Source: Saprospiraceae bacterium (GTDB lineage: Bacteria; Bacteroidota; Bacteroidia; Chitinophagales; Saprospiraceae). Taken from it: a DNA stretch of 64,000 nt. Below are positions 1 through 64,000 of this stretch, piece by piece. The stretch covers positions 62,001-126,000 of the forward strand of contig JANWXM010000005.1 in NCBI GenBank assembly GCA_025055285.1. Reading direction: 5' to 3'. The notes below the pieces were generated by a model. The model worked only from the letters and a program-made list of their open reading frames with translations. It had not been told where the DNA came from and did no database searches. Position numbers and translations under genes: made by a program. The stretch's first letter is position 1. The number at the start of each line of letters is the position of its first letter.

Positions 1-369
1 GAAGCGATCGCTCATTTTCTCAAGAGGCACCCTAAAGTCTCGCAGGTATATTGGCCAGGATTCCCAGATCACCCTAATCATGCCATAGCCCGACGCCAAA
101 TGCGCCACTTTGGCGCCATGATTTCTTTCGACTTGAAGGAGAATTCGTTTGAAGCTGCTCGGCAAGTGTTGAGCCGCACCCGGCTATTCTCTTTAGCCGA
201 GTCGCTTGGCGGTGTAGAGTCCCTAATTGGGCATCCGGCAAGCATGACTCATGCGAGCATTCCGCGCGAGGAGCGTTTAAAAGTAGGTTTGACAGACTCG
301 CTCATCCGCCTAAGTGTGGGTGTAGAAGATGTAGAGGATCTAATTGCAGATTTGGAAGCGGCTTTATAG
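1..369 (+). CDS. Trans-sulfuration enzyme, PLP-dependent (3' part only)
   Basis: This is the C-terminal 122 residues of a Cys/Met-metabolism PLP enzyme of the cystathionine gamma-synthase/beta-lyase/gamma-lyase family; the start lies left of the window and the open frame runs from base 1. Diagnostic for the family is the tail: the Y-W-P-G-F-P-x-H-P segment, a G-A-M-I-S-F strand, then F-S-L-A-E-S-L-G-G-V-E-S-L and H-P-A-S-M-T-H, and the closing R-L-S-V-G-V-E-D-V-E-D-L motif. The catalytic lysine is outside the window, so synthase, lyase or O-acetylhomoserine-type activity cannot be separated. The stop overlaps the region where the alkB frame opens, so the two may be co-transcribed. Confidence 0.9.
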   Translation, partial: EAIAHFLKRHPKVSQVYWPGFPDHPNHAIARRQMRHFGAMISFDLKENSFEAARQVLSRTRLFSLAESLGGVESLIGHPASMTHASIPREERLKVGLTDSLIRLSVGVEDVEDLIADLEAAL

Positions 370-382
370 TTTTGTGGTCACT

Positions 383-1432
383 ATGCGAGACGCAAAATAT
401 CTGTTTGCTTACCTCCTGCCCTTAAGCGCTGTAATAGGGCTTGCTTTTCGAGGGCCGTGGGCGTGGCTAACGCCAGTATTTAGCTTTGTCCTCATACCCT
501 TACTTGAGCTTTGGATGCCTCAGTCTACTGAGAACGTTCCTCCTGAAGAGGAGGCGTCGCGCTCTCAACGGCGTTTTTTTGATATATTGCTTTATCTCAA
601 TTTCCCAATCTTGTTCGGCCTAACGGGCTGGTACTTGTGGACAGTGCAATACCAGACTCTGACTACTTCAGAGTGGATTGGACTGACCTTTAGCGCAGGC
701 ATTATCGTAGGTGCTGTGGGCATCAACGTGGCTCACGAACTTGGTCATCGGGTGCGCAAATACGAACAGGCAATGGCTAAGTGGATGCTCATGGTAGCGC
801 TATATCAGCACTTTTTCATCGAGCATAATCGAGGGCATCACAAGTACGTAGCTACCGATAGAGACCCTGCTACGGCGCGGCGCAATGAATGGCTCTTTGC
901 CTTCTGGCTACGCTCGATGACAGGTAGCTGGCGCAGTGCTTGGCAGCTGGAAGTCAGTCGCCTCCGTCGGTTAGGTTTACCGATATGGAGCAGGCATAAT
1001 GAAATGTTGAAATTTGTCCTTTGGCAATTAGGGTGGTTGGCCTCCGTGGCATTATTCATTGGCCCTAAAGCGCTAACGGGTGCTCTTGTAATCGCCCTTA
1101 TCGGAGTCTTATTGTTGGAGAGTATCAATTATATTGAGCATTATGGCCTGCGCCGGCGCATTTTGTCAAACGGCCTGCCTGAGCCCGTTAGCCCAGCGCA
1201 TTCTTGGAATAGCAATCATGCTCTAGGAAGAATCTTTCTTTATGAGCTATCGCGCCATAGCGACCATCACTACAAAGCCACTCGCAAGTATCAAATTCTA
1301 AGGCACCTGGAGGAGAGCCCACAATTGCCTTTTGGCTATCCTACCAGCATTTTACTTGCTCTTATTCCACCTCTCTGGTTCCGAATTATGAATCCGCGCT
1401 TGCCAAAAGCTGACGTCGAACCGGTCTCGTGA
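383..1432 (+). CDS. alkB: Alkane 1-monooxygenase (membrane di-iron hydroxylase)
   Basis: Integral-membrane non-haem di-iron enzyme that hydroxylates the terminal carbon of alkanes, taking electrons from rubredoxin. From the ATG at 383 it is 349 residues. All histidine boxes are visible: HELGH (118-122), HNRGHH (148-153) and RHSDHH (291-296), plus the AlkB-specific N-Y-I-E-H-Y-G block (249-255). Several hydrophobic segments flank them. The frame is open from 344, overlapping the previous gene, but residues start to look membrane-like only after 383, so I prefer that ATG. No rubredoxin or rubredoxin reductase gene lies beside it, so electron supply must be encoded elsewhere. Some AlkB relatives act on fatty acids or other chains, so the substrate is open. 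Confidence 0.9.
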   Translation: MRDAKYLFAYLLPLSAVIGLAFRGPWAWLTPVFSFVLIPLLELWMPQSTENVPPEEEASRSQRRFFDILLYLNFPILFGLTGWYLWTVQYQTLTTSEWIGLTFSAGIIVGAVGINVAHELGHRVRKYEQAMAKWMLMVALYQHFFIEHNRGHHKYVATDRDPATARRNEWLFAFWLRSMTGSWRSAWQLEVSRLRRLGLPIWSRHNEMLKFVLWQLGWLASVALFIGPKALTGALVIALIGVLLLESINYIEHYGLRRRILSNGLPEPVSPAHSWNSNHALGRIFLYELSRHSDHHYKATRKYQILRHLEESPQLPFGYPTSILLALIPPLWFRIMNPRLPKADVEPVS

Positions 1433-1444
1433 AAAATTTCCTTT

Positions 1445-2581
1445 ATGCGCAATCTCTTGCTTTGGGCAGCAGGTGTGGTAATCTTCGGCGCAGTAGTCTA
1501 TTTTTTCTCCACCATTGTCAGCTATGTAATTGCGGCATCTGTGCTGGCCATGTTGGGCCGACCGCTCAAGGACTTTCTCCAGCGCAGGGTTCGCCTAGGG
1601 CGCTGGCGCATCGGAGCAGCAAGTGCTTCTTTTCTGACAATACTGTGCTTCCTGGGGGTAATCCTCGGATTTTTCCTGCTCTTTGTACCCACCCTGCTGG
1701 CCCAGATCAAACATCTCTCTACTATAGATTACGCAACATTAGGAGAGAGACTCAAAGCTCCTCTTGCTGAGTGGGATGTTTGGTTGCGTCAGGCCGGCTT
1801 TTTGGAGCCTGGTCAAACACTAGGCCGTCGTATTCAAGAGGCACTCATTAGCTTCTTCCAACCCGCTCGATTGGGCAATTGGATAAGCAGTGCCTTCTCG
1901 CTAGCTAGCAACACTGCTATTGCAATAGTGTCGGTATCTTTTATTCTATTCTTCCTTTTAAAAGAAGACGACCTCATTACAGGCGTTATTTATTCGATTA
2001 TGCCAGCACATTTGAGACGTAAACTCCTACATGCAATAGACGAAGCAGGTGCAGTGCTAACGCGCTATCTGCGTGGACTAGCACTTCAGACCTTGTCTTT
2101 CATGGCAATTGCCTCAGCAGCCCTTTGGCTCTTGGGCGTACCTAACGCGCTACTTTTAGGCATTTTGGGTGGCCTCTTTAATATTATTCCTTACCTGGGA
2201 CCTCTCATTGGCATTGCCGTAGGGTGTTTCTTCACTCTGATCTACTTTATCGAAGCCGACTTCAAGGTGATTGGGTTGAGTATGCTCAAAGTAGTAGCAG
2301 CTTTCGGCTTCACGCAACTGATAGATAACCTCTTGCTATACCCTTACATTACCTCAAGCAGTGTGCGAGCACACCCGCTGGAAATTTTCCTAGTGATACT
2401 TGCTGCAGCCCAATTGGGCGGTCCGATAGGCATGATTATAGGTGTTCCTCTCTATACAGTAGCTCGGGCGGTGATAGGCGTATTCTTCAGCGAGTTTCAG
2501 CTCGTGCAACGCTGGGCAAGTCGCAATGATAATCCTCCAGTAAAACAAGACGAGGGAGGCGAAAACAAAACGGAAGGATAA
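1445..2581 (+). CDS. AI-2E family transporter (PerM/UPF0118)
   Basis: 378-residue polytopic membrane protein with the layout of the AI-2E transporter family: two N-terminal membrane helices, an amphipathic middle region (about 60-150), then a block of hydrophobic helices with the family signature G-I-L-G-G-L-F-N-I-I-P-Y-L-G-P near residue 240 and P-L-E-I-F near 312. Members export small molecules or ions; proven roles include autoinducer-2 exporter TqsA and Na+/H+ antiport in some relatives. It starts 12 bp after alkB, so an operon is likely. The C-terminus is hydrophilic and charged. Substrate unknown. Confidence 0.88.
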   Translation: MRNLLLWAAGVVIFGAVVYFFSTIVSYVIAASVLAMLGRPLKDFLQRRVRLGRWRIGAASASFLTILCFLGVILGFFLLFVPTLLAQIKHLSTIDYATLGERLKAPLAEWDVWLRQAGFLEPGQTLGRRIQEALISFFQPARLGNWISSAFSLASNTAIAIVSVSFILFFLLKEDDLITGVIYSIMPAHLRRKLLHAIDEAGAVLTRYLRGLALQTLSFMAIASAALWLLGVPNALLLGILGGLFNIIPYLGPLIGIAVGCFFTLIYFIEADFKVIGLSMLKVVAAFGFTQLIDNLLLYPYITSSSVRAHPLEIFLVILAAAQLGGPIGMIIGVPLYTVARAVIGVFFSEFQLVQRWASRNDNPPVKQDEGGENKTEG

Positions 2582-2783
2582 AAAGTTTACGAGAGCCGAC
2601 GTTTGTGCTTCTGGTAGCAAATTGCCTCTATCGATATCCAGGCCTTTTCCCTCCTGTGTCTTCGTTAAACTCATCCTTCCCTTACTTCGGTTGTTGCAAC
2701 ACTAGGGCACCGAAGAAGCATGGCGCGTGCAACTTTCTTTTACGGAAGGGAGTTTCTCATAGTAATGCAATACCCACGTGCAC

Positions 2784-4442
2784 ATGAAAATAGCATTAGC
2801 TCAGCTGAATTACCACATCGGTAACTTTGAGTGCAATCTTCACAAGATGTTGCGGGCCGTTGAGGAAGCCCAAAATCGCAGCGCCGACCTAATTTGTTTT
2901 GGCGAATTGGCCGTATGTGGCTATCCACCGCGCGACTTTCTAGAATTTGATGACTTCATTCGCCGTTGCCAAGAGAGCATACACGCATTGTGCCAAGCAA
3001 GCCAGCGCATTGGTATCATCGTAGGCGCGCCTACGCGAAATCCAGTTATTGAAGGCAAAGATTTGTATAACTCGGCCTATTTCCTCTATGGAGGAAAAAT
3101 CATTGGCGTGCAGCACAAAGCCTTGTTGCCTACTTACGATATCTTCGATGAATACCGATACTTCGAGCCCGCCCGCGAGTTTCGACCTGTAGAATTTAAA
3201 GGCTATAAAGTTGCCCTCACGATTTGTGAGGACATCTGGAATGTCGGTAACGACAATCCCCTCTACACTGTCTGCCCTTTAGATGAAATGACGCCCTATC
3301 GGCCTGATTTCATTGTGAATCTCTCGGCCTCACCCTTTCACGCTGAACACGCACAGGAGCGGTTACGCGTCATTCGTGCTAACGTGGAGCGCTATGGTAT
3401 CCCTATGTTTTATGTAAACCACGTAGGAGCGCAGACTGACCTTATCTTCGATGGGGGCAGCGTAGTTATGTCACCCAACGGACGAGTATTTGAGGAAATG
3501 CCTTACTTTAAAGAATGCTTGCGCGTCTACGAGTTGGAAGAGGTGTTGCGGGGTGAGCGGCAGAATGAACAGCCGAAGGAAAAGATTGTACTCATTCACG
3601 ACGCACTCATCTTGGGCATTCGCGATTACTTTAGAAAGCTCGGCTTTCAAAAGGCTATTCTCGGTTTATCGGGTGGCATCGACTCCGCCGTAACGTGTAC
3701 TCTGGCGGTAGAAGCTCTAGGTGCTGACAACGTTCATGGGCTCCTGATGCCAGGCCCATTCAGTAGCGACCATTCGCTCCGCGATGCCCGCCAATTAGCT
3801 GAAAATCTGGGCATTACTTACCATATTATGCCTATTTCTAAAATATATGATGCTTTTCTAGAAACCTTGCACCCCCTTTTTTGCAATCTTCCGTTCGATA
3901 TCACAGAAGAGAACATCCAGGCGCGGATTCGCGGAACCCTCCTCATGGCAGTGAGTAACAAACTTGGGTATATCTTGCTGAACACTAGCAATAAAAGCGA
4001 AATGGCCGTAGGTTACGGTACGCTTTACGGCGATATGTGTGGAGGCTTATCGGTTTTAGGCGATGTGTACAAAACACAGGTATATGCCCTAGCACATTAC
4101 CTCAACACTCAGCCCATTGGGCGATACAATCGGTATGGTGTCATCCCAGAAAACACTATCCAAAAGCCTCCAAGCGCTGAATTGCGTCCAGACCAAAAAG
4201 ACACCGATAGCTTGCCTGAGTATGAAGAGCTTGACCGCGTGCTCTTTCACTACATCGAAGGCCGCAAAGGCCCTCGCGAGCTCGTCCAGATGGGCTTTGA
4301 CGAAGCACTTGTGGCTCGAGTTTTGCGCTTGATAAATGTCAATGAATTTAAGCGCGAGCAAGCTCCTCCTGTGCTGCGTGTCAGCGCGAAAAGTTTTGGT
4401 CTAGGCCGCCGCATGCCTATCGTAGGTAAGTACTTGTCTTGA
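2784..4442 (+). CDS. nadE: Glutamine-dependent NAD+ synthetase
   Basis: Makes NAD+ from deamido-NAD+, ATP and glutamine-derived ammonia. Two domains: an N-terminal nitrilase-type glutaminase with catalytic triad Glu41, Lys112 and Cys148 (in T-I-C-E-D-I-W), and a C-terminal synthetase domain with the PP-loop SGGIDS at 296-301. Length 552 residues, normal for the two-domain type. The frame is also open from a GTG at 2778, but the ATG at 2784 aligns with the usual M-K-I-A start. No strong Shine-Dalgarno is visible, as is common in Bacteroidota. The gene stands alone after a 200-bp gap in which I saw nothing recognisable. Confidence 0.95.
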   Translation: MKIALAQLNYHIGNFECNLHKMLRAVEEAQNRSADLICFGELAVCGYPPRDFLEFDDFIRRCQESIHALCQASQRIGIIVGAPTRNPVIEGKDLYNSAYFLYGGKIIGVQHKALLPTYDIFDEYRYFEPAREFRPVEFKGYKVALTICEDIWNVGNDNPLYTVCPLDEMTPYRPDFIVNLSASPFHAEHAQERLRVIRANVERYGIPMFYVNHVGAQTDLIFDGGSVVMSPNGRVFEEMPYFKECLRVYELEEVLRGERQNEQPKEKIVLIHDALILGIRDYFRKLGFQKAILGLSGGIDSAVTCTLAVEALGADNVHGLLMPGPFSSDHSLRDARQLAENLGITYHIMPISKIYDAFLETLHPLFCNLPFDITEENIQARIRGTLLMAVSNKLGYILLNTSNKSEMAVGYGTLYGDMCGGLSVLGDVYKTQVYALAHYLNTQPIGRYNRYGVIPENTIQKPPSAELRPDQKDTDSLPEYEELDRVLFHYIEGRKGPRELVQMGFDEALVARVLRLINVNEFKREQAPPVLRVSAKSFGLGRRMPIVGKYLS

Positions 4443-4483
4443 CTTTTGCTTGCAAGAAGCTTAGCCTAAAGCAAGGATACTTG

Positions 4484-4491
4484 TACCTTTG
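4484..4491 (+). promoter_or_regulatory. Putative sigma-A -7 element
   Basis: TACCTTTG matches the Bacteroidota -7 consensus TAnnTTTG. A TTAG (4461-4464), close to the -33 consensus TTTG, lies 19 bp upstream. It sits 40 bp before the ATG of the FAD oxidoreductase and is the best-formed promoter of the window. Confidence 0.5.
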
Positions 4492-4530
4492 AACAGAAGA
4501 CAAGTAAGCCTTTTGCCTTTATTTATTCCT

Positions 4531-5877
4531 ATGAATGTTGTCATCTTGGGAAATGGTGTGGCCGGTATTACTGCGGCTCGACACATTCGCAAACGCAGCA
4601 ACCACTCTATATTGGTTGTCTCCGAGGAGACAGACTACTTCTTTAGCCGAACGGCACTCATGTACGTCTACATGGGCCACCTACGCCCTCAAGATTTGAA
4701 GCCTTATGAAGATTGGTTTTGGGCAAAAAACCGCATTCAACTGCTTCGCGCCCGCGTCACAAAGGTTGATTTTGAGAACAAGACGCTGCGAACAGCAGAT
4801 GGGCGTTCGCTAACCTATGATTGTCTAATTCTAGCCACCGGCTCCAAGTCCAATAAATTTGGCTGGCCTGGACAGGACTTAGACGGCGTGCAAGGTCTAT
4901 ATCACTGGCAAGACCTGGAAGCAATGGAACGACATAGCCGCGGCCTAAAGCGGGCCGTAGTGGTAGGAGGTGGCCTTATCGGTATTGAAATGGCCGAAAT
5001 GTTTCATTCCCGCGGCATTCCGGTCACCTTTTTAGTACGCGAGTCCAGTTTCTGGAACAACGTATTGCCCGCCGAAGAGTCGGCCATGATCAGCCGCCAC
5101 ATTCTCGAACATGGCATTGATCTGCGTCTGAATACAGAACTTCGAGAGATCTTGCCTGATGCTCAGGGTAAATGTCGAGCCGTGATTACTTCTCACGGAG
5201 AGGAGATTTCCTGTGGGTTTGTGGGTTTGACAGTGGGCGTTAGCCCTAACGTAGACTTTTTACGAGATACTCCTCTGGAAATCGGCCTCGGCATTCGAGT
5301 GGATGAATTCTTGCGCACCAACATACCCGACGTGTATGCCATTGGCGATTGCGCTGAACTGCGCCAGCCGCCTCCAGGGCGTCGACCTGTTGAAGCAATG
5401 TGGTATAGCGCTCGCGCCATGGGCGAGACAGTAGCGCGCACCATCTGCGGCGAACCTACGCTCTACAATCCAGGCATTTGGTTTAACTCTGCTAAGTTCT
5501 TCGACATCGAGTACCAAACCTATGGGAACATACCCCCGATATGCCCACCAGAGATGGAAACCCTCTTCTGGGCGCATCCCGATGGCCGGAAAAGCATCCG
5601 CATTAATTACGACCGCATCACAGGCACCGTGGTGGGCTTCAACCTCTTAGGCATTCGCTATCGGCATGCACTTTGCGACCTCTGGCTGCGCCAGGGTGCC
5701 CATATTGAAACTGTATTGGAAAACCTTGGAGCCGCTAATTTCGATCCAGAGTGCTATCCCGCTTATGAGGTTGAAGTAGTTAATCTCTACAATCGCCGTA
5801 CAGGAAGAGCCCTAAGCCTTAAACAACGGCGTGGATTATCCTGGCTGCGAAAGGCTTTCCATCTAGCTTCTAACTAA
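4531..5877 (+). CDS. FAD/NAD(P)-dependent oxidoreductase with C-terminal extension
   Basis: 448-residue pyridine-nucleotide-disulphide-type flavoprotein. The N-terminus carries the FAD Rossmann motif G-N-G-V-A-G (7-12 from the ATG), the middle a second dinucleotide motif V-V-G-G-G-L-I-G-I-E for NAD(P)H, followed by the Y-A-I-G-D-C-A motif that closes the FAD site. The protein resembles the N-terminal half of nitrite reductase NirB and rubredoxin reductases, and has no redox-active CxxxxC pair. About 120 extra residues follow the FAD motif and are unlike ordinary NADH oxidases. The frame extends upstream to a TTG at 4489, but the promoter element overlaps that codon, so ATG 4531 is chosen. A membrane polyferredoxin gene follows 64 bp later, suggesting a two-part electron-transfer system. 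Confidence 0.8.
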   Translation: MNVVILGNGVAGITAARHIRKRSNHSILVVSEETDYFFSRTALMYVYMGHLRPQDLKPYEDWFWAKNRIQLLRARVTKVDFENKTLRTADGRSLTYDCLILATGSKSNKFGWPGQDLDGVQGLYHWQDLEAMERHSRGLKRAVVVGGGLIGIEMAEMFHSRGIPVTFLVRESSFWNNVLPAEESAMISRHILEHGIDLRLNTELREILPDAQGKCRAVITSHGEEISCGFVGLTVGVSPNVDFLRDTPLEIGLGIRVDEFLRTNIPDVYAIGDCAELRQPPPGRRPVEAMWYSARAMGETVARTICGEPTLYNPGIWFNSAKFFDIEYQTYGNIPPICPPEMETLFWAHPDGRKSIRINYDRITGTVVGFNLLGIRYRHALCDLWLRQGAHIETVLENLGAANFDPECYPAYEVEVVNLYNRRTGRALSLKQRRGLSWLRKAFHLASN

Positions 5878-5941
5878 AATCCTCTCTGACAGACAAAAAC
5901 GTATTCACAAAAACAGGCTAAACAAATTGGCAGTAACGGTT

Positions 5942-7219
5942 ATGCAAGATTTTTCTCTATCTATTGCTCAACCCGCACCCGCCTTTACTCCGTGGCGTCA
6001 GAAAGTTGCTTTATCCTTGGGGGCAGTGGGTGTGTTGCTGTTGCTCATTGCCTGGGCAGCAGGAAAGGTTCTTGCGCCGCTTCCTGTCCTAATAGCCTCT
6101 TTTAGTTTGATGGCCACTGGCATTTGGCTTTTCGTACGCGAAGCATATTTGAAACATCCTTCTGGCATCCGAAATAACGGGACTTGGTTTCGCAGCCTCA
6201 CAGCGCGCGGCCCGTGGGGATGGGCGTTAGGTGTGCTCATTACGGGTTTTTACGTGTGCCTATACTGGTTTTCGCAGTATTTACACGGCCTCATTGCATT
6301 ATTTACCCCATTAAGTGAAGCGCTGCGTCATCGTCCAGCAGACCAATGGTTTGTCTACGGCACGCTTTACACAGTAGCAGTGTTGCTAATGGGCGTAAAA
6401 TTCTTTTTCAAATATCGGCACAACGCCTATCAGCGCCTTCGCACTGTTTCAGTAGTATTTTTTCAATTATGCTTTGCCTGGCTGCTGCCTAGCTTACTAG
6501 TGCGACTGCAGCAGCCAGAGCTCTATTTCTCCTACTTCTGGCCTCTCTCTTACTACCAAGGTACGCCGATGGCCTACCGCAGTTATCTGAATTCTGATCT
6601 AGGGTTATTTTACTTTTTCTTTGGGTTAGTCATGTTTTTTATTGGCACACCTGTACTCACTTATTTTTTCGGTAAGCGCTGGTATTGTTCGTGGATATGC
6701 GGCTGTGGCGGGCTCGCAGAAACAGCAGGCGACCCATTTCGCCACCTTTCAGATAAGCGCCTGCGCGCCTGGAAAATAGAGCGTTGGATGATCCACGGCG
6801 TATTGGCATTTGTCGTGCTAATGACCGCCCTATTGTGGATCAATGTCGCCACTGGCAGCAGGGTGCTTCAGCAATTTTCCGAGGCGTTTTATAAGACTTA
6901 CGCTTTTCTCATCGGTGCGACTTTTTCAGGCGTGGTAGGAGTAGGATTTTATCCTTTGTTGGGTAGCAGGGTATGGTGTCGTTTTGGCTGCCCGATGGCG
7001 GCATGGCTCGGCATTTGGCAACGAAAAAAGTCGCGCTTTCGTATTACGACAAATGGTGGACTGTGTATCTCGTGTGGCAACTGCTCGGCCTACTGCGAAA
7101 TGGGTATTGACGTGCGCGCCTATGCTCAGCGCGGTGAAGATGTCGTGCGTGCTTCTTGCGTAGGCTGTGGCATTTGTTCAGCAGTATGTCCACGCGGAGT
7201 TTTACGACTGGAAGGATAA
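5942..7219 (+). CDS. Membrane polyferredoxin (NapH/CcoG-like 4Fe-4S protein)
   Basis: 425-residue membrane protein with several hydrophobic helices and cysteine clusters. The first is C-S-W-I-C-G-C-G-G, the second C-R-F-G-C-P in the NapH/RdxA style, and near the C-terminus there are two classical ferredoxin motifs, CISCGNCSAYC and CVGCGICSAVCP. It should move electrons across or along the inner membrane through several Fe-S centres. The ATG at 5942 is preferred to an upstream TTG at 5927. The pairing with the flavoprotein gene just upstream suggests that NAD(P)H electrons pass through FAD to these clusters; the final acceptor is unknown. CcoG (copper reduction for cbb3 oxidase) is a possible relative, but no cco genes are nearby. 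Confidence 0.8.
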   Translation: MQDFSLSIAQPAPAFTPWRQKVALSLGAVGVLLLLIAWAAGKVLAPLPVLIASFSLMATGIWLFVREAYLKHPSGIRNNGTWFRSLTARGPWGWALGVLITGFYVCLYWFSQYLHGLIALFTPLSEALRHRPADQWFVYGTLYTVAVLLMGVKFFFKYRHNAYQRLRTVSVVFFQLCFAWLLPSLLVRLQQPELYFSYFWPLSYYQGTPMAYRSYLNSDLGLFYFFFGLVMFFIGTPVLTYFFGKRWYCSWICGCGGLAETAGDPFRHLSDKRLRAWKIERWMIHGVLAFVVLMTALLWINVATGSRVLQQFSEAFYKTYAFLIGATFSGVVGVGFYPLLGSRVWCRFGCPMAAWLGIWQRKKSRFRITTNGGLCISCGNCSAYCEMGIDVRAYAQRGEDVVRASCVGCGICSAVCPRGVLRLEG

Positions 7220-7292
7220 TTTGAATGCAGCGCCCTTCCCTCCAACGAGAAGAGAATGCTCTGACAGCGCCGATTTTTTTTTCTCTATCTCA

Positions 7293-8654
7293 TCAAAAGA
7301 CTAGCGCCCCACCTATACGGAAATTCACCGCTGCTGAACGGTATGGGGTAATGGCATTGAGCGCATTGTCGGACAAAGCAAAAGCTTGAACCGGCCCAAG
7401 GCGTACAGCAGCACTGAGTCCCAGGTTGGTTGCTGAGCGGTTGTTGATGCTATACATGACACCTACTCCGAGCCAAGGCAATGGCAACCAATAACCACTA
7501 AAGCCTACAGCAGTTGTTTGTCGACGTTCATCTCGTTGGTGATGGAGCACAGCGCCCAGCGTCCAGCGTTGCAACAACTGCCAATGCACCGCAGCATAAT
7601 AGCGCGCAGGCAATACAGTGGTTAATTTAGCGTCAGCACGTTGAAAATTAAGCACATCGTTGAGGCTATCCAAAGCCGCACCAAAGTCAAGGCTGTCTAC
7701 AGTACCATTAAGAATGTCCGTGCCTGGTAGGAATAAGCCGCTATATTCAAATTTACCCAGGCTGTGGAAATACGCAGTATTCTGCTTCCATTGAATACGG
7801 CCGCCAATATCTAAGGCACTGGCGCTCAGAAGAAGATGCCTTCCAATGCGAATGAGCAAACCTACATCGCCACTGATCCCTGCGTTTTGGCCAAAGCGAT
7901 TTTTTAAGGCATTGAAAGAGAGGTCATATCCAAAGCCCGAGGTATCTACAGCAGCAATGAAACTAGAAGAGTAGAACGCGTAGTCGGTTTGGAGCGAGAG
8001 TTGATAGACGTCTGGCTCAGTAAAGACTTGGATTTTACGACGTGCTTCGTCACTGAGAAGCATAGCTGCTCCTGAGAGATACTTTATGCGCACGCCGATA
8101 CATAGGCGGTTGCCAACACTGCGCGCCAGCCCCACACCTAGTTCATCCCACCGTATGGTGCTAAGGGAAGGGCCAATATCCAGCAACTGACCTACAAAAG
8201 GGCCATTACCATACCAAAGTAACTCGGCCAATGCGCGCGTATATGTCAGGGTAGTAGCAGTGCGTTGGCTCCAATTGCCCGATAGATACCAGCCTCCTAA
8301 TCGAAAACCGATTAAAGCGCGCTCGTTGCGCTGATCTATGCGCAAAGTGTTTTCGGGTTGGAGTTTGCTAATAGCGCCGCTCAAATCTAAAATGGAGCGC
8401 TTTCCCTCGCGGCGCAGCAAGTCTCTATAAGCAATATCGCCCGAATGTGCAGCATCTAGACCTAGACTTGGGCCACCGATAAAGATGTTCTTTTCTGGAA
8501 GAAAGAGGGCCGGATTCACGGTATTTGCATGCCAGGTTTCTGGGCTGAGATACAACATGAGTTCCTGCTGAGCAGCGCCTCTTGAGACGATAAGCGTCAC
8601 CTTCAGCAGCAACATGTATCGAAGCAGGAGAGGCGGCAAGATGTATTTTCTCAT
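7293..8654 (-). CDS. DUF5723-like outer-membrane protein
   Basis: 453-residue exported protein: signal peptide (M-R-K-Y-I-L then a leucine-rich core), then the N-P-A-L-F-L-P stretch seen near the start of DUF5723 and FadL/PorV-like barrels of Bacteroidota, followed by alternating beta-strand segments to the end, which closes on a strand ending F-R-I-G-G-A-L-V-F. Most likely an outer-membrane beta-barrel of unknown cargo. The reading frame continues to a TTG at 8666, but ATG 8654 starts directly before a normal signal peptide. It lies 93 bp downstream of a large lipoprotein gene on the same strand and is probably co-transcribed with it. The DUF assignment rests on memory of the family pattern. 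Confidence 0.6.
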   Translation of the reverse strand: MRKYILPPLLLRYMLLLKVTLIVSRGAAQQELMLYLSPETWHANTVNPALFLPEKNIFIGGPSLGLDAAHSGDIAYRDLLRREGKRSILDLSGAISKLQPENTLRIDQRNERALIGFRLGGWYLSGNWSQRTATTLTYTRALAELLWYGNGPFVGQLLDIGPSLSTIRWDELGVGLARSVGNRLCIGVRIKYLSGAAMLLSDEARRKIQVFTEPDVYQLSLQTDYAFYSSSFIAAVDTSGFGYDLSFNALKNRFGQNAGISGDVGLLIRIGRHLLLSASALDIGGRIQWKQNTAYFHSLGKFEYSGLFLPGTDILNGTVDSLDFGAALDSLNDVLNFQRADAKLTTVLPARYYAAVHWQLLQRWTLGAVLHHQRDERRQTTAVGFSGYWLPLPWLGVGVMYSINNRSATNLGLSAAVRLGPVQAFALSDNALNAITPYRSAAVNFRIGGALVF

Positions 8655-8747
8655 GAGAAATGGCAATTGACGAATAGCAAAAGTTCTTTGTAGTGTAGAA
8701 TTTCTGAAGAATTATTCCCTTGTAAGCGGGCCTAGTTTTGAAATTTT

Positions 8748-10343
8748 TCAAGGTTTTCCTCCTAATCGCATCTTCACCTTCAAACCCATGCGTAGCGCAA
8801 TACTCTGATTGGCCAAGAGTTTTACAGGAACTTGCCCCTCTTGAGCAGTGGTGAAAGCGGCATTAAGGCGCATAGAAGTGGCTTGACGTATGCGATTGAA
8901 GCGAGCCACATTCATTGGAGCAAAAGTTTCAGCGCGCGCGCTACCTACCGTAATGCCGTTAGCGTCTACGGGCGGTGACTTAACTACGAAAGGCGGAGGC
9001 GTTTGCGTAAAAAGCGAGTCTAGAATGCGGCCCTGAACATCTAAAAAATACAATTGCAGCGCAGCACCAACAGGTGTATTGTTTTCTGTAGCGATCTTGA
9101 ACTCGACAGCTTCAATTCGACTAGTGTCAAAATCGACAACTTGTCCAAAATTAGCATCGAGGGTCTGTTCAGCGTCGAAATTTTGCGCAGAGCCCTCAAG
9201 CAACAATTCCACCTTCATGCGCAAGGCGATGGTGCTCTTGTCCGTCAGAAATCCCACGATACTGGGGTCTTTCCGGGCGTTTGAGATGCCCGCAACTTCA
9301 TAAATGAGGCGAATTGGCTGAGCATTAAAAATCTCGGCAATATTTGAATTCGTACTATCTAACACGACATGGGTTTCCTTTGTCTGGCCAACCTCTCCAG
9401 CAGCCCAGGAGGGATAATTAAAGTCGATACTATCGCCGAAAAAGACGGTGCTGTTCAGTTTATATTCTTTGCCATCGCGTCCGATGAAGCTTAGATATTT
9501 AACCACACCACGCGTAGGAAAGCCCCAAGAGTTGGTGATAGTCATGGTAACCTTTGGGTTTTTGACCTTGACGTTGCCCTTAAGGTTGGTCTGATTGATA
9601 TCGATATCAATGGTGTCGCGCGTAAGAGGGTATTCCGAATAACCCCAGTAGCCTTCCATGTACGAAGCTGTAAAGCCCTGGATAAGGATGCCGATGCCTG
9701 CAATTCCAGGAAGGACCTCATCAATTTTAATGCGAGTGCCATCAGGTAAGTATGCTTCGTAGCGAAATTCCAATCGGTTGTTATCTGAGGTTAGGGTATA
9801 GCCCTTTAATGGAATAGGCGGCGAGATAAAGGTTTGGCGCGGAGGTACCAAGAAGGGTACAGAAAACGGCTGACCATTTTTTGACATCTGGAGGATGTAG
9901 AATGTACCCGTAATTGGCTGGTTGCGAGCGTTGTTGACCACTAAATTAAGCGTACCGCTAGCTACATCCACTCGGCGGATATACACGGAGTCTAGCGTAT
10001 TAAAGGGATATGGATAAAATGTGTCGTTGATAGGCACCGGAACTTCAGGAAAGTTGAAGAATCGAAAAATATCTGAGGCGGGTTTTTCCGCTACATTGCC
10101 ACTGTAGAACAGCGTCATTGTTTGATCAGGATTAATAACAATCGTATCGCCACCTACGGAATCTTTCAGAACCTTGAGCATTAAATCCTTAAGGCCAATT
10201 CTCGTAGAGAAAACTGGGAAGGCGTACTCGCTAGTGCGTTCGGCAATCTCAAGTTCGTCTAAAGCTAGTTTCTGGCATCCGGCTAAAATGCTCACTACGG
10301 TCAGAATTCGAAGCAGAGGAGAAAAGAAGTCTTTGCGCATCAT
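8748..10343 (-). CDS. Large lipoprotein of unknown function
   Basis: 531 residues with a lipoprotein signal peptide: hydrophobic core then lipobox S-I-L-A-G-C, giving lipid-modified Cys23. The mature part is rich in beta-strand-like segments, Thr, Asn and Val, with no cysteine cluster or catalytic motif I recognise; it looks like tandem immunoglobulin-like or adhesin-like surface domains. It is the first gene of a probable pair with the DUF5723-like barrel, so a surface-exposed complex is a reasonable guess. Two Met codons in a row begin the frame; either can be the start. Confidence 0.6.
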   Translation of the reverse strand: MMRKDFFSPLLRILTVVSILAGCQKLALDELEIAERTSEYAFPVFSTRIGLKDLMLKVLKDSVGGDTIVINPDQTMTLFYSGNVAEKPASDIFRFFNFPEVPVPINDTFYPYPFNTLDSVYIRRVDVASGTLNLVVNNARNQPITGTFYILQMSKNGQPFSVPFLVPPRQTFISPPIPLKGYTLTSDNNRLEFRYEAYLPDGTRIKIDEVLPGIAGIGILIQGFTASYMEGYWGYSEYPLTRDTIDIDINQTNLKGNVKVKNPKVTMTITNSWGFPTRGVVKYLSFIGRDGKEYKLNSTVFFGDSIDFNYPSWAAGEVGQTKETHVVLDSTNSNIAEIFNAQPIRLIYEVAGISNARKDPSIVGFLTDKSTIALRMKVELLLEGSAQNFDAEQTLDANFGQVVDFDTSRIEAVEFKIATENNTPVGAALQLYFLDVQGRILDSLFTQTPPPFVVKSPPVDANGITVGSARAETFAPMNVARFNRIRQATSMRLNAAFTTAQEGQVPVKLLANQSIALRMGLKVKMRLGGKP

Positions 10344-10433
10344 AATATTTATAAGTTATAAGGGATGTGATTGAAAAAATGCAGCTTTAATAAGGTCAGA
10401 GAAAAGCGGAAAAATGGCATTACCTCGTAAGGC

Positions 10434-11330
10434 TCAGAAGCCAAAGCCCACAGAGAACTGAAATAGGAGATTGTGGTCGTAGTCGTCGCGAAATATTTGT
10501 TGACCGTTGTCAGTCTGACTCTTCGCTAGGTCGCCTCTCTGATTCGTAATATCGGCAAGACCATATTGAAAACGCATACTCAAGAAAAGAGAACGGCTCA
10601 CGTAGTACGAAACGCCAGCTACTAGGCCGTAGTCTAGGGCATTATAAAGTTTACTGCTGCCCTCAGGATAGTCAAAATAAGCCCCCATGGTTTTTGGCAA
10701 TTCCACCTGTCGACCGTCTACTCGTATACTCACTTTTTCACTAAAGTCGCCACCGCCAATTTTATCCTTGCGGTAATTGTGCCGCAAGTTGAATTCCAGA
10801 TCAGGTACTGCATTGCCCAAAGGTACAGTGCGTCCCTCCGTAAAGATGAGAGAGCCTTCGCCGACGGATTGCACCAGCACTCCTCCGTAAAGTCCAGCAG
10901 AAAGCTCAAGGTCTTTCCAGCGCACGTAAGCCAAAATGGGCAAGTCTAAATACACATTCTGTATGTTGATAAAATACCGCGAATTGCCACGAGCTTCCGT
11001 GAAACCGGCACTGTGCCGAAACAGCCGATATGAGGGCCCGTCGAACGTATATTTTGCTCCGCGCCGCGAGTAGAGCAGCTCACCGCGTATGCCGAAGATG
11101 TCGGTGAATGCATAGCCAAAGCCCATGCCCAGATGAAAACCTGTTGTATTGCGCCAGGTTTCCAGCGCCTCACCGTTGGCATCTATCTCCGACGGCCCAG
11201 TGAAACGCGCAGCATTTAGCCCTACCTTAAAACTCGTCTGCAACTGCCCGAAGGCCGAGGTAAAGCCCACTCTTAGGATTGTCGCTAAAATTAGCATTCC
11301 GATTTTTCTAGAAAAAAGAAAGTGCTCCAT
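10434..11330 (-). CDS. Outer-membrane beta-barrel protein (PorT/OMP_b-brl type)
   Basis: 298 residues: signal peptide (I-G-M-L-I-L-A-T-I-L, cleavage near A-F-G-Q), then V-G-L-N-A-A-R at the first strand and G-E-L-L-Y-S-R-R-G-A-K-Y in the third, both typical of the small 8-strand barrels common in Bacteroidota, and a C-terminus ending F-Q-F-S-V-G-F-G-F. No enzymatic motif. Ligand unknown. It is separated by 90 bp from the following lipoprotein gene on the same strand, so the three envelope genes 11330 to 7293 may form one transcription unit. Confidence 0.75.
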   Translation of the reverse strand: MEHFLFSRKIGMLILATILRVGFTSAFGQLQTSFKVGLNAARFTGPSEIDANGEALETWRNTTGFHLGMGFGYAFTDIFGIRGELLYSRRGAKYTFDGPSYRLFRHSAGFTEARGNSRYFINIQNVYLDLPILAYVRWKDLELSAGLYGGVLVQSVGEGSLIFTEGRTVPLGNAVPDLEFNLRHNYRKDKIGGGDFSEKVSIRVDGRQVELPKTMGAYFDYPEGSSKLYNALDYGLVAGVSYYVSRSLFLSMRFQYGLADITNQRGDLAKSQTDNGQQIFRDDYDHNLLFQFSVGFGF

Positions 11331-11371
11331 TGCTCTGTTGCGATTTTTTCTTGCCTCTGGCGCTCTTTAGG

Positions 11372-11379
11372 CAAAAGTA
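11372..11379 (-). promoter_or_regulatory. Putative sigma-A -7 element
   Basis: Read on the minus strand this is TACTTTTG, a match to TAnnTTTG, 42 bp before the start of the barrel gene at 11330. No convincing -33 TTTG is seen at the right distance. Confidence 0.35.
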
Positions 11380-11407
11380 CGCGTTGGCAGGCACCTCACT
11401 AGGGTTT

Positions 11408-12430
11408 TTACGTCGGACGGCTTGCATAGCGCCGAAGCAATTGCCAATACTGTCGTGCCGCTTGTTCTGTTTCGGGCGTCGGCTCTTGTGCCCATTGAAG
11501 CAAAGCGACTTTGAGCCGTACGTTGGCGCGATAAGTCTTGAAATACTGGAAAATTTGTTCGTCTTCGGCATTTTCGATGCAGCGCCAATGCCTCTGATAA
11601 GCGCGTATAAACACCTGAGCTAGAGATGAATGTCCACGGGCCTCAAGGTCCATGGACAAGAAGGCCAGTTCATTCAACACGTCCAATTGGCGCAAGTGTG
11701 GACTAAATTCGATGCAATCAAACACTACCGGCCCAGTGGGTAAGAGGAAAATATTGCGCGAATGCAAATCGCCATGGCCATCTACCCAGAAACCAAGGCA
11801 AGTGCGTTCGCTTAGGCGGTGTTGGTGCTTACTTAGGAATCGGCGCTCCTGCTGTCGCAATTGCTCAAAATACATTTCAACTTCGTCGCCAAAGAGCTGC
11901 CGGGCAATGGACTCTTGAGCAAAAAGATCCTCAAAATCTGCTTTGTATCGAACGATTGTTTCACCAGCCATGTCAGCTCCTACAAGTACCTGCCTCCGGT
12001 GGAATTGAGCTAATTGCTTGGCTAGTGCCTCTAGGTCGCAAGGCTTTACAGCATTTTGGGCAAGCAAGCGATCCATCTGACGGCTGTTGTCTAAGCGGTG
12101 CATCCAAACGACGTAATCCAACAGTAAAAACTGCTCTTCATATGGCCTTATACTTAAAAAACCATCTTTGTCAGCGCTTACTGTTAGAACACCCAAATAA
12201 AGATCGGGTGCCAAGCGGCGATTCAAGAAGACCTCTTGTTGACAGTAATAATGACGCTTTTCCAAAGTGCTAAAATCTAGAAAGGAGAACTGTAGCGGCT
12301 TTTTGATCTTGAAAGCATACGTTGGAGTTAGCAATAGCCAAGAAATATGCGTCTCGACAAGTTGAACAGCCTCTTCAGAGCCGGGATAGGCCCTTTGAGC
12401 GATGATGTCTCGAATTTGTTCAGAAGTCAT
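11408..12430 (-). CDS. Aminoglycoside phosphotransferase-fold kinase (COG2187 type)
   Basis: 340 residues. The kinase-like fold is shown by the F-W-V-D-G-H-G-D-L-H-S-R-N-I-F catalytic loop (Brenner motif HGDLHxxN), followed by F-D-C-I-E-F as the metal-binding Asp strand, and by K-I-K-K-P in the N-terminal lobe as the ATP lysine region. Many bacteria encode this domain fused to a zeta-toxin/gluconate-kinase-like P-loop domain in one chain of about 500 residues; here the P-loop partner is a separate gene upstream (12642-13157), with a tiny membrane protein gene between. Substrate unknown. A GTG at 12460 could add ten residues, but ATG 12430 is preferred. Confidence 0.8.
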   Translation of the reverse strand: MTSEQIRDIIAQRAYPGSEEAVQLVETHISWLLLTPTYAFKIKKPLQFSFLDFSTLEKRHYYCQQEVFLNRRLAPDLYLGVLTVSADKDGFLSIRPYEEQFLLLDYVVWMHRLDNSRQMDRLLAQNAVKPCDLEALAKQLAQFHRRQVLVGADMAGETIVRYKADFEDLFAQESIARQLFGDEVEMYFEQLRQQERRFLSKHQHRLSERTCLGFWVDGHGDLHSRNIFLLPTGPVVFDCIEFSPHLRQLDVLNELAFLSMDLEARGHSSLAQVFIRAYQRHWRCIENAEDEQIFQYFKTYRANVRLKVALLQWAQEPTPETEQAARQYWQLLRRYASRPT

Positions 12431-12480
12431 ACAGATAATTATTCGTAAAGGATTAAACACCTCTTGAAAGATCTCAGAAA

Positions 12481-12627
12481 CTAGCTGCGAAAAAGGACGG
12501 CAATGACAAAAAAGCTAAGCCCTATCGAAGCTATTTTCTCTCGTCTGTTTTTTCGCATCTTCTTAAAAACCCACAACAAGGCACAAATCCCTGTTGCTGC
12601 AAACATCGACACGTTTGTATATGCCAT
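12481..12627 (-). CDS. Small membrane protein, 48 residues, unknown
   Basis: A short frame between two same-strand genes, 14 bp after the AAA gene stop and 50 bp before the kinase gene. It encodes two hydrophobic stretches (about residues 7-20 and 34-46) around a strongly basic loop K-K-M-R-K-N-R-R-E-K, the layout of a two-helix hairpin with a cytoplasmic positive loop. The composition is not what random out-of-frame sequence gives. No family recognised; it could be a chance frame. Confidence 0.4.
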   Translation of the reverse strand: MAYTNVSMFAATGICALLWVFKKMRKNRREKIASIGLSFFVIAVLFRS

Positions 12628-12641
12628 TACATAAGGAATCT

Positions 12642-13157
12642 TCAGCAAGAGTTTCGTTGCGAAATGTACTGCCGAAGACTCCTTAGAAGGTCCTCTACGC
12701 TCGACGTATCGGCCTGCAAGCAGAGGTGCGGTACAGAAATCACTTCCCATTCCTCTTGCAATTTCTCGTAAACATCGAACGTGGCCTCGCTATCTGTCCG
12801 AGGACGACTTAAACGCGTGCGGGCCGTAGCATCACTTATCTTTAGATGCACCCACCAACTCGTTGCACCGCATGCTGCAGCCACTTCTTGGAACGGCTTG
12901 CGCAATGCCTCGCGCGGCAGCACACTATCTACCACGACGTCTCGTCCGGCTTCTAGAGCATTACGCACGCGTGCCAGCAATTCGTCGTACACTCGCCGTT
13001 TGGCCTCAGGCGTGTAGTGGCCGCGCAGGCCCAACTCTGTTCGCACCTGATCACTACTCAAATGGACGGCTTTGTAGCGCTCTGCATAGGCACGAGCAAG
13101 TGTAGTCTTGCCTGTAGCAGGCAAGCCCGTAATGCATATAAGCTTGGGCGAATTCAT
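12642..13157 (-). CDS. AAA/zeta-toxin-like P-loop kinase
   Basis: 171 residues. The N-terminus carries a Walker A motif, G-L-P-A-T-G-K-T-T at 11-19, followed by the short S-S-D-x-V-R segment typical of gluconate-kinase and zeta-toxin folds and V-V-D-S-V-L as Walker B. It would phosphorylate a small molecule or nucleotide sugar. In other genomes this domain is the C-terminal half of a bifunctional protein whose N-terminal half is the kinase encoded here at 11408-12430. A possible -7 element lies 42 bp upstream. Confidence 0.75.
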   Translation of the reverse strand: MNSPKLICITGLPATGKTTLARAYAERYKAVHLSSDQVRTELGLRGHYTPEAKRRVYDELLARVRNALEAGRDVVVDSVLPREALRKPFQEVAAACGATSWWVHLKISDATARTRLSRPRTDSEATFDVYEKLQEEWEVISVPHLCLQADTSSVEDLLRSLRQYISQRNSC

Positions 13158-13198
13158 TGCGCTCGCTGCAGAGGCCGTCGTTCTGCCGACTTTTCACG

Positions 13199-13206
13199 CA
13201 AAGATA
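13199..13206 (-). promoter_or_regulatory. Putative sigma-A -7 element
   Basis: Minus-strand TATCTTTG, a perfect TAnnTTTG, 42 bp before the ATG of the P-loop kinase gene (13157). No clear -33 element. Confidence 0.4.
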
Positions 13207-13283
13207 GGACTTCGAAAGCTTGAATTGTTTGAATTGCTAAGAGGAGGTATAAACTTTGCCTTCACAAAAAAGCATAATAAGTT

Positions 13284-14411
13284 GTGACTTCTATCTTCGA
13301 AACTGCCCTTCAACGGTGGCGGCTAATCTTAGGCGGTCCGGCAGATCCAGAAGGTAAAGTATCGCTCGACACTCATTATGCCGGCGTAGATGCGGCATTA
13401 GAAATCCTCTACGACGCTAACAGCAAAGGCGGACTGCGTCAATCCTCGCCGCGCGTATGTCGATGGTTAGGTGATATTCGGCGCTATTTTCCTTCCTCTG
13501 TTGTGCAATTGCTTCAGCGCGATGCACTAGAGCGCTTAGGGCTCACCCAAATGCTGTTAGAACCAGAAGTTCTAGAGTCTGTAGAGCCTGACGTGCACTT
13601 AGCTGCTGTCTTACTGTCTTTGCAGAAAGTGATGCCTGAAGAAACTCGTCAGACCGCTCGCGCTGTCGTGCAAAAAATCACGAAAGAACTTGAACAGCTG
13701 CTTGCGCCAGCCTTGCGCGAAGCGGTGGAAAATGCTGCCCGCCGCGCTGGTCAGACACGACGTCCTCGCCCACGCGACATTGATTGGAAGCGCACCCTGT
13801 ATCGAAACTTGAAACACTACCAACCCGAATTGAGGAGCATTATCCCTCAGCAGCGCTATGGCTTTGCTCGGCGAAGCAAAGCACTTCGGCATGTCATTTT
13901 GGCGCTAGACCAGAGCGGTTCTATGGCCGATTCCTTGGTCTATGCCTCCATTTTTGGCGCCGTATTGGCTAGTTTGCGCAGCATACGAACGCATCTCTTC
14001 GTTTTTGATACAGCAGTGGTCGACCTGTCGGCCCATCTGCACGACCCCGTTGAACTGCTCTTCGCTACTCAACTGGGCGGAGGAACTGACATCGCTAAAG
14101 CCCTGAGCTACGCGCAAACTTTAATAGACGCCGCTCAGGATACCATCCTGGTGCTCATCAGTGATTTGTTTGAAGGTGGTACCTCAGCTGAAATGTTCAA
14201 AAAGGCGCATGCTCTTCAAAGCTCTGGGGTGACTTTAATCGTTCTGCTGGCCCTAACTGATGCTGGAATTCCTGCCTACGACCGCTCGAATGCTGCCGTG
14301 CTTGCCTCCATGGGTATCCCTGTTTTTGCTTGCACTCCTCAGCGCTTTCCTGAGCTTATAGCTGCCGCTATCCAGCAACAAGATTTGATGCACTGGAATA
14401 AAATCCGCTGA
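13284..14411 (+). CDS. VWA domain protein (CoxE/YehP-like)
   Basis: 375 residues. The C-terminal half is a von Willebrand A domain with an intact MIDAS metal site: D-Q-S-G-S at 209-213, the threonine in G-G-G-T-D-I and the aspartate in L-I-S-D-L-F-E-G-G. The N-terminal half is helical, with a basic R-R-P-R-P-R linker. Relatives usually sit next to a MoxR-type AAA+ ATPase and act as metal-insertion or complex-remodelling partners; no such ATPase is adjacent here. The start is a GTG because an in-frame stop lies two codons upstream and no ATG follows early. Confidence 0.8.
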   Translation: MTSIFETALQRWRLILGGPADPEGKVSLDTHYAGVDAALEILYDANSKGGLRQSSPRVCRWLGDIRRYFPSSVVQLLQRDALERLGLTQMLLEPEVLESVEPDVHLAAVLLSLQKVMPEETRQTARAVVQKITKELEQLLAPALREAVENAARRAGQTRRPRPRDIDWKRTLYRNLKHYQPELRSIIPQQRYGFARRSKALRHVILALDQSGSMADSLVYASIFGAVLASLRSIRTHLFVFDTAVVDLSAHLHDPVELLFATQLGGGTDIAKALSYAQTLIDAAQDTILVLISDLFEGGTSAEMFKKAHALQSSGVTLIVLLALTDAGIPAYDRSNAAVLASMGIPVFACTPQRFPELIAAAIQQQDLMHWNKIR

Positions 14412-14573
14412 AAAGCAGTTGTGTCTACTCAGTGCTTTATTCTACTTGGCAGCAAAAGAGTGTAATTTGTAAATCGCCTTTTCTGTGGATTTTTGCCGCG
14501 TCAAACGCTTTGTAAAAGGTATCAAAAATCTTTCACCTAGGTCAACACTTAAAATCTGCAATAGGAATTCGCC

Positions 14574-15236
14574 ATGAATCTGTGTATCATTGCCGGTGGA
14601 GTGGTCACTTTAGCTCTACTTCTGGGAGGGTGTCAACCGACCAATAAGCCTGTCAAACCAGGCGATACTTCTGCAGAAAAAATAAACTTTCCTGTTGAGA
14701 AAGCTGACTCTCTCTTCGGTTTTCAAGGCTGCGACAAAGGTCGCTATCGAGCCGATTCGATTGGAAGTTTTGAATTAGCTTACAGCGATTATCGCGTCCA
14801 AGTCAAAACTCCCTCTTTTGGCCAAGGGCAGGAAATTGTATTCATCGTTGATTCCACAGGGCTACGCCTCCCCGTCCCACCGTTAGAGGAGGGCGGCTAT
14901 TTTAGAGGTAAATGGAGAAATTTCTTTTTCGTAGACTTGGGGACGAACCCTGATTTGCGCAAATTGAACGTTTACAAGGAAGATAAGGGAGGGCTATATC
15001 AGGTTTTTCAGACAGAATATCTACCGTATGAAGCGCCTGTAGTCTCTTCTTCGGGTTCATTGTGGTTTTATGCGCCCATAGAGGAGGCTGCTGTTCGAGA
15101 GAAACCCTACTGCCCGGATGCAGAAGAATGGCGCAAGCAAGATCTTAGCATAGGTTATGGCCAGCGGCAGTTGTTCGATATGACTCAGCGCATGCTAGTG
15201 CGCAAATCGGAGTACATATGCGTGCCACGTCGGTGA
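14574..15236 (+). CDS. Hypothetical lipoprotein
   Basis: 220 residues with a lipoprotein signal: hydrophobic A-L-L-L-G-G-C gives lipid-modified Cys20, then a Pro/Lys-rich linker. The mature domain has three further cysteines (in G-C-D-K, Y-C-P-D and Y-I-C-V) and no motif I know. It ends 3 bp before the recG stop on the other strand, so the two genes converge with almost no spacer. Confidence 0.6.
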   Translation: MNLCIIAGGVVTLALLLGGCQPTNKPVKPGDTSAEKINFPVEKADSLFGFQGCDKGRYRADSIGSFELAYSDYRVQVKTPSFGQGQEIVFIVDSTGLRLPVPPLEEGGYFRGKWRNFFFVDLGTNPDLRKLNVYKEDKGGLYQVFQTEYLPYEAPVVSSSGSLWFYAPIEEAAVREKPYCPDAEEWRKQDLSIGYGQRQLFDMTQRMLVRKSEYICVPRR

Positions 15237-15238
15237 GT

Positions 15239-17338
15239 TCAAGAGATACGGCTCCAGAGGCGAGCCTCCTTACTAGTTGCGGCTAAATGCTCGCAAAGGC
15301 GGCGATGCTCGGGAGCCTTCAATTCTGGATCAGCTTCTAAAATGCGCTGAGCAATTTCACGAGCAGCGACAAGGATAGGGCCGTCCTGTGCTAAGTCGGC
15401 GATGAGGAACCGAATCATACCGCTTTGCTGAGTGCCCTCAATGTTACCAGGGCCTCGCAAGCGTAGGTCTGCCTCAGCAATTTCGAAACCGTTGTTGGTG
15501 CGCACAAGCGTTTGTAGGCGCTCACGAGCATCGGCGCTAAGTTTGTGGGAGGTCATAAGGATGCAATAAGATTGGTCAGAGCCTCTTCCGACGCGTCCTC
15601 GCAGTTGGTGCAATTGACTGAGGCCAAAGCGCTCAGCATTTTCAATTATCATAACAGTGGCGTTGGGCACATTGACGCCAACTTCAATCACTGTGGTAGC
15701 CACCATGATATGGGTCTCACCTCGCGCGAAACGCTGCATTTCAAACTCTTTGTCGGCCGGCTTCATTTTGCCATGCACGATACTAATTTGATACTGAGGA
15801 GGCGGAAAATCTCGACTGAGCGCTTCGTAGCCACTCATTAAATTGAGTAAGTCCGATTTTTCCGTCTCTTCAATCATCGGATAGACGACGTACACCTGTC
15901 GGCCCTGAGCAATTTGTTCACGCATAAACCCTTGTACGCGAAGGCGATGCTGCTCTGTAAAATGCAGCGTTTTAACGGGCTTTCGGCCTGGTGGCAGCTC
16001 GTCAATAATGGACACATCTAAATCTCCATAAAGAGTCATTGCCAGTGTACGAGGAATGGGGGTAGCTGTCATTACTAGAATATGAGGCGGCCTACCCGCT
16101 CCTTTTGCCCACAAAGCAGCGCGCTGTTCAACGCCAAAGCGATGCTGTTCGTCAATGACAGCTAGCCCAAGACGATGAAACTTCACAGACTCTTCAATGA
16201 GTGCGTGCGTGCCTATTAAAATGTGCATGGCTCCTCGAGTTAGTGCTTCTAGCAGTGCGCGACGCGCTTTACCTTTCACTACGCCACTCAGGAAGCCTAC
16301 TTGCACACCTAAGTCTCCCAATAGTCCTTTAATGGTGTTATAGTGTTGCTGAGCTAAAATTTCCGTAGGAGCCATCAAGCAGGCCTGAAAGCCATTGTCA
16401 ATCGCAATGAGCATGGCCAGCAGCGCCACCACCGTCTTGCCAGAGCCAACATCGCCCTGAATTAAACGATTCATTTGGATGCCTGAGCCTAGATCAGCGC
16501 GAATTTCACGCACAACGCGCTTTTGTGCATTCGTCAATTCGAAGGGCAACTTTTCGCGATAGAAACGATGAAAATACTCGCCTACTCGCTCAAAAACAAA
16601 GCCCTGGTAGCTGTCTTTTCGCCGGCGTTGAATCTGTAGCAGGCGCAACTGTAAAAAAAACAACTCTTCGAACTTTAGTCGCCGACGCGCTGCTTCTAAT
16701 TCTCGCTGATTTTCCGGAAAGTGGATTTTTTGAAATGCCTCCCAGCGTGGCATAAGGCGATATGCGCTGAGCAAGGAATCTGGCAAGTTCTCTGGCAAAT
16801 CGGCCGGCGTGAGCAAATCCAGCAAAGAGCGCATTAGCCTGCGCAAGCCTCGCGCATCAAGCCCCTTTTGAGCAAGTTTATCGCTCGAAGGGTAGACTGG
16901 CTCAAACGTCCGAGGTGTTTGACCACTCTCCGCCGTAAACTCCTCTATCTCTGGATGTGCAATATTAAATCGTCCATTAAATAGCGACGCTCGCCCATAC
17001 ACAATATACGACTTACCTATAGTTAGTGAGCGCTCTATCCAAGACAGACCCTGAAACCAAACTAACTCTAAAGCACCCGTCTCGTCGCGTAGAAGACCTA
17101 CTAATCGCTTCGAGCGTCCCTCTCCTATGGTGTCTAAGCGGCGTAAAACTCCCTTTAGCTGGTAAGTTTCTCCCTCTTGGCGCACTTCACGGATGTACTG
17201 AAAACGCGTGCGATCGATGTATCGAAATGGAAAATGCAACAGCAGGTCACCAAAGGTGTATATTCCTAGCTCGCGCTTAAGCGCTTCACCGCGCTGAGGA
17301 CCAACGCCTTTCAAATACTCGATAGCAGTATCCAACAT
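15239..17338 (-). CDS. recG: ATP-dependent DNA helicase RecG
   Basis: Branched-DNA helicase that reverses stalled forks and processes recombination intermediates. 699 residues, normal length. An N-terminal wedge/OB domain (about 30-170) precedes two RecA-like lobes: Walker A G-D-V-G-S-G-K-T, DEQH box in V-I-D-E-Q-H-R-F-G, motif III T-A-T-P-I-P-R-T, and motif VI Q-L-H-Q-L-R-G-R-V-G-R-G. The C-terminal part has the TRG-type L-R-L-R-G-P-G-N-I segment. The ATG at 17338 gives the expected N-terminus. Confidence 0.97.
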   Translation of the reverse strand: MLDTAIEYLKGVGPQRGEALKRELGIYTFGDLLLHFPFRYIDRTRFQYIREVRQEGETYQLKGVLRRLDTIGEGRSKRLVGLLRDETGALELVWFQGLSWIERSLTIGKSYIVYGRASLFNGRFNIAHPEIEEFTAESGQTPRTFEPVYPSSDKLAQKGLDARGLRRLMRSLLDLLTPADLPENLPDSLLSAYRLMPRWEAFQKIHFPENQRELEAARRRLKFEELFFLQLRLLQIQRRRKDSYQGFVFERVGEYFHRFYREKLPFELTNAQKRVVREIRADLGSGIQMNRLIQGDVGSGKTVVALLAMLIAIDNGFQACLMAPTEILAQQHYNTIKGLLGDLGVQVGFLSGVVKGKARRALLEALTRGAMHILIGTHALIEESVKFHRLGLAVIDEQHRFGVEQRAALWAKGAGRPPHILVMTATPIPRTLAMTLYGDLDVSIIDELPPGRKPVKTLHFTEQHRLRVQGFMREQIAQGRQVYVVYPMIEETEKSDLLNLMSGYEALSRDFPPPQYQISIVHGKMKPADKEFEMQRFARGETHIMVATTVIEVGVNVPNATVMIIENAERFGLSQLHQLRGRVGRGSDQSYCILMTSHKLSADARERLQTLVRTNNGFEIAEADLRLRGPGNIEGTQQSGMIRFLIADLAQDGPILVAAREIAQRILEADPELKAPEHRRLCEHLAATSKEARLWSRIS

Positions 17339-17388
17339 AACGTAAAGAAAAGTAATGGCATCTGCTTAAAACCGCATCCACTGTTTTT

Positions 17389-17898
17389 TTAGTGTTTATC
17401 CTTCGTAAGAGAAAATACCGTCTGACGTCTTCTACGAAAAGACCACGTAATCCATACGTGGGTTACCTCTGTGCCATCGAGCAAACGACCAATAGAAAGT
17501 ACCCGCAGAGTCTGAGCAGCGTCACTTTCTGCTGCGTGCCGAACCACCTGATTGATCTCGCGCAAAGACTCGCAGGTAAACCAAACAGGTTGAGCTGCCT
17601 TTTTTATGAAAGAAGCTTCTAGATGAATGACCAGCATGCTTACAGGAACCGATTGCTCCCGAACAGCCATCCAAGCAGGCAGCCCCGTTGAAAGTTCAGC
17701 AGCTACACACTGCGCGGCAAAGTAAATGGAGCGAAATGGGTTGCGCGAACGCCATCGGTAAGGCAAACAGATTACACAGCGCTCGTCGTCGAGATGTTCT
17801 AAACGAACACCAATAAACGCAGCAGCCGGCAACTTCCACCACAGAAAAAATTGAAGCCACCATAAGAAAAGACGCCGACGAAATTTTTTGTCCTCCAT
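17389..17898 (-). CDS. DUF4442 hotdog-fold protein
   Basis: 169 residues from the ATG at 17898. Resembles the DUF4442 branch of hotdog thioesterase-like proteins: N-terminal F-x-G-V-R-L-E-H-L-D, central R-S-R-N-P-F-R-S-I-Y-F-A-A-Q and C-terminal strands including V-T-H-V-W-I-T-W-S-F. Likely acts on an acyl-CoA or acyl-carrier substrate, not determinable. The frame stays open to an ATG at 17964; the extra 22 residues look unlike the family. Confidence 0.65.
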   Translation of the reverse strand: MEDKKFRRRLFLWWLQFFLWWKLPAAAFIGVRLEHLDDERCVICLPYRWRSRNPFRSIYFAAQCVAAELSTGLPAWMAVREQSVPVSMLVIHLEASFIKKAAQPVWFTCESLREINQVVRHAAESDAAQTLRVLSIGRLLDGTEVTHVWITWSFRRRRQTVFSLTKDKH

Positions 17899-18270
17899 TT
17901 CCGATTTCGCCTTTCGAAATGAAAAAATCCTAGGGAAAGCAAATATGCAGTTTGGTATATCCAACTATTGAGCTGAGCGCAAAGAATTGGCGCTTGCCCG
18001 AAAAGTTATCTCACTCTTACTTGCGGTCAGAGGTCACTGTGGCCTTTTCGGGAAGAGCGCATCACTTTGATACTTCATTTAAATACCTCCGAGAATGCCT
18101 CATCTTCACCGAGCTGTCATCTACATGAAAAACCGCAAAATCGCGACAAGTAATTCATAATCTAAAAAACAAAAATTCAGTGCATTTCAGTCAGCATTTT
18201 GTCTATTCAATGTCTCTTTGCGTTGATTTCGCGGTATCATTTTCTTCAAGCAAAATCACTGTATCCTGCT
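17899..18270. other. Divergent intergenic gap with a large imperfect hairpin
   Basis: 372 bp between the DUF4442 gene (leftward) and a small barrel gene (rightward). It holds a perfect 9-bp inverted repeat (17997-18005 with 18044-18052) that extends outward, with one bulge, to 17991-18058, leaving a 38-nt loop. Both promoters must lie here, but no clear -7 element was found. No tRNA or conserved RNA recognised. Confidence 0.4.
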
Positions 18271-18852
18271 ATGCGACTCATTCTGTGTATCTGGTTTGCG
18301 CTGTTAGCTCACGGTCTTTTGGCCCAATATGGAGGCCCTCGCCTCTTCGTAGACATACCTTATTTTTATTTACATGCCCCTGATATAGAGAGACTAAGCG
18401 AGCGCGTGGGAGCAGGGCTTGAAGCGGCAATGAACGTGGGAGCACATTGGGGAGTAACTCGCTTGGCTGTCGGGACGACATTTACCCTCAATCCTAGCGC
18501 CGATGATTTCGCTAAAACAACTCTTTGGCGCCCATATGCCCTTATGGAGGCTGGCGCAGGCCTATACCGGTCAAATGGGAACCGATGTGCGAAAAGCCAC
18601 CAGAGCGCTTTTACGGCAATGGGAAAAATGGGCGTGCGTTATGATTTCCATCGCAGGGCTGTTGCCGTATCAGAGGGTATCGAGCCGAGCTCTGTAGACT
18701 TTCTCCTCGGCGTTGAACTCGGTTATTTCTTCATCCGAGACGTCTTTCGCAATACAGAATTCGTGCTCAACGGCAACTACCACACGCAGGCAAAGGTAAT
18801 TTCACTAAACGCTGGACTCAAGATGTTTCTCAATTTGCGCGCCAATAGGTAG
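18271..18852 (+). CDS. Small exported barrel-like protein
   Basis: 193 residues from the ATG at 18271, which directly precedes a signal peptide (I-L-C-I-W-F-A-L-L-A-H-G-L-L-A-Q). The rest alternates hydrophobic and polar residues in short strands (G-A-G-L-E-A-A-M-N-V-G, L-L-G-V-E-L-G-Y-F-F, S-L-N-A-G-L-K-M-F), as in 8-stranded outer-membrane barrels. No specific family recognised. The frame is open from 18199, but that extension is not signal-like. Confidence 0.55.
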   Translation: MRLILCIWFALLAHGLLAQYGGPRLFVDIPYFYLHAPDIERLSERVGAGLEAAMNVGAHWGVTRLAVGTTFTLNPSADDFAKTTLWRPYALMEAGAGLYRSNGNRCAKSHQSAFTAMGKMGVRYDFHRRAVAVSEGIEPSSVDFLLGVELGYFFIRDVFRNTEFVLNGNYHTQAKVISLNAGLKMFLNLRANR

Positions 18853-18875
18853 GAATACTTCGCCAACACTTGAAC

Positions 18876-20417
18876 TTAAGGCGCCACCAACCAGAAGGAC
18901 TGGCGCACGACGCCCAACTTGCTCGTGCATACCAGCACATACGGGCCTGTAGGCCATTTTTCTGTAGGTAAGAAGAGCCAGTCTCGCGAGCTGAGGAGCG
19001 TAAGTTCTTGCTGGAAGAGAAGGCGGCCTCCCGTGTCGAAAACAGACAGCACTATTGGCTGTTGACGCCATGATTCTGGAGCCTCTACGGCAAGCGGTGT
19101 GCCTTGAGGCAAGAAAGTGGGAAAAATGCGCCAGCCTCCTTCGTGCGCTGCATTTACTGTGCTGGCCGAAGTAGACAAGAAGCGGCCTGAAGCACTGTAT
19201 GGTCCTACTGATGCGGCGTTAAACGCGCGCACACGCCAAAAGTAGTTCCAGTTGGGCGATATGTTTTGAACTAAGACAAACGTGTCGCTTACTATGGCCT
19301 CAAAGTCACGCACGCCAAAAGAACCTACCTTCGACACCTGCACGAGATAGTGAGTAGCATTAGGCACAGACCTCCAATGGAGTATCGTAGCGTTTACAGG
19401 ACTTGGAACGCTGTTGATAGGAGCAACGAGGAGGGCTGGCTCAGAAACCAGTCCACTAACGGGCATGGAGGGAGCTACCCATCGAGAGCGGTCGGTTCGC
19501 AGGCGAGCACGCATGATCTGAATCTGCTGAGGAGTAAAACGACGTTGACAGTTGTCAGCGGCATACGACATGAAGAGCGTGCCGTCGGAGAAGAAAGGTT
19601 TGCCTGCTGGGTCACGCTGTTGCACGTTACTTAGCCCTTGAGCATTACACGACCAGCGATAACTGAGATAGTCAGGACCCGTATCGCAAATGCGGTCAGC
19701 AGCAATTGAGCAATTGCTACCATCGACATATTCTACCAAAGCTGTATCTAAAGGTGCAGGGACGATCGTATCCGGTTCGGCGTGAAAGTGGGTGTAATCA
19801 TAAAGCAACGTGTCTGGTGTAGGCAAGTCGGGATTATAAACCTTGCCTTCCCACCCCAGGAAGGGATGCGGCAAAGCCAGAGCATGTCCAACCTCATGAG
19901 CCCAAGTGTGGCCATTGGGACCAGAACAAGCATGGGCCATTGCGATACCTGCATAAGGTAGGTTATAGCCGCAATTGCCAGCTGCTCGCTGCACAAAGTA
20001 AACATTCAGTGCATCGGAAACATTGTTGGCGAACATCATAGCGCGCCCTTGCACAATAGAGTCATGCTCGAACCACGCCGAATTGTTAAGTAAATTCCAA
20101 GCATGCTTGAAATAAAAGCGGATACCCGTCTGTGCAAAATCCTCGTTCAAGCGATAAAAGGCGTCGAGTAATCGGTCTGGACCAAAACGCCCAGTACCAT
20201 CATTTCGCGCAAGAAGGTGAATCTGCATGCCTACCCAAAGGGTATCATCACTATCTGGAACCTTTATTAGGCCCTCTAAGTATCGACGCAGCCAAGGATC
20301 CACCCCGGGAGGTGTTCCACATGGGTGTAGCGCATCTCCATTTGCGTCATCTTGAGCGCAAGCGATAACAATAGAGATAAAATTCCAAAGTAAAAGAAAA
20401 ATCCAACGCATACCCAT
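18876..20417 (-). CDS. Secreted M43-type zinc metalloprotease with sorting domain
   Basis: 513 residues: signal peptide (1-21), pappalysin-like catalytic domain with zinc motif H174-E175-x-x-H178 and third ligand H184, and a Met-turn in F-M-S-Y-A-A-D-N-C. A fibronectin-III-like domain follows (about 330-415), with the typical W-R-S-V-P-N-A-T-H-Y and W-R-V-R-A-F strands. The last 85 residues look like a type IX secretion sorting domain (F-D-T-G-G-R-L, then G-P-Y-V-L-V, then F-W-L-V). The glycine normally at the zinc-motif turn (HExxHxxGxxH) is alanine 181. The start may be either of two Mets six bases apart. Confidence 0.85.
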   Translation of the reverse strand: MGMRWIFLLLWNFISIVIACAQDDANGDALHPCGTPPGVDPWLRRYLEGLIKVPDSDDTLWVGMQIHLLARNDGTGRFGPDRLLDAFYRLNEDFAQTGIRFYFKHAWNLLNNSAWFEHDSIVQGRAMMFANNVSDALNVYFVQRAAGNCGYNLPYAGIAMAHACSGPNGHTWAHEVGHALALPHPFLGWEGKVYNPDLPTPDTLLYDYTHFHAEPDTIVPAPLDTALVEYVDGSNCSIAADRICDTGPDYLSYRWSCNAQGLSNVQQRDPAGKPFFSDGTLFMSYAADNCQRRFTPQQIQIMRARLRTDRSRWVAPSMPVSGLVSEPALLVAPINSVPSPVNATILHWRSVPNATHYLVQVSKVGSFGVRDFEAIVSDTFVLVQNISPNWNYFWRVRAFNAASVGPYSASGRFLSTSASTVNAAHEGGWRIFPTFLPQGTPLAVEAPESWRQQPIVLSVFDTGGRLLFQQELTLLSSRDWLFLPTEKWPTGPYVLVCTSKLGVVRQSFWLVAP

Positions 20418-20803
20418 GAACTGTCGTGTTTAAGCACCCTGACGATCCATTCGCCGAGCGTAAAAGTACGACAAACCGCACCGACTTAATTTAATCGAGG
20501 GTAAACGAGGAGGATTTTCCGTAATCTAAAACGAGTTGTCTCCCATCGCAAAAACCGCGCTTGCACCTTCTAAGCGCAGCGAGCATTTGAGTACTTTATA
20601 CCTAGTTTCCTTGGAGTATCTCTTTTCGCCTGTAGAGGTCTACAGAGTGAAAAAAGTGACCTGCCTACTCGGAGGTACTCAATCCGAAAGTGAAATGCTT
20701 TACTGAAACCAAACTACCTTTGCTGCACAAGAGAAAGTACGCGTTATTCGCTGCAATGTTTCGATAAAAAAGCATAAGGTGTCACGTAAAAAAGTTTGGT
20801 GTT
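20418..20803. other. Intergenic gap before the TPR gene
   Basis: 386 bp between the leftward protease gene and the rightward TPR gene. One TAnnTTTG element is present at 20715-20722, and on the minus strand a TACTTTTA near 20463-20470 could serve the protease. Otherwise no gene, RNA or repeat seen. Confidence 0.4.
20715..20722 (+). promoter_or_regulatory. Putative sigma-A -7 element
   Basis: TACCTTTG, a perfect match to TAnnTTTG, 81 bp before the TPR gene. The -33 region lacks a clear TTTG. Confidence 0.4.
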
Positions 20804-22129
20804 ATGAAAAAAACGATTTTTTTCTTATTTTTCTTTGTGTTGGCGTTTTATGTCGCCAGTGCTCAAGAAGACCCTGTCAAACTCGCTAAGCAAGCTGGTC
20901 GCGCGCTAACGAGTTATAACATGGACCCCTCAAACGTTTCCAAGTTAGACGAGGCTAAAACAAAAATTAATCAGGCCCTTCAGGCAGAGAGCGTGCAAGC
21001 TTTGGCCTCCGCCTGGCAAACGAAAGGCGAGATATATAGTACTATCGTCCAGCGCGAAATGATGATGCGCCAGCTCAATCCTTCGTCTCCGCTGAGCGGC
21101 GACAACGATGCCTTGGAAGCTTTCGAAGCTTTCAAAAAAGCTTATCAACTTGCCACTAAGAAATTTGAAAAATCCGATGCAGCAAAGGGAATTGCTGAAA
21201 TACAGGCCTATCTCACCAATATAGGTCTAATGAAGTATGAAGCGCAGGCTTACGACAAAGCTTTCCGCTCTTTCGATGCGCTCATTCAAAGCCATGATAT
21301 CTTAAGCGCAGAAAAACTTAAAAGTCAGTTAGACGACCCCGAGCAATATAAAAACCAGCTCTTTGTTACGGGTCTATGTGCTCAACTAGCGCGCATGAAC
21401 GAAGAGGCGGAAAAATACTACATGCGCCTCTATGAGAAGGGCGATGCCCCGTCGGCCGTTTACGAGGGCTTGTATCAGATAAAAAGTGAGAAGGGAGAGC
21501 AAGAAGTGGCTGAACGAATCCTCAAAGAGGGCCGCCGAAAATATCCCAACGACTCTGGCTTATTGTTTGCCGAAATCAATCTCTCCCTGAAAAAGGGCCA
21601 ACTAGAGGAACTAATTACGGGCCTAAAGCAAGCTATGGAGCAAGAGCCCAACAACATCAGCCTTTATCTGACGATGGGTAACGTTTATGACAACCTGTAT
21701 CAGCGAGAGGTTCAAGCGAAAAAGGATGCAAAAGCCGCTGAATACTTTGCTGAAGCGAAGAAATATTATGAAAAAGCTCTTGAAATTGACCCAAAGTCGG
21801 CTGATGCATATTACTCACTTGGAGCGCTGTATTACAACAAGGCGGCCGCCCGTACCCAAGAATTAAACGCCCTTCCGCAAGATGACTATTCGGCAGCCAC
21901 CATCAAAAAATACCAACAGATCCAAAAGGAAATTATGGCGCTTTTTGATGAATCCCTGCCCTATTTTCAAAAATCTGAAGCACTAAATCCCAACGACATC
22001 AATACCCTAATTGCCTTGTCGGAAATATATGCGCGCAAGGATGACCTAGAAAAAGCCAGTGAGTTCAAGAAGCGCCTGGACGTGGTGCGTAGTGGTGGCA
22101 AAAATCCTAGTTCATATTTCAAACTGTAA
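20804..22129 (+). CDS. Exported tetratricopeptide-repeat protein
   Basis: 441 residues with a signal peptide (F-F-L-F-F-F-V-L-A-F-Y-V-A-S-A-Q). The rest is helical with TPR units: clear repeats include Y-Y-E-K-A-L-E-I-D-P-K-S-A-D-A-Y-Y-S-L-G near 320 and F-Q-K-S-E-A-L-N-P-N-D-I-N-T-L near 390, plus weaker ones earlier. Periplasmic scaffold, partner unknown. The MFS gene starts 26 bp later, which may indicate co-transcription. Confidence 0.8.
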   Translation: MKKTIFFLFFFVLAFYVASAQEDPVKLAKQAGRALTSYNMDPSNVSKLDEAKTKINQALQAESVQALASAWQTKGEIYSTIVQREMMMRQLNPSSPLSGDNDALEAFEAFKKAYQLATKKFEKSDAAKGIAEIQAYLTNIGLMKYEAQAYDKAFRSFDALIQSHDILSAEKLKSQLDDPEQYKNQLFVTGLCAQLARMNEEAEKYYMRLYEKGDAPSAVYEGLYQIKSEKGEQEVAERILKEGRRKYPNDSGLLFAEINLSLKKGQLEELITGLKQAMEQEPNNISLYLTMGNVYDNLYQREVQAKKDAKAAEYFAEAKKYYEKALEIDPKSADAYYSLGALYYNKAAARTQELNALPQDDYSAATIKKYQQIQKEIMALFDESLPYFQKSEALNPNDINTLIALSEIYARKDDLEKASEFKKRLDVVRSGGKNPSSYFKL

Positions 22130-22155
22130 GTTGCTCGGCTCACAGGGAAGTCCCT

Positions 22156-23397
22156 ATGAAAGAGTATGCGACGCAAACGCCTAGATTGCTCAACGCCGCC
22201 GTAATTGTGGCGGCGTTGGGCTACTTTGTAGATATATACGACCTATTGCTTTTTGGTTTTGTCCGTGTTAAGAGCCTTCAAGATTTGGGCTTTTCGGGTC
22301 AGCAGTTAACTGATGTGGGTGTGGTTCTGCTCAACTGGCAAATGGCCGGCATGCTATTGGGCGGAGTAGTCTGGGGTGTCCTTGGCGATAAGCGAGGGCG
22401 AGTGCGCGTCTTATACTTTTCCATTGCTCTTTATTCCATTGCAAACATCCTCAACGGATTAGTGAGCTCTTCGCTCGATTATGCCATTTTGCGCTTCCTA
22501 GCCGGCATCGGGCTTGCAGGTGAATTGGGCGCAGGAATAACCCTAGTGGCAGAAAGCCTACCCAAAGATAAGCGCGGTTATGGAACAATGATTGTGGCCT
22601 CGGTGGGCCTCAGCGGAGCCCTTCTAGCATGGGTTATTGACATGTTTTTTCCGTGGCGCATCTGCTTCTTTATCGGCGGCTTCCTAGGGCTGTTGTTGCT
22701 TGTTTTGCGCGTTAGTGTTCACGAATCTGGCATGTTTCGCCACATGGCAGCTACAGAAGGCATCAGTCGAGGAAATTTTCTCGCGCTTTTTACCAATTGG
22801 AACCGATTTTCACGCTTTGCCCGTTGTTTACTTATCGGCTTTCCAACCTGGTTTGTCGTAGGCGTTTTGGTAACTTTAGCTCCAGAGTTTGGCCAAGCGA
22901 AAGGACTTTCGAACGTATCGGCTGGCAACGCCATTGCTGCCTGCTATACAGGACTTATCTTGGGCGATATCGCCTCTGGCCTACTCAGTCAATTGCTGCG
23001 CAGCCGCTTGAAGGTGATGTGGATTTTCCTGATTATAGATGCTCTGGCCATAACATACTACTTGTTCGCCCCCTTCTCTACGGTTGCTGCTTTCCACGTT
23101 GCTCATTTCTTGTTGGGCTTATCGGTAGGCTTTTGGGTGATCTTCGTCACTATTGGCGCTGAACAATTTGGAACCAATTTGCGCGCTACGGTGGCAACCT
23201 CTGTACCCAATTTTGCCCGCGGCATGCTGGTGCCAATTGCATCAGCCTTTCTATGGCTCAAAGGGCCTAACCTTACAGGAGGAGTTATTCCTGCTGCCTC
23301 TATCGTGGGTGCTGCTTGCCTACTCATTGCCTTTTCTGCCCTTATTGGGATGAAAGAAACTTTTGACCAAGACTTAAACTACGTGGAGACCATCTAA
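22156..23397 (+). CDS. MFS transporter
   Basis: 413 residues, about 12 membrane helices. The loop 2-3 signature G-V-L-G-D-K-R-G-R-V is present, and D-I-Y-D-L in helix 1 resembles the acidic motif of metabolite:H+ symporters (sugar/aromatic-acid branch); helix 4 has R-F-L-A-G-I-G-L-A-G-E-L-G-A-G, also typical of that branch. Substrate unknown. Downstream is lipoamide dehydrogenase, with its own putative -7 element between. Confidence 0.85.
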   Translation: MKEYATQTPRLLNAAVIVAALGYFVDIYDLLLFGFVRVKSLQDLGFSGQQLTDVGVVLLNWQMAGMLLGGVVWGVLGDKRGRVRVLYFSIALYSIANILNGLVSSSLDYAILRFLAGIGLAGELGAGITLVAESLPKDKRGYGTMIVASVGLSGALLAWVIDMFFPWRICFFIGGFLGLLLLVLRVSVHESGMFRHMAATEGISRGNFLALFTNWNRFSRFARCLLIGFPTWFVVGVLVTLAPEFGQAKGLSNVSAGNAIAACYTGLILGDIASGLLSQLLRSRLKVMWIFLIIDALAITYYLFAPFSTVAAFHVAHFLLGLSVGFWVIFVTIGAEQFGTNLRATVATSVPNFARGMLVPIASAFLWLKGPNLTGGVIPAASIVGAACLLIAFSALIGMKETFDQDLNYVETI

Positions 23398-23414
23398 ACT
23401 GCCCTTGCCAAACC

Positions 23415-23422
23415 TACCTTTG
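23415..23422 (+). promoter_or_regulatory. Putative sigma-A -7 element
   Basis: TACCTTTG, perfect TAnnTTTG, 33 bp upstream of the lipoamide dehydrogenase ATG. No clear -33 box. Confidence 0.4.
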
Positions 23423-23455
23423 CCGCGCAATTGTAGAATAAACGTTGTCTGAGAC

Positions 23456-24856
23456 ATGAATTTCGACCTAATCGTCATTGGAAGCGGCCCTGGTGGGTAT
23501 GTAGCCGCTATACGCGCCTCGCAATTAGGCATGAACACTGCAGTTATTGAACGCGAAAGCCTTGGCGGTATTTGCCTCAACTGGGGATGCATCCCCACCA
23601 AAGCACTCCTAAAGAGCGCTCAAGTATTCGAGTACCTTCAGCACGCTGAGGACTACGGCATTCGCCTCAATGGAAAATATCAGCCCGACTTCTCTGCTAT
23701 GATTAAGCGCAGCCGCAGCATAGCGGACAGTATGAACAAAGGCGTGCAATTTTTAATGAAGAAAAATAAAATCACTGTTATTTATGGCACAGCCAGACTA
23801 GCTCCGGGTCCAAAAGTCGTCGTTCAAGAAAAAGATGGCAAACAAGCTGAGTATACTGCAAAACACATCATCATTGCTACAGGTGGGCGCGCCAAGGAGC
23901 TTCCCAACTTGCCTATTGATGGCCGTAAAGTCATCGAATATCGCCGAGCTATGTCGCTAGAGGAGCAACCCAAGCGCATGGTCGTGGTCGGCGCCGGTGC
24001 TATTGGTGTCGAATTCAGCTACTTCTATCACACTATTGGTACTGAAGTAACGATTGTCGAATACTTAGAACAAGGTTTGGTACCTCGTGAAGACGCCGAC
24101 ATCTCAAAGGAGTTGGCTAAGATTTACTCGCGTAAAGGCATGAAAATTTATGCCGGATGGTCTGTGGAGGGTGTAGATACTTCTGAACAGGAAGTCAAAG
24201 TGTTTATCAAGAGTCGCGCAGATGGAAAGGTCGAGACACTTTCTTGCGACGTAGTGCTCAGCGCCGTTGGCATAACGCCCAACACGGAAAATATTGGCTT
24301 GGAAACGCTGGGCATCGCCACTGACCGCGGCTATATCCGGGTGGACTCCTATTATCGCACTAACGTCCCAGGCGTGTACGCTATTGGCGACGTCTTGCCA
24401 ACACAAGCGCTTGCCCACGTGGCTAGTGCTGAAGGAATTACGTGTGTAGAAAAGATTGCAGGGCTTGACCCTGAACCTATAGACTATAACAATATTCCCA
24501 GTTGTACTTATTGCTCCCCCGAGATAGCCTCCGTAGGATACACTGAGGCCGCTGCTAAAGAAGCAGGTTATGAACTACTTGTGGGTAAATTTCCCTTTAC
24601 TGCCTCGGGAAAAGCCAAAGCTGCTGGCACCTCCGAAGGTTTTGTCAAGGTTATTTTCGACAAGAAGTACGGAGAGTGGCTTGGTGCTCATCTCATTGGT
24701 GCTAACGTAACTGAAATGATCGCTGAGGTCGTAGCTGCTCGCAAACTCGAAACCACGGGCCACGAAATCCTTAAATCCGTACATCCTCACCCCACCTTGA
24801 GCGAAGCTATTATGGAAGCCACCGCAGCCGCTTATGGCGAGGTCATTCATCTGTAA
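23456..24856 (+). CDS. lpdA: Dihydrolipoyl dehydrogenase (E3)
   Basis: Reoxidises dihydrolipoamide of 2-oxoacid dehydrogenase or glycine-cleavage complexes with NAD+. 466 residues. FAD motif G-S-G-P-G-G at the N-terminus, redox disulphide Cys40/Cys45 in G-G-I-C-L-N-W-G-C-I-P-T-K, NAD motif G-A-G-A-I-G-V-E-F, FAD-closing A-I-G-D-V-L, and the C-terminal H-P-H-P-T-L-S-E that donates the catalytic His-Glu pair. No E1/E2 genes lie nearby. Confidence 0.95.
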   Translation: MNFDLIVIGSGPGGYVAAIRASQLGMNTAVIERESLGGICLNWGCIPTKALLKSAQVFEYLQHAEDYGIRLNGKYQPDFSAMIKRSRSIADSMNKGVQFLMKKNKITVIYGTARLAPGPKVVVQEKDGKQAEYTAKHIIIATGGRAKELPNLPIDGRKVIEYRRAMSLEEQPKRMVVVGAGAIGVEFSYFYHTIGTEVTIVEYLEQGLVPREDADISKELAKIYSRKGMKIYAGWSVEGVDTSEQEVKVFIKSRADGKVETLSCDVVLSAVGITPNTENIGLETLGIATDRGYIRVDSYYRTNVPGVYAIGDVLPTQALAHVASAEGITCVEKIAGLDPEPIDYNNIPSCTYCSPEIASVGYTEAAAKEAGYELLVGKFPFTASGKAKAAGTSEGFVKVIFDKKYGEWLGAHLIGANVTEMIAEVVAARKLETTGHEILKSVHPHPTLSEAIMEATAAAYGEVIHL

Positions 24857-24932
24857 GGCAACACCCGAATTCATTAAATGGTCCTGATGTGAATCTCCCA
24901 AACTTTTGCTCACGATTTTGAAGACCAAGTTT

Positions 24933-24940
24933 TATCTTTG
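24933..24940 (+). promoter_or_regulatory. Putative sigma-A -7 element
   Basis: TATCTTTG matches TAnnTTTG, 56 bp upstream of accA; TTTG boxes occur upstream but at non-standard distances. Confidence 0.4.
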
Positions 24941-24996
24941 TTCAGAATTAGGCAGATAAACCATAAGGCGATCAATTAAGCAACGATACCTCCACT

Positions 24997-25983
24997 ATGA
25001 CATTCATGGAGTTCGAAAAGCCACTCGAAGCCCTATATGAACAGCTCCAGAAATTGCGTGAAGTGGGCGAGCAAGGTGAGATCGATGTGTCCGATATGAT
25101 CCGCGAATTGGAAGCTAAAATTCAACAAAGACGTAAGGAGATCTACGCTAATCTATCCGGGTGGCAAAAGGTGCAACTGTCGCGGCACCCCGAACGGCCC
25201 TATACCCTTTTCTACGCCACTACAATGTGCCGCAAATTCATCGAACTGCACGGAGACCGCTGCAGTGGCGACGACCACGCTATTGTAGGCGGCCTAGCTG
25301 ACTTAGATGGCCAGACCATTGTCATAATTGGCCATCAAAAGGGCGTAAATACCAAAATGCGGCAATACCGCAACTTCGGCATGGCAAACCCTGAAGGTTA
25401 TCGCAAAGCCCTCCGATTAATGAAATTAGCTGAGCGCTTTGGTTTTCCTGTCGTTACCCTTATTGATACTCCTGGGGCGTATCCAGGCCTCGAAGCCGAG
25501 CAACGCGGCCAGGCAGAAGCCATCGCGCGCAATCTCTTTGAAATGGCCCAGCTGCGAGTGCCTATCCTTTGCTACATCATTGGCGAAGGCGCTTCGGGAG
25601 GCGCGCTAGGTATCGGACTAGGCGACCGAGTCTTTATGCTGGAATACACGTGGTATTCCGTCATTTCTCCCGAATCGTGCTCTTCTATTCTATGGCATTC
25701 CTGGGACTACAAGGAGCAAGCTGCTGAGGCCCTCAAATTAGACGCCGACAGTATGTTTCGATTTAAACTGATCGATGGAGTCCTTCAAGAACCTTTTGGC
25801 GGAGCACACAACGACCCTGAAGAAATGGCTCGCCGGCTGAAGGCTCATATTCAAGAACAACTTGCCGAACTAATCCCTATGGATCCGGACGAGCGCATCG
25901 CCGCGCGAGTAGCCAAGTATTGCCGCATGGGCTGCTACCAAGAATTGAACAACGCTCAAAACACGCCTTGTGAAAGGGCCTAA
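24997..25983 (+). CDS. accA: Acetyl-CoA carboxylase carboxyltransferase, alpha subunit
   Basis: Works with the beta subunit AccD to transfer the carboxyl group from biotin to acetyl-CoA, the committed step of fatty-acid synthesis. 328 residues, normal length. Helical N-terminal region, then the crotonase-like core with [10 protein letters not shown] and the oxyanion/CoA motif [12 protein letters not shown]. First gene of a tight row with the DUF6913 gene (15 bp gap) and dapA (17-bp overlap). Confidence 0.96.
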
Positions 25984-25998
25984 GCCATCCTTTTACTT

Positions 25999-26550
25999 AT
26001 GTTCAACTACTTGCGCAAGGTTCTGCTTCATCGCTCACTTCAGCGGTTGGTAGAGCATTCCAAACGCCGGCGGCAGTCCTTTAACTTCGAAACAGCTCGC
26101 TCTATTGCCTTACTTTTTGATGCCTCAGAAGAAGAAACACGCAAAATCGTCGCCATGTGGGCTGAGGCCTTTGTCGAACGCGAGCACCGCAAGCGGCTCC
26201 ATGTCTTAGCCTTTGTAGATGACGCTCATCTGGTCGGGCAAAGTCGCTTTCCTCAGTTTACTGCCCGGGACTTGCGCTGGTATGGTCGTATCGAAGGTCT
26301 TGCTGTGACGCGCTTCTTGGCCCAAACTCCTGACTTATTGCTTTGCTTCAATCCTCATCAGCAGCCGACAATCCAATGGGTCGCTGCGGCCTCGAAAGCT
26401 TCCATGAAGGTCGGTAGCTCAAACACACCTCCTCACGACTTCGATGTTGTGATAGAAACACCAGCCGACAAGGATATTCAGTTCTTCTTCCGACAAGTAG
26501 CCCATTACTTGAGCAAAATTGTTCCCGCCCACTATGAACAACCTGCATGA
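25999..26550 (+). CDS. DUF6913-like protein
   Basis: 183 residues, basic N-terminus (R-K-V-L-L-H-R then S-K-R-R-R-Q). Size, the F-D-x-S segment and a position between housekeeping genes and dapA match a small uncharacterised Bacteroidota family that I recall as DUF6913. Translation is probably coupled to dapA, whose ATG lies inside its last codons. No catalytic motif seen. Confidence 0.6.
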   Translation: MFNYLRKVLLHRSLQRLVEHSKRRRQSFNFETARSIALLFDASEEETRKIVAMWAEAFVEREHRKRLHVLAFVDDAHLVGQSRFPQFTARDLRWYGRIEGLAVTRFLAQTPDLLLCFNPHQQPTIQWVAAASKASMKVGSSNTPPHDFDVVIETPADKDIQFFFRQVAHYLSKIVPAHYEQPA

Positions 26551-27430
26551 ACGTTTGCGCGGAACCGGCGTAGCTCTCGTAACACCTTTTCGAGATGGCC
26601 AAATTGACTGGGAAGGCCTAGAGAAAGTCATCGAGCATGTTATAGCCGGCGGGGTAGACTTCTTAGTCAGCTTAGGCACTACGGGAGAAACTGTAACAAT
26701 TTCCGAGGTCGAACAGCGCCAAATTATTGACTTCACCCTCCGCGTCAACCGCAGCCGTTTACCTATAGTAGTTGGTAGCTTCAGCGGCAATCACACCGGC
26801 GAAATCGTCCGTCGAATGCATGCCTTCGATTTCGATGGCATTGACGCCCTGCTAATTAGCAGCCCAGCCTACAACAAACCTTCGCAAGAAGGAATTTTTC
26901 GCCATTACATGGCTCTGGCGGAAGCCTCCCCCCGTCCCATACTTTTGTATAATGTACCCAGTCGAACGGCGTCCAACATCACTGCTGAAACAACCCTACG
27001 ACTTGCCCATGCCCATGAACGCTTCATTGGGATCAAAGAAGCTAGCGACGACATTTACCAAATCTGTAAAATCCTCCAAGGTCGTCCAAAAAATTTTCTC
27101 GTCTTGAGTGGAGACGACTTTATTACCCTACCTCTAATTACCTGCGGCGGCGATGGAGTCATTTCCGTCATCAGTAATGCCCTCCCTAGCCTTTTCTCTG
27201 GAATGGTACGCGCAGCTTTAAATGGACAACTTGCCGAAGCTCGAAATCTCAATTTTCAAATGCTCGATCTTTATTGGCTACTGTTCTCTGAGGGGAACCC
27301 TCCCGGCATTAAGGCTGCTCTCGAGTTGTTGGGGCTCTGTTCTCGTGAAACACGCCTGCCGCTCACATCTATGTCTGAAGTTGGGCAGGCCGCCATTCGA
27401 AAGGAATTCGAGCGGTTAAAAGTTCTTTAA
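26534..27430 (+). CDS. dapA: 4-hydroxy-tetrahydrodipicolinate synthase
   Basis: Condenses pyruvate with aspartate semialdehyde in lysine and cell-wall diaminopimelate synthesis. 298 residues, TIM barrel. Schiff-base Lys168 in G-I-K-E-A-S, Tyr139 in L-Y-N-V-P-S-R-T with Arg144, and the threonine pair in L-G-T-T-G-E-T (49-50). ATG 26534 is chosen over a TTG at 26519 and overlaps the end of the preceding gene by 17 bp. Confidence 0.96.
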   Translation: MNNLHERLRGTGVALVTPFRDGQIDWEGLEKVIEHVIAGGVDFLVSLGTTGETVTISEVEQRQIIDFTLRVNRSRLPIVVGSFSGNHTGEIVRRMHAFDFDGIDALLISSPAYNKPSQEGIFRHYMALAEASPRPILLYNVPSRTASNITAETTLRLAHAHERFIGIKEASDDIYQICKILQGRPKNFLVLSGDDFITLPLITCGGDGVISVISNALPSLFSGMVRAALNGQLAEARNLNFQMLDLYWLLFSEGNPPGIKAALELLGLCSRETRLPLTSMSEVGQAAIRKEFERLKVL

Positions 27431-27521
27431 TTTTCGCCTATTGCCCTTCGCGCCTACACGCCAAAACTTTCTCTCTTCGAAGGAAAGGACAGAGGATATA
27501 CCTAAAAAACCTTACCTTCAA

Positions 27522-28679
27522 ATGTCTCCACAGCAGCAAGTTTGGGCCACTTTTCAAGACTTATATGGACGGCCGCCCGAAATTTTGGTTCGCTCGCCAG
27601 GGCGCATTAACCTAATAGGCGAGCACACCGATTATAACGGTGGCCCGGTATTACCAGCAGCCATTGACCGAGCAGTATGGTTAGCGGCTGCTAAGCGAGC
27701 GGATACCCAATGCCGCCTGTTTGCTTGCGATTACGACGAAGGCTACATCGTCGAGTCGCAGCCATCGAAGCCGCTTGTACATCCCAGTTGGGCCAACTAC
27801 TTACTCGGTGTTCTAGTCGAGATCGGATGGCCAGGAGGCCTTGATCTTACTTTTGGCGGCAACCTACCTATTGGCGCGGGAGTAGCCTCTTCTGCAGCTG
27901 TGCAGAACGCTATGGCTCTTGCTGCCAATGCCCTCTTTCAGCTTGGTCATACCCAAATGGATCTAGTTCAGCTTACTCATCGAGCCGAAAACCAGTTCGT
28001 AGGTGTTCCTTGTGGTATCATGGACATGTTTGCTGGTGCAATGGGTCGTCGAAACACCTTTATTTGTTTAAATTGCCATTCCCTCGAATATGAATACTTA
28101 CCATTTGGCACTACAGAACTCTGTTTTGTTCTATGCCATTCGGGTGTAGAACGCCGTTTGGCTTCATCCGAGTACCAAAAGCGCCGTCAAGAATGTGCCC
28201 AGGGATTAGCCATTTTACAACGCATTAACCCGGCAATGAGCGCCTTAAGCCAAGTGTCTGAAGATCTTTTAGCGGAAAAGGAGCACCTCCTGCCACCCAC
28301 TCTTTTCCGCCGGTGTCGATACGTCGTAACAGAGATAGCTCGCGTAGGCACAGCTGTTCAGGCCTTGCGTTCTCAAGATTATGCAGCAATGGGCTCGCTT
28401 ATGTACTTAACCCATCAGGGATTACGCGATGATTTTGAGGTCAGCTGCCCAGAACTCAATCTCTTAGTTGAAGAAGCTATGCATCATCCTGCTTGTCTGG
28501 GAGCTCGTCTTATGGGTGCAGGCTTTGGAGGATGTACGCTCAACCTAGTGAAAAAGAGCAAGGTGTGCGATTTTTCTGCGCACGTCTCTCAGGCATACAC
28601 CCGTGCTTTTAAGCGTTCACTTCGACATTGGACGGTTCACCTTGACGATGGCGCAGAGATTGTCTTTTTCGACGTTTAG
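27522..28679 (+). CDS. galK: Galactokinase
   Basis: GHMP-family kinase converting galactose to galactose-1-phosphate (Leloir pathway). 385 residues from the ATG at 27522. Signature 1 (R-S-P-G-R-I-N-L-I-G-E-H-T-D-Y), the ATP-binding motif P-I-G-A-G-V-A-S-S-A-A and motif 3 M-G-A-G-F-G-G-C-T fit the family. The frame is also open from a TTG at 27441, but that extension does not look like galactokinase. No galT or galE neighbour, so it is a scattered pathway gene. Confidence 0.93.
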   Translation: MSPQQQVWATFQDLYGRPPEILVRSPGRINLIGEHTDYNGGPVLPAAIDRAVWLAAAKRADTQCRLFACDYDEGYIVESQPSKPLVHPSWANYLLGVLVEIGWPGGLDLTFGGNLPIGAGVASSAAVQNAMALAANALFQLGHTQMDLVQLTHRAENQFVGVPCGIMDMFAGAMGRRNTFICLNCHSLEYEYLPFGTTELCFVLCHSGVERRLASSEYQKRRQECAQGLAILQRINPAMSALSQVSEDLLAEKEHLLPPTLFRRCRYVVTEIARVGTAVQALRSQDYAAMGSLMYLTHQGLRDDFEVSCPELNLLVEEAMHHPACLGARLMGAGFGGCTLNLVKKSKVCDFSAHVSQAYTRAFKRSLRHWTVHLDDGAEIVFFDV

Positions 28680-28719
28680 TAAATAAGCCAGATTTGCGAA
28701 AGTTAACGAATTTCGCCTC

Positions 28720-30282
28720 ATGCTTGTCAAAACTTTTGCGGCTGCTGTTCGCGGAGTGGATGCGCTAACTATTACTATTGAAGTGAATACAGGTGGCGCT
28801 TTAGGCACTACTGCCGATAAACCCGGCTATTTTCTGGTAGGCTTGCCCGATAATGCGGTTCGGGAAGGTCAGCAGCGCATGGAGGCTGCCCTAAAAAACT
28901 CAGGGCTTCGGTTGCCGCGGTACAAGACAATCATCAATTTGGCTCCTGCTGACGTGCGCAAAGAGGGTTCAGCATTCGATTTACCCATCACAATTGGAAT
29001 GCTGGCTGCCTCAGGGGTTATTCCACCTGACAACTTAGACCGGTTCTTCATCATGGGCGAGCTTTCGCTCGATGGCTCACTACGGCCTATCAAAGGAGCA
29101 CTCCCTATTGCCATTCAAGCGCGCAAAGAAAAATTTCGCGGTTTCATTCTTCCCAAAGCAAATGCTCGAGAGGCAGCTATCGTAGCGGATTTAGAGGTAT
29201 ATGGCGTAGAAACGCTCAACCAAGCTATAGCCGTTCTCGCCGGTGCGGGTCAAGAGTTCTTGGTAAAAGTAAATGCGCGCGAAGAATTCGCCGCCAACTT
29301 AAATAATTACGACGTAGATTTTTCCGATGTACGCGGCCAAGAAAACATAAAACGCGCCTTAGAGCTGGCAGCTGCCGGTGGACATAATGTAATTCTCATT
29401 GGCCCTCCGGGAGCAGGGAAAACTATGTTGGCACGCCGTCTGCCCACCATTTTGCCTCCACTTACTTTGCATGAAGCTCTGGAAACAACTAAGATTCACT
29501 CCGTAGCAGGTATTTTATCGAGTCATTCATCCTTAGTGACAACGCGACCTTTCCGAGCACCTCACCACACCATTAGCGATGTCGCTCTAGTTGGCGGAGG
29601 TTCCGACCCCATGCCAGGTGAAATCAGCATTGCGCATAATGGCGTGCTTTTCCTAGACGAATTACCTGAGTTTAAGCGTACTGTGTTAGAGGTTCTCCGA
29701 CAACCCATGGAAGAGCGCCGCGTAACTATCAGCCGCGCTAAAGTATCGGTAGAGTATCCCGCCAGCTTCATCCTGGTTGCGAGCATGAATCCTTGCCCTT
29801 GTGGTTACTACAACCATCCAGAGAAAGAGTGTGTATGTGCGCCTGGCGTTGTAAAGCGCTATATCTCTAAAATCTCAGGTCCTCTTCTCGACCGAATTGA
29901 CTTGCACGTGGAAGTAACTCCTGTTTCATATGATGAATTGACGGCTGCGGAGCGTCCGCGCGTAACCAGTGCTGAAATTCGCGAACGCGTGTTGAAGGCT
30001 CGAGCCATTCAGGTTGAGCGATTTAAGAATACACCTAACATTTACTGCAATGCGCAAATGCCCAGCCGAATGGTACGCGAAGTGTGCACCCTGGATAATC
30101 AAGGAGTTCAACTCCTGAAAACTGCAATGGAACGACTTCAATTGAGTGCTCGCGCTTATGACCGAATTCTAAAAGTAGCGCGTACAGCAGCGGACTTAGC
30201 CGGCAGCCCGACCATTCGTTTGGAGGACCTCTCTGAAGCTATTCACTATCGAAGCCTTGATCGAGAAGGCTGGGCAGGATAA
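28720..30282 (+). CDS. comM: YifB/ComM-family Mg-chelatase-like ATPase
   Basis: 520 residues. N-terminal Lon-protease-like/ChlI domain (1-170), central AAA+ domain with Walker A G-P-P-G-A-G-K-T, Walker B L-F-L-D-E-L-P-E and the M-N-P-C-P-C-G segment, then the C-terminal chelatase domain. ComM drives branch migration during integration of transformed DNA. The cysteines in C-P-C-G-Y and E-C-V-C match the Zn-like knuckle of the family. A 40-bp gap separates it from galK. Confidence 0.93.
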   Translation: MLVKTFAAAVRGVDALTITIEVNTGGALGTTADKPGYFLVGLPDNAVREGQQRMEAALKNSGLRLPRYKTIINLAPADVRKEGSAFDLPITIGMLAASGVIPPDNLDRFFIMGELSLDGSLRPIKGALPIAIQARKEKFRGFILPKANAREAAIVADLEVYGVETLNQAIAVLAGAGQEFLVKVNAREEFAANLNNYDVDFSDVRGQENIKRALELAAAGGHNVILIGPPGAGKTMLARRLPTILPPLTLHEALETTKIHSVAGILSSHSSLVTTRPFRAPHHTISDVALVGGGSDPMPGEISIAHNGVLFLDELPEFKRTVLEVLRQPMEERRVTISRAKVSVEYPASFILVASMNPCPCGYYNHPEKECVCAPGVVKRYISKISGPLLDRIDLHVEVTPVSYDELTAAERPRVTSAEIRERVLKARAIQVERFKNTPNIYCNAQMPSRMVREVCTLDNQGVQLLKTAMERLQLSARAYDRILKVARTAADLAGSPTIRLEDLSEAIHYRSLDREGWAG

Positions 30283-30319
30283 AAAACCTTCTTTCTCCCT
30301 GTGCTCACTTGCTATAAGC

Positions 30320-31273
30320 CTAGTTCTTTAGGCCAATTTCTCGAAGGCGTTCGTCTAAATACTCACCTGCTGTGATGGGTTCGTAGTGTAGAGGGTTGTC
30401 GGGTGTTACACAAGAAGGCAAACAATCGAGGCGCATGGAACTAATGGGATGTAAAAAGAACGGCACACTTAGCCGCGGCAAATGCCATTCCTCGCGCGGA
30501 GGATTCACTACACGATGCGTTGTACTCTTTAAACGATTGTTTGTCAGGCGCTGTAACATATCGCCTACGTTGATGACGATTTCGTCCTCTTTAGGCATAA
30601 CGGGAACCCACTCATTCTGAGCGTTGAGCAATTGCAAACCACCTGCGCTAGCTCCTACAAGGAGGGTAATTAAATTGATGTCTTCATGCTGCTCGGCCCG
30701 TATTGAACTCTTTGGCTCTTGAGTTATTGGCGGGTAGTGAATCGCTCTTAAAATAGAGTTGCCATAGGTAATGAATGGTTCAAAATAATTTTTAGGTAAA
30801 TCAAGGTATAGAGCTATTGCTTCAAGCAGTTTAGCACCAGTACGTTCAAAAGCTCGATACAACGCTCGCCCTAACCGGTTAAACTCGGGAACCTCCTGCA
30901 CTTCCACGTTTGGAGGATACTCGTCCCTTAGGGGATGTCCTTCTGGCACCTCCTGTCCAAATTGGAAAAATTCTTTCAGGTCAGGAGCTTTAGAATGTTT
31001 CGCATGCTCTTTTCCAAAGGAAGTATACCCGCGCTGACCTGCCAAGCCTTGGATTTCGTATTTGCGCTTCACCGTTTCGGGCAAAGCAAAAAAGGCCTTC
31101 GATGCGGCGTAAAAATCCTCCACAAGCGACTTTGAAATGCCGTGATTTACAACGGCAACAAACCCTACTTCGCGAAAGGCTTGGCCTAGACTTGTTACAA
31201 AGGCTTGTTGTTCGGCTGCCGTGCCTTGCACAAAGGCAGAGAAATCCACCGTGGGAATTCCCTTTGTTTTCAT
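30320..31273 (-). CDS. 2-oxoglutarate/Fe(II) oxygenase (isopenicillin-N-synthase-like)
   Basis: 317 residues with the DIOX_N domain (5-110) and the 2OG-Fe(II) core. Metal ligands His196, Asp198 and His253 are present (Q-H-E-D and T-T-H-R), with the 2OG-binding R267-x-S269 pair. Related proteins include 1-aminocyclopropane-1-carboxylate oxidase-like and flavonol-synthase-like enzymes; bacterial members are mostly of unknown substrate. It is transcribed on the same strand as the next lipoprotein gene 39 bp upstream. Confidence 0.88.
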   Translation of the reverse strand: MKTKGIPTVDFSAFVQGTAAEQQAFVTSLGQAFREVGFVAVVNHGISKSLVEDFYAASKAFFALPETVKRKYEIQGLAGQRGYTSFGKEHAKHSKAPDLKEFFQFGQEVPEGHPLRDEYPPNVEVQEVPEFNRLGRALYRAFERTGAKLLEAIALYLDLPKNYFEPFITYGNSILRAIHYPPITQEPKSSIRAEQHEDINLITLLVGASAGGLQLLNAQNEWVPVMPKEDEIVINVGDMLQRLTNNRLKSTTHRVVNPPREEWHLPRLSVPFFLHPISSMRLDCLPSCVTPDNPLHYEPITAGEYLDERLREIGLKN

Positions 31274-31312
31274 ACTTCCACTCCAAGTTTTCCTACTGAT
31301 AGAGATATTGCC

Positions 31313-32089
31313 TCACTTTAGCTTTACAACTGTAGCCACTGTTGGTTTTTTCTTATTTTGTTCCTCGTCCATAGGCTTAAGCAAGATAGTTACACTTTGT
31401 CTATCTTGTGAAAGCTCTGAAAGCGGGTTTGACGACTTTTTCACTTTAGCATCGGGAAAGCGATACACTTGTTTGTAGGTCATCTCAGAGAATAAGGCCT
31501 TGACCATGTCCATGTTTCCCTCTTCGCTATTCTCTTCGACCTCTGCTATCGACTTTTTAAACTGCTCGCCGATATTCGCTGCGTTTAAGCGCTCAAAACT
31601 CCCTCCCTTGTATCGAAATGTTTCCTCTACCCTAGAGTCGTATTTTTCTCGGTTTATAATGCGAATGGCTTTATTCAAGGCTTCTATGTTTGCAAAATCG
31701 AAGGAATAGCCAAAAATATAGGCGCTCGTATCGTTAATTTCTTTAATGTTGGATAATCCCGACACTCGCTTTAGGGAAGTAGCAATAGAGCTAATTTCCA
31801 CACCGAGTTGTGATACTGCTCCTTCGTCGTCCATTTCTTCAGCTTCCTCTTCCTCATCCGTTTGGGCAGCCTCTTCCTCTACATTCTCTTCTGTTTTCTC
31901 ATTCATACCCATGCTCTTTATTGCTTCCATTATCGTTTTCACCTCTCTCATGTCAATCGTCATCTTGTATGAACCTGACCCGTCTTTCTTAACGGTAACC
32001 TCCTCCACGATGTGGAGGCAACTGGCAAACAAGAAGGAAATTACACCGAGGATTAGTCCACTCAGTAGCCTTTCAGTCAAATTTTTCAT
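31313..32089 (-). CDS. Acidic lipoprotein of unknown function
   Basis: 258 residues. Lipobox L-F-A-S-C gives lipid-modified Cys24. The first 45 residues of the mature part look like a beta-strand region of secreted Bacteroidota proteins (V-K-K-D-G-S-G-S-Y). Residues 66-90 form a low-complexity acidic tract of Glu/Asp, and the C-terminus is Lys-rich. Lies 38 bp from the Asp-box repeat gene on the same strand, so co-transcription is likely. Confidence 0.6.
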   Translation of the reverse strand: MKNLTERLLSGLILGVISFLFASCLHIVEEVTVKKDGSGSYKMTIDMREVKTIMEAIKSMGMNEKTEENVEEEAAQTDEEEEAEEMDDEGAVSQLGVEISSIATSLKRVSGLSNIKEINDTSAYIFGYSFDFANIEALNKAIRIINREKYDSRVEETFRYKGGSFERLNAANIGEQFKKSIAEVEENSEEGNMDMVKALFSEMTYKQVYRFPDAKVKKSSNPLSELSQDRQSVTILLKPMDEEQNKKKPTVATVVKLK

Positions 32090-32127
32090 CGTAACAGGAA
32101 ATATTTTTGATGTTAATAAAGTTAGCC

Positions 32128-35037
32128 TTATTCTATAATAAAATTAACGGTCGAAGAACTTCCGTCCTTCTGCATTTCAAACAAATAACTTCCTTTTTGG
32201 AGGTAAAATTTTCCCGTGTCTGCTTTTGCTAGTTCAATAGTCTTTTTCGCGTGTTTTTGTGCCTCTTGCAAGGCCTTCTGATAACGTTTCACCGCAGCCT
32301 CTTGAACATCCAAAGTATAAGTAAGGCTATTTAAGCCCGCCCTACAATTCAATTGACCACTATTGAGAGAAATTCCATCTTTTGTTTTCACCGTCCAGGA
32401 GACCTTTCCCGCTGTAGCAACATAGAATGTAACAGGCAGTTCAGGGTCTTTCAGTTCACGCCAAGGCTGCTTTTTGCCCCAGCCTTCCTGATACTTAATT
32501 TTTGGCATTTCGAAGACGTGAATAGTTTTAGCGAGCACATCCGGGGTAAGTTGCTGAATATGCGCGATGTTCACGCGGTAGAGCGACCGTCCGTGAGTAC
32601 CAAGAATAAGTTCGCGTGCGCGTTTCTGAATAGCAATATCGTGTACAGGTGCCGTAGGAAAATCGGGACAGAGCGCATGAAAAGTTTTACCTCTGTCTAC
32701 AGATACGTATGCGCCTGCGTCTGTACCTACGTACAGAACGTTCGGATTTTCAGGATCTTCTCTTACAACGTTGATGGGCTCTAGAGGCAAATCGGTGCCG
32801 AGGCGTTCCCAAGTGGCGCCGTAGTTTTCCGATACATACAGATACGGAGTAAAGTCATCCCATCGGTAGCCATTTAGGCTAACATAGACGCGACTTTTCT
32901 GATGCGCAGAAGCAACTACACGCGATACCCACAGGTTAGGAGGTAAGGAGTCAGAAATGCGCGTCCAGGTATCTCCTCCATCTCGTGTTACGTGAAGGAG
33001 GCCATCATCAGAACCTACGTAAAGGAGACCAAATTTTAGCGGGCTTTCGCTAATGGTAGTCAAAGTCCCATAAGGAACATTTCCTACTCGTCCGCCTCGG
33101 GTTAAATCTTCAGAGATGGCCTCCCAGTCATCGCCTCGATTAAAGGAGCGATAAAGTTTATGGGCACCTAAGTACAGAACATCAGGCTGATGTACACTCA
33201 GATGGATGGGAGTTTGCCAGTTAAAACGCGGGGGTCGTTCACCCAAATCGTGTTTGGGAGTGATAGCCTTTCGTTTGCCTGTCTTCTGTTCGATGCGGAA
33301 ATAATTGCCGAACTGATAACCGGTGTAAATAATGTCGTTGGTACGCGGGTCAATCGCAACCTGCATTCCATCGCCGCCCAATAGGCTTTGATACGGGTAT
33401 TGGCCAGTTTGATGCCAGCTAGTAGATGCCTGATACGTTGATGGACCCACCCAGACACCATTGTCCTGGGTGCCGCCATAAACGCGGTAAGGCTGGGCAT
33501 CATCTACTGCTACAGCATAAAACTGGCCTACTGGAGGTTGGTTACACTTGATCCAGGATTCACCGTCGTCCCAAGAGATGTTGAGGCCGCCATCATTGCC
33601 GTTGACAAGATGACCTGGGCGACTAGGGTTGACCCAAAGAGCGTGATGGTCCACATGGACGTTGTCGCCGTTAATGCTACGCCAAGTACGGCCGCCGTCG
33701 TCGCTGCGAATTAGATAAAATCCCAACAAGTAAACCTTATCAGCATCGTTGGGTTGACAGCGAATGTTGGAAAAGTAATAGCCGTAGGAAAAGTTCATTT
33801 GCTCTAACGGCTCGTCATGGGTGCGCTTCCAGGTGCGACCACCATCCTCGCTGCGATAAACTTCCGCACCGATATAATCTACCTCAAACAGCTGTGCGTT
33901 GGCATCTTCTAGGTACTCTACTAGAGTTTGAGGTGTAATTTGACCTTTTTGGACCAATTCTTTGATCTTTTTTGCAGAGTACTTCTCAGGAAAGCGATTC
34001 TCTCTCAAAAAGGTATCTATTTGCTCGTCTGCCAACTGGAGAAAAGCTGCAACGCTCATCGTTCGCAGTTTTTCTTTCGTTAACGCATCTGTTGGAGGCT
34101 TTTCCTTCTTAGGTTTTGGGTTTTGATTGTCTACGCAAGCATACAGGATAGTCTTACCGTCTTTTAGGCCTGCACAAAGGCCAATGCGACCCGTATTCGC
34201 TCCAGATGGAAAACCACTTCCAGGTACGGTAAGTTTCCCCCATGTCGCTCCGCCATCAACGCTTTTCCAGATAGCAGAACCTTCACCTGCACCAACAAAA
34301 TTCCAAGCACGTCGCTCGCGTTGCCAAGTGGCGGCGTAAATGACATTCGGATTTTGTGGGTCCAGGCATAAGTCAATAGCACCTGTATTTTCATCTATAA
34401 AAAGCGTCCGCTGCCAGGTACGTCCGCCATCAATACTTCGATACACCCCGCGCTCAGGATTTGGCGAATATAAATGCCCTACTACAGCAACCCACAAAGT
34501 GCTTGGATCCTTGGGATGGAGTAAAATACGGCCAATATGATGGCTCTCGGGCAAGCCTCGCCATTCCCATGTCTTGCCGTTATCGCTGCTGTAGTAAATT
34601 CCCGTGCCTGCATAGGATGAACGGCTGCTGTTACTCTCTCCTGTGCCTACCCAGATGATACGGCGTTGCCAGTCTACGGCAATATCGCCAATAGTCATCG
34701 TGGCCTCTTGGTCGAAAATAGGTTTAAACGTTGTTCCATTATTTGTTGAGTGCCATACGCCTCCAGAGGCATAAGCAACGTAAATTTCCGTAGGATCGGC
34801 TGGATTGACCTCCACGTCGGTAACTCGGCAAGAAAACACAGAGGGCCCTATGCTCGTAGCGCGAACACTACCCATAATTGTATTTTCTTTCATAAAGCGA
34901 TGTCGCTCAAAGCCTTTTAACCGCTCCTCTGCTGGAGTTGGCTTTTGAGCTGTGCACAAAAAGGAGATGAAAACCACTCCTATGAGGACGACACACCTCT
35001 TCAGAGGTACTCCTTCGAACATGCTTGAGTATCGCAT
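32128..35037 (-). CDS. Secreted Asp-box (BNR/VPS10-type) repeat protein
   Basis: 969 residues with a signal peptide (V-V-L-I-G-V-V-F-I-S-F-L). The mature protein is a chain of beta-propeller blades marked by S-x-D-x-G-x-T-W Asp boxes (for example Y-S-S-D-N-G-K-T-W, R-S-I-D-G-G-R-T-W, R-S-D-D-G-G-R-T-W, V-S-V-D-R-G-K-T-F). Such sortilin-like proteins of Bacteroidota are secreted, with unknown glycan or peptide targets. A Lys/Glu-rich helical insert lies near residues 310-385. The C-terminal 150 residues are a separate domain. The start could also be Met6. Confidence 0.85.
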   Translation of the reverse strand: MRYSSMFEGVPLKRCVVLIGVVFISFLCTAQKPTPAEERLKGFERHRFMKENTIMGSVRATSIGPSVFSCRVTDVEVNPADPTEIYVAYASGGVWHSTNNGTTFKPIFDQEATMTIGDIAVDWQRRIIWVGTGESNSSRSSYAGTGIYYSSDNGKTWEWRGLPESHHIGRILLHPKDPSTLWVAVVGHLYSPNPERGVYRSIDGGRTWQRTLFIDENTGAIDLCLDPQNPNVIYAATWQRERRAWNFVGAGEGSAIWKSVDGGATWGKLTVPGSGFPSGANTGRIGLCAGLKDGKTILYACVDNQNPKPKKEKPPTDALTKEKLRTMSVAAFLQLADEQIDTFLRENRFPEKYSAKKIKELVQKGQITPQTLVEYLEDANAQLFEVDYIGAEVYRSEDGGRTWKRTHDEPLEQMNFSYGYYFSNIRCQPNDADKVYLLGFYLIRSDDGGRTWRSINGDNVHVDHHALWVNPSRPGHLVNGNDGGLNISWDDGESWIKCNQPPVGQFYAVAVDDAQPYRVYGGTQDNGVWVGPSTYQASTSWHQTGQYPYQSLLGGDGMQVAIDPRTNDIIYTGYQFGNYFRIEQKTGKRKAITPKHDLGERPPRFNWQTPIHLSVHQPDVLYLGAHKLYRSFNRGDDWEAISEDLTRGGRVGNVPYGTLTTISESPLKFGLLYVGSDDGLLHVTRDGGDTWTRISDSLPPNLWVSRVVASAHQKSRVYVSLNGYRWDDFTPYLYVSENYGATWERLGTDLPLEPINVVREDPENPNVLYVGTDAGAYVSVDRGKTFHALCPDFPTAPVHDIAIQKRARELILGTHGRSLYRVNIAHIQQLTPDVLAKTIHVFEMPKIKYQEGWGKKQPWRELKDPELPVTFYVATAGKVSWTVKTKDGISLNSGQLNCRAGLNSLTYTLDVQEAAVKRYQKALQEAQKHAKKTIELAKADTGKFYLQKGSYLFEMQKDGSSSTVNFIIE

Positions 35038-35124
35038 ATGCCGATTTACGCGCGGTTACAAATACGAGTGCGAAGATAGAACAACAAAAACCGGCAGAAG
35101 GAGTTGAGCACCAGAAGAAGTGTT

Positions 35125-35757
35125 TCAGTTGCTGAGAAAAGAGCGCATGAGTTCTGCCATATCTGTCTCTGGGGTTTTTAGAATACCTCGAATACCCAAC
35201 GCCTCTGCAGCTCGAACATTAACTTCTTGGTCATCAATGAAGACGGTTTCCTTTGGATCAAGCCCAGCATCCTTGAGTACATGCAGATAAATGCGTTCAT
35301 CGGGTTTGCGCAAACCTATCTCATAGGAGTAATAAACAGCGTCAAAGTAGCGTTGGCGAAAATCTTTCAACTGATGTTTCTCCATCATGTAATTGTCTAT
35401 CCATTGGGCATGCAGTTCGTTGATGTTGCTGAGGAGAAATACGCGGTACTGTTTTCTTAGTTGCTCTAAGAGTAGGAAATATTCTCTGGGCATGCCGATG
35501 AAAATAGCTTGCCAAGCGTGCAACACCTCGCCCTCAGATAAGGGCGGTTCAATTACATGCCGCATTTTCTCGATAAAAGTTGCCGTGGAAAGCATCCCCG
35601 TTTCATAGCGTTGGAATACCTCTTCAGTCGACAATTTTGTGCGTGCCGCTTCGAAGCGGTCGCCTAGCAGTTGGCGCAGATACCGTTCCGTGGCACCTAA
35701 ATCCAAGTCGAACAAGACGTTCCCAAAATCAAAAATAATGTTCTGGAAATGAGGCAT
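35125..35757 (-). CDS. HAD-superfamily hydrolase (YihX-like)
   Basis: 210 residues. Motif I is F-D-F-G-N-V (nucleophile Asp10; the second acid is replaced by Gly, as in YihX), motif II S-N-I-N, motif III K-P-D-E, motif IV F-I-D-D-Q. It is a cytosolic phosphatase of the HAD-IA type. Substrate unknown. Confidence 0.9.
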   Translation of the reverse strand: MPHFQNIIFDFGNVLFDLDLGATERYLRQLLGDRFEAARTKLSTEEVFQRYETGMLSTATFIEKMRHVIEPPLSEGEVLHAWQAIFIGMPREYFLLLEQLRKQYRVFLLSNINELHAQWIDNYMMEKHQLKDFRQRYFDAVYYSYEIGLRKPDERIYLHVLKDAGLDPKETVFIDDQEVNVRAAEALGIRGILKTPETDMAELMRSFLSN

Positions 35758-36157
35758 GACTTAGCAAATTTTCTCGAGCAAATATCCACTGCTGCTTAGA
35801 AGTAGCAGATTAAGATTTTGTAGAGGACAATCGTCCTGTCCGATAGACGATCATATGTCAATTCAGGTAGGGTGCAAGTAGGCTGTTCTGTCTTACTTTG
35901 CCTTTTTCTCTGATGCATCGGAAAATCTCTCGAAGATGGGAATACTCGCTAAATAGGTTGAGCTTCATCAACTTGTTTGGTCTTTAATAGTTTGCGTTTT
36001 AAATGTGAACAAATGGGCAAGGCTCTAGACATAAAAATTTATGGTTCCAGTAAAAAATCAGCGCGAGAAAATTTGCTTGCAATTCGTCTCGAATGAGACT
36101 TACGGATATTTGCGGAAGTTTCCTTTAGTATAGCCCGAATAAACTACCATCTTAATT
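35758..36157. other. Divergent intergenic gap
   Basis: 400 bp between the leftward HAD gene and the rightward OmpA gene. Contains short hairpins (CTGCT/AGCAG near 35790-35809 and a 5-bp AGGAC/GTCCT stem near 35823-35836) but no gene, tRNA or convincing promoter. It is more AT-rich than neighbouring coding sequence. Confidence 0.35.
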
Positions 36158-37789
36158 ATGAAACCTGTGTTTGTCTTGTTATTCATTTTCACTCTTTTGC
36201 TGTCTTCATTCACGTGGGCACAGCCCTCCCATGAACTTATCTTGGAAAAACTCCCTGAATTCATTAACTCTTCCTATCCAGAGATCACGCCGGTTCTTAG
36301 CCGCGACGGCCGAACGCTTTTCTTTACCCGCGTAGCTTATCCAGAGTTTTGCCGCTACCTCTTTTTGGACAGCATTGACCTGCACGAAAAGTTTCCGCCA
36401 GAGCGCTATGAGCGCATTTTGCGTAACATTTACTCCGAATTAGAAAAAAAGCCCATAACTAACCCGGTAAATTCTAGCTTCAACCAGGACGTTTGGATAG
36501 CAGAGGCAGATACTTCCTTTTCCTTTTATTTTCTTCAGCACCCAGGCCCGCCGCTAAATAACGCCCTGCCCAACAGCATTGCATGTATTACGCCTGATCC
36601 GAATGCTTTTTATTGCATCAACCAATTTTCGCCAAAAGGCGATATGATGCGTGGCTTTTCCATCATCCGGCGTGCCGACAGTTTATGGCATTTTCCTGAG
36701 CCCGTAGATATCGCAGAATATTACACCCTTACCTCCGAGGTTAACCTTACTATGAGTTTCGATGGAAAAGTGCTCATTCTATCAGCAACACGCCACGACT
36801 CAAGAGATATGGACTTGTACGTTTGCTTCAAAGAGGGAACAAACAAATGGAGCGCGCCGCGCAACTTAGGTCCGACAGTCAATAGCCGTTACCGCGAGAC
36901 CACGCCTTTTCTAGCTGAAGATAATCGCACACTCTTTTTCTCCTCCAACCGCTGGGAGAGCATGGGAGGAAACGACATCTTCATGAGTAGGCGCCTAGAC
37001 GATAGTTGGCAGAAATGGACAGAGCCGCAACGCGTAGTAGAGCCCATCAACTCGCGAGCAGACGATAGCCAACCATACTTTAATATGACCTCTGGCTATC
37101 TTTACTTTACCTCCACGCGAGATGGCAGTAGTGACATTTTTCGCGTACGTATTGCTCCTCCGCAACCAACGGAACTTACTCTACAAGGCCGCATCTTGCA
37201 TCGAAAGACGTATCAACCGGTTTTAGGCGCTCGTCTTCGCTACAATGCCGAGGGTAACCCGAGTAATGTCATAATAGCTTCAGACGGCTTTTTCTCCCTA
37301 AAAATTCCGAGAGGTGTATCTTTTATGCTTACTCCAGAAAAAACTGGCCTGGTAGGTGCGCCAACCCTTGTGCACTTTCCTTGGGACCACTATTATTTTC
37401 GAGCCTCGCAGTGGATAGATTTATGGCTAGACTCTCTCGAGGTGGGTGGAAAGATTGAGCTAGCTCCAATTTATTTCAAGCAATCTCTGCCTATTATTTT
37501 AGAAAGTTCCTACAATGAATTAGAGCGCCTATCAGACTTACTCCACAATAACCCAACGTTGGCAATTCGAATAGAAGGACATACAGATAACGTTGGTCGT
37601 CCCGAAGATCTCCAGCAGCTTTCCGAGCAACGTGCCCAAGCTATTCGCGATTTCCTTGTCAGTCGAGGCATTGCCGCTGAACGCATAGAGACAGTTGGTT
37701 TCGGTGCGCGCTATCCCGTCAACGACAACAGTACTGAAGAGCTGCGCGCTCAAAATCGAAGAGTGGAAATTCGCATCATCCGAATGTGA
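36158..37789 (+). CDS. PD40-repeat/OmpA peptidoglycan-binding protein
   Basis: 543 residues: signal peptide (1-21), a beta-propeller of WD40-like PD40 repeats (about 30-345; for example L-S-R-D-G-R-T-L-F-F and L-A-E-D-N-R-T-L-F-F-S-S-N-R), a carboxypeptidase-regulatory-like beta-sandwich (about 345-430), and a C-terminal OmpA domain (about 440-543) with the peptidoglycan-binding pattern G-H-T-D-N-V-G, L-S-x-x-R-A and N-R-R-V-E. Outer-membrane anchoring or type IX secretion-linked (PorE-like) function. The stop precedes a parS site by 6 bp. Confidence 0.85.
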   Translation: MKPVFVLLFIFTLLLSSFTWAQPSHELILEKLPEFINSSYPEITPVLSRDGRTLFFTRVAYPEFCRYLFLDSIDLHEKFPPERYERILRNIYSELEKKPITNPVNSSFNQDVWIAEADTSFSFYFLQHPGPPLNNALPNSIACITPDPNAFYCINQFSPKGDMMRGFSIIRRADSLWHFPEPVDIAEYYTLTSEVNLTMSFDGKVLILSATRHDSRDMDLYVCFKEGTNKWSAPRNLGPTVNSRYRETTPFLAEDNRTLFFSSNRWESMGGNDIFMSRRLDDSWQKWTEPQRVVEPINSRADDSQPYFNMTSGYLYFTSTRDGSSDIFRVRIAPPQPTELTLQGRILHRKTYQPVLGARLRYNAEGNPSNVIIASDGFFSLKIPRGVSFMLTPEKTGLVGAPTLVHFPWDHYYFRASQWIDLWLDSLEVGGKIELAPIYFKQSLPIILESSYNELERLSDLLHNNPTLAIRIEGHTDNVGRPEDLQQLSEQRAQAIRDFLVSRGIAAERIETVGFGARYPVNDNSTEELRAQNRRVEIRIIRM

Positions 37790-37795
37790 CTAACG

Positions 37796-37811
37796 TGTTC
37801 CACGTGGAACA
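37796..37811. other. parS centromere-like site (perfect)
   Basis: TGTTCCACGTGGAACA is a perfect 16-bp palindrome and matches the conserved bacterial parS core TGTTnCACGTGnAACA at every fixed position. ParB nucleates on such sites and they cluster near oriC. It lies in the 45-bp gap between the OmpA gene and thrC. Confidence 0.85.
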
Positions 37812-37834
37812 TCTCCTGAAAATACTTTCCCTGT

Positions 37835-39148
37835 ATGGAACTCTACAGCACAAATAACCCTCATCTACGCGTAACTTTTCGGGAGGCTGTATTCCAAGGT
37901 CTTCCGCCCGATAATGGTCTCTTTATGCCGGTTTACCTTCCGCGAATGCCTCAAGCATTCATTGAACAACTTTATTGTCTAGACTTTGAGGAAATTGCTT
38001 TCCAACTAACCATGACACTTGTGGGCGACGAGATCCCGGAAAAATCGCTTCGAACCATTCTTCACCAGACCCTAACTTTTCCAGCACCTGTTGTCCAATT
38101 AAACGATAAAACCGGCATTTTGGAGTTGTTCCATGGGCCTTCACTGGCTTTTAAAGACTTTGGCGCTCGCTTTATGGCACAGGTCATGGCCTACTTCCAA
38201 CAAGACGCTTCTGATGAACTGATCATTCTCGTGGCTACTTCCGGTGATACAGGAGGGGCCGTAGCAGCTGGCTTCTATCAAACACCGGGCATTCGCGTCG
38301 TTATCCTTTATCCCTCTGGAAAGGTCAGCCCGCTTCAAGAAAAACAGCTCACTGCACTTGAACACAACATAACTGCCGTTGAAATAGAAGGAACCTTCGA
38401 CGATTGCCAAGCTCTCGTTAAAAAAGCTTTTTTAGACAAACAACTGCGGCAAAAACTGCGATTGAGCTCGGCCAACAGTATCAACATTGCTCGTCTACTG
38501 CCTCAAATCTTCTACTACTGGGAGGCATACAAGCAGGTTCAGCACCTCAAACAACCTATTGTTTTTTCCGTTCCCTCCGGAAATTTTGGCAACCTGACTG
38601 CAGGGCTCATTGCTCAACAAATGGGATTGCCCGCTCATCATTTCATTGCTGCTACAAACGTCAACGACACCGTGCCCGTATACTTAAAATGCGGACATTT
38701 CGAACCTAAACCCTCCGTTCGAACAATCTCGAACGCTATGGACGTTGGCAATCCCTCCAACTTCGCTCGAATGCTTCGGTTATATGGTTCCACGTGGAAC
38801 ATTATGCGTTCCTATGTCTCTGGGTTTGCCTTTACAGATGCGCAAACACGAGCCTGTATGAAAGAGACATTCGAGAAATATCAATATATGCTCGACCCAC
38901 ACACTGCTATAGGTTACTTAGGCTGGAAAACTTATCAGGAACAAACCTCTTCTTCCGCCTTTGGCATCGTGTTGGGTACAGCACACCCCGCTAAATTTCA
39001 ACAAACGGTAGAGGAGATTCTCCAATGCCCTATCCCTCTGCCTCCAGCACTTAAACAGTTGCTCGACCGCCCTAAACACGCCATCCAAATGCCAGCAAAC
39101 TACTCGACATTCCGTAAATGGCTGCTCGACTTTGGAGAAAAAAGGTAA
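37835..39148 (+). CDS. thrC: Threonine synthase
   Basis: Converts O-phosphohomoserine to threonine. 437 residues, PLP type II fold; the Schiff-base Lys107 lies in G-P-S-L-A-F-K-D-F, and the phosphate-cup and serine-threonine signatures S-G-D-T-G-G and S-G-N-F-G-N-L follow. A second parS-like palindrome (38786-38801) is embedded in the coding sequence. The plus strand here is strongly C-rich even though it is the coding strand, consistent with transcription against the replication fork. Confidence 0.95.
   Translation: MELYSTNNPHLRVTFREAVFQGLPPDNGLFMPVYLPRMPQAFIEQLYCLDFEEIAFQLTMTLVGDEIPEKSLRTILHQTLTFPAPVVQLNDKTGILELFHGPSLAFKDFGARFMAQVMAYFQQDASDELIILVATSGDTGGAVAAGFYQTPGIRVVILYPSGKVSPLQEKQLTALEHNITAVEIEGTFDDCQALVKKAFLDKQLRQKLRLSSANSINIARLLPQIFYYWEAYKQVQHLKQPIVFSVPSGNFGNLTAGLIAQQMGLPAHHFIAATNVNDTVPVYLKCGHFEPKPSVRTISNAMDVGNPSNFARMLRLYGSTWNIMRSYVSGFAFTDAQTRACMKETFEKYQYMLDPHTAIGYLGWKTYQEQTSSSAFGIVLGTAHPAKFQQTVEEILQCPIPLPPALKQLLDRPKHAIQMPANYSTFRKWLLDFGEKR
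38786..38801. other. Second parS site inside thrC
   Basis: GGTTCCACGTGGAACA differs from the site at 37796 only in its first base (15/16) and keeps the full inner palindrome GTTCCACGTGGAAC. It lies 990 bp from the first and is fully inside thrC. Reuse of the same variant half sites makes chance unlikely. Confidence 0.75.
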
Positions 39149-39166
39149 CTCTTCCTCCTCATAAGG

Positions 39167-39955
39167 CTACCTTATCGCAGAGACCGTTGACATCGCAGTG
39201 ACTTCTCGTAAAAAAACGGCCAAGATGTCATTAAACTCTTCAGGTCGCTCCATCATGGGCGCATGACCACACTTATCTAAGAAATACAGACGAGAATTCT
39301 TTATCAATTCATGAAACTTCTCTGCGACAAATGGCGGCGTCACAGCATCCTGTTTTCCCCACACCAATAGCGTTGGCGCCTCAATGCGATGCAATTTGTC
39401 GGCCAGATTATGGCGAACCGCCGATTTAGCTGTCATTACTATCCGCAAGCCCTTCGCTCGATCGTTCACAATGCCGAATACCTCATCCACTAATTCCTTT
39501 GTAGCTACAGCAGGGTCGTAAAAAGTGTCGGCCGTCTTTTTTCTAATATATTCATAATCACCGCGTTTTGGAAAGGCACTGCCAAAGGCACTTTCAAAGA
39601 GCCCTGAACTACCCGTCAAAGTAATGGAGGCAACGCGTTCCGGATGTTCCAACGCGTACAACAAAGCAATATGCCCACCTAGGGAATTGCCTAATAAGTG
39701 AACTTTCTGAAATCCCTTGTATTCTACAAAACGCGTCACAAAGTCAACCAATCCCTTCACCGAAACCTCTAAGATGGGCATATCATATATGGGCAGCATC
39801 GGTATAACGACGCGATACTCCCCTGCGAAGCGCTTAAACAAAGCCTCAAAATTGCTCAGAGCTCCAAAAAGTCCGTGCAACAGCAGCAGGACCTCGCCCT
39901 TTCCATTCGACTCGATGTACTTAAAGCCGTTTTCCTCTTTGATAGGAACGTTCAT
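39167..39955 (-). CDS. Alpha/beta-fold hydrolase
   Basis: 262 residues. Nucleophile elbow G-N-S-L-G-G, acid in W-G-K-Q-D-A-V-T-P-P and histidine in C-G-H-A-P-M-M-E-R complete a triad, with the oxyanion region L-L-H-G-L-F-G. Bacterial members of this branch (MhpC/BioH/haloalkane dehalogenase-like) hydrolyse varied esters. Convergent with thrC with an 18-bp spacer. A -7 element lies about 33 bp upstream of its start. Confidence 0.88.
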   Translation of the reverse strand: MNVPIKEENGFKYIESNGKGEVLLLLHGLFGALSNFEALFKRFAGEYRVVIPMLPIYDMPILEVSVKGLVDFVTRFVEYKGFQKVHLLGNSLGGHIALLYALEHPERVASITLTGSSGLFESAFGSAFPKRGDYEYIRKKTADTFYDPAVATKELVDEVFGIVNDRAKGLRIVMTAKSAVRHNLADKLHRIEAPTLLVWGKQDAVTPPFVAEKFHELIKNSRLYFLDKCGHAPMMERPEEFNDILAVFLREVTAMSTVSAIR

Positions 39956-39987
39956 TGGTAGCGTCTAAACTGAAGAGAACCGCCGAG

Positions 39988-39995
39988 CAAAAATA
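39988..39995 (-). promoter_or_regulatory. Putative sigma-A -7 element
   Basis: Minus-strand TATTTTTG, a match to TAnnTTTG, 33 bp before the start at 39955. The -33 region has TTGG at a short spacing of 16 bp. Confidence 0.4.
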
Positions 39996-40167
39996 AGGTT
40001 AAATTTAGTGGCCAATACACTGTAGCATTTTTCTGGGTGTTAAACCTTATTGTGTTCTCCAAATGCAGCACAGAGATTCCTTTCTACCCACACGTCAGTA
40101 CAGGAGACCTTCTTTCCTCCTCGCAGGCTTTAAAGACAGTAATTAACATTTCCGAAGAAAAACTACG

Positions 40168-41271
40168 TCACGCCAGGCTCACCAGCCTCCGACTCTTCAT
40201 TACAACGTACACGACGAAAATGACAATGCCGAGCAACAAAACAGCCCCCATCTGGTGCAATACGCCAAGCAATACCGGCACACCACCTCGGAAATGAATA
40301 AGCGTGAGAATACCCAGCAATACTTGTCCACATAGAACACCTCCTAAAGCAAGGCTGGCCCATCGAAGAGGAGGCGTCGAGGCCTGCTTCCAGAGCAAAG
40401 CTGCTGCATACAAACCCACGAGAAATAATAGGTAACCTACATTTCGATGAAGAAATTGGATTAGAGCAGGCATAAAAGGATTGGAGTCATAGTGTACAAA
40501 ACTATCCCAATTCCAGTAGGAAACGTCCGCTAAAATAGTAGGCCAATATGTACCATTCATATCAGGCCAAGAAGGAAAAAACAAACCGGCTCGCGTGCCC
40601 GACATGAGAGCTCCCAGAGCAATTTGAAGGAAAAGCACGCCAAGAAGCGCGTAGCTTATGCTGATCCACCGTTTCCTGTAACCCGGATCCGGTTTGACCT
40701 CATAAGTAGAGAGGGTAATCCACAATAAATAGGAAAAAATAACTAAAGCCATACACAGATGCAAGAGAAGGTTGTATGCATTCACCCATGGCCGATGGAT
40801 GAGCCCACTGGCCACCATGATCCAGCCAAAGAAACCCTCCAAAGCCGCCAAAGAAATCACCGCAAGCAGATGCTTAAGCAAATATTTGGGTAATAAACTT
40901 CTCCATAGAAAAATACCAAAGGGAACGACAAAAGCCAAGAACATTAGCCTTGCCCATAATCGGTGAAAGTACTCCCAGAAGTAGATAAACTTAAACTCCG
41001 ATAAACTCATGCCCCGGTTTATCTTAGCGTACTGTGGCGTAGCCTTATAAAGGTCGAATGCTTTTTTCCAAGCTTGTTCACTCAAAGGAGGCAGAGTGCC
41101 TGTAATAACTTCCCATCGCGTTATGCTCAGACCACTCCCTGTAAGGCGTGTTACGCCACCGATGACTACCTGCAGAAAAAGCATAACTACTCCGACCCAT
41201 AGCCATAGCCGTATGGCACGAGCTACTCTTGGATTATCCTTTTGGACGCTTGGCATAGCAAGATATCCCAT
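40168..41271 (-). CDS. ctaA: Heme A synthase (COX15/CtaA)
   Basis: Oxidises heme O to heme A for cytochrome c oxidases. 367 residues from the ATG at 41271 (the frame also opens at a TTG at 41319). Two homologous four-helix halves; helix 1 starts V-V-I-G-G-V-T-R-L-T-G-S-G-L-S and is followed by the E-Y-F-H-R motif; later H-R-P and F-L-H-R carry the axial histidines. Nearest gene to the candidate origin on its left. No cytochrome-oxidase genes in the window. Confidence 0.93.
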   Translation of the reverse strand: MGYLAMPSVQKDNPRVARAIRLWLWVGVVMLFLQVVIGGVTRLTGSGLSITRWEVITGTLPPLSEQAWKKAFDLYKATPQYAKINRGMSLSEFKFIYFWEYFHRLWARLMFLAFVVPFGIFLWRSLLPKYLLKHLLAVISLAALEGFFGWIMVASGLIHRPWVNAYNLLLHLCMALVIFSYLLWITLSTYEVKPDPGYRKRWISISYALLGVLFLQIALGALMSGTRAGLFFPSWPDMNGTYWPTILADVSYWNWDSFVHYDSNPFMPALIQFLHRNVGYLLFLVGLYAAALLWKQASTPPLRWASLALGGVLCGQVLLGILTLIHFRGGVPVLLGVLHQMGAVLLLGIVIFVVYVVMKSRRLVSLA

Positions 41272-41730
41272 AGATGTGAAAACCTCGTTGTTTATTGTCT
41301 TCTCCTTCTTTAAACACAAAACTCAACGGAAGGATGCAGCAGTTTTTTTTCAACGCTTCGGTTTATTTTGATAAACACTTTTTTTATTTTAGATCTTTTC
41401 ATTTTTATTTCATCATGCATGTGTATTTGTGAGTTTCTTCACAGCAAACGGAAGTTAATTCAACTGTAGCAAATTCCGCTGTTTTTTACACATACTCGCG
41501 AGTTAATACTAGCTTAACATGTAATTGTTTGCACATATATCCACAGCAGTGTTCAAAAAAGGCCAAAAGGAGGTGTTGGACTTTTTTCGCAGTTTGGGAA
41601 TGTGGAAACGTAGAATCAAAAAGAGCATAAAACTTGAAAGGCGTGGGAAAAGGCCTTCAGAAAAGGGACAACTTGTGACCAGTTGTGAAAAAACTGACCG
41701 AAATGCTGCTACTTTTCAACGAGAGAGACA
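41272..41730. other. Candidate replication origin (oriC)
   Basis: 459-bp gene-free, AT-rich gap. Plus-strand base skew flips here. By hand count, 38941-39120 has 61 C and 29 G, and 41101-41160 has 20 C and 11 G; to the right, 41881-41940 has 19 G and 10 C, and 43201-43260 has 24 G and 11 C. That is the sign expected at an origin. A T-rich stretch lies at about 41343-41413 (possible unwinding element). ATATCCACA at 41537-41545 matches the DnaA box TTATCCACA in 8 of 9 bases; weaker 7/9 matches include 41601-41609. A 10-bp palindrome ACTCGCGAGT sits at 41494-41503. Two parS sites lie 2.5-4 kb to the left. Confidence 0.55.
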
Positions 41731-43890
41731 TTAAACAAACAAGTTATAAACACCCCAGGCTGACAGGTAAGCGAGTAGTGCCATGAATATAAATTGAAGG
41801 AGCGGCCATTTCCAGGATCCTGTTTCGCGTCGCACAACAGCTAGTGTACTCATGCACTGCAAGGCAAAGGCATAAAATACCAGGAGCGAGAGAGCAGTGG
41901 CTAAGGTGTATACGGGTTGACCTGTATCTGCAAATTTTTCTTCTCTCATACGCTGGCGAAGGGTGGCTTTGGCTTCATTCTCGGCAGGATCGCTGATGTC
42001 TCTCTCAGCACTACCTAACTGATATAGAATGGCCAAAGTGCCAGTAAACACTTCGCGCGCAGCAAAAGAAGTGAAGATGGCTATGCTAATTTTCCAGTCG
42101 TATCCTAACGGACGCATAAACGGTTCGAAGGCTTTACCAAGATGGCCGGCATAGGAAGCCTCCAATTTTTGGGCAGCTACTAGATCCTCTGTTTGAGCAG
42201 GTGTTAGTCCCCGCGCTGAGGCCATTGCGCGAACTCTCGTTTCAGTTTCCTTCAGACTAGAGCCAGGGCCAAAACTTGCCAAAGCCCACAGAATAACAGA
42301 CACGACTAGGATAACGCGTCCGGCTTCCCAAATGAAAGCGAAAATTTTTTCCCACACCGTCAGCCAAAGGTTTCGCCAATGAGGCATGCGATAGACAGGT
42401 AATTCCAGAGCCAAATAAGATGACTCGCGAGTATGTAAAACTTTTTTGAGGAAGTAACCCGTGCCTAACGCCGCAATTACACCTAAAATATACATACAGG
42501 TAAAGGCCAGACTTTGCAAGGAGAATATTCCTAATACTCTTTGGTCTGGTACAACTAAGCCGATGAGGACAATGTACACGGGAATGCGAGCACTGCAGGT
42601 GATGAAAGGTGTAACGAGAATCGTAATTAAACGCTCTTTCCAGTTGCCAATGGTTCGGCAGCTCATAATTGCTGGAACAGCACAAGCGCCGCCACTGATT
42701 AAAGATACAATGCTTCGGCCATTCATGCCAAATTGTCGCATGAACTGGTCAAACAGAAATACAACACGGGCCATATAGCCCACCTCTTCCAAGAATGTGA
42801 TTAGGAAAAAGAGGATGGCGATTTGAGGAACGAACATCAAAATGCCTCCTAAACCTGCTAAAACACCATCGGTAAGTAAATCAGTTGTCCAATGCTCGGG
42901 CAAGTAATCTTTTAAAAGGCTACTGAGCTGGCTAAAGGAGGCCTCGATAAAGTCCATCGGTATAGAACTCCACTCGTAGACAGCCTCAAAAATTAAGAGC
43001 ATGACCAGCAAGAATACAAGAGGCCCTATCCATTGGTTGGTCAGTATTGTGTCTAGATGGTCTGTTGTTGTGCTTGGAAAACGGGGCGGATGCTGTACAG
43101 TCTGCCTAACAATAGGCGTAAACTGGTCGTAGCGCGAGAGGGTCTCATCCACTTGGTGTTTTAGGGAGTTGAATTGCTTTTCAGATACAATAGCAGCTAT
43201 CGTTTGGCGAGCCTGTTCTGTCAGGCTTGGAAGCCAGGAGTGGTGGTGGGCTAGCAAAAGTGCTCGATAAGGATCGTCTGCACCGACGTTCAAACGTACG
43301 GCTTCGGAAACACTTTTTTCTCGTTCGTCCAGCGAATAAAAACTAGCTGGTTGCTCCTTTTTTTCTTCCAGTAGCTTTTCAAGTTCTGATAAGAGTTTGG
43401 AAATGTTTTCTCCTGTTCTACTGCTAATTAAGACGACAGGTATGCCAAGTTTTTCCGATAACTTGGTCGTATTAACTTTCAGGCCGATGTCTTTGGCCGC
43501 ATCAGCCATGTTAAGCGCCATCAGGAGCGGGAGGTGCAAATCCAGCAGTTGAGTCAGGAGCAGCAAATGTTTCTCTAGATGAGTAACATCCGCTACATAA
43601 ATGACAGCGTCGGGATAATGTGGATCAGCAGGATTGGTAAGAAGTGCCGTCACAATTTTTTCATCTGTAGCTGTAGGATAAAGGCTGTAAGCGCCGGGTA
43701 GGTCGATTAGTTCCACCTCTCTTCCGCTCGGAAGGGAGAAGCGCCCTCTTTTTATGTCGACTGTAATTCCCGGAAAATTGCCTGTTTTTTGCCTAAGCCC
43801 AGTGAGCAGATTAAAGAGTGTGGATTTTCCGCTGTTTGGGTTTCCTATGAGGGCTATCGTACGTGCTTGCTTCGCCACTGCCGCGCTCAT
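41731..43890 (-). CDS. feoB: Ferrous iron transporter FeoB
   Basis: 719 residues. N-terminal G domain with P-loop G-N-P-N-S-G-K-S-T (16-24), switch Thr in F-P-G-I-T-V, D-L-P-G-A-Y-S-L and N-M-A-D (NKxD-like), then the Feo transmembrane core with G-x-x-C-x-V-P-A-I motifs (G-A-C-A-V-P-A-I; C-S-A-R-I-P) that form the gate. Imports Fe(II). ATG 43890 overlaps the feoA stop by 4 bp (ATGA), so the two are co-translated. The frame runs on to 43983, inside feoA; that extension is not real. Confidence 0.95.
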   Translation of the reverse strand: MSAAVAKQARTIALIGNPNSGKSTLFNLLTGLRQKTGNFPGITVDIKRGRFSLPSGREVELIDLPGAYSLYPTATDEKIVTALLTNPADPHYPDAVIYVADVTHLEKHLLLLTQLLDLHLPLLMALNMADAAKDIGLKVNTTKLSEKLGIPVVLISSRTGENISKLLSELEKLLEEKKEQPASFYSLDEREKSVSEAVRLNVGADDPYRALLLAHHHSWLPSLTEQARQTIAAIVSEKQFNSLKHQVDETLSRYDQFTPIVRQTVQHPPRFPSTTTDHLDTILTNQWIGPLVFLLVMLLIFEAVYEWSSIPMDFIEASFSQLSSLLKDYLPEHWTTDLLTDGVLAGLGGILMFVPQIAILFFLITFLEEVGYMARVVFLFDQFMRQFGMNGRSIVSLISGGACAVPAIMSCRTIGNWKERLITILVTPFITCSARIPVYIVLIGLVVPDQRVLGIFSLQSLAFTCMYILGVIAALGTGYFLKKVLHTRESSYLALELPVYRMPHWRNLWLTVWEKIFAFIWEAGRVILVVSVILWALASFGPGSSLKETETRVRAMASARGLTPAQTEDLVAAQKLEASYAGHLGKAFEPFMRPLGYDWKISIAIFTSFAAREVFTGTLAILYQLGSAERDISDPAENEAKATLRQRMREEKFADTGQPVYTLATALSLLVFYAFALQCMSTLAVVRRETGSWKWPLLQFIFMALLAYLSAWGVYNLFV

Positions 43891-44129
43891 GCCTCTACTA
43901 ATATGCTTTGTGCTTCTTCTCGGCGGAGGGCGAGGCGAATGCCGTCTGCCTTCACGTAGTAGGTATGACCAAAAGGCGTGCAACGCACCATTTCGATGAG
44001 TGAACCCGGCAGAACGCCCATTGCCGTCAGGCGACTAGCCAGAACAGGGTCTTCTATTCGCAAAGTTCGCGCGCACTCACGGGACTTCAAGTTCTCGACG
44101 GTCCGGTATCTTCTTACCATCCAATTCAC
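43887..44129 (-). CDS. feoA: Ferrous iron transport protein FeoA
   Basis: 80-residue SH3-like cytosolic protein that supports FeoB. It has the typical layout: R-L-T-A-M-G-V-L-P-G-S in the middle and the C-terminal Y-V-K-A-D-G-I-R-L-A-L-R-R-E-E-A strand pair. First gene of the feoAB operon; two candidate operator palindromes lie just upstream. Confidence 0.92.
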   Translation of the reverse strand: MNWMVRRYRTVENLKSRECARTLRIEDPVLASRLTAMGVLPGSLIEMVRCTPFGHTYYVKADGIRLALRREEAQSILVEA

Positions 44130-44156
44130 GATTTAGACAAAATCCAAACAATGAAA

Positions 44157-44176
44157 GTGAACAAGGTGTTCACCTT
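44157..44176. promoter_or_regulatory. Overlapping inverted repeats upstream of feoA
   Basis: GTGAAC-N5-GTTCAC (44157-44173) overlaps AAGGTG-N2-CACCTT (44163-44176), 28 bp before the feoA start at 44129. Position and AGG/CCT arms suggest an operator for a metal-sensing repressor of DtxR/MntR or Fur type; the regulator is not identified. Confidence 0.4.
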
Positions 44177-44263
44177 TATCTTCCCTTTCTGAGGAAGCTC
44201 AACCAGCCAGCAGAGAAACGACGTGGAAGGAGTTGCAACTCATCTCTCCAGTCATTTTTAGCA

Positions 44264-44277
44264 CTGATAATTATCAG
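44264..44277. promoter_or_regulatory. Palindrome CTGATAATTATCAG (Fur-box-like core)
   Basis: A perfect 14-bp palindrome containing GATAAT/ATTATC, the half-site of Fur boxes, between trhO and feoA, 135 bp upstream of the feoA start. It could be a regulatory site for feoAB or part of a trhO terminator. Confidence 0.4.
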
Positions 44278-44286
44278 CGCCGCTGT

Positions 44287-45339
44287 TCAGCGAGTATCAT
44301 TAAGTAAAGGCGTTTCTGGACTAGGACGAAAATGGGCGTTCGGGTATCGCTGGCCATTGAATTTTTGCATTCGAGCTCGGCGACGCTGTTCTTCAACAGG
44401 AAGGCAGATAAACTCCTTACATTCTATAGAGCAACAAGCCTGATACTTTTGCCGACAACAGGAGCACTGAATGAAGAGCAGGTGACAAAAGTTGTTGGCA
44501 CAATTAGTATGGGTATCGCACGGAGCGCCGCACTGGTGGCAATGAGCAATGATGTCCGGACTAATGCGCTCGCCAAGGCGCTCGTCAAAGACGAAATTTT
44601 TACCTATAAATTTATTAGGTAAGTTTTTAGCTCTGACTTGGCGGGTGTATTCGATGATGCCACCTTCCAGTTGGAAGACGTTTTTGAATCCGTGGTGTTT
44701 TAGGTATGCGCTAGCTTTTTCGCATCGGATACCTCCAGTACAGTACAGGACAATGTTGCGGTCTTTTTTATCTTCGAGAAGGGATTTTACGTAAGGAAGT
44801 TCTTCGCGAAAGGTATCTACGGGAGGCAAGATGGCGCCTTTAAAATGACCGACTTCGCTTTCGTAATGGTTTCTCATGTCTACGAGGATGGTATTTGGGT
44901 CATCCGTCAAGGCATTAAAGGCCTCAGCATCTAGATATGTTCCACTATTTGATGGGTCAAATGTTGGGTCGTCAATGCCGTCCGCTACGATTTTGGGGCG
45001 CACCTTTATTGTCAAAGTGAAGAAGGACTTTCCATCGTCTTCCACGGCGATATTGAGTCGTAGGTTGCGTAGAAAGGAAATACTTTCTAAAGCGGCTTGA
45101 AAGTCCGGCATTCGGCGAGCAGGCACGGATACTTGGGCATTAATTCCTTCGTGTGCCACGTAGATACGACCCAACACACCAATTTCATCAAGAAGGCCGT
45201 AGAGGTGGTTGCGAAAGAAGGCCGGGTTAGCAATGGGTGTGTATCGATAGAAAGAAAGTGTAGTTCTTTTTTCAGCACTAGATATGAGTCTTTTGCGAAG
45301 TTCTTGTCGATTGATTCGGTTGTAGAGAAAAGTAGCCAT
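44287..45339 (-). CDS. trhO: tRNA uridine(34) hydroxylase (rhodanese family)
   Basis: 350 residues. N-terminal acylphosphatase-like domain (25-115), central rhodanese domain with active-site Cys200 in [10 protein letters not shown], then a C-terminal Cys-rich region with C-x2-C and C-C pairs for metal (H-C-H-Q-C-G-A-P-C and C-S-C-C-R). Makes 5-hydroxyuridine at the tRNA wobble position from prephenate-derived chemistry (TrhO/YceA family). Confidence 0.93.
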
Positions 45340-45360
45340 AGGCGTTAGGTGAGATTGAAA

Positions 45361-46509
45361 TTAGACTTTGACTTTAGAAAGGCGCTCGCTAGCCTGCTCG
45401 AGGAGGTCATCTGTCTTAGCGAAGCAGAAGCGAATAATTTTGTCGTCTTGTTTGTGCGAGAAAAAAGATGAGACAGGTATAGCAGCTACGCCATATTCTA
45501 CGGTCAAGCGTTTGCAAAAGTCTAGGTCGGGTTCATCGCTAATGGCGGAATAATCGTATAGCTGGAAATAGGTTCCTTTACATGGAATAGGTTTAAAGCG
45601 AGTATATGCCATAGCTTGTTGAAAGCGGTCGCGCTTTTGTTGGTAAAACTCGGCGAGTCCTGCATACTCTGAGGGATCGGCCATAAAATCGGCGAGGGCC
45701 GCTTGTATGGGATGATTGGCGGAAAACACATTAAACTGATGCACCTTGCGGAATTCCCGCATCAATTCGGGGGGAGCAATACAATAACCTGTTTTCCAGC
45801 CCGTGTTGTGATATGTTTTTCCGAATGAATAGACACACAGGCTGCGTTCGTAGAGGTCATCGTACCGCAGCACTGAGGCATGTTGTTCGCCGTCGAAGAT
45901 GATGTGCTCATATACTTCATCGCTCATTACGAGGATATCCGTGTCTTTAAGTATACGGCTTAGGGACAACATATCCTCTTCGCGCAGAAGTGTGCCAGTG
46001 GGATTGTTTGGCGTATTGATACAAATCATGCGCGTGCGTTGAGTAATCCGGCGCTTCAAGGCTTCCCAGTCGATGCGGTAAGTAGGTGCACTGAGGGCGA
46101 AGGGAACAGCCACGCCGCCCACTGTTTCCACAGAAGGCCGATACGAATCGTAACATGGTTCAATCAGAATAACTTCGTCACCTGGGTGTACAAAGGCAGC
46201 TATGACGCAAAAGATGGCTTGCGTGCCTCCAGCAGTAATGGTTATCTCGGTTTCTGGGTCGAGTGCGCGGCCATAGAGCCGTTCCATTTTCTCGGCAATC
46301 CGCTCGCGCAGCCGCAACAACCCCGGCATGGGCGAGTATTGATTAGCGCCGCGCCGCATATGCTCAAAAACTAACCGCTGGAGCCGCTCGGAAGGATCGA
46401 AGTTTGGAAATCCTTGAGACAAGTTTATGGCTCCATGTGCTTGGGCTAGGCCCGACATTACAGTGAAGATGGTGGTGCCAACCTGGGGTAATTTGGACGT
46501 GACGTGCAT
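45361..46509 (-). CDS. PLP aminotransferase (methionine/kynurenine type)
   Basis: 382 residues, fold-type I aminotransferase. Schiff-base Lys231 in S-F-G-K-T-Y-H-N-T-G-W-K, substrate signature N-T-P-N-N-P-T-G-T and the N-terminal N-L-S-Q-G-F-P-N-F of the YbdL/kynurenine-aminotransferase group. Best read as a methionine aminotransferase of the YbdL type; activity on kynurenine or other amino acids remains possible. A tight 21-bp gap separates it from trhO. Confidence 0.9.
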   Translation of the reverse strand: MHVTSKLPQVGTTIFTVMSGLAQAHGAINLSQGFPNFDPSERLQRLVFEHMRRGANQYSPMPGLLRLRERIAEKMERLYGRALDPETEITITAGGTQAIFCVIAAFVHPGDEVILIEPCYDSYRPSVETVGGVAVPFALSAPTYRIDWEALKRRITQRTRMICINTPNNPTGTLLREEDMLSLSRILKDTDILVMSDEVYEHIIFDGEQHASVLRYDDLYERSLCVYSFGKTYHNTGWKTGYCIAPPELMREFRKVHQFNVFSANHPIQAALADFMADPSEYAGLAEFYQQKRDRFQQAMAYTRFKPIPCKGTYFQLYDYSAISDEPDLDFCKRLTVEYGVAAIPVSSFFSHKQDDKIIRFCFAKTDDLLEQASERLSKVKV

Positions 46510-46630
46510 AAAATTTTTCTGAAAAATGATTTGAGTAGGCTAAGGTTGCATGGTTGAAACCCAAACTATTTTAGCCAAACTGGGCTTGTGTAGCTAAAAC
46601 TTCCGATTTTTGGCCCTGTGTATTCACTGC

Positions 46631-46942
46631 ATGCCCATGCGGAAATTAGTATTACACGCGACAAAGGTAAAATGCCTCGCTGTTTGGGCAAAAGTTGCTG
46701 GAGGGATCCTCGCGGGAGTCACATACTCTCTTAGCGGTTGTACCGATGTGCATACACCCTTAGACCCTAAAGTCCGTCATCGAATAGACTCGACCTATTT
46801 GGTTCGACTCCAAAAAGTTCGGGAAGAGCTGGATAGTCTCTGCGCTCAAGAGCGCCTTCGAAGATTGCCGGAGCTTATGGACTCTATTCGCCGCCGGCGC
46901 TTGCGCGAGATAGAGCAAAAGTTGCGACCGCTTCCGCAATAG
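46631..46942 (+). CDS. Short lipoprotein, unknown
   Basis: 103 residues from the ATG at 46631. A positively charged N-terminus and a hydrophobic stretch end in S-L-S-G-C (Cys37), a possible lipobox; the rest is a basic helix with Arg-rich R-R-R-R-L-R-E and a coiled-coil-like pattern. Another Met two codons later is an alternative start. No family recognised. Confidence 0.5.
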   Translation: MPMRKLVLHATKVKCLAVWAKVAGGILAGVTYSLSGCTDVHTPLDPKVRHRIDSTYLVRLQKVREELDSLCAQERLRRLPELMDSIRRRRLREIEQKLRPLPQ

Positions 46943-46988
46943 ATAGACTACTTTTTACTTCAAACTGCTCATCAAACTGTTCTGTGTT

Positions 46989-47453
46989 ATGAAAAGCATT
47001 AGCCAATGGTTATCGGAGTACGGAGAAAGTCATCAGAATCCTACCAACAAACTCATTCACTGGGTCTGCGTGCCTACAATCTTCTTTAGCATCGTTGGCT
47101 TGTTTTACGGCATTAAATTGGGCGTGGATCTAGTTCCAGGCATTCAACTGAACGTAGCGATGGTGTTGTTGGTGTTGACCATCGTCTACTACGCGCGCTT
47201 GTCGCCTTCGCTAGCGATAGGTATGCTTTTGTTTTCCATCATTTGTTTGGCACTTGCTCAAGCGATCGAATCCAGTGGACTCGTTCTCTGGCAGGTGTGT
47301 CTGGCCCTCTTCGTTGTCGCTTGGATAGGTCAGTTCTGGGGGCATAAAATCGAGGGGAAAAAACCCTCCTTTTTCAAGGATCTGCAGTTTCTACTCATAG
47401 GGCCAGCTTGGCTGATGAGTTTTATCTATCAGCGTTTTGGATTGCGCTATTGA
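46989..47453 (+). CDS. Mpo1-like (DUF962) membrane protein
   Basis: 154 residues with four hydrophobic helices and the DUF962 motifs H-Q-N-P-x-N-K-L-I-H-W near the N-terminus and G-H-K-x-E-x-K-K-P-S-F at the C-terminus. Yeast Mpo1 of this family is an Fe-dependent 2-hydroxy fatty-acid dioxygenase; the histidines here are those proposed as ligands. Bacterial function not established. Confidence 0.85.
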   Translation: MKSISQWLSEYGESHQNPTNKLIHWVCVPTIFFSIVGLFYGIKLGVDLVPGIQLNVAMVLLVLTIVYYARLSPSLAIGMLLFSIICLALAQAIESSGLVLWQVCLALFVVAWIGQFWGHKIEGKKPSFFKDLQFLLIGPAWLMSFIYQRFGLRY

Positions 47454-47581
47454 AGGAAAGTTGAGGCTCGATTCTTGAACAAGACATTGCTTTCTCGTTT
47501 CTGAAAACGCGCCGTCTCTCAAGCTGGCAAGTGGTATTAAAGTCGTTTTTTTGCTCAACAAAACGACTCTAGGACAAGGAT

Positions 47582-48358
47582 ATGGAAGACGTAACACAGC
47601 AAGGCTACGTTCGCACCGACTTTCGCGAAAATGGCGTAGCGCACCTGGCCTTTTATCATCCGAACCACAACAGCTTGCCAAGTCGACTACTTCAAGCCCT
47701 AGTGGATGCTTTCCAGGCGCTGAGCGGTGATGATAGGGTGCGCATCATCGTATTGCGCAGCGACGAACACAAAACCTTTTGTGCCGGAGCTAGTTTCGAC
47801 GAACTTGTTGCGATTCGCGATGTTGAAACTTCGAATCGCTTCTTCTCGGGCTTTGGCAACGTGCTCAATGCGATGCGTAGGTGCCCAAAGATTATCGTTG
47901 GCCGCATCCACGGCAAGGCTGTTGGCGGTGGTGTGGGTCTAGCTGCTGGCGCAGACTATAGTATAGCCTCTCAGTACGCATCAATACGTTTAAGCGAATT
48001 AGCTGTCGGCTTTGGCCCATTTGTTATTGGTCCTGCCGTCGAGCGGAAAATCGGAAAAGCCGCCTTTTGCCAGCTAGCCCTCAATCCTAGCGAGTGGCAA
48101 ACGGCAGCTTGGGCCAAAGAAAAAGGCCTGTTTCAGGAAGTTTTCGACACTGTGGAGCAACTTGACGCTTACATTGAGCACTTTACCCAAAATTTGTGCT
48201 CTTACAATCCAGAAGCGTTGGCCGAACTGAAAAAAATCTTCTGGCAAGGCACAGAGCATTGGGATCAACTGCTCATAGAACGCGCAGCCATCAGCGGTCG
48301 GTTGGCACTGTCCGACATTTCGCGGCAGGCCATCGAGGCATTCAAGAAAAAATCTTGA
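47582..48358 (+). CDS. Enoyl-CoA hydratase/isomerase family
   Basis: 258-residue crotonase-fold protein. Oxyanion motif H-G-K-A-V-G-G-G-V-G-L-A and the acidic S-E-L-A-V-G segment are in place. Could hydrate methylglutaconyl-CoA or other short enoyl-CoAs; substrate not determinable from sequence. Convergent with the LOG gene (22-bp spacer). Confidence 0.88.
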   Translation: MEDVTQQGYVRTDFRENGVAHLAFYHPNHNSLPSRLLQALVDAFQALSGDDRVRIIVLRSDEHKTFCAGASFDELVAIRDVETSNRFFSGFGNVLNAMRRCPKIIVGRIHGKAVGGGVGLAAGADYSIASQYASIRLSELAVGFGPFVIGPAVERKIGKAAFCQLALNPSEWQTAAWAKEKGLFQEVFDTVEQLDAYIEHFTQNLCSYNPEALAELKKIFWQGTEHWDQLLIERAAISGRLALSDISRQAIEAFKKKS

Positions 48359-48380
48359 GAAAGTTCTTGAGCCTTTCAGC

Positions 48381-49118
48381 CTATCTTTTCTCGAATAACC
48401 ACCACCTGGGTCGGCGCTTCACAATGCGATAATTTTTAGTTAAATGACGTCGAATATGCGCAATTGCTTCCTCGGGCTCATCAGTGAAGATCAGTAGGTC
48501 GAGATCCGCTGGAGAGATCGTTCCTTCTCGTACCATGGTGTGTAACATAGCCCGCATTTCGCAGAAATAATCCGTGCCCATGACTACGATCGGGAAGTTG
48601 GCAATCTTTCGCGTTTGAATAAGTGTCAGCGTCTCAAAGAGCTCGTCCATGGTGCCGAAGCCCCCAGGGAAGATGATAAACCCAAAGGAATATTTCACCA
48701 GGAGCACCTTGCGCACGAAGAAATAGCGCATCAGAACAAACTTGTCTAAATAAGGATTTTCCTTTTGTTCGTGCGGCAACACAATATTGCATCCTACTGA
48801 CCAGCCGCCTGCCTCACGCGCACCGCGATTGGCCGCCTCCATAATACCTGGCCCGCCGCCCGTCATCACCACTAAGCCTAAATCTCGGGCAATGAGCGAG
48901 CCCACCCGTCTAGCCAATTCGTAATACCGATGCCCTTCCCGAAAACGCGCTGACCCGAACACCGTGATGGCCGGCCCCATGAAATGGAGGGCTCGCATGC
49001 CGCGAATAAACTCCCAAAAAACCCGAAGAGCAAAGACCAGCTCGGAGCGCCGATTGCCTGGCCCTTCCAACCAGACCGACTCGTTGCGCGCAATTAAAGG
49101 GCGACGGGATGTATTCAT
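48381..49118 (-). CDS. LOG-family protein (cytokinin-type phosphoribohydrolase)
   Basis: 245 residues, Rossmann-like fold. Signature G-G-G-P-G-I-M-E-A-A-N-R-G (88-99) and P-G-G-F-G-T-M-D-E (151-159) with the catalytic Glu/Arg. LOG enzymes hydrolyse nucleoside 5'-monophosphates to bases and ribose phosphate. Last gene before the AT-rich island. Confidence 0.9.
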   Translation of the reverse strand: MNTSRRPLIARNESVWLEGPGNRRSELVFALRVFWEFIRGMRALHFMGPAITVFGSARFREGHRYYELARRVGSLIARDLGLVVMTGGGPGIMEAANRGAREAGGWSVGCNIVLPHEQKENPYLDKFVLMRYFFVRKVLLVKYSFGFIIFPGGFGTMDELFETLTLIQTRKIANFPIVVMGTDYFCEMRAMLHTMVREGTISPADLDLLIFTDEPEEAIAHIRRHLTKNYRIVKRRPRWWLFEKR

Positions 49119-49624
49119 AGTAAGCGATTTTTCACTGAAAATGCGTTTTTTATGAAGCTAATCGGCGGTAAAGATAGGGGGGTGAGCGACATGCGGAAAT
49201 TTGAATAAGAACAAGAGTATAAAACGAAGGTACCTTATAAGCTTTAAGATAGTACTATCTGGATGCGTAGTCAAGAGCAATATCTTCGATTGAATTAAAA
49301 TTTTCACAAAGGTGTTGAAGACGAACGTTGTATTCTGCTTCTAGTGGCCACTCCATACTTCGCGCGCTAGATGCATGCTCTTCTGGCTTTTTAGGTGCAT
49401 ATGTGGCGCCGCGTTCAAAAATTGTAAGCAAAAGGAGGTGTTTTCATCAGTTTTGCTGCCTCTCACCGGCTGCAGGGATGCCTCTGTGCCCACAGATCTG
49501 GATACGGTGTTCATGAACGAGAAAGTGGAGAGATGCTCAGTGTACGTTCTCGCTTAATTTTGCTGTGAGGGCTTTTTTTAAGAGTTAACTAAACTATACT
49601 GAAGAGCGTAATAATTCTAAGGCT
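49119..49624. other. Gap at the left edge of the methyltransferase island
   Basis: 506 bp between the LOG gene and the methyltransferase. On the minus strand an open reading frame without ATG (about 49257-49430, some 57 codons) contains E-W-P-L-E-A-E-Y-N-V-R-L-Q-H-L and ends at a stop; it looks like the C-terminal remnant of a gene, family unknown. No promoter motif recognised. Confidence 0.3.
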
Positions 49625-50611
49625 ATGTTTTACAACATGGATTGTGTAGAGGGCTCAAAAATGTATTTAAGCGACAATTCAATAGACTTAATTATTACAG
49701 ATCCTCCATACGGGATTGAAGGCCATACTCTTCATAAGCATTACAATAGGAAAGAGGAACACGTCTTAGACGGATATATTGAAATTCCAAGGGAAGAGTA
49801 TCCAATGTTTTCTGAAAAATGGATAAAAGAGGCGGAAAGAGTATTAAGACCCGGAGGTTCGATATATATATTTTCTGGCTATACGAATTTAATTCATATA
49901 CTTTCCGCAGTGCAAAAAACAAATTTGAAAGAGGTAAACCATATTATATGGAAATATAATTTTGGAGTTTACACTAAGAATAAGTATATATCCTCGCATT
50001 ATCACATTTTGTATTATGTTAAACCTGGTGCAAAACCCACCTTCAATACTAACTGTCGTTTTTCTGATGCAGAAAAGGATGAGTCCGGAAGGTCTTTAAA
50101 TTACCGAGACCGAGAAGACGTATGGATAATAAACAGGGAATATAAGCCTGGGCAAGTAAAGAATAAAAATGAACTTCCTAAGGAGTTACTGATGAAAATT
50201 ATACAATACTCCAGCAATGAGGGAGATTTGATATGCGATTTTTTTCTTGGAAGTTTTTCCACAGCGAGGGTAGCAATCGGTTTAAACAGGCGTGCTTGCG
50301 GGTTTGAGAAAAGTAAGGTAGCCTTCGATTACGGAATGAGTATAATAAGCAAATTAACGCCTGGATACCTGCTCTCCGAGATAAGGATACCAAAGGAAAA
50401 CACCTACTTTAATCAAGGAAAGTCAATTAGCGAAGAGGAAAAGAAAAAGATAATTAGAACGTACGTTCATTTGAGAAGAAGATTCTCAAAGGAAAAAGCG
50501 ATTGAATTACTCTCCGCTGAGTTTGGAAGAGGGCCTTGGTCTATTCGAAGGATAATATCAGAAGTTAATTCGTGTGAAAATTTTAATTTGTTTCTACCCA
50601 ATACCTCATAA
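49625..50611 (+). CDS. DNA adenine/cytosine-N4 methyltransferase (orphan, type II beta-like)
   Basis: 328 residues. Catalytic motif IV D-P-P-Y-G at 26-30 and a C-terminal SAM-binding motif I (D-F-F-L-G-S-F-S-T-A) after a central recognition region, the IV-then-I order of beta-class methyltransferases. The C-terminal 80 residues are helical and basic (H-L-R-R-R-F-S-K-E). Sequence is AT-rich with many AGA/AGG/ATA codons, unlike all neighbours, so it is probably acquired. No restriction endonuclease or specificity subunit adjacent. It may protect against invading DNA or have a regulatory role. Confidence 0.8.
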   Translation: MFYNMDCVEGSKMYLSDNSIDLIITDPPYGIEGHTLHKHYNRKEEHVLDGYIEIPREEYPMFSEKWIKEAERVLRPGGSIYIFSGYTNLIHILSAVQKTNLKEVNHIIWKYNFGVYTKNKYISSHYHILYYVKPGAKPTFNTNCRFSDAEKDESGRSLNYRDREDVWIINREYKPGQVKNKNELPKELLMKIIQYSSNEGDLICDFFLGSFSTARVAIGLNRRACGFEKSKVAFDYGMSIISKLTPGYLLSEIRIPKENTYFNQGKSISEEEKKKIIRTYVHLRRRFSKEKAIELLSAEFGRGPWSIRRIISEVNSCENFNLFLPNTS

Positions 50612-51359
50612 CATACTTTATAAAGAAATCGGCTCATCCGGTTTGAAAATGTTGAGATAAAGAAGCAGAAGTTCAGGTTTGCGGAGCAAAACATCGACCC
50701 AACAACTTCTGCTCATGAACCTCGAAACGCTTGCAAATAATTTCGGCAAATGCCGAACGCGAACGAATGGCGACGCGATTTTTTTCTCCACCATCTGAGC
50801 TTATTCCTGTCCCTTCGCAGCCGGTACACCTGCTTGAATTTTGAGCGCTACCGCCCTAAAAAGGGCCGAAGAGGGTAGCCTAAAAAGTATGGCGACCGCT
50901 TTTTGGCCCAAAAGGTAGACATCCTGCGACTTACTCTGCTTCTCCTGTGAGGAAGGCCATCACATTCGCGCAGGCGTAGCTTTCGTCGTCAAGTCGCTCA
51001 GAAGCAGGATCAACGTCGCCATCGTCCATGAATGGAACTAAGACGGCGCAGTCAAATCGGTCAAGAGCTTCAGCTGCACAGATTTGGAATTTTCGTGCTC
51101 AGAACATCTATCTGAGAACAGAAGCCCGCGAAGGCCGCTCTCGGTGGCCGGCATCATGTTGCTCACATAACGTACATAGGCGAGGTACGGTGGTTTTCCG
51201 ACGTATTTGATGTTTTGAGTTCGTTATGAGTTTGTAGTCTTTCGGCCGTGTTAAGGTTCTTACGAGAGTGACTGGAGCAACCCGTATCGTATTTTATTGG
51301 TCGTTGTGATGAAAGTTGTCCTAAAAGTTTTGTCAAGGAAATCACCTTTACACACTTCT
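50612..51359. other. Island right part with decayed transposase
   Basis: 748 bp with no intact gene. A perfect 10-bp inverted repeat (AGCAGAAGTT 50664-50673 with AACTTCTGCT 50704-50713) lies 52 bp after the methyltransferase stop and could be its terminator or a transposon end. It is followed by a frame-shifted remnant that I read as an IS4-type transposase (next entry). Confidence 0.4.
50715..51170 (+). pseudogene. Decayed transposase, IS4-like
   Basis: No frame is intact, but translating in steps gives F-F-L-H-H-L-S-L-F-L-S-L-R-S-R-Y-T and F-E-R-Y-R-P, then Y-G-D-R-F-L-A-Q-K-V-D-I-L-R, which resemble the N-terminal part of Bacteroidota IS4-type transposases (F-x-x-L-x-x-F-L-S-L-x-G-R and ERYG). 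Later frames give G-V-A-F plus basic stretches. Stops and frame changes interrupt it several times. Catalytic DDE residues not located. Family assignment is from pattern memory. Confidence 0.4.
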
Positions 51360-52385
51360 TCACGAAGAAGGTAAAACGTTTACAGCTTTCTCACTTTCTC
51401 CGAATAGCCACTCTAGCGTATTGCGGTAAAAAATTTTTTCCAAGGTCTGTTGCGGGAGATTCATTCGCTCAATGAATGCTCCAATTTCGAGGTCTCCAAG
51501 AGGAAACGGATAATCTGTGCCTAGGCATACTTTTTCGTCGCCAATCAGGGAGATGACGTATTGGAGGAGGAGAGGGTCGTGTGTGGCGGAGTCTACCCAA
51601 AATTTACCCAAGTAGTGGCGAGGGGGCACCTTGTTGTCTACAGCTACAAGGTCGGGCCTACATTCGAAGCCGTGTTGGATTCGTCCTATTGTAGGGATGA
51701 AGGAGCCTCCTGCATGGGCGAAACAGAATCGCAAGCGCGGAAGGCGTTCCATTACGCCTCCGAAGATAAGAGAGCAGATTGCCCGGCAAGTTTCAGCGGG
51801 CATGCCTACTAGCCAAGGGAGCCAGTATTTAGTCATGTGCTCTTGCCCCATCATTTCCCAAGGGTGTACGAGAACGGCCATATTTAGGGCCTCGCATGCT
51901 TGAAAAATGGGAAAGAATTCTGGTTCGCTGAGGTTTCGTTGGTTGACATTGGAGCCAATCTGGACTCCTGGAAAGCCGAGTTCTTTCAAACGCTGAAGTT
52001 CTTTAATGGCGAGGTCGGCGTCTTGCATAGGGATGGTGCCTAGTGGAATGTAATGGTTGGGGTATTCTTCAGCTATTGCAGCTAAATGGTCATTCAGGAA
52101 GCGAGATAGGTCTAGACAATCAGCGGGCTTAGCCCAATAGGAAAACATGACAGGAATAGTACAGACGACTTGCACGGTTGTATTGTGGCGCAAGTATTCT
52201 TCGATGCGTAGGCGAGGGTCCCAGCAGTTGCGTTCGATTTCGCGAAAAAAGGTATTGCCTTTCATCATGCGCGCGTACCCTGGGCGATGGTGCTCTAAGT
52301 GAATAAACTCGCCGTAACCGTACTTTTGAGCGAAATTGGGTAACTTCTCTGGCAGGATATGTGTGTGCATATCGATCTTATACAT
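51360..52385 (-). CDS. ACMSD-like amidohydrolase
   Basis: 341 residues from the ATG at 52385. TIM-barrel metal hydrolase with M-H-T-H near the N-terminus (His7, His9), H-P-W-E, H-A-G-G and G-T-D-Y-P-F-P-L-G-D, the pattern of 2-amino-3-carboxymuconate-6-semialdehyde decarboxylase, which controls the branch between NAD synthesis and tryptophan/kynurenine catabolism. Other amidohydrolases of the family (OHCU-type or gamma-resorcylate decarboxylase) share it. No other kynurenine-pathway gene is in the window. Confidence 0.82.
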   Translation of the reverse strand: MYKIDMHTHILPEKLPNFAQKYGYGEFIHLEHHRPGYARMMKGNTFFREIERNCWDPRLRIEEYLRHNTTVQVVCTIPVMFSYWAKPADCLDLSRFLNDHLAAIAEEYPNHYIPLGTIPMQDADLAIKELQRLKELGFPGVQIGSNVNQRNLSEPEFFPIFQACEALNMAVLVHPWEMMGQEHMTKYWLPWLVGMPAETCRAICSLIFGGVMERLPRLRFCFAHAGGSFIPTIGRIQHGFECRPDLVAVDNKVPPRHYLGKFWVDSATHDPLLLQYVISLIGDEKVCLGTDYPFPLGDLEIGAFIERMNLPQQTLEKIFYRNTLEWLFGESEKAVNVLPSS

Positions 52386-52454
52386 GGTAGGAGAGCGATT
52401 TAAAACTTGGAGCAAAAGTTGCAATTTTGGAGCTATCTATTCGTGACAAACGAC

Positions 52455-52487
52455 GAGCCGCCTTGGAGAGAAACTCCAAGGCGGCTC
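52455..52487 (-). terminator. Strong hairpin after dnaK
   Basis: A perfect 14-bp stem (52455-52468 with 52474-52487) with a 5-nt loop, 28 bp after the dnaK stop (minus strand). The run following on the minus strand is only weakly U-rich (GTTTG), so termination is probable rather than proven. It can also form in the opposite strand. Confidence 0.6.
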
Positions 52488-52515
52488 ATGCGTGCATAGT
52501 TGTTGTAAGAGGCTG

Positions 52516-54402
52516 TTAGCCTTTTACTTCTTCGAACTCGACATCTTGTGCGCCGGTGTCGGAGGAAGTCCCTGTGGTGCTGCTTCGACCATCGCTTGTC
52601 TGGGCGTTTTGGAAAATGGATACCGTGGCTGCTTGCCAGGCCTCCTCAACTGCTTTCATAGCAGCGTCTATGCGGTCGAAGTTTTGAGTTTTGTAGACTT
52701 CGCGCAGGTCGGCCAAGGCGTTTTCGAGTCTTTCGCGCGATTGAGCAGGGATTTTGTCGCCGTATTCGCGAAGCTGTTTTTCGCTCTGGAAGATCAGACT
52801 GTCGGCGGCATTGAGTTTTTCAGCGCGTTCGCGCGCCCGACGGTCGGCTTCGGCATTGGCTTCGGCTTCAGCTTTCATGCGAGCAATTTCCTCCTTGGTC
52901 AGGCCTGTGCTGGCCTCAATTCGGATATTTTGCTTTTTGCCCGTGCTTTTGTCCATAGCCGTTACCGACAAGATGCCGTTGGCGTCAATGTCGAAAGTCA
53001 CTTCGATCTGAGGAACGCCGCGCGGAGCGGGTGGGATGCCATCTAGGATAAAGCGACCAACGGACCGGTTATCTTTTGCCATGGGCCGTTCGCCCTGTAA
53101 GACGTGAATTTCTACTTGAGACTGGTTGTCGCTCGCCGTAGAGTAAATTTTTGACTTCTTTGTTGGGATTGTGGTATTTGCCTCAATAATGACATCGTAC
53201 ACGCCGCCGAGCGTCTCGATACCAAGCGACAACGGTGTCACGTCGAGCAATAGGACGTCAGATACTGTACCACCCAATACGCCGCCCTGAATCGCAGCAC
53301 CGATAGCAACTACTTCGTCGGGGTTGACACTCTTGTTAGGCTTCTTGCCGAAGAATTTTTCTACTGTTTCTTGAATGCGCGGAATGCGCGTAGAACCACC
53401 TACTAGGATGACTTCGTCAATGTCTTTTGGCTCCAGACCTGCGTCCTTTAAAGCCTTGCGGCAGGGTTCTAGCGTACGCTCCACCAGATGGTCAATCATT
53501 TTTTCAAATTGAGAACGGGTCAACTTCTTGACCAAGTGTTTGGGCACACCGTCTACTGCAGTGATGTAGGGCAGGTTGATTTCTGTTTCCAGACCTGAGG
53601 ATAGTTCTATTTTGGCTTTTTCTGCCGCTTCGCGCAGGCGCTGAAGAGCCATAGGATCTTTCCGCAGATCTACGCGCTCCTCGCGTTGAAACTCGTCGGC
53701 AAGCCAGTTAATGATAATCTGGTCAAAGTCATCGCCACCCAGGTGCGTGTCACCATTGGTGGATTTCACCTCAAAGACGCCTCCACCTAGCTCTAAGATA
53801 GAGATATCGAAGGTACCTCCACCGAGGTCGTAAACAGCTACCGTGATTTCTTTGTCGCGCTTATCCAGACCATAAGCCAAGGCTGCTGCTGTAGGCTCGT
53901 TGATGATGCGCTTCACATCCAACCCAGCGATCGCACCCGCTTCCTTAGTTGCCTGGCGCTGGGAGTCATTAAAATACGCTGGCACAGTGATGACTGCCTC
54001 CGTTACTGGTTCGCCCAAGTAATCCTCGGCAATCTTCTTCATTTTCTGAAGAATCATAGCCGAAATTTCTTGAGGCGTATAGATACGGCCTTCGATTTCG
54101 ACGCGACAGGTATCATTGTCCCCTCGGACTACTTTGTAAGGAACGCGGGCAATTTCGTCTGTACGTTCGCTGTAGCGCATTCCCATGAAGCGCTTAATGG
54201 AGTATATCGTGCGCTTAGGGTTAGTGATAGCCTGGCGTTTGGCCGGCGCGCCAACTTTTCGTTCTCCATTATCTAAAAAAGCCACTACTGAGGGCGTTGT
54301 GCGAGAACCCTCATCGTTTGCGATCACTACGGGCTCATTGCCCATCATGACTGCTACGCAGGAGTTCGTTGTTCCTAAGTCAATGCCGATAATTTTTCCC
54401 AT
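52516..54402 (-). CDS. dnaK: Molecular chaperone DnaK (Hsp70)
   Basis: 628 residues, with the N-terminal ATPase (G-I-D-L-G-T-T-N-S), phosphate-2 loop D-L-G-G-G-T-F-D, adenosine motif G-G-S-T-R-I-P, the linker D-V-L-L-L-D-V-T-P, peptide-binding domain and a short C-terminal tail ending E-F-E-E-V-K-G. ATG 54402. No dnaJ or grpE next to it. The plus strand here is not clearly G- or C-rich, unlike its neighbours. Confidence 0.98.
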
Positions 54403-54666
54403 GATAAACAGGTTTAAAATGGTCTGTTCTTAAATTAAATAACCAAATCGTTGACACACTCATCAATGAATATGCCACCGCTCAAAACCTGACGTTTTGG
54501 CACTCAGGAAGAGCCAACTGGTATTTTTTTGGCAGTATTTCATGGGTTTACTTTTCCTTAGGAGCCTTGTTTGTCTTCTCCGTTTAGCTAAAGTTTTGAG
54601 TCAAGTGACATCTCACCTGTCAGAGAAGGTGATTTAAGCTTATTCGCTTTTTTCGGAGCCGACCTC

Positions 54667-54674
54667 TACCTTTG
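54667..54674 (+). promoter_or_regulatory. Putative sigma-A -7 element
   Basis: TACCTTTG matches TAnnTTTG only 12 bp before the RNase Z ATG at 54687, with TTCG (one mismatch to TTTG) 20 bp upstream. Transcript would be almost leaderless. Confidence 0.45.
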
Positions 54675-54686
54675 CCCTGCGGTAAG

Positions 54687-55598
54687 ATGTGGGTGCGAAT
54701 TTTAGGAAACGGCTCTGGCGGTCCATTTCGAGGAAGGCACTATAGCGCACAGGTTGTGCACGACCGACGCCATTATTTTCTCGTAGATTGTGGTGAAGGG
54801 GCGCAGGAACAACTGCACCGTTACGAAATGCCTGTGGATCGCATTCAACAAATTTTTATCACGCATCTGCACGGTGACCACGTGTTTGGACTACTTGGTC
54901 TGCTCACTTCATATAGCCTCAAAAATCGCGAGCAAACCCTTCAGCTGTTTTCGCCACCGGGTCTGGCGGCTTTTGTATTCGACGCAGCGCGTCATTGCGG
55001 CATTCGGTTTTCTTTTCCACTGGAATTCATAGAAGTCGGCTGTGAGCATTCCGAACACGTTTTTGAAACAAAAGCTATAGAGGTTTGGACGATACCCCTT
55101 CGACACGGTACACCGTGTGTGGGCTGGCTCTTTCGGGAAAAACCACGACCGCGCAATATTCGACCTGAATGCATCGAGCGCTATGGCCTATCTTTTGCCC
55201 AAATAAGAGCCATCAAGGAGGGAGCCGATTTGATCCTTGCTGATGAGCGTATTGTGCCCAATGAGGAGTTGACGTTGCCCGCTAAGCCGCTGCGCTCCTA
55301 TGCTTACTGTAGCGACACTGCTCCCTCTGAAGAAGTGGCTGACGTGGTTCGCGGAGTGAGCTTGCTTTACCACGAAGCCACGTTTACTAGCGAACATGAG
55401 AAGGAGGCGGCAGAGGCATTTCATTCCACAGCTCGTCAGGCCGCCGAAATTGCTTCTGCCGCTCAGGCGGGCCAGCTCTTGTTAGGTCATTTTTCCGGTC
55501 GTTACCCCGATACTACACGGCACTTATGCGAGGCTCGTGAAATTTTTCCTAATACAGAGGTATCTGTCGAAGGGATTGAGTACGCCGTAGGTGAATGA
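54687..55598 (+). CDS. rnz: Ribonuclease Z
   Basis: 303 residues from the ATG at 54687 (a TTG at 54672 lies inside the -7 element). Metallo-beta-lactamase fold with the metal site H60-L-H62-G-D64-H65 and downstream H-G-T-P and H-F-S-G-R-Y. Processes tRNA 3' ends; needed where CCA is not encoded. Convergent with metG. Confidence 0.95.
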   Translation: MWVRILGNGSGGPFRGRHYSAQVVHDRRHYFLVDCGEGAQEQLHRYEMPVDRIQQIFITHLHGDHVFGLLGLLTSYSLKNREQTLQLFSPPGLAAFVFDAARHCGIRFSFPLEFIEVGCEHSEHVFETKAIEVWTIPLRHGTPCVGWLFREKPRPRNIRPECIERYGLSFAQIRAIKEGADLILADERIVPNEELTLPAKPLRSYAYCSDTAPSEEVADVVRGVSLLYHEATFTSEHEKEAAEAFHSTARQAAEIASAAQAGQLLLGHFSGRYPDTTRHLCEAREIFPNTEVSVEGIEYAVGE

Positions 55599-55620
55599 TG
55601 CCTGGTTTTGAATGGTGCAG

Positions 55621-57771
55621 TCAGCGCACAGCAAAGCCGTTAGGCCAGTTTTCGTCGGGTCGAACAAAACACAGGCGTCCTTGAGCATCTTCAGCCATGA
55701 GCACCATTCCTTGAGACTCAATGCCGCGCATTTTTCGCGGTGCGAGGTTAGCAACAACAAGAACCTGACGGCCAATAATTTCCTCTGGCGAATAATGTTG
55801 TGCAATACCTGCTACAATTGTACGCGTCTCGAAACCTAGATCTACTGTTAGGCGCAGTAACTTATCAGCTTTCTCTATTTTTTCTGCTGCTATGATGGTA
55901 GCTGTGCGTAGGTCGAGTTGGGCAAATATTTCGAAAGGTACAGTATCCTTCAATGGCGGACGACTATCGTTAAGAGGTTTAGCAGCTTCTCTCGGCGTCG
56001 AGGCATGGAGTTTTTGTATTTGTCGTTCGATGACTTCGTCTGGCAGCCGACTAAATAGGTGCTCGGGAGGCTTTATGCGGTGGTCTGGCCACAATATGGC
56101 ATTTCCTTCGAGCAAGTCGTTGAGGATAGCTACGAGTTCACCATCATCTGCAAACGGAGATAGGTTGAGCTGAGCTCGCAAACGCTCCGCAGAAAAGGGA
56201 AGAAAAGGACGCATTGCTACTGACAAGGCAACTACGTACTGCAAAGCCGTGAACAAGACAGCTTTCACTTGTTCAGGATGTTCTTGGGCGACTTTCCAGG
56301 GTTCGTTGAACTGAAGCAGGGCGTTGCCGGCACTAGATATTTCCATCAGAACGCGCAGCGCATCGCGGAACTGAAAGTGCTCGATGTGAGCACCCATTTC
56401 TTCTAGTTTTTTTGCCAGCTGATATAGTTCCTGGTCTGTTGTAGTTATAGTTTCAGCATTCCAGCCGCTGCGAAAAGTTTGGTCCGGGACACTTCTAGGA
56501 ACTACGCCTCCATAATTTTTATGGACTAACACAAAAACACGCTGGATGAAACCGCCTAGGTTGCCTACTAGCTCCGTATTTGTCGTCTCCTGAAGACCTT
56601 TCCAAGTGAACTCGCTGTCGCGCTGTTCGGGCATATTCTTAATAAGGTTGTATCGCAGGTCGTCTTCGCGGCCAGGCAGTTCTTGAAGATACTCGTGCAC
56701 CCAAACGGCCCAGTTGCGTGAAGTGGAGAATTTAGCGCCTTCCAGATTGAGAAACTGGTTAGCTGGCACGTTAACAGGAAGAATAAATTCTCCGTGAGCG
56801 CGCAAGATGGCGGGAAAGATGAGGCAGTGAAAGACAATATTGTCTTTTCCAATGAAATGGATGAGAGCCGTGTCTTCGCTTTTCCAGAAGCGCTCCCAAT
56901 TATCTCGATTATCTGCGGCCCATTGTTTAGTTGCAGAGATGTATCCAATGGGAGCATCTAGCCATACGTAAAGTTTTTTGCCTTGAGCATTTGGAATGTC
57001 GGGTGGCACGTCTACACCCCAGTCAAGGTCTCGCGTCATGGCTCTTGGCTGCAGCCCTTGGTCAAGCCAAGCGTTACATTGACCAATTACGTGTGCCTTC
57101 CACGTAGTTGGGTCGTGAACTTGTTTTCCGTCTATTCGTCCTGTATTGATCCATTCGCGCAACCACGCTTCGTGCTCATTCAGTTTGAAGTACCAGTGGG
57201 TCGTAGGGCGTTTCACTGGTGGATTGCCGCTGAGGGCTGAGCGAGGATGAAGAAGTTGGTCAGGGCTAAGGGATGTCCCACATTTTTCGCATTGGTCTCC
57301 GTAGGCATCTGGGTTTCCGCAGATAGGACACGTGCCTTGAATGTAGCGGTCGGCGAGAAATTGTTTTGCGGATTCATCGTAATACTGCTCTGTTTCGCGC
57401 TCTTCGAAATGACCATTTTCTAGAAGCTTTCGAAAGATCTCCTGAGAAGTTTGGTGATGCAGCGGTTCACTAGTACGGTGATAGATATCGAAAGCAATTC
57501 CTATTTTCTGAAAGGTATCGCGAATGAGTACGTGATATTTATCTACAATTTCACGAGGACTGACTCCTTCTTTGTGAGCGCGCATAGTAATCGCTGCACC
57601 GTGTTCATCGGAGCCACAAACGAACACTACTTCTCGTCGCATCAAGCGTTGGTAGCGGACATAAACGTCGGCTGGGAGATAGGCTCCAGCTAGGTGTCCA
57701 ACATGGAGCGGCCCATTTGCGTAGGGCAGGGCCGCAGTGACTAAGTATCGTTGCTTCGTCAAGCCAGACAT
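55621..57771 (-). CDS. metG: Methionyl-tRNA synthetase
   Basis: 716 residues. HIGH-type motif H-V-G-H at 23-26, zinc knuckle C-P-I-C with later C-E-K-C (about 144-161), KMSKS-type loop K-F-S-T-S-R, anticodon-binding helices, and a C-terminal EMAPII-like tRNA-binding domain (about 610-716). Full length and bacterial group 2-like. Confidence 0.97.
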   Translation of the reverse strand: MSGLTKQRYLVTAALPYANGPLHVGHLAGAYLPADVYVRYQRLMRREVVFVCGSDEHGAAITMRAHKEGVSPREIVDKYHVLIRDTFQKIGIAFDIYHRTSEPLHHQTSQEIFRKLLENGHFEERETEQYYDESAKQFLADRYIQGTCPICGNPDAYGDQCEKCGTSLSPDQLLHPRSALSGNPPVKRPTTHWYFKLNEHEAWLREWINTGRIDGKQVHDPTTWKAHVIGQCNAWLDQGLQPRAMTRDLDWGVDVPPDIPNAQGKKLYVWLDAPIGYISATKQWAADNRDNWERFWKSEDTALIHFIGKDNIVFHCLIFPAILRAHGEFILPVNVPANQFLNLEGAKFSTSRNWAVWVHEYLQELPGREDDLRYNLIKNMPEQRDSEFTWKGLQETTNTELVGNLGGFIQRVFVLVHKNYGGVVPRSVPDQTFRSGWNAETITTTDQELYQLAKKLEEMGAHIEHFQFRDALRVLMEISSAGNALLQFNEPWKVAQEHPEQVKAVLFTALQYVVALSVAMRPFLPFSAERLRAQLNLSPFADDGELVAILNDLLEGNAILWPDHRIKPPEHLFSRLPDEVIERQIQKLHASTPREAAKPLNDSRPPLKDTVPFEIFAQLDLRTATIIAAEKIEKADKLLRLTVDLGFETRTIVAGIAQHYSPEEIIGRQVLVVANLAPRKMRGIESQGMVLMAEDAQGRLCFVRPDENWPNGFAVR

Positions 57772-57905
57772 TTTTGCGAAAATTTTAAGTTGCCAGATTC
57801 AAGCGCAACAGCGAAATTGATGATGCAAAGGTGAGTATCCTCTTGAGCTTTTATACCGTGGGGATGCGGAGGATTTGGTAACAAAGCAGTCAACAAGTCT
57901 TTGAT

Positions 57906-58361
57906 TTAGTTTTTTGCTCGCTTAGTTCGAAAAAAATTCTGCAACAACCTTACAGCTTCTTCCTCTAGTACACCTATTTCTACTCGAGTTTTAGGGTGCA
58001 AGAGGGCTTTCCCACCGTAAAGCATAAAGCCGCGCTTTTCATCAGAGGCACCGTAGACAAGTTTACCTAGTTGAGCCCATGCTAGGGCGCCTGCACACAT
58101 TACGCAGGGCTCTAAGGTCACGTACAGCGTGCAGGCGGGCAAGTATTTGCTGCCTAGGTAACTAGATGCTGCCGTCAAGGCTAAAATTTCAGCATGGGCC
58201 GTAACATCGCTTAGCCTTTCCGTTTGATTGTGCGCTCGCGCAATGATGCGGCCTTCACATACAACTACTGCTCCTACCGGCACTTCGCCGCTTTCGTAGG
58301 CGCGTTGTGCCTCTGCGAGCGCTTGCTGCATAAAGAAAATATCGGATTGGACAGAAAGCAT
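57906..58361 (-). CDS. tadA: tRNA-specific adenosine deaminase
   Basis: 151 residues, cytidine-deaminase fold. Zinc site His56-Ala-Glu58 and P-C86-x-x-C89; the family size and E-V-P-V-G-A-V-V-V opening fit TadA, which converts A34 to inosine in tRNA-Arg. A guanine-deaminase role is less likely. Confidence 0.93.
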   Translation of the reverse strand: MLSVQSDIFFMQQALAEAQRAYESGEVPVGAVVVCEGRIIARAHNQTERLSDVTAHAEILALTAASSYLGSKYLPACTLYVTLEPCVMCAGALAWAQLGKLVYGASDEKRGFMLYGGKALLHPKTRVEIGVLEEEAVRLLQNFFRTKRAKN

Positions 58362-58592
58362 AAAATCGAAGGTTGTAGATGATCGGCAGCTAAGGAATTC
58401 AATGTAAAGTCAAACGAGCACAAAAATCTCTCGAGAGCACACAAGATTCGTCCTTGACCGAAATCAAAGGAAAAAAATGAAGCCTAGCGGCATCAACAAA
58501 CATCTTGCTCTCTGTATTTCAGAGGAAAGTGTATTTTTCTTCCGCCCAATGTGGTGAGGAAGGTTACTAAGTTTTTTCTTTGAGAAGATGCG

Positions 58593-59624
58593 TTACTTGG
58601 AATTAGGGCACGTGCCGCCGAGTAAAACGCAATGGGTGGCATCTATCGAGTCTAATCGGAATCCATAGGCGGAGCACAAACCTCGCAAAATTTGGCGTAA
58701 GGTTAGAGCATCCAGATTGTAGTGTCCGCTGTGGGAACAGGACCGCATTGCAGGCAATTGAATTACGATTTCAGCGTGGTAATATTCTTCGAGGGCATCT
58801 ACAACTTCGGATAGTGGATCATCTTCAAAATCGAGGAAATGGGTTAGTGCTACCAGCTCATTAAAGTTAGGAAGAGAAAAAATTTCTATTTTCTTTCCTC
58901 TCCAGCAGGCTTTTTGAAGGGATTGAAGGAGTGCACTCTGCTTCTGGGGTCCTTTTCCTTCTGGCCAGAAGCGAACGATGCCTTCGTTAACAAGTACGGA
59001 CGTTTCGTATGGAGAAGAACGCACAGCGAATTGAGTACCTAGAACCTCGATTATTGCACCTGTGGGCGTTTGAATCCAGAACGGCTTTTGCGGGTTATAG
59101 TTCACGATGAAGAAGGCATCTCCTTCCAATTCTAAGTTCCGCTCCCTTTTATTGAAGGTGTTCGCATGATAGCGCAAGGCACCCCCTTGACGCAAGCTAA
59201 CCTTGGAGCCATCGGGCAGGGCGACGATTTGCCTTTCTGTTGCGGCGCGAATTTCTACTATTTCCGAGGTCGAAGTACGACGTTGCTCTAAAAGCCAGAC
59301 TACTGCTCCTATACATGCTACAGCTGCAGCAACTTTCCATCTATGCGCCCTCCAGAAAGAACGTCGGCCTACGACCGGCGATTCAGCACGAATGCTCTCT
59401 GCCTCAATACGACTTGTCAGGCGGGCAAACTCCTCGTCTAAGTCTATTTCAATGACTCGCCCAGAGGGATAAATGGCTTTTTCCCAAATGCGCTGATACA
59501 CTTCTGCCTCGGCGGCCCATTGAGGAGAGTTCTTTAGGGCAGCCTCTAGGCGCTCCTTCTCTTCGGGAGTGATTTCGCCCGTCCATTGCCGTTGAAGCAG
59601 AAGCAGCAGCTCGGTAGATAACAT
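58593..59624 (-). CDS. FecR-family anti-sigma factor
   Basis: 343 residues: cytoplasmic N-terminal helices, one membrane helix (about 92-111, A-A-A-V-A-C-I-G-A-V-V-W-L-L), the FecR beta-helix domain (about 115-230) and a DUF4974-type C-terminal domain (about 265-343) with L-S-E-V-V-D-A-L-E-E-Y-Y. Senses a periplasmic signal and controls the ECF sigma factor encoded just upstream. Usually a TonB receptor gene follows; here none does. Confidence 0.85.
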   Translation of the reverse strand: MLSTELLLLLQRQWTGEITPEEKERLEAALKNSPQWAAEAEVYQRIWEKAIYPSGRVIEIDLDEEFARLTSRIEAESIRAESPVVGRRSFWRAHRWKVAAAVACIGAVVWLLEQRRTSTSEIVEIRAATERQIVALPDGSKVSLRQGGALRYHANTFNKRERNLELEGDAFFIVNYNPQKPFWIQTPTGAIIEVLGTQFAVRSSPYETSVLVNEGIVRFWPEGKGPQKQSALLQSLQKACWRGKKIEIFSLPNFNELVALTHFLDFEDDPLSEVVDALEEYYHAEIVIQLPAMRSCSHSGHYNLDALTLRQILRGLCSAYGFRLDSIDATHCVLLGGTCPNSK

Positions 59625-59682
59625 GTTATAATTTTGTTAAAGAGACACTTTTGATTCGGATTTCCCCTACTCTGTGTTCTAA

Positions 59683-60267
59683 TTATTTTAATAAAAAAAG
59701 AAGAAGAAAAGGTAAGTAGTATTGTTTTGCCAAAGCTTGACGCAACAGCCGGAGGGCTCGAACGATGTGATTTTCCACAGTTTTTACCGAGATATTCAAT
59801 CTTTGGGCAATTTCACGATGTGACATTTGCTCGAACCGGCTGAGCATGAAGACGATGCGACACTTTTCAGGAAGTTTTTCGATGGCCTCTTGCAAGTGTG
59901 CTTCTAATTTGTCCTGATGCACTTTTAGCTCTACTTCCTGCGCCGAGGCATCAGGGAGGGTCTGCCAAGAACTGCAATCGGAATAAAGTTCATATCGGCG
60001 TTGGGCCTTCAAGTAATTTAGAGCACGGTTTATGGTAGCGCGATGTAAATAAGCTCCTAGAAGCGATGGTTCTACTTCCAGAGTGTGCCGCCGTCGCCAT
60101 AGTTCAAGAAAGACTTCCTGAGCAATATCCTTGCTTGCCTGTTCATCTCCTACGTATGTCAATGCCGTAGAGACCAGCTTAGAGTAATACTGGTTAAATA
60201 TGCGGCGCAAAGCATCTGTACATCCTTGCTTTAACCGTTCTAGATCATGGATGGAGTGAAAAGACAT
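59683..60267 (-). CDS. ECF RNA-polymerase sigma factor
   Basis: 194 residues from the ATG at 60267 (the frame stays open to 60423). Region 2 (Y-V-G-D-E-Q-A-S-K-D-I-A-Q-E-V-F-L-E-L-W) and region 4 (L-P-E-K-C-R-I-V-F-M-L-S, H-R-E-I-A-Q-R-L-N-I-S-V-K-T-V-E) with a short C-terminal hydrophobic tail. First gene of the sigma/FecR pair; 58 bp separate them. Confidence 0.9.
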   Translation of the reverse strand: MSFHSIHDLERLKQGCTDALRRIFNQYYSKLVSTALTYVGDEQASKDIAQEVFLELWRRRHTLEVEPSLLGAYLHRATINRALNYLKAQRRYELYSDCSSWQTLPDASAQEVELKVHQDKLEAHLQEAIEKLPEKCRIVFMLSRFEQMSHREIAQRLNISVKTVENHIVRALRLLRQALAKQYYLPFLLLFLLK

Positions 60268-60443
60268 TTTTGGTTGCCTCAAGTCATCTTCTTCAACTAA
60301 GAAAGAGGAGAAATCGCACCAACCTAAGGATAGGCAAAATAAATACGCTGTCGAGAAAGACAATAGTTTTTTAGAGAAAATAGGGAAGTATTCCTCCTCT
60401 AGTGGAGAAACCAAACGACACAAAAATTAGCTGCATTAAAAAA

Positions 60444-61969
<1,526 letters not shown>

Positions 61970-61977
61970 AGGAAATG

Positions 61978-62904
61978 CTATCGCCATGTCAAGGGAGTCT
62001 GAGCAGGTTGTCTTCGGCGACATTCCTCAGGTAGATGGAATAAAATTTCCTCCTGAAGGGCCTTCAACAGGCGCTCTTTAACGGCGTGTCTGTGGGTAAC
62101 AAGGCTAATCTCACGTACAGGCGCTGGCTCAGCAAAGCGTTTTACCTTTGTCATTTGAGCAGGCGTCAAAGTACTCAAGACCAATTCGGGTAGAATGGTA
62201 ACTCCATGTTGAGCATCTACTAGGTGTTTAAGAGTCTCCAAACTGCCAGCCTGGTACTCAACGGCAGGGTGGTGCTTTTCCCTTAAGTCACACAATTTCA
62301 AAATTTGGGAGCGAAAACAGTGACCCTCCTCTAACAGCCAGAGTTCATTCACGTCCAAGTCTTCTGGAAGCAAGGACTCTTTGGTGAAAGGATGACTTGA
62401 GTATACTACAAAGGCCTCGTAAAATAGCACGTGCTCTGTAAGAAGAGGGTCCTCTAAAGGCGTTGCTAAGATAGCAGCATCCAATAAGCCTTTGTGCAGT
62501 CGCTCTATTAAAATTTCTGTGACGCGTTCGGTCACTTTGAGGCGAACAGCAGGGTATTTCTTGACGAAGTGTGGCAGAAAAAGAGGCATTAAATATGGCG
62601 ATAGGGTAGGAATGACGCCAATGCGTAGCTCTCCTTTTAGGTCACGCTCCTCCTCACGAGCCATCTCGCGCAAGCGTTCCACCTCCCGCAAGATGACGCG
62701 CACCTGGGGCAACAAGCGCTCTCCCGCATCCGTCAGGGCGATAGGCTGCCGACTGCGGTCAAAAAGTTTGACGCCCAATTCCTCCTCAATTTTTTGCACC
62801 ATCGCGCTCAAGGTCGGCTGCGTCACAAAGCATTCTGCTGCCGCCTTCCCAAAATGACGATGTGCTTCTAGCGCGATTAGATATTCTAATTGTTGCAAAT
62901 TCAT
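61978..62904 (-). CDS. oxyR: Hydrogen-peroxide sensor OxyR (LysR family)
   Basis: 308 residues. N-terminal winged helix (Q-Q-L-E-Y-L-I-A-L, F-G-K-A-A-A-x-C, Q-P-T-L-S), then the regulatory domain with Cys196 and Cys205 in G-H-C-F-R-S-Q-I-L-K-L-C, the same 9-residue spacing as the redox pair C199/C208 of E. coli OxyR. Divergent from katG, the classic regulator-target arrangement, with the operator between them. Confidence 0.94.
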   Translation of the reverse strand: MNLQQLEYLIALEAHRHFGKAAAECFVTQPTLSAMVQKIEEELGVKLFDRSRQPIALTDAGERLLPQVRVILREVERLREMAREEERDLKGELRIGVIPTLSPYLMPLFLPHFVKKYPAVRLKVTERVTEILIERLHKGLLDAAILATPLEDPLLTEHVLFYEAFVVYSSHPFTKESLLPEDLDVNELWLLEEGHCFRSQILKLCDLREKHHPAVEYQAGSLETLKHLVDAQHGVTILPELVLSTLTPAQMTKVKRFAEPAPVREISLVTHRHAVKERLLKALQEEILFHLPEECRRRQPAQTPLTWR

Positions 62905-63018
62905 CTCTTAGATGGTCTTTTCCGAACGCGTCAGCTACAAAAGTCTTGTTGAAAACATCCGCTACTCTTCCTGAAGAGTTGTGCAGCAAATATATTGATA
63001 AAATCTATTGGTCAATAA

Positions 63019-64000
<982 letters not shown>

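Follow-up and report, generated by a model that had tools for sequence, protein, structure and literature searches.

A probable chromosomal replication origin beside ctaA in a Saprospiraceae bacterium

The DNA analyzed here, referred to as the window, is a stretch of 64,000 nucleotides corresponding to bases 62001-126000 of contig C55 (147,618 bp) in a Saprospiraceae genome (G000) of 3,616,589 bp in 93 unordered contigs. The genes ctaA and feoB enclose an intergenic gap whose features, together with those of its surroundings, are listed in Table 1. The order OmpA gene, thrC, hydrolase, ctaA, feoB is identical in the relatives G018, G002 and G019. In all three feoB adjoins the gap, as it does in G022, where the gap is wider.

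Table 1. Positions of the candidate origin, its elements and the neighboring genes, in window coordinates
Feature	Position	Strand	Remarks
oriC candidate	41272..41730	.	AT-rich gap from ctaA start to feoB end; skew minimum at 41544; DnaA-box-like cluster
Conserved core of the candidate origin	41408..41552	+	Sole whole-genome match (3.6 Mb) to the relatives' model at E ≤10; E 1.1e-7, 150 of 444 candidates scored
Candidate DNA-unwinding element (AT-rich tract, 91% A+T)	41379..41410	.	Putative role
DnaA box ATATCCACA (8/9)	41537..41545	+	Column with a box in 9 of 20 relatives
Weak DnaA box TTTTACACA (7/9)	41484..41492	+	Column with a box in 10 of 20 relatives
Degraded box AAACTCACA (5/9, 4 mismatches)	41428..41436	-	Column with a box in 14 of 20 relatives
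Weak DnaA box GTTTCCACA (7/9)	41601..41609	-	Box scan and relatives' matrix
Weak DnaA box TTTTTCACA (7/9)	41684..41692	-	Highest-scoring site of the gap under the relatives' matrix
Degraded box TTTTCAACG (6/9, 3 mismatches)	41713..41721	+	Column with a box in 17 of 20 relatives
Predicted parS TGTTCCACGTGGAACA (exact)	37796..37811	.	Between OmpA-family gene and thrC; 3.5 kb from gap
Predicted parS (1 mismatch)	38786..38801	.	Inside thrC; 2.5 kb from gap
ctaA (COX15-CtaA, heme A synthase)	40168..41271	-	PF02628, E 7e-86 on ORF 40168-41319; apparently conserved neighbor of the origin in Saprospiraceae
feoB (ferrous iron transporter)	41731..43983	-	PF02421, E 2e-50; right-hand neighbor
thrC (threonine synthase)	37835..39148	+	parS inside it or next to it in 13 of the 14 same-genus stretches having parS

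An earlier note on this DNA had described an AT-rich gap of 459 bp holding one 8/9 DnaA box and several weaker ones. The A+T content proved to be 63.6%, a value within the highest 0.4% of 459-bp windows on C55, and the length holds if ctaA begins at the ATG ending at 41271; translation might instead begin at a TTG at 41319. A box scan likewise returned a single 8/9 box, which is unremarkable by itself (the C55 mean is 0.14 per 540 bp), and 7 DnaA-box-like sites in all at ≤2 mismatches, a density in the top 0.09% of contig windows. Using a matrix derived from 100 sites in 20 relatives, 12-19 sites were found in the gap depending on the threshold, which places it in the top 0.02-0.05% of contig windows. 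Further 8/9 boxes occur at 40324 and 40716, inside ctaA. The sole pair of 8/9 boxes <200 bp apart within 10 kb, at 50121 and 50255, is located inside ORF 49625-50611. This ORF encodes 328 aa with a DPPYG motif, which we take to indicate a site-specific DNA methyltransferase; it lies in a stretch of low G + C content (0.41) and was maybe acquired. No terminator-like site was present in window 41000-42000, a search of 39900-44300 against Rfam at gathering scores gave no match, and folding of the gap as single-stranded DNA (z -1.8) was not informative.

The earlier note had also stated that the plus strand turns from C-rich to G-rich in genes of either orientation, and had placed the switch in this gap. 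The minimum of the cumulative GC skew falls at window position 41544, inside the gap, for both the 64-kb window and the whole of C55. The curve of C55 descends, with reversals, to this point and then climbs to the end of the contig 44 kb further. The lowest 400 positions cover about 1.6 kb (41198-42796), which makes for a broad trough, and a change-point fit places the switch at about 43000 in the window. Shuffling of 1-kb blocks never equaled this fit in 2000 trials, and shuffling of 5-kb blocks did so in 3 of 2000. Based on crude ORF calls of at least 200 aa, the skew of plus-strand genes changes from -0.011 to +0.043 across the switch and that of minus-strand genes from -0.022 to +0.046, so that both orientations shift towards G as described. 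At codon position 3 the sign tracks gene orientation, and what the two orientations have in common is the shift alone. With the same crude ORFs of C55, 34 of 91 are co-oriented with forks departing from the proposed origin. This is below half and opposite to the usual bias of gene orientation, which favors co-orientation with replication forks.

The predicted parS sites provide a second marker. Two such sites within 4 kb had been reported, and they were found at the distances given in Table 1; at ≤1 mismatch to TGTTCCACGTGGAACA they are exactly two in the genome, both in the window. As 16-bp palindromes near the candidate origin, in a genome with a ParB gene (contig C3; TIGR00180, E 1.6e-53), the sites at 37796 and 38786 are together a predicted parS centromere. 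Sites at ≤1 mismatch were present in 35 of the 40 genomes searched, G000 included. Both ctaA and parS could be placed in 18 same-genus relatives; they are on the same contig and within 16 kb of each other in 14, 20 kb apart in G017 and on different contigs in G006, G010 and G016. The site inside thrC lies at the same 951 bases from the start of thrC, or from the start of the match, in the loci L075, L076 and L078.

We compared the region upstream of ctaA among 24 same-genus relatives, of which 20 had a usable ctaA match and were used for box counts, alignment and model. In the 540 bp upstream of ctaA these 20 carry 82 DnaA boxes (≤1 mismatch), compared with 3.1 expected from the same loci. The upstream cluster predominates in the genus; ctaA itself plus 300 bp downstream holds 12 boxes in 19 loci. 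The upstream regions align, with a conserved core (consensus CATCATCAGGGCTGTTAGTTTGTGGA), several box columns and an AT-rich stretch at a place similar to that of the tract in G000. A profile of the 20 relatives, built without G000, was searched by nhmmer against two contigs of G000 and matched 41410-41606 (E 4.9e-11, 37.1 bits); among 500 dinucleotide-shuffled versions of the gap the top score was 6.6 bits. A 162-position model gave the whole-genome result listed in Table 1, a single match in 3.6 Mb with 150 of 444 candidates scored, as would be expected of a predicted origin present once per chromosome. Four same-genus genomes had been left out of the model set and were searched with the finished model afterwards. 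Matches were strong in G015 (2e-21) and G012 (8e-20). Those in G003 (0.016) and G004 (0.037) were weak and are unconvincing, because matches away from ctaA in the other-family genomes G121 and G152 reach 0.003-0.004.

The motif CATCATCAG, conserved beside the AT tract, was considered as a DnaA-trio of a BUS element and rejected: it is a trinucleotide repeat at a similar place but seems to differ from the canonical form of the trio. Between the AT tract and this motif (columns 1-16), a short GC-rich inverted repeat of varying letters (GGCCTGCGGCC, CCCAAGGG and others) was observed in L083, L091, L087, L086, L094, L093, L081 and L082; no such repeat beside CATCATCAG was seen in G000.

Most of the conserved box columns are degraded in G000, and its nearest relatives, G018 and G002, have three 8/9 boxes each. 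In the DNA-binding domain of DnaA these three genomes read RH[VI]AIYL, and 17 other same-genus proteins read RQLSM[YF]L (four same-genus relatives lie outside this list, and G024 gave no DnaA match). Weak boxes together with a divergent DnaA domain suggest a change in box preference in the clade of G000, G018 and G002.

An origin linked to dnaA was considered and rejected. The earlier note had proposed that the skew minimum of the whole chromosome be sought in the gap; this stood for the whole of C55, and the contig carrying dnaA (C14) has no comparable skew V over 60.0 of its 61.1 kb, while the relatives were followed by samples. The lowest skew point of C14, 50374, is about 42 kb from the DnaA domain at 8328, and four boxes (≤1 mismatch) 3.0-4.4 kb before the domain are spread over 1.4 kb. 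A second box cluster on C55, at 23745-23968 and outside the window, has three boxes, one of them exact, in 224 bp. It was also rejected, being at no skew minimum, and is a possible titration site. In four relatives dnaA and ctaA are 1.9-3.8 Mb apart (1.93 Mb in G007). The G130, G207 and G136 records, complete or nearly so, carry the DnaA domain at bases 427-1102, with ctaA at 2.05-3.80 Mb. In G130 and G207 the sampled stretches nearest base 1 are negative on both sides, and thus no switch is apparent at dnaA in these samples.

Chromosome-wide skew in relatives was determined from sampled stretches (20 kb in G130). The clearest case is G130, a complete genome of one contig (7,507,556 bp) with ctaA at 2.348 Mb. 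All 8 samples up to 2.35 Mb are negative, all 10 between 2.35 and 5.72 Mb are positive and both of those beyond are negative again, which puts the second switch between 5.7 and 6.3 Mb of the 7.5 Mb. This two-switch pattern indicates an origin at ctaA, with the terminus roughly on the opposite side of the chromosome, and the local minimum over 80 kb is 465 bp upstream of the ctaA match. As a test of the origin, sampled skew was fair in G207, where 2 of 9 stretches left of ctaA are positive and 3 of 10 from ctaA rightwards are negative (5 exceptions in 19). A single 700-bp stretch upstream of ctaA in G207 contains 17 boxes, and the local minimum is 826 bp upstream. Within the genus, the near-complete G009 has a local minimum about 1.6 kb upstream of ctaA. 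In G007, where the test was poor, the local minimum lies between ctaA and parS, about 11 kb from the former, and the wider sampled skew is mixed.

We also examined ctaA loci beyond the genus. Four of the 80 loci collected had <700 bp upstream, leaving 76 tabulated. The box and skew comparison used 52 family-type loci, grouped by record title and listed kinship without a tree, and 9 Flavobacteriia loci, the other 19 being same-genus or having short flanks. In the 700 bp upstream of ctaA the family-type loci contain 174 boxes, compared with 12.1 for permuted 9-mers; 29 of the 52 have at least 3 boxes and 6 have none at ≤1 mismatch, so weak boxes are not unique to G000. Four of these 6 box-free loci still have a skew minimum upstream of ctaA. 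A second excess of boxes spans +500 to +1200 relative to the ctaA match, covering the 3′ half of ctaA and sequence beyond it. The local skew minimum falls in the 700 bp preceding ctaA in 22 of the 52 family-type loci, where a uniform distribution would give 2.3, and in none of the 9 Flavobacteriia-type loci. For loci with sufficient flank (42 of 52 and 5 of 9, respectively), the skew rises from left to right across the gap in 39 of the 42 family-type loci, compared with 2 of 5 Lutibacter-type loci.

Individual genomes of the family varied, the skew being noisy in several relatives. Among six, the local minimum is <1 kb from ctaA in two, G130 and G207. G136 has boxes and parS with the local minimum 19 kb away; G166, G134 and G114 have boxes with the local minimum not at ctaA, and the skew falls across ctaA in G114. 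A parS site (≤1 mismatch) is present in G130, G207, G136, G166 and G114, always within about 16 kb of ctaA, and G134 has none at this threshold. The best match of the model was just upstream of ctaA in eight of nine family members from other genera (E 2e-10 to 0.007), and G166 had no match at ctaA. The weakest of the eight (0.007) is no better than the chance matches elsewhere (0.003-0.004), yet it is located at ctaA. Many relatives seem to keep their origin at the same place beside ctaA, far from dnaA.

A link to ctaA as a general feature was rejected: the box cluster is absent at ctaA in five other-family genomes of the order (G121, G152, G183, G031 and G026; 0-1 boxes), and none of the nine Lutibacter/Flavobacteriia loci has its skew minimum there, their boxes upstream of ctaA (7 versus 1.2 in the control) being a weak excess. 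In G044, from another family, the model matched L305 at 6814-6960 (E 3.9e-6), with boxes at 6950 and 7003, beside a nadA-like gene rather than ctaA. No parS at ≤2 mismatches was present in the 14 kb examined there, and the skew minimum is 3.4 kb away. The origin in the family of G044 perhaps has another neighbor gene.

Clusters of DnaA boxes also exist outside origins, datA being an example. The gap is the upstream region of ctaA as well, and its boxes could serve DnaA titration or a DnaA-regulated ctaA promoter with the true origin elsewhere. The skew minimum and the genome's only parS sites (≤1 mismatch), however, are both at this gap, the sampled skew of the complete relative G130 switches at ctaA, and the genome has no second match to the model (150 of 444 candidates scored). 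We consider a titration or promoter site highly unlikely. The switch itself might be the boundary of an inversion or an island, since the skew is weak and its local trends vary; conservation of the gene order from the OmpA gene to feoB in G018, G002 and G019, and the rise of skew across the ctaA gap in nearly all family-type loci with sufficient flank, make this explanation barely credible.

A further possibility is that the ancestral origin was here and that the active origin of this lineage has since shifted by a few kb, leaving an eroded gap. Such a shift would fit the degraded boxes at columns that have a box in 14, 17 and 6 of the 20 relatives, as well as the broad trough and the change point near 43000. 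On the other side, the relatives' matrix still detects its 12-19 sites in the gap, and the only close 8/9 pair within 10 kb (50121, 50255) is inside an ORF. We regard a shifted origin as very improbable. The earlier note had taken the sign of the switch as that of an origin and not of a terminus. The skew minimum in the gap, the nearby parS and the relatives' model matching this gap alone (150 of 444 candidates scored) support that reading, and we believe that the gap at 41272-41730 is very probably the chromosomal replication origin (oriC).

If the gap is the origin, the cluster of weak 9-mers (about 41428-41721) would serve as the binding region for DnaA, whose gene is on another contig, and DnaA would melt the AT-rich tract (41379-41410). 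The helicase would then be loaded and two forks would depart in opposite directions; two diverging forks would account for the switch from C to G. We infer that the nearby pair of parS sites would be loaded with ParB, which would move the new origins apart.

The locus appears to be an ordinary DnaA-type oriC whose place is conserved over the family, outside the usual textbook neighborhood. With DnaA-dependent origins of the DoriC type it has in common an AT-rich intergenic region, a cluster of DnaA-box-like 9-mers, a skew minimum and nearby parS. It differs in being beside ctaA, not dnaA, and in that all boxes but one are 7/9 or weaker. In Bacillus subtilis and Helicobacter pylori oriC is bipartite, with dnaA between the box clusters. 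The 52 family-type loci outside the genus are similar in having an excess of boxes on both sides of one gene; they differ in that the gene in between is ctaA, not dnaA, and the genus of G000 has mainly the upstream cluster. Melioribacter roseus, a member of the Bacteroidetes/Chlorobi group, likewise has an origin defined by skew and DnaA boxes, located between dnaA and dnaN (PMC3534657) and hence dnaA-linked, unlike the candidate in G000. Titles and abstract openings on origins in Saprospiraceae, Haliscomenobacter, Saprospira and Bacteroidetes, on parS, and on heme A synthase with oriC do not describe a ctaA-linked origin, and a computed DoriC entry may exist for some genomes. A search of PMC10508125 for the terms origin, dnaA and replication gave no match.

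We suggest tentatively, and with somewhat less than even confidence, that the Saprospiraceae have one ancestral origin by ctaA, in many members with boxes on both sides, so that ctaA would separate the two halves of a bipartite origin, the role that dnaA has in Bacillus, and that the initiator and origin of the clade of G000, G018 and G002 may be co-evolving. The weak boxes of this clade make co-evolution of DnaA and its boxes testable. If the origin is indeed beside ctaA, numbering from dnaA misses the origin in G130, G207 and G136. The gap upstream of ctaA would provide a computable origin marker for a family of mostly uncultured bacteria, and such a marker would be useful for estimating growth rates from read depth.
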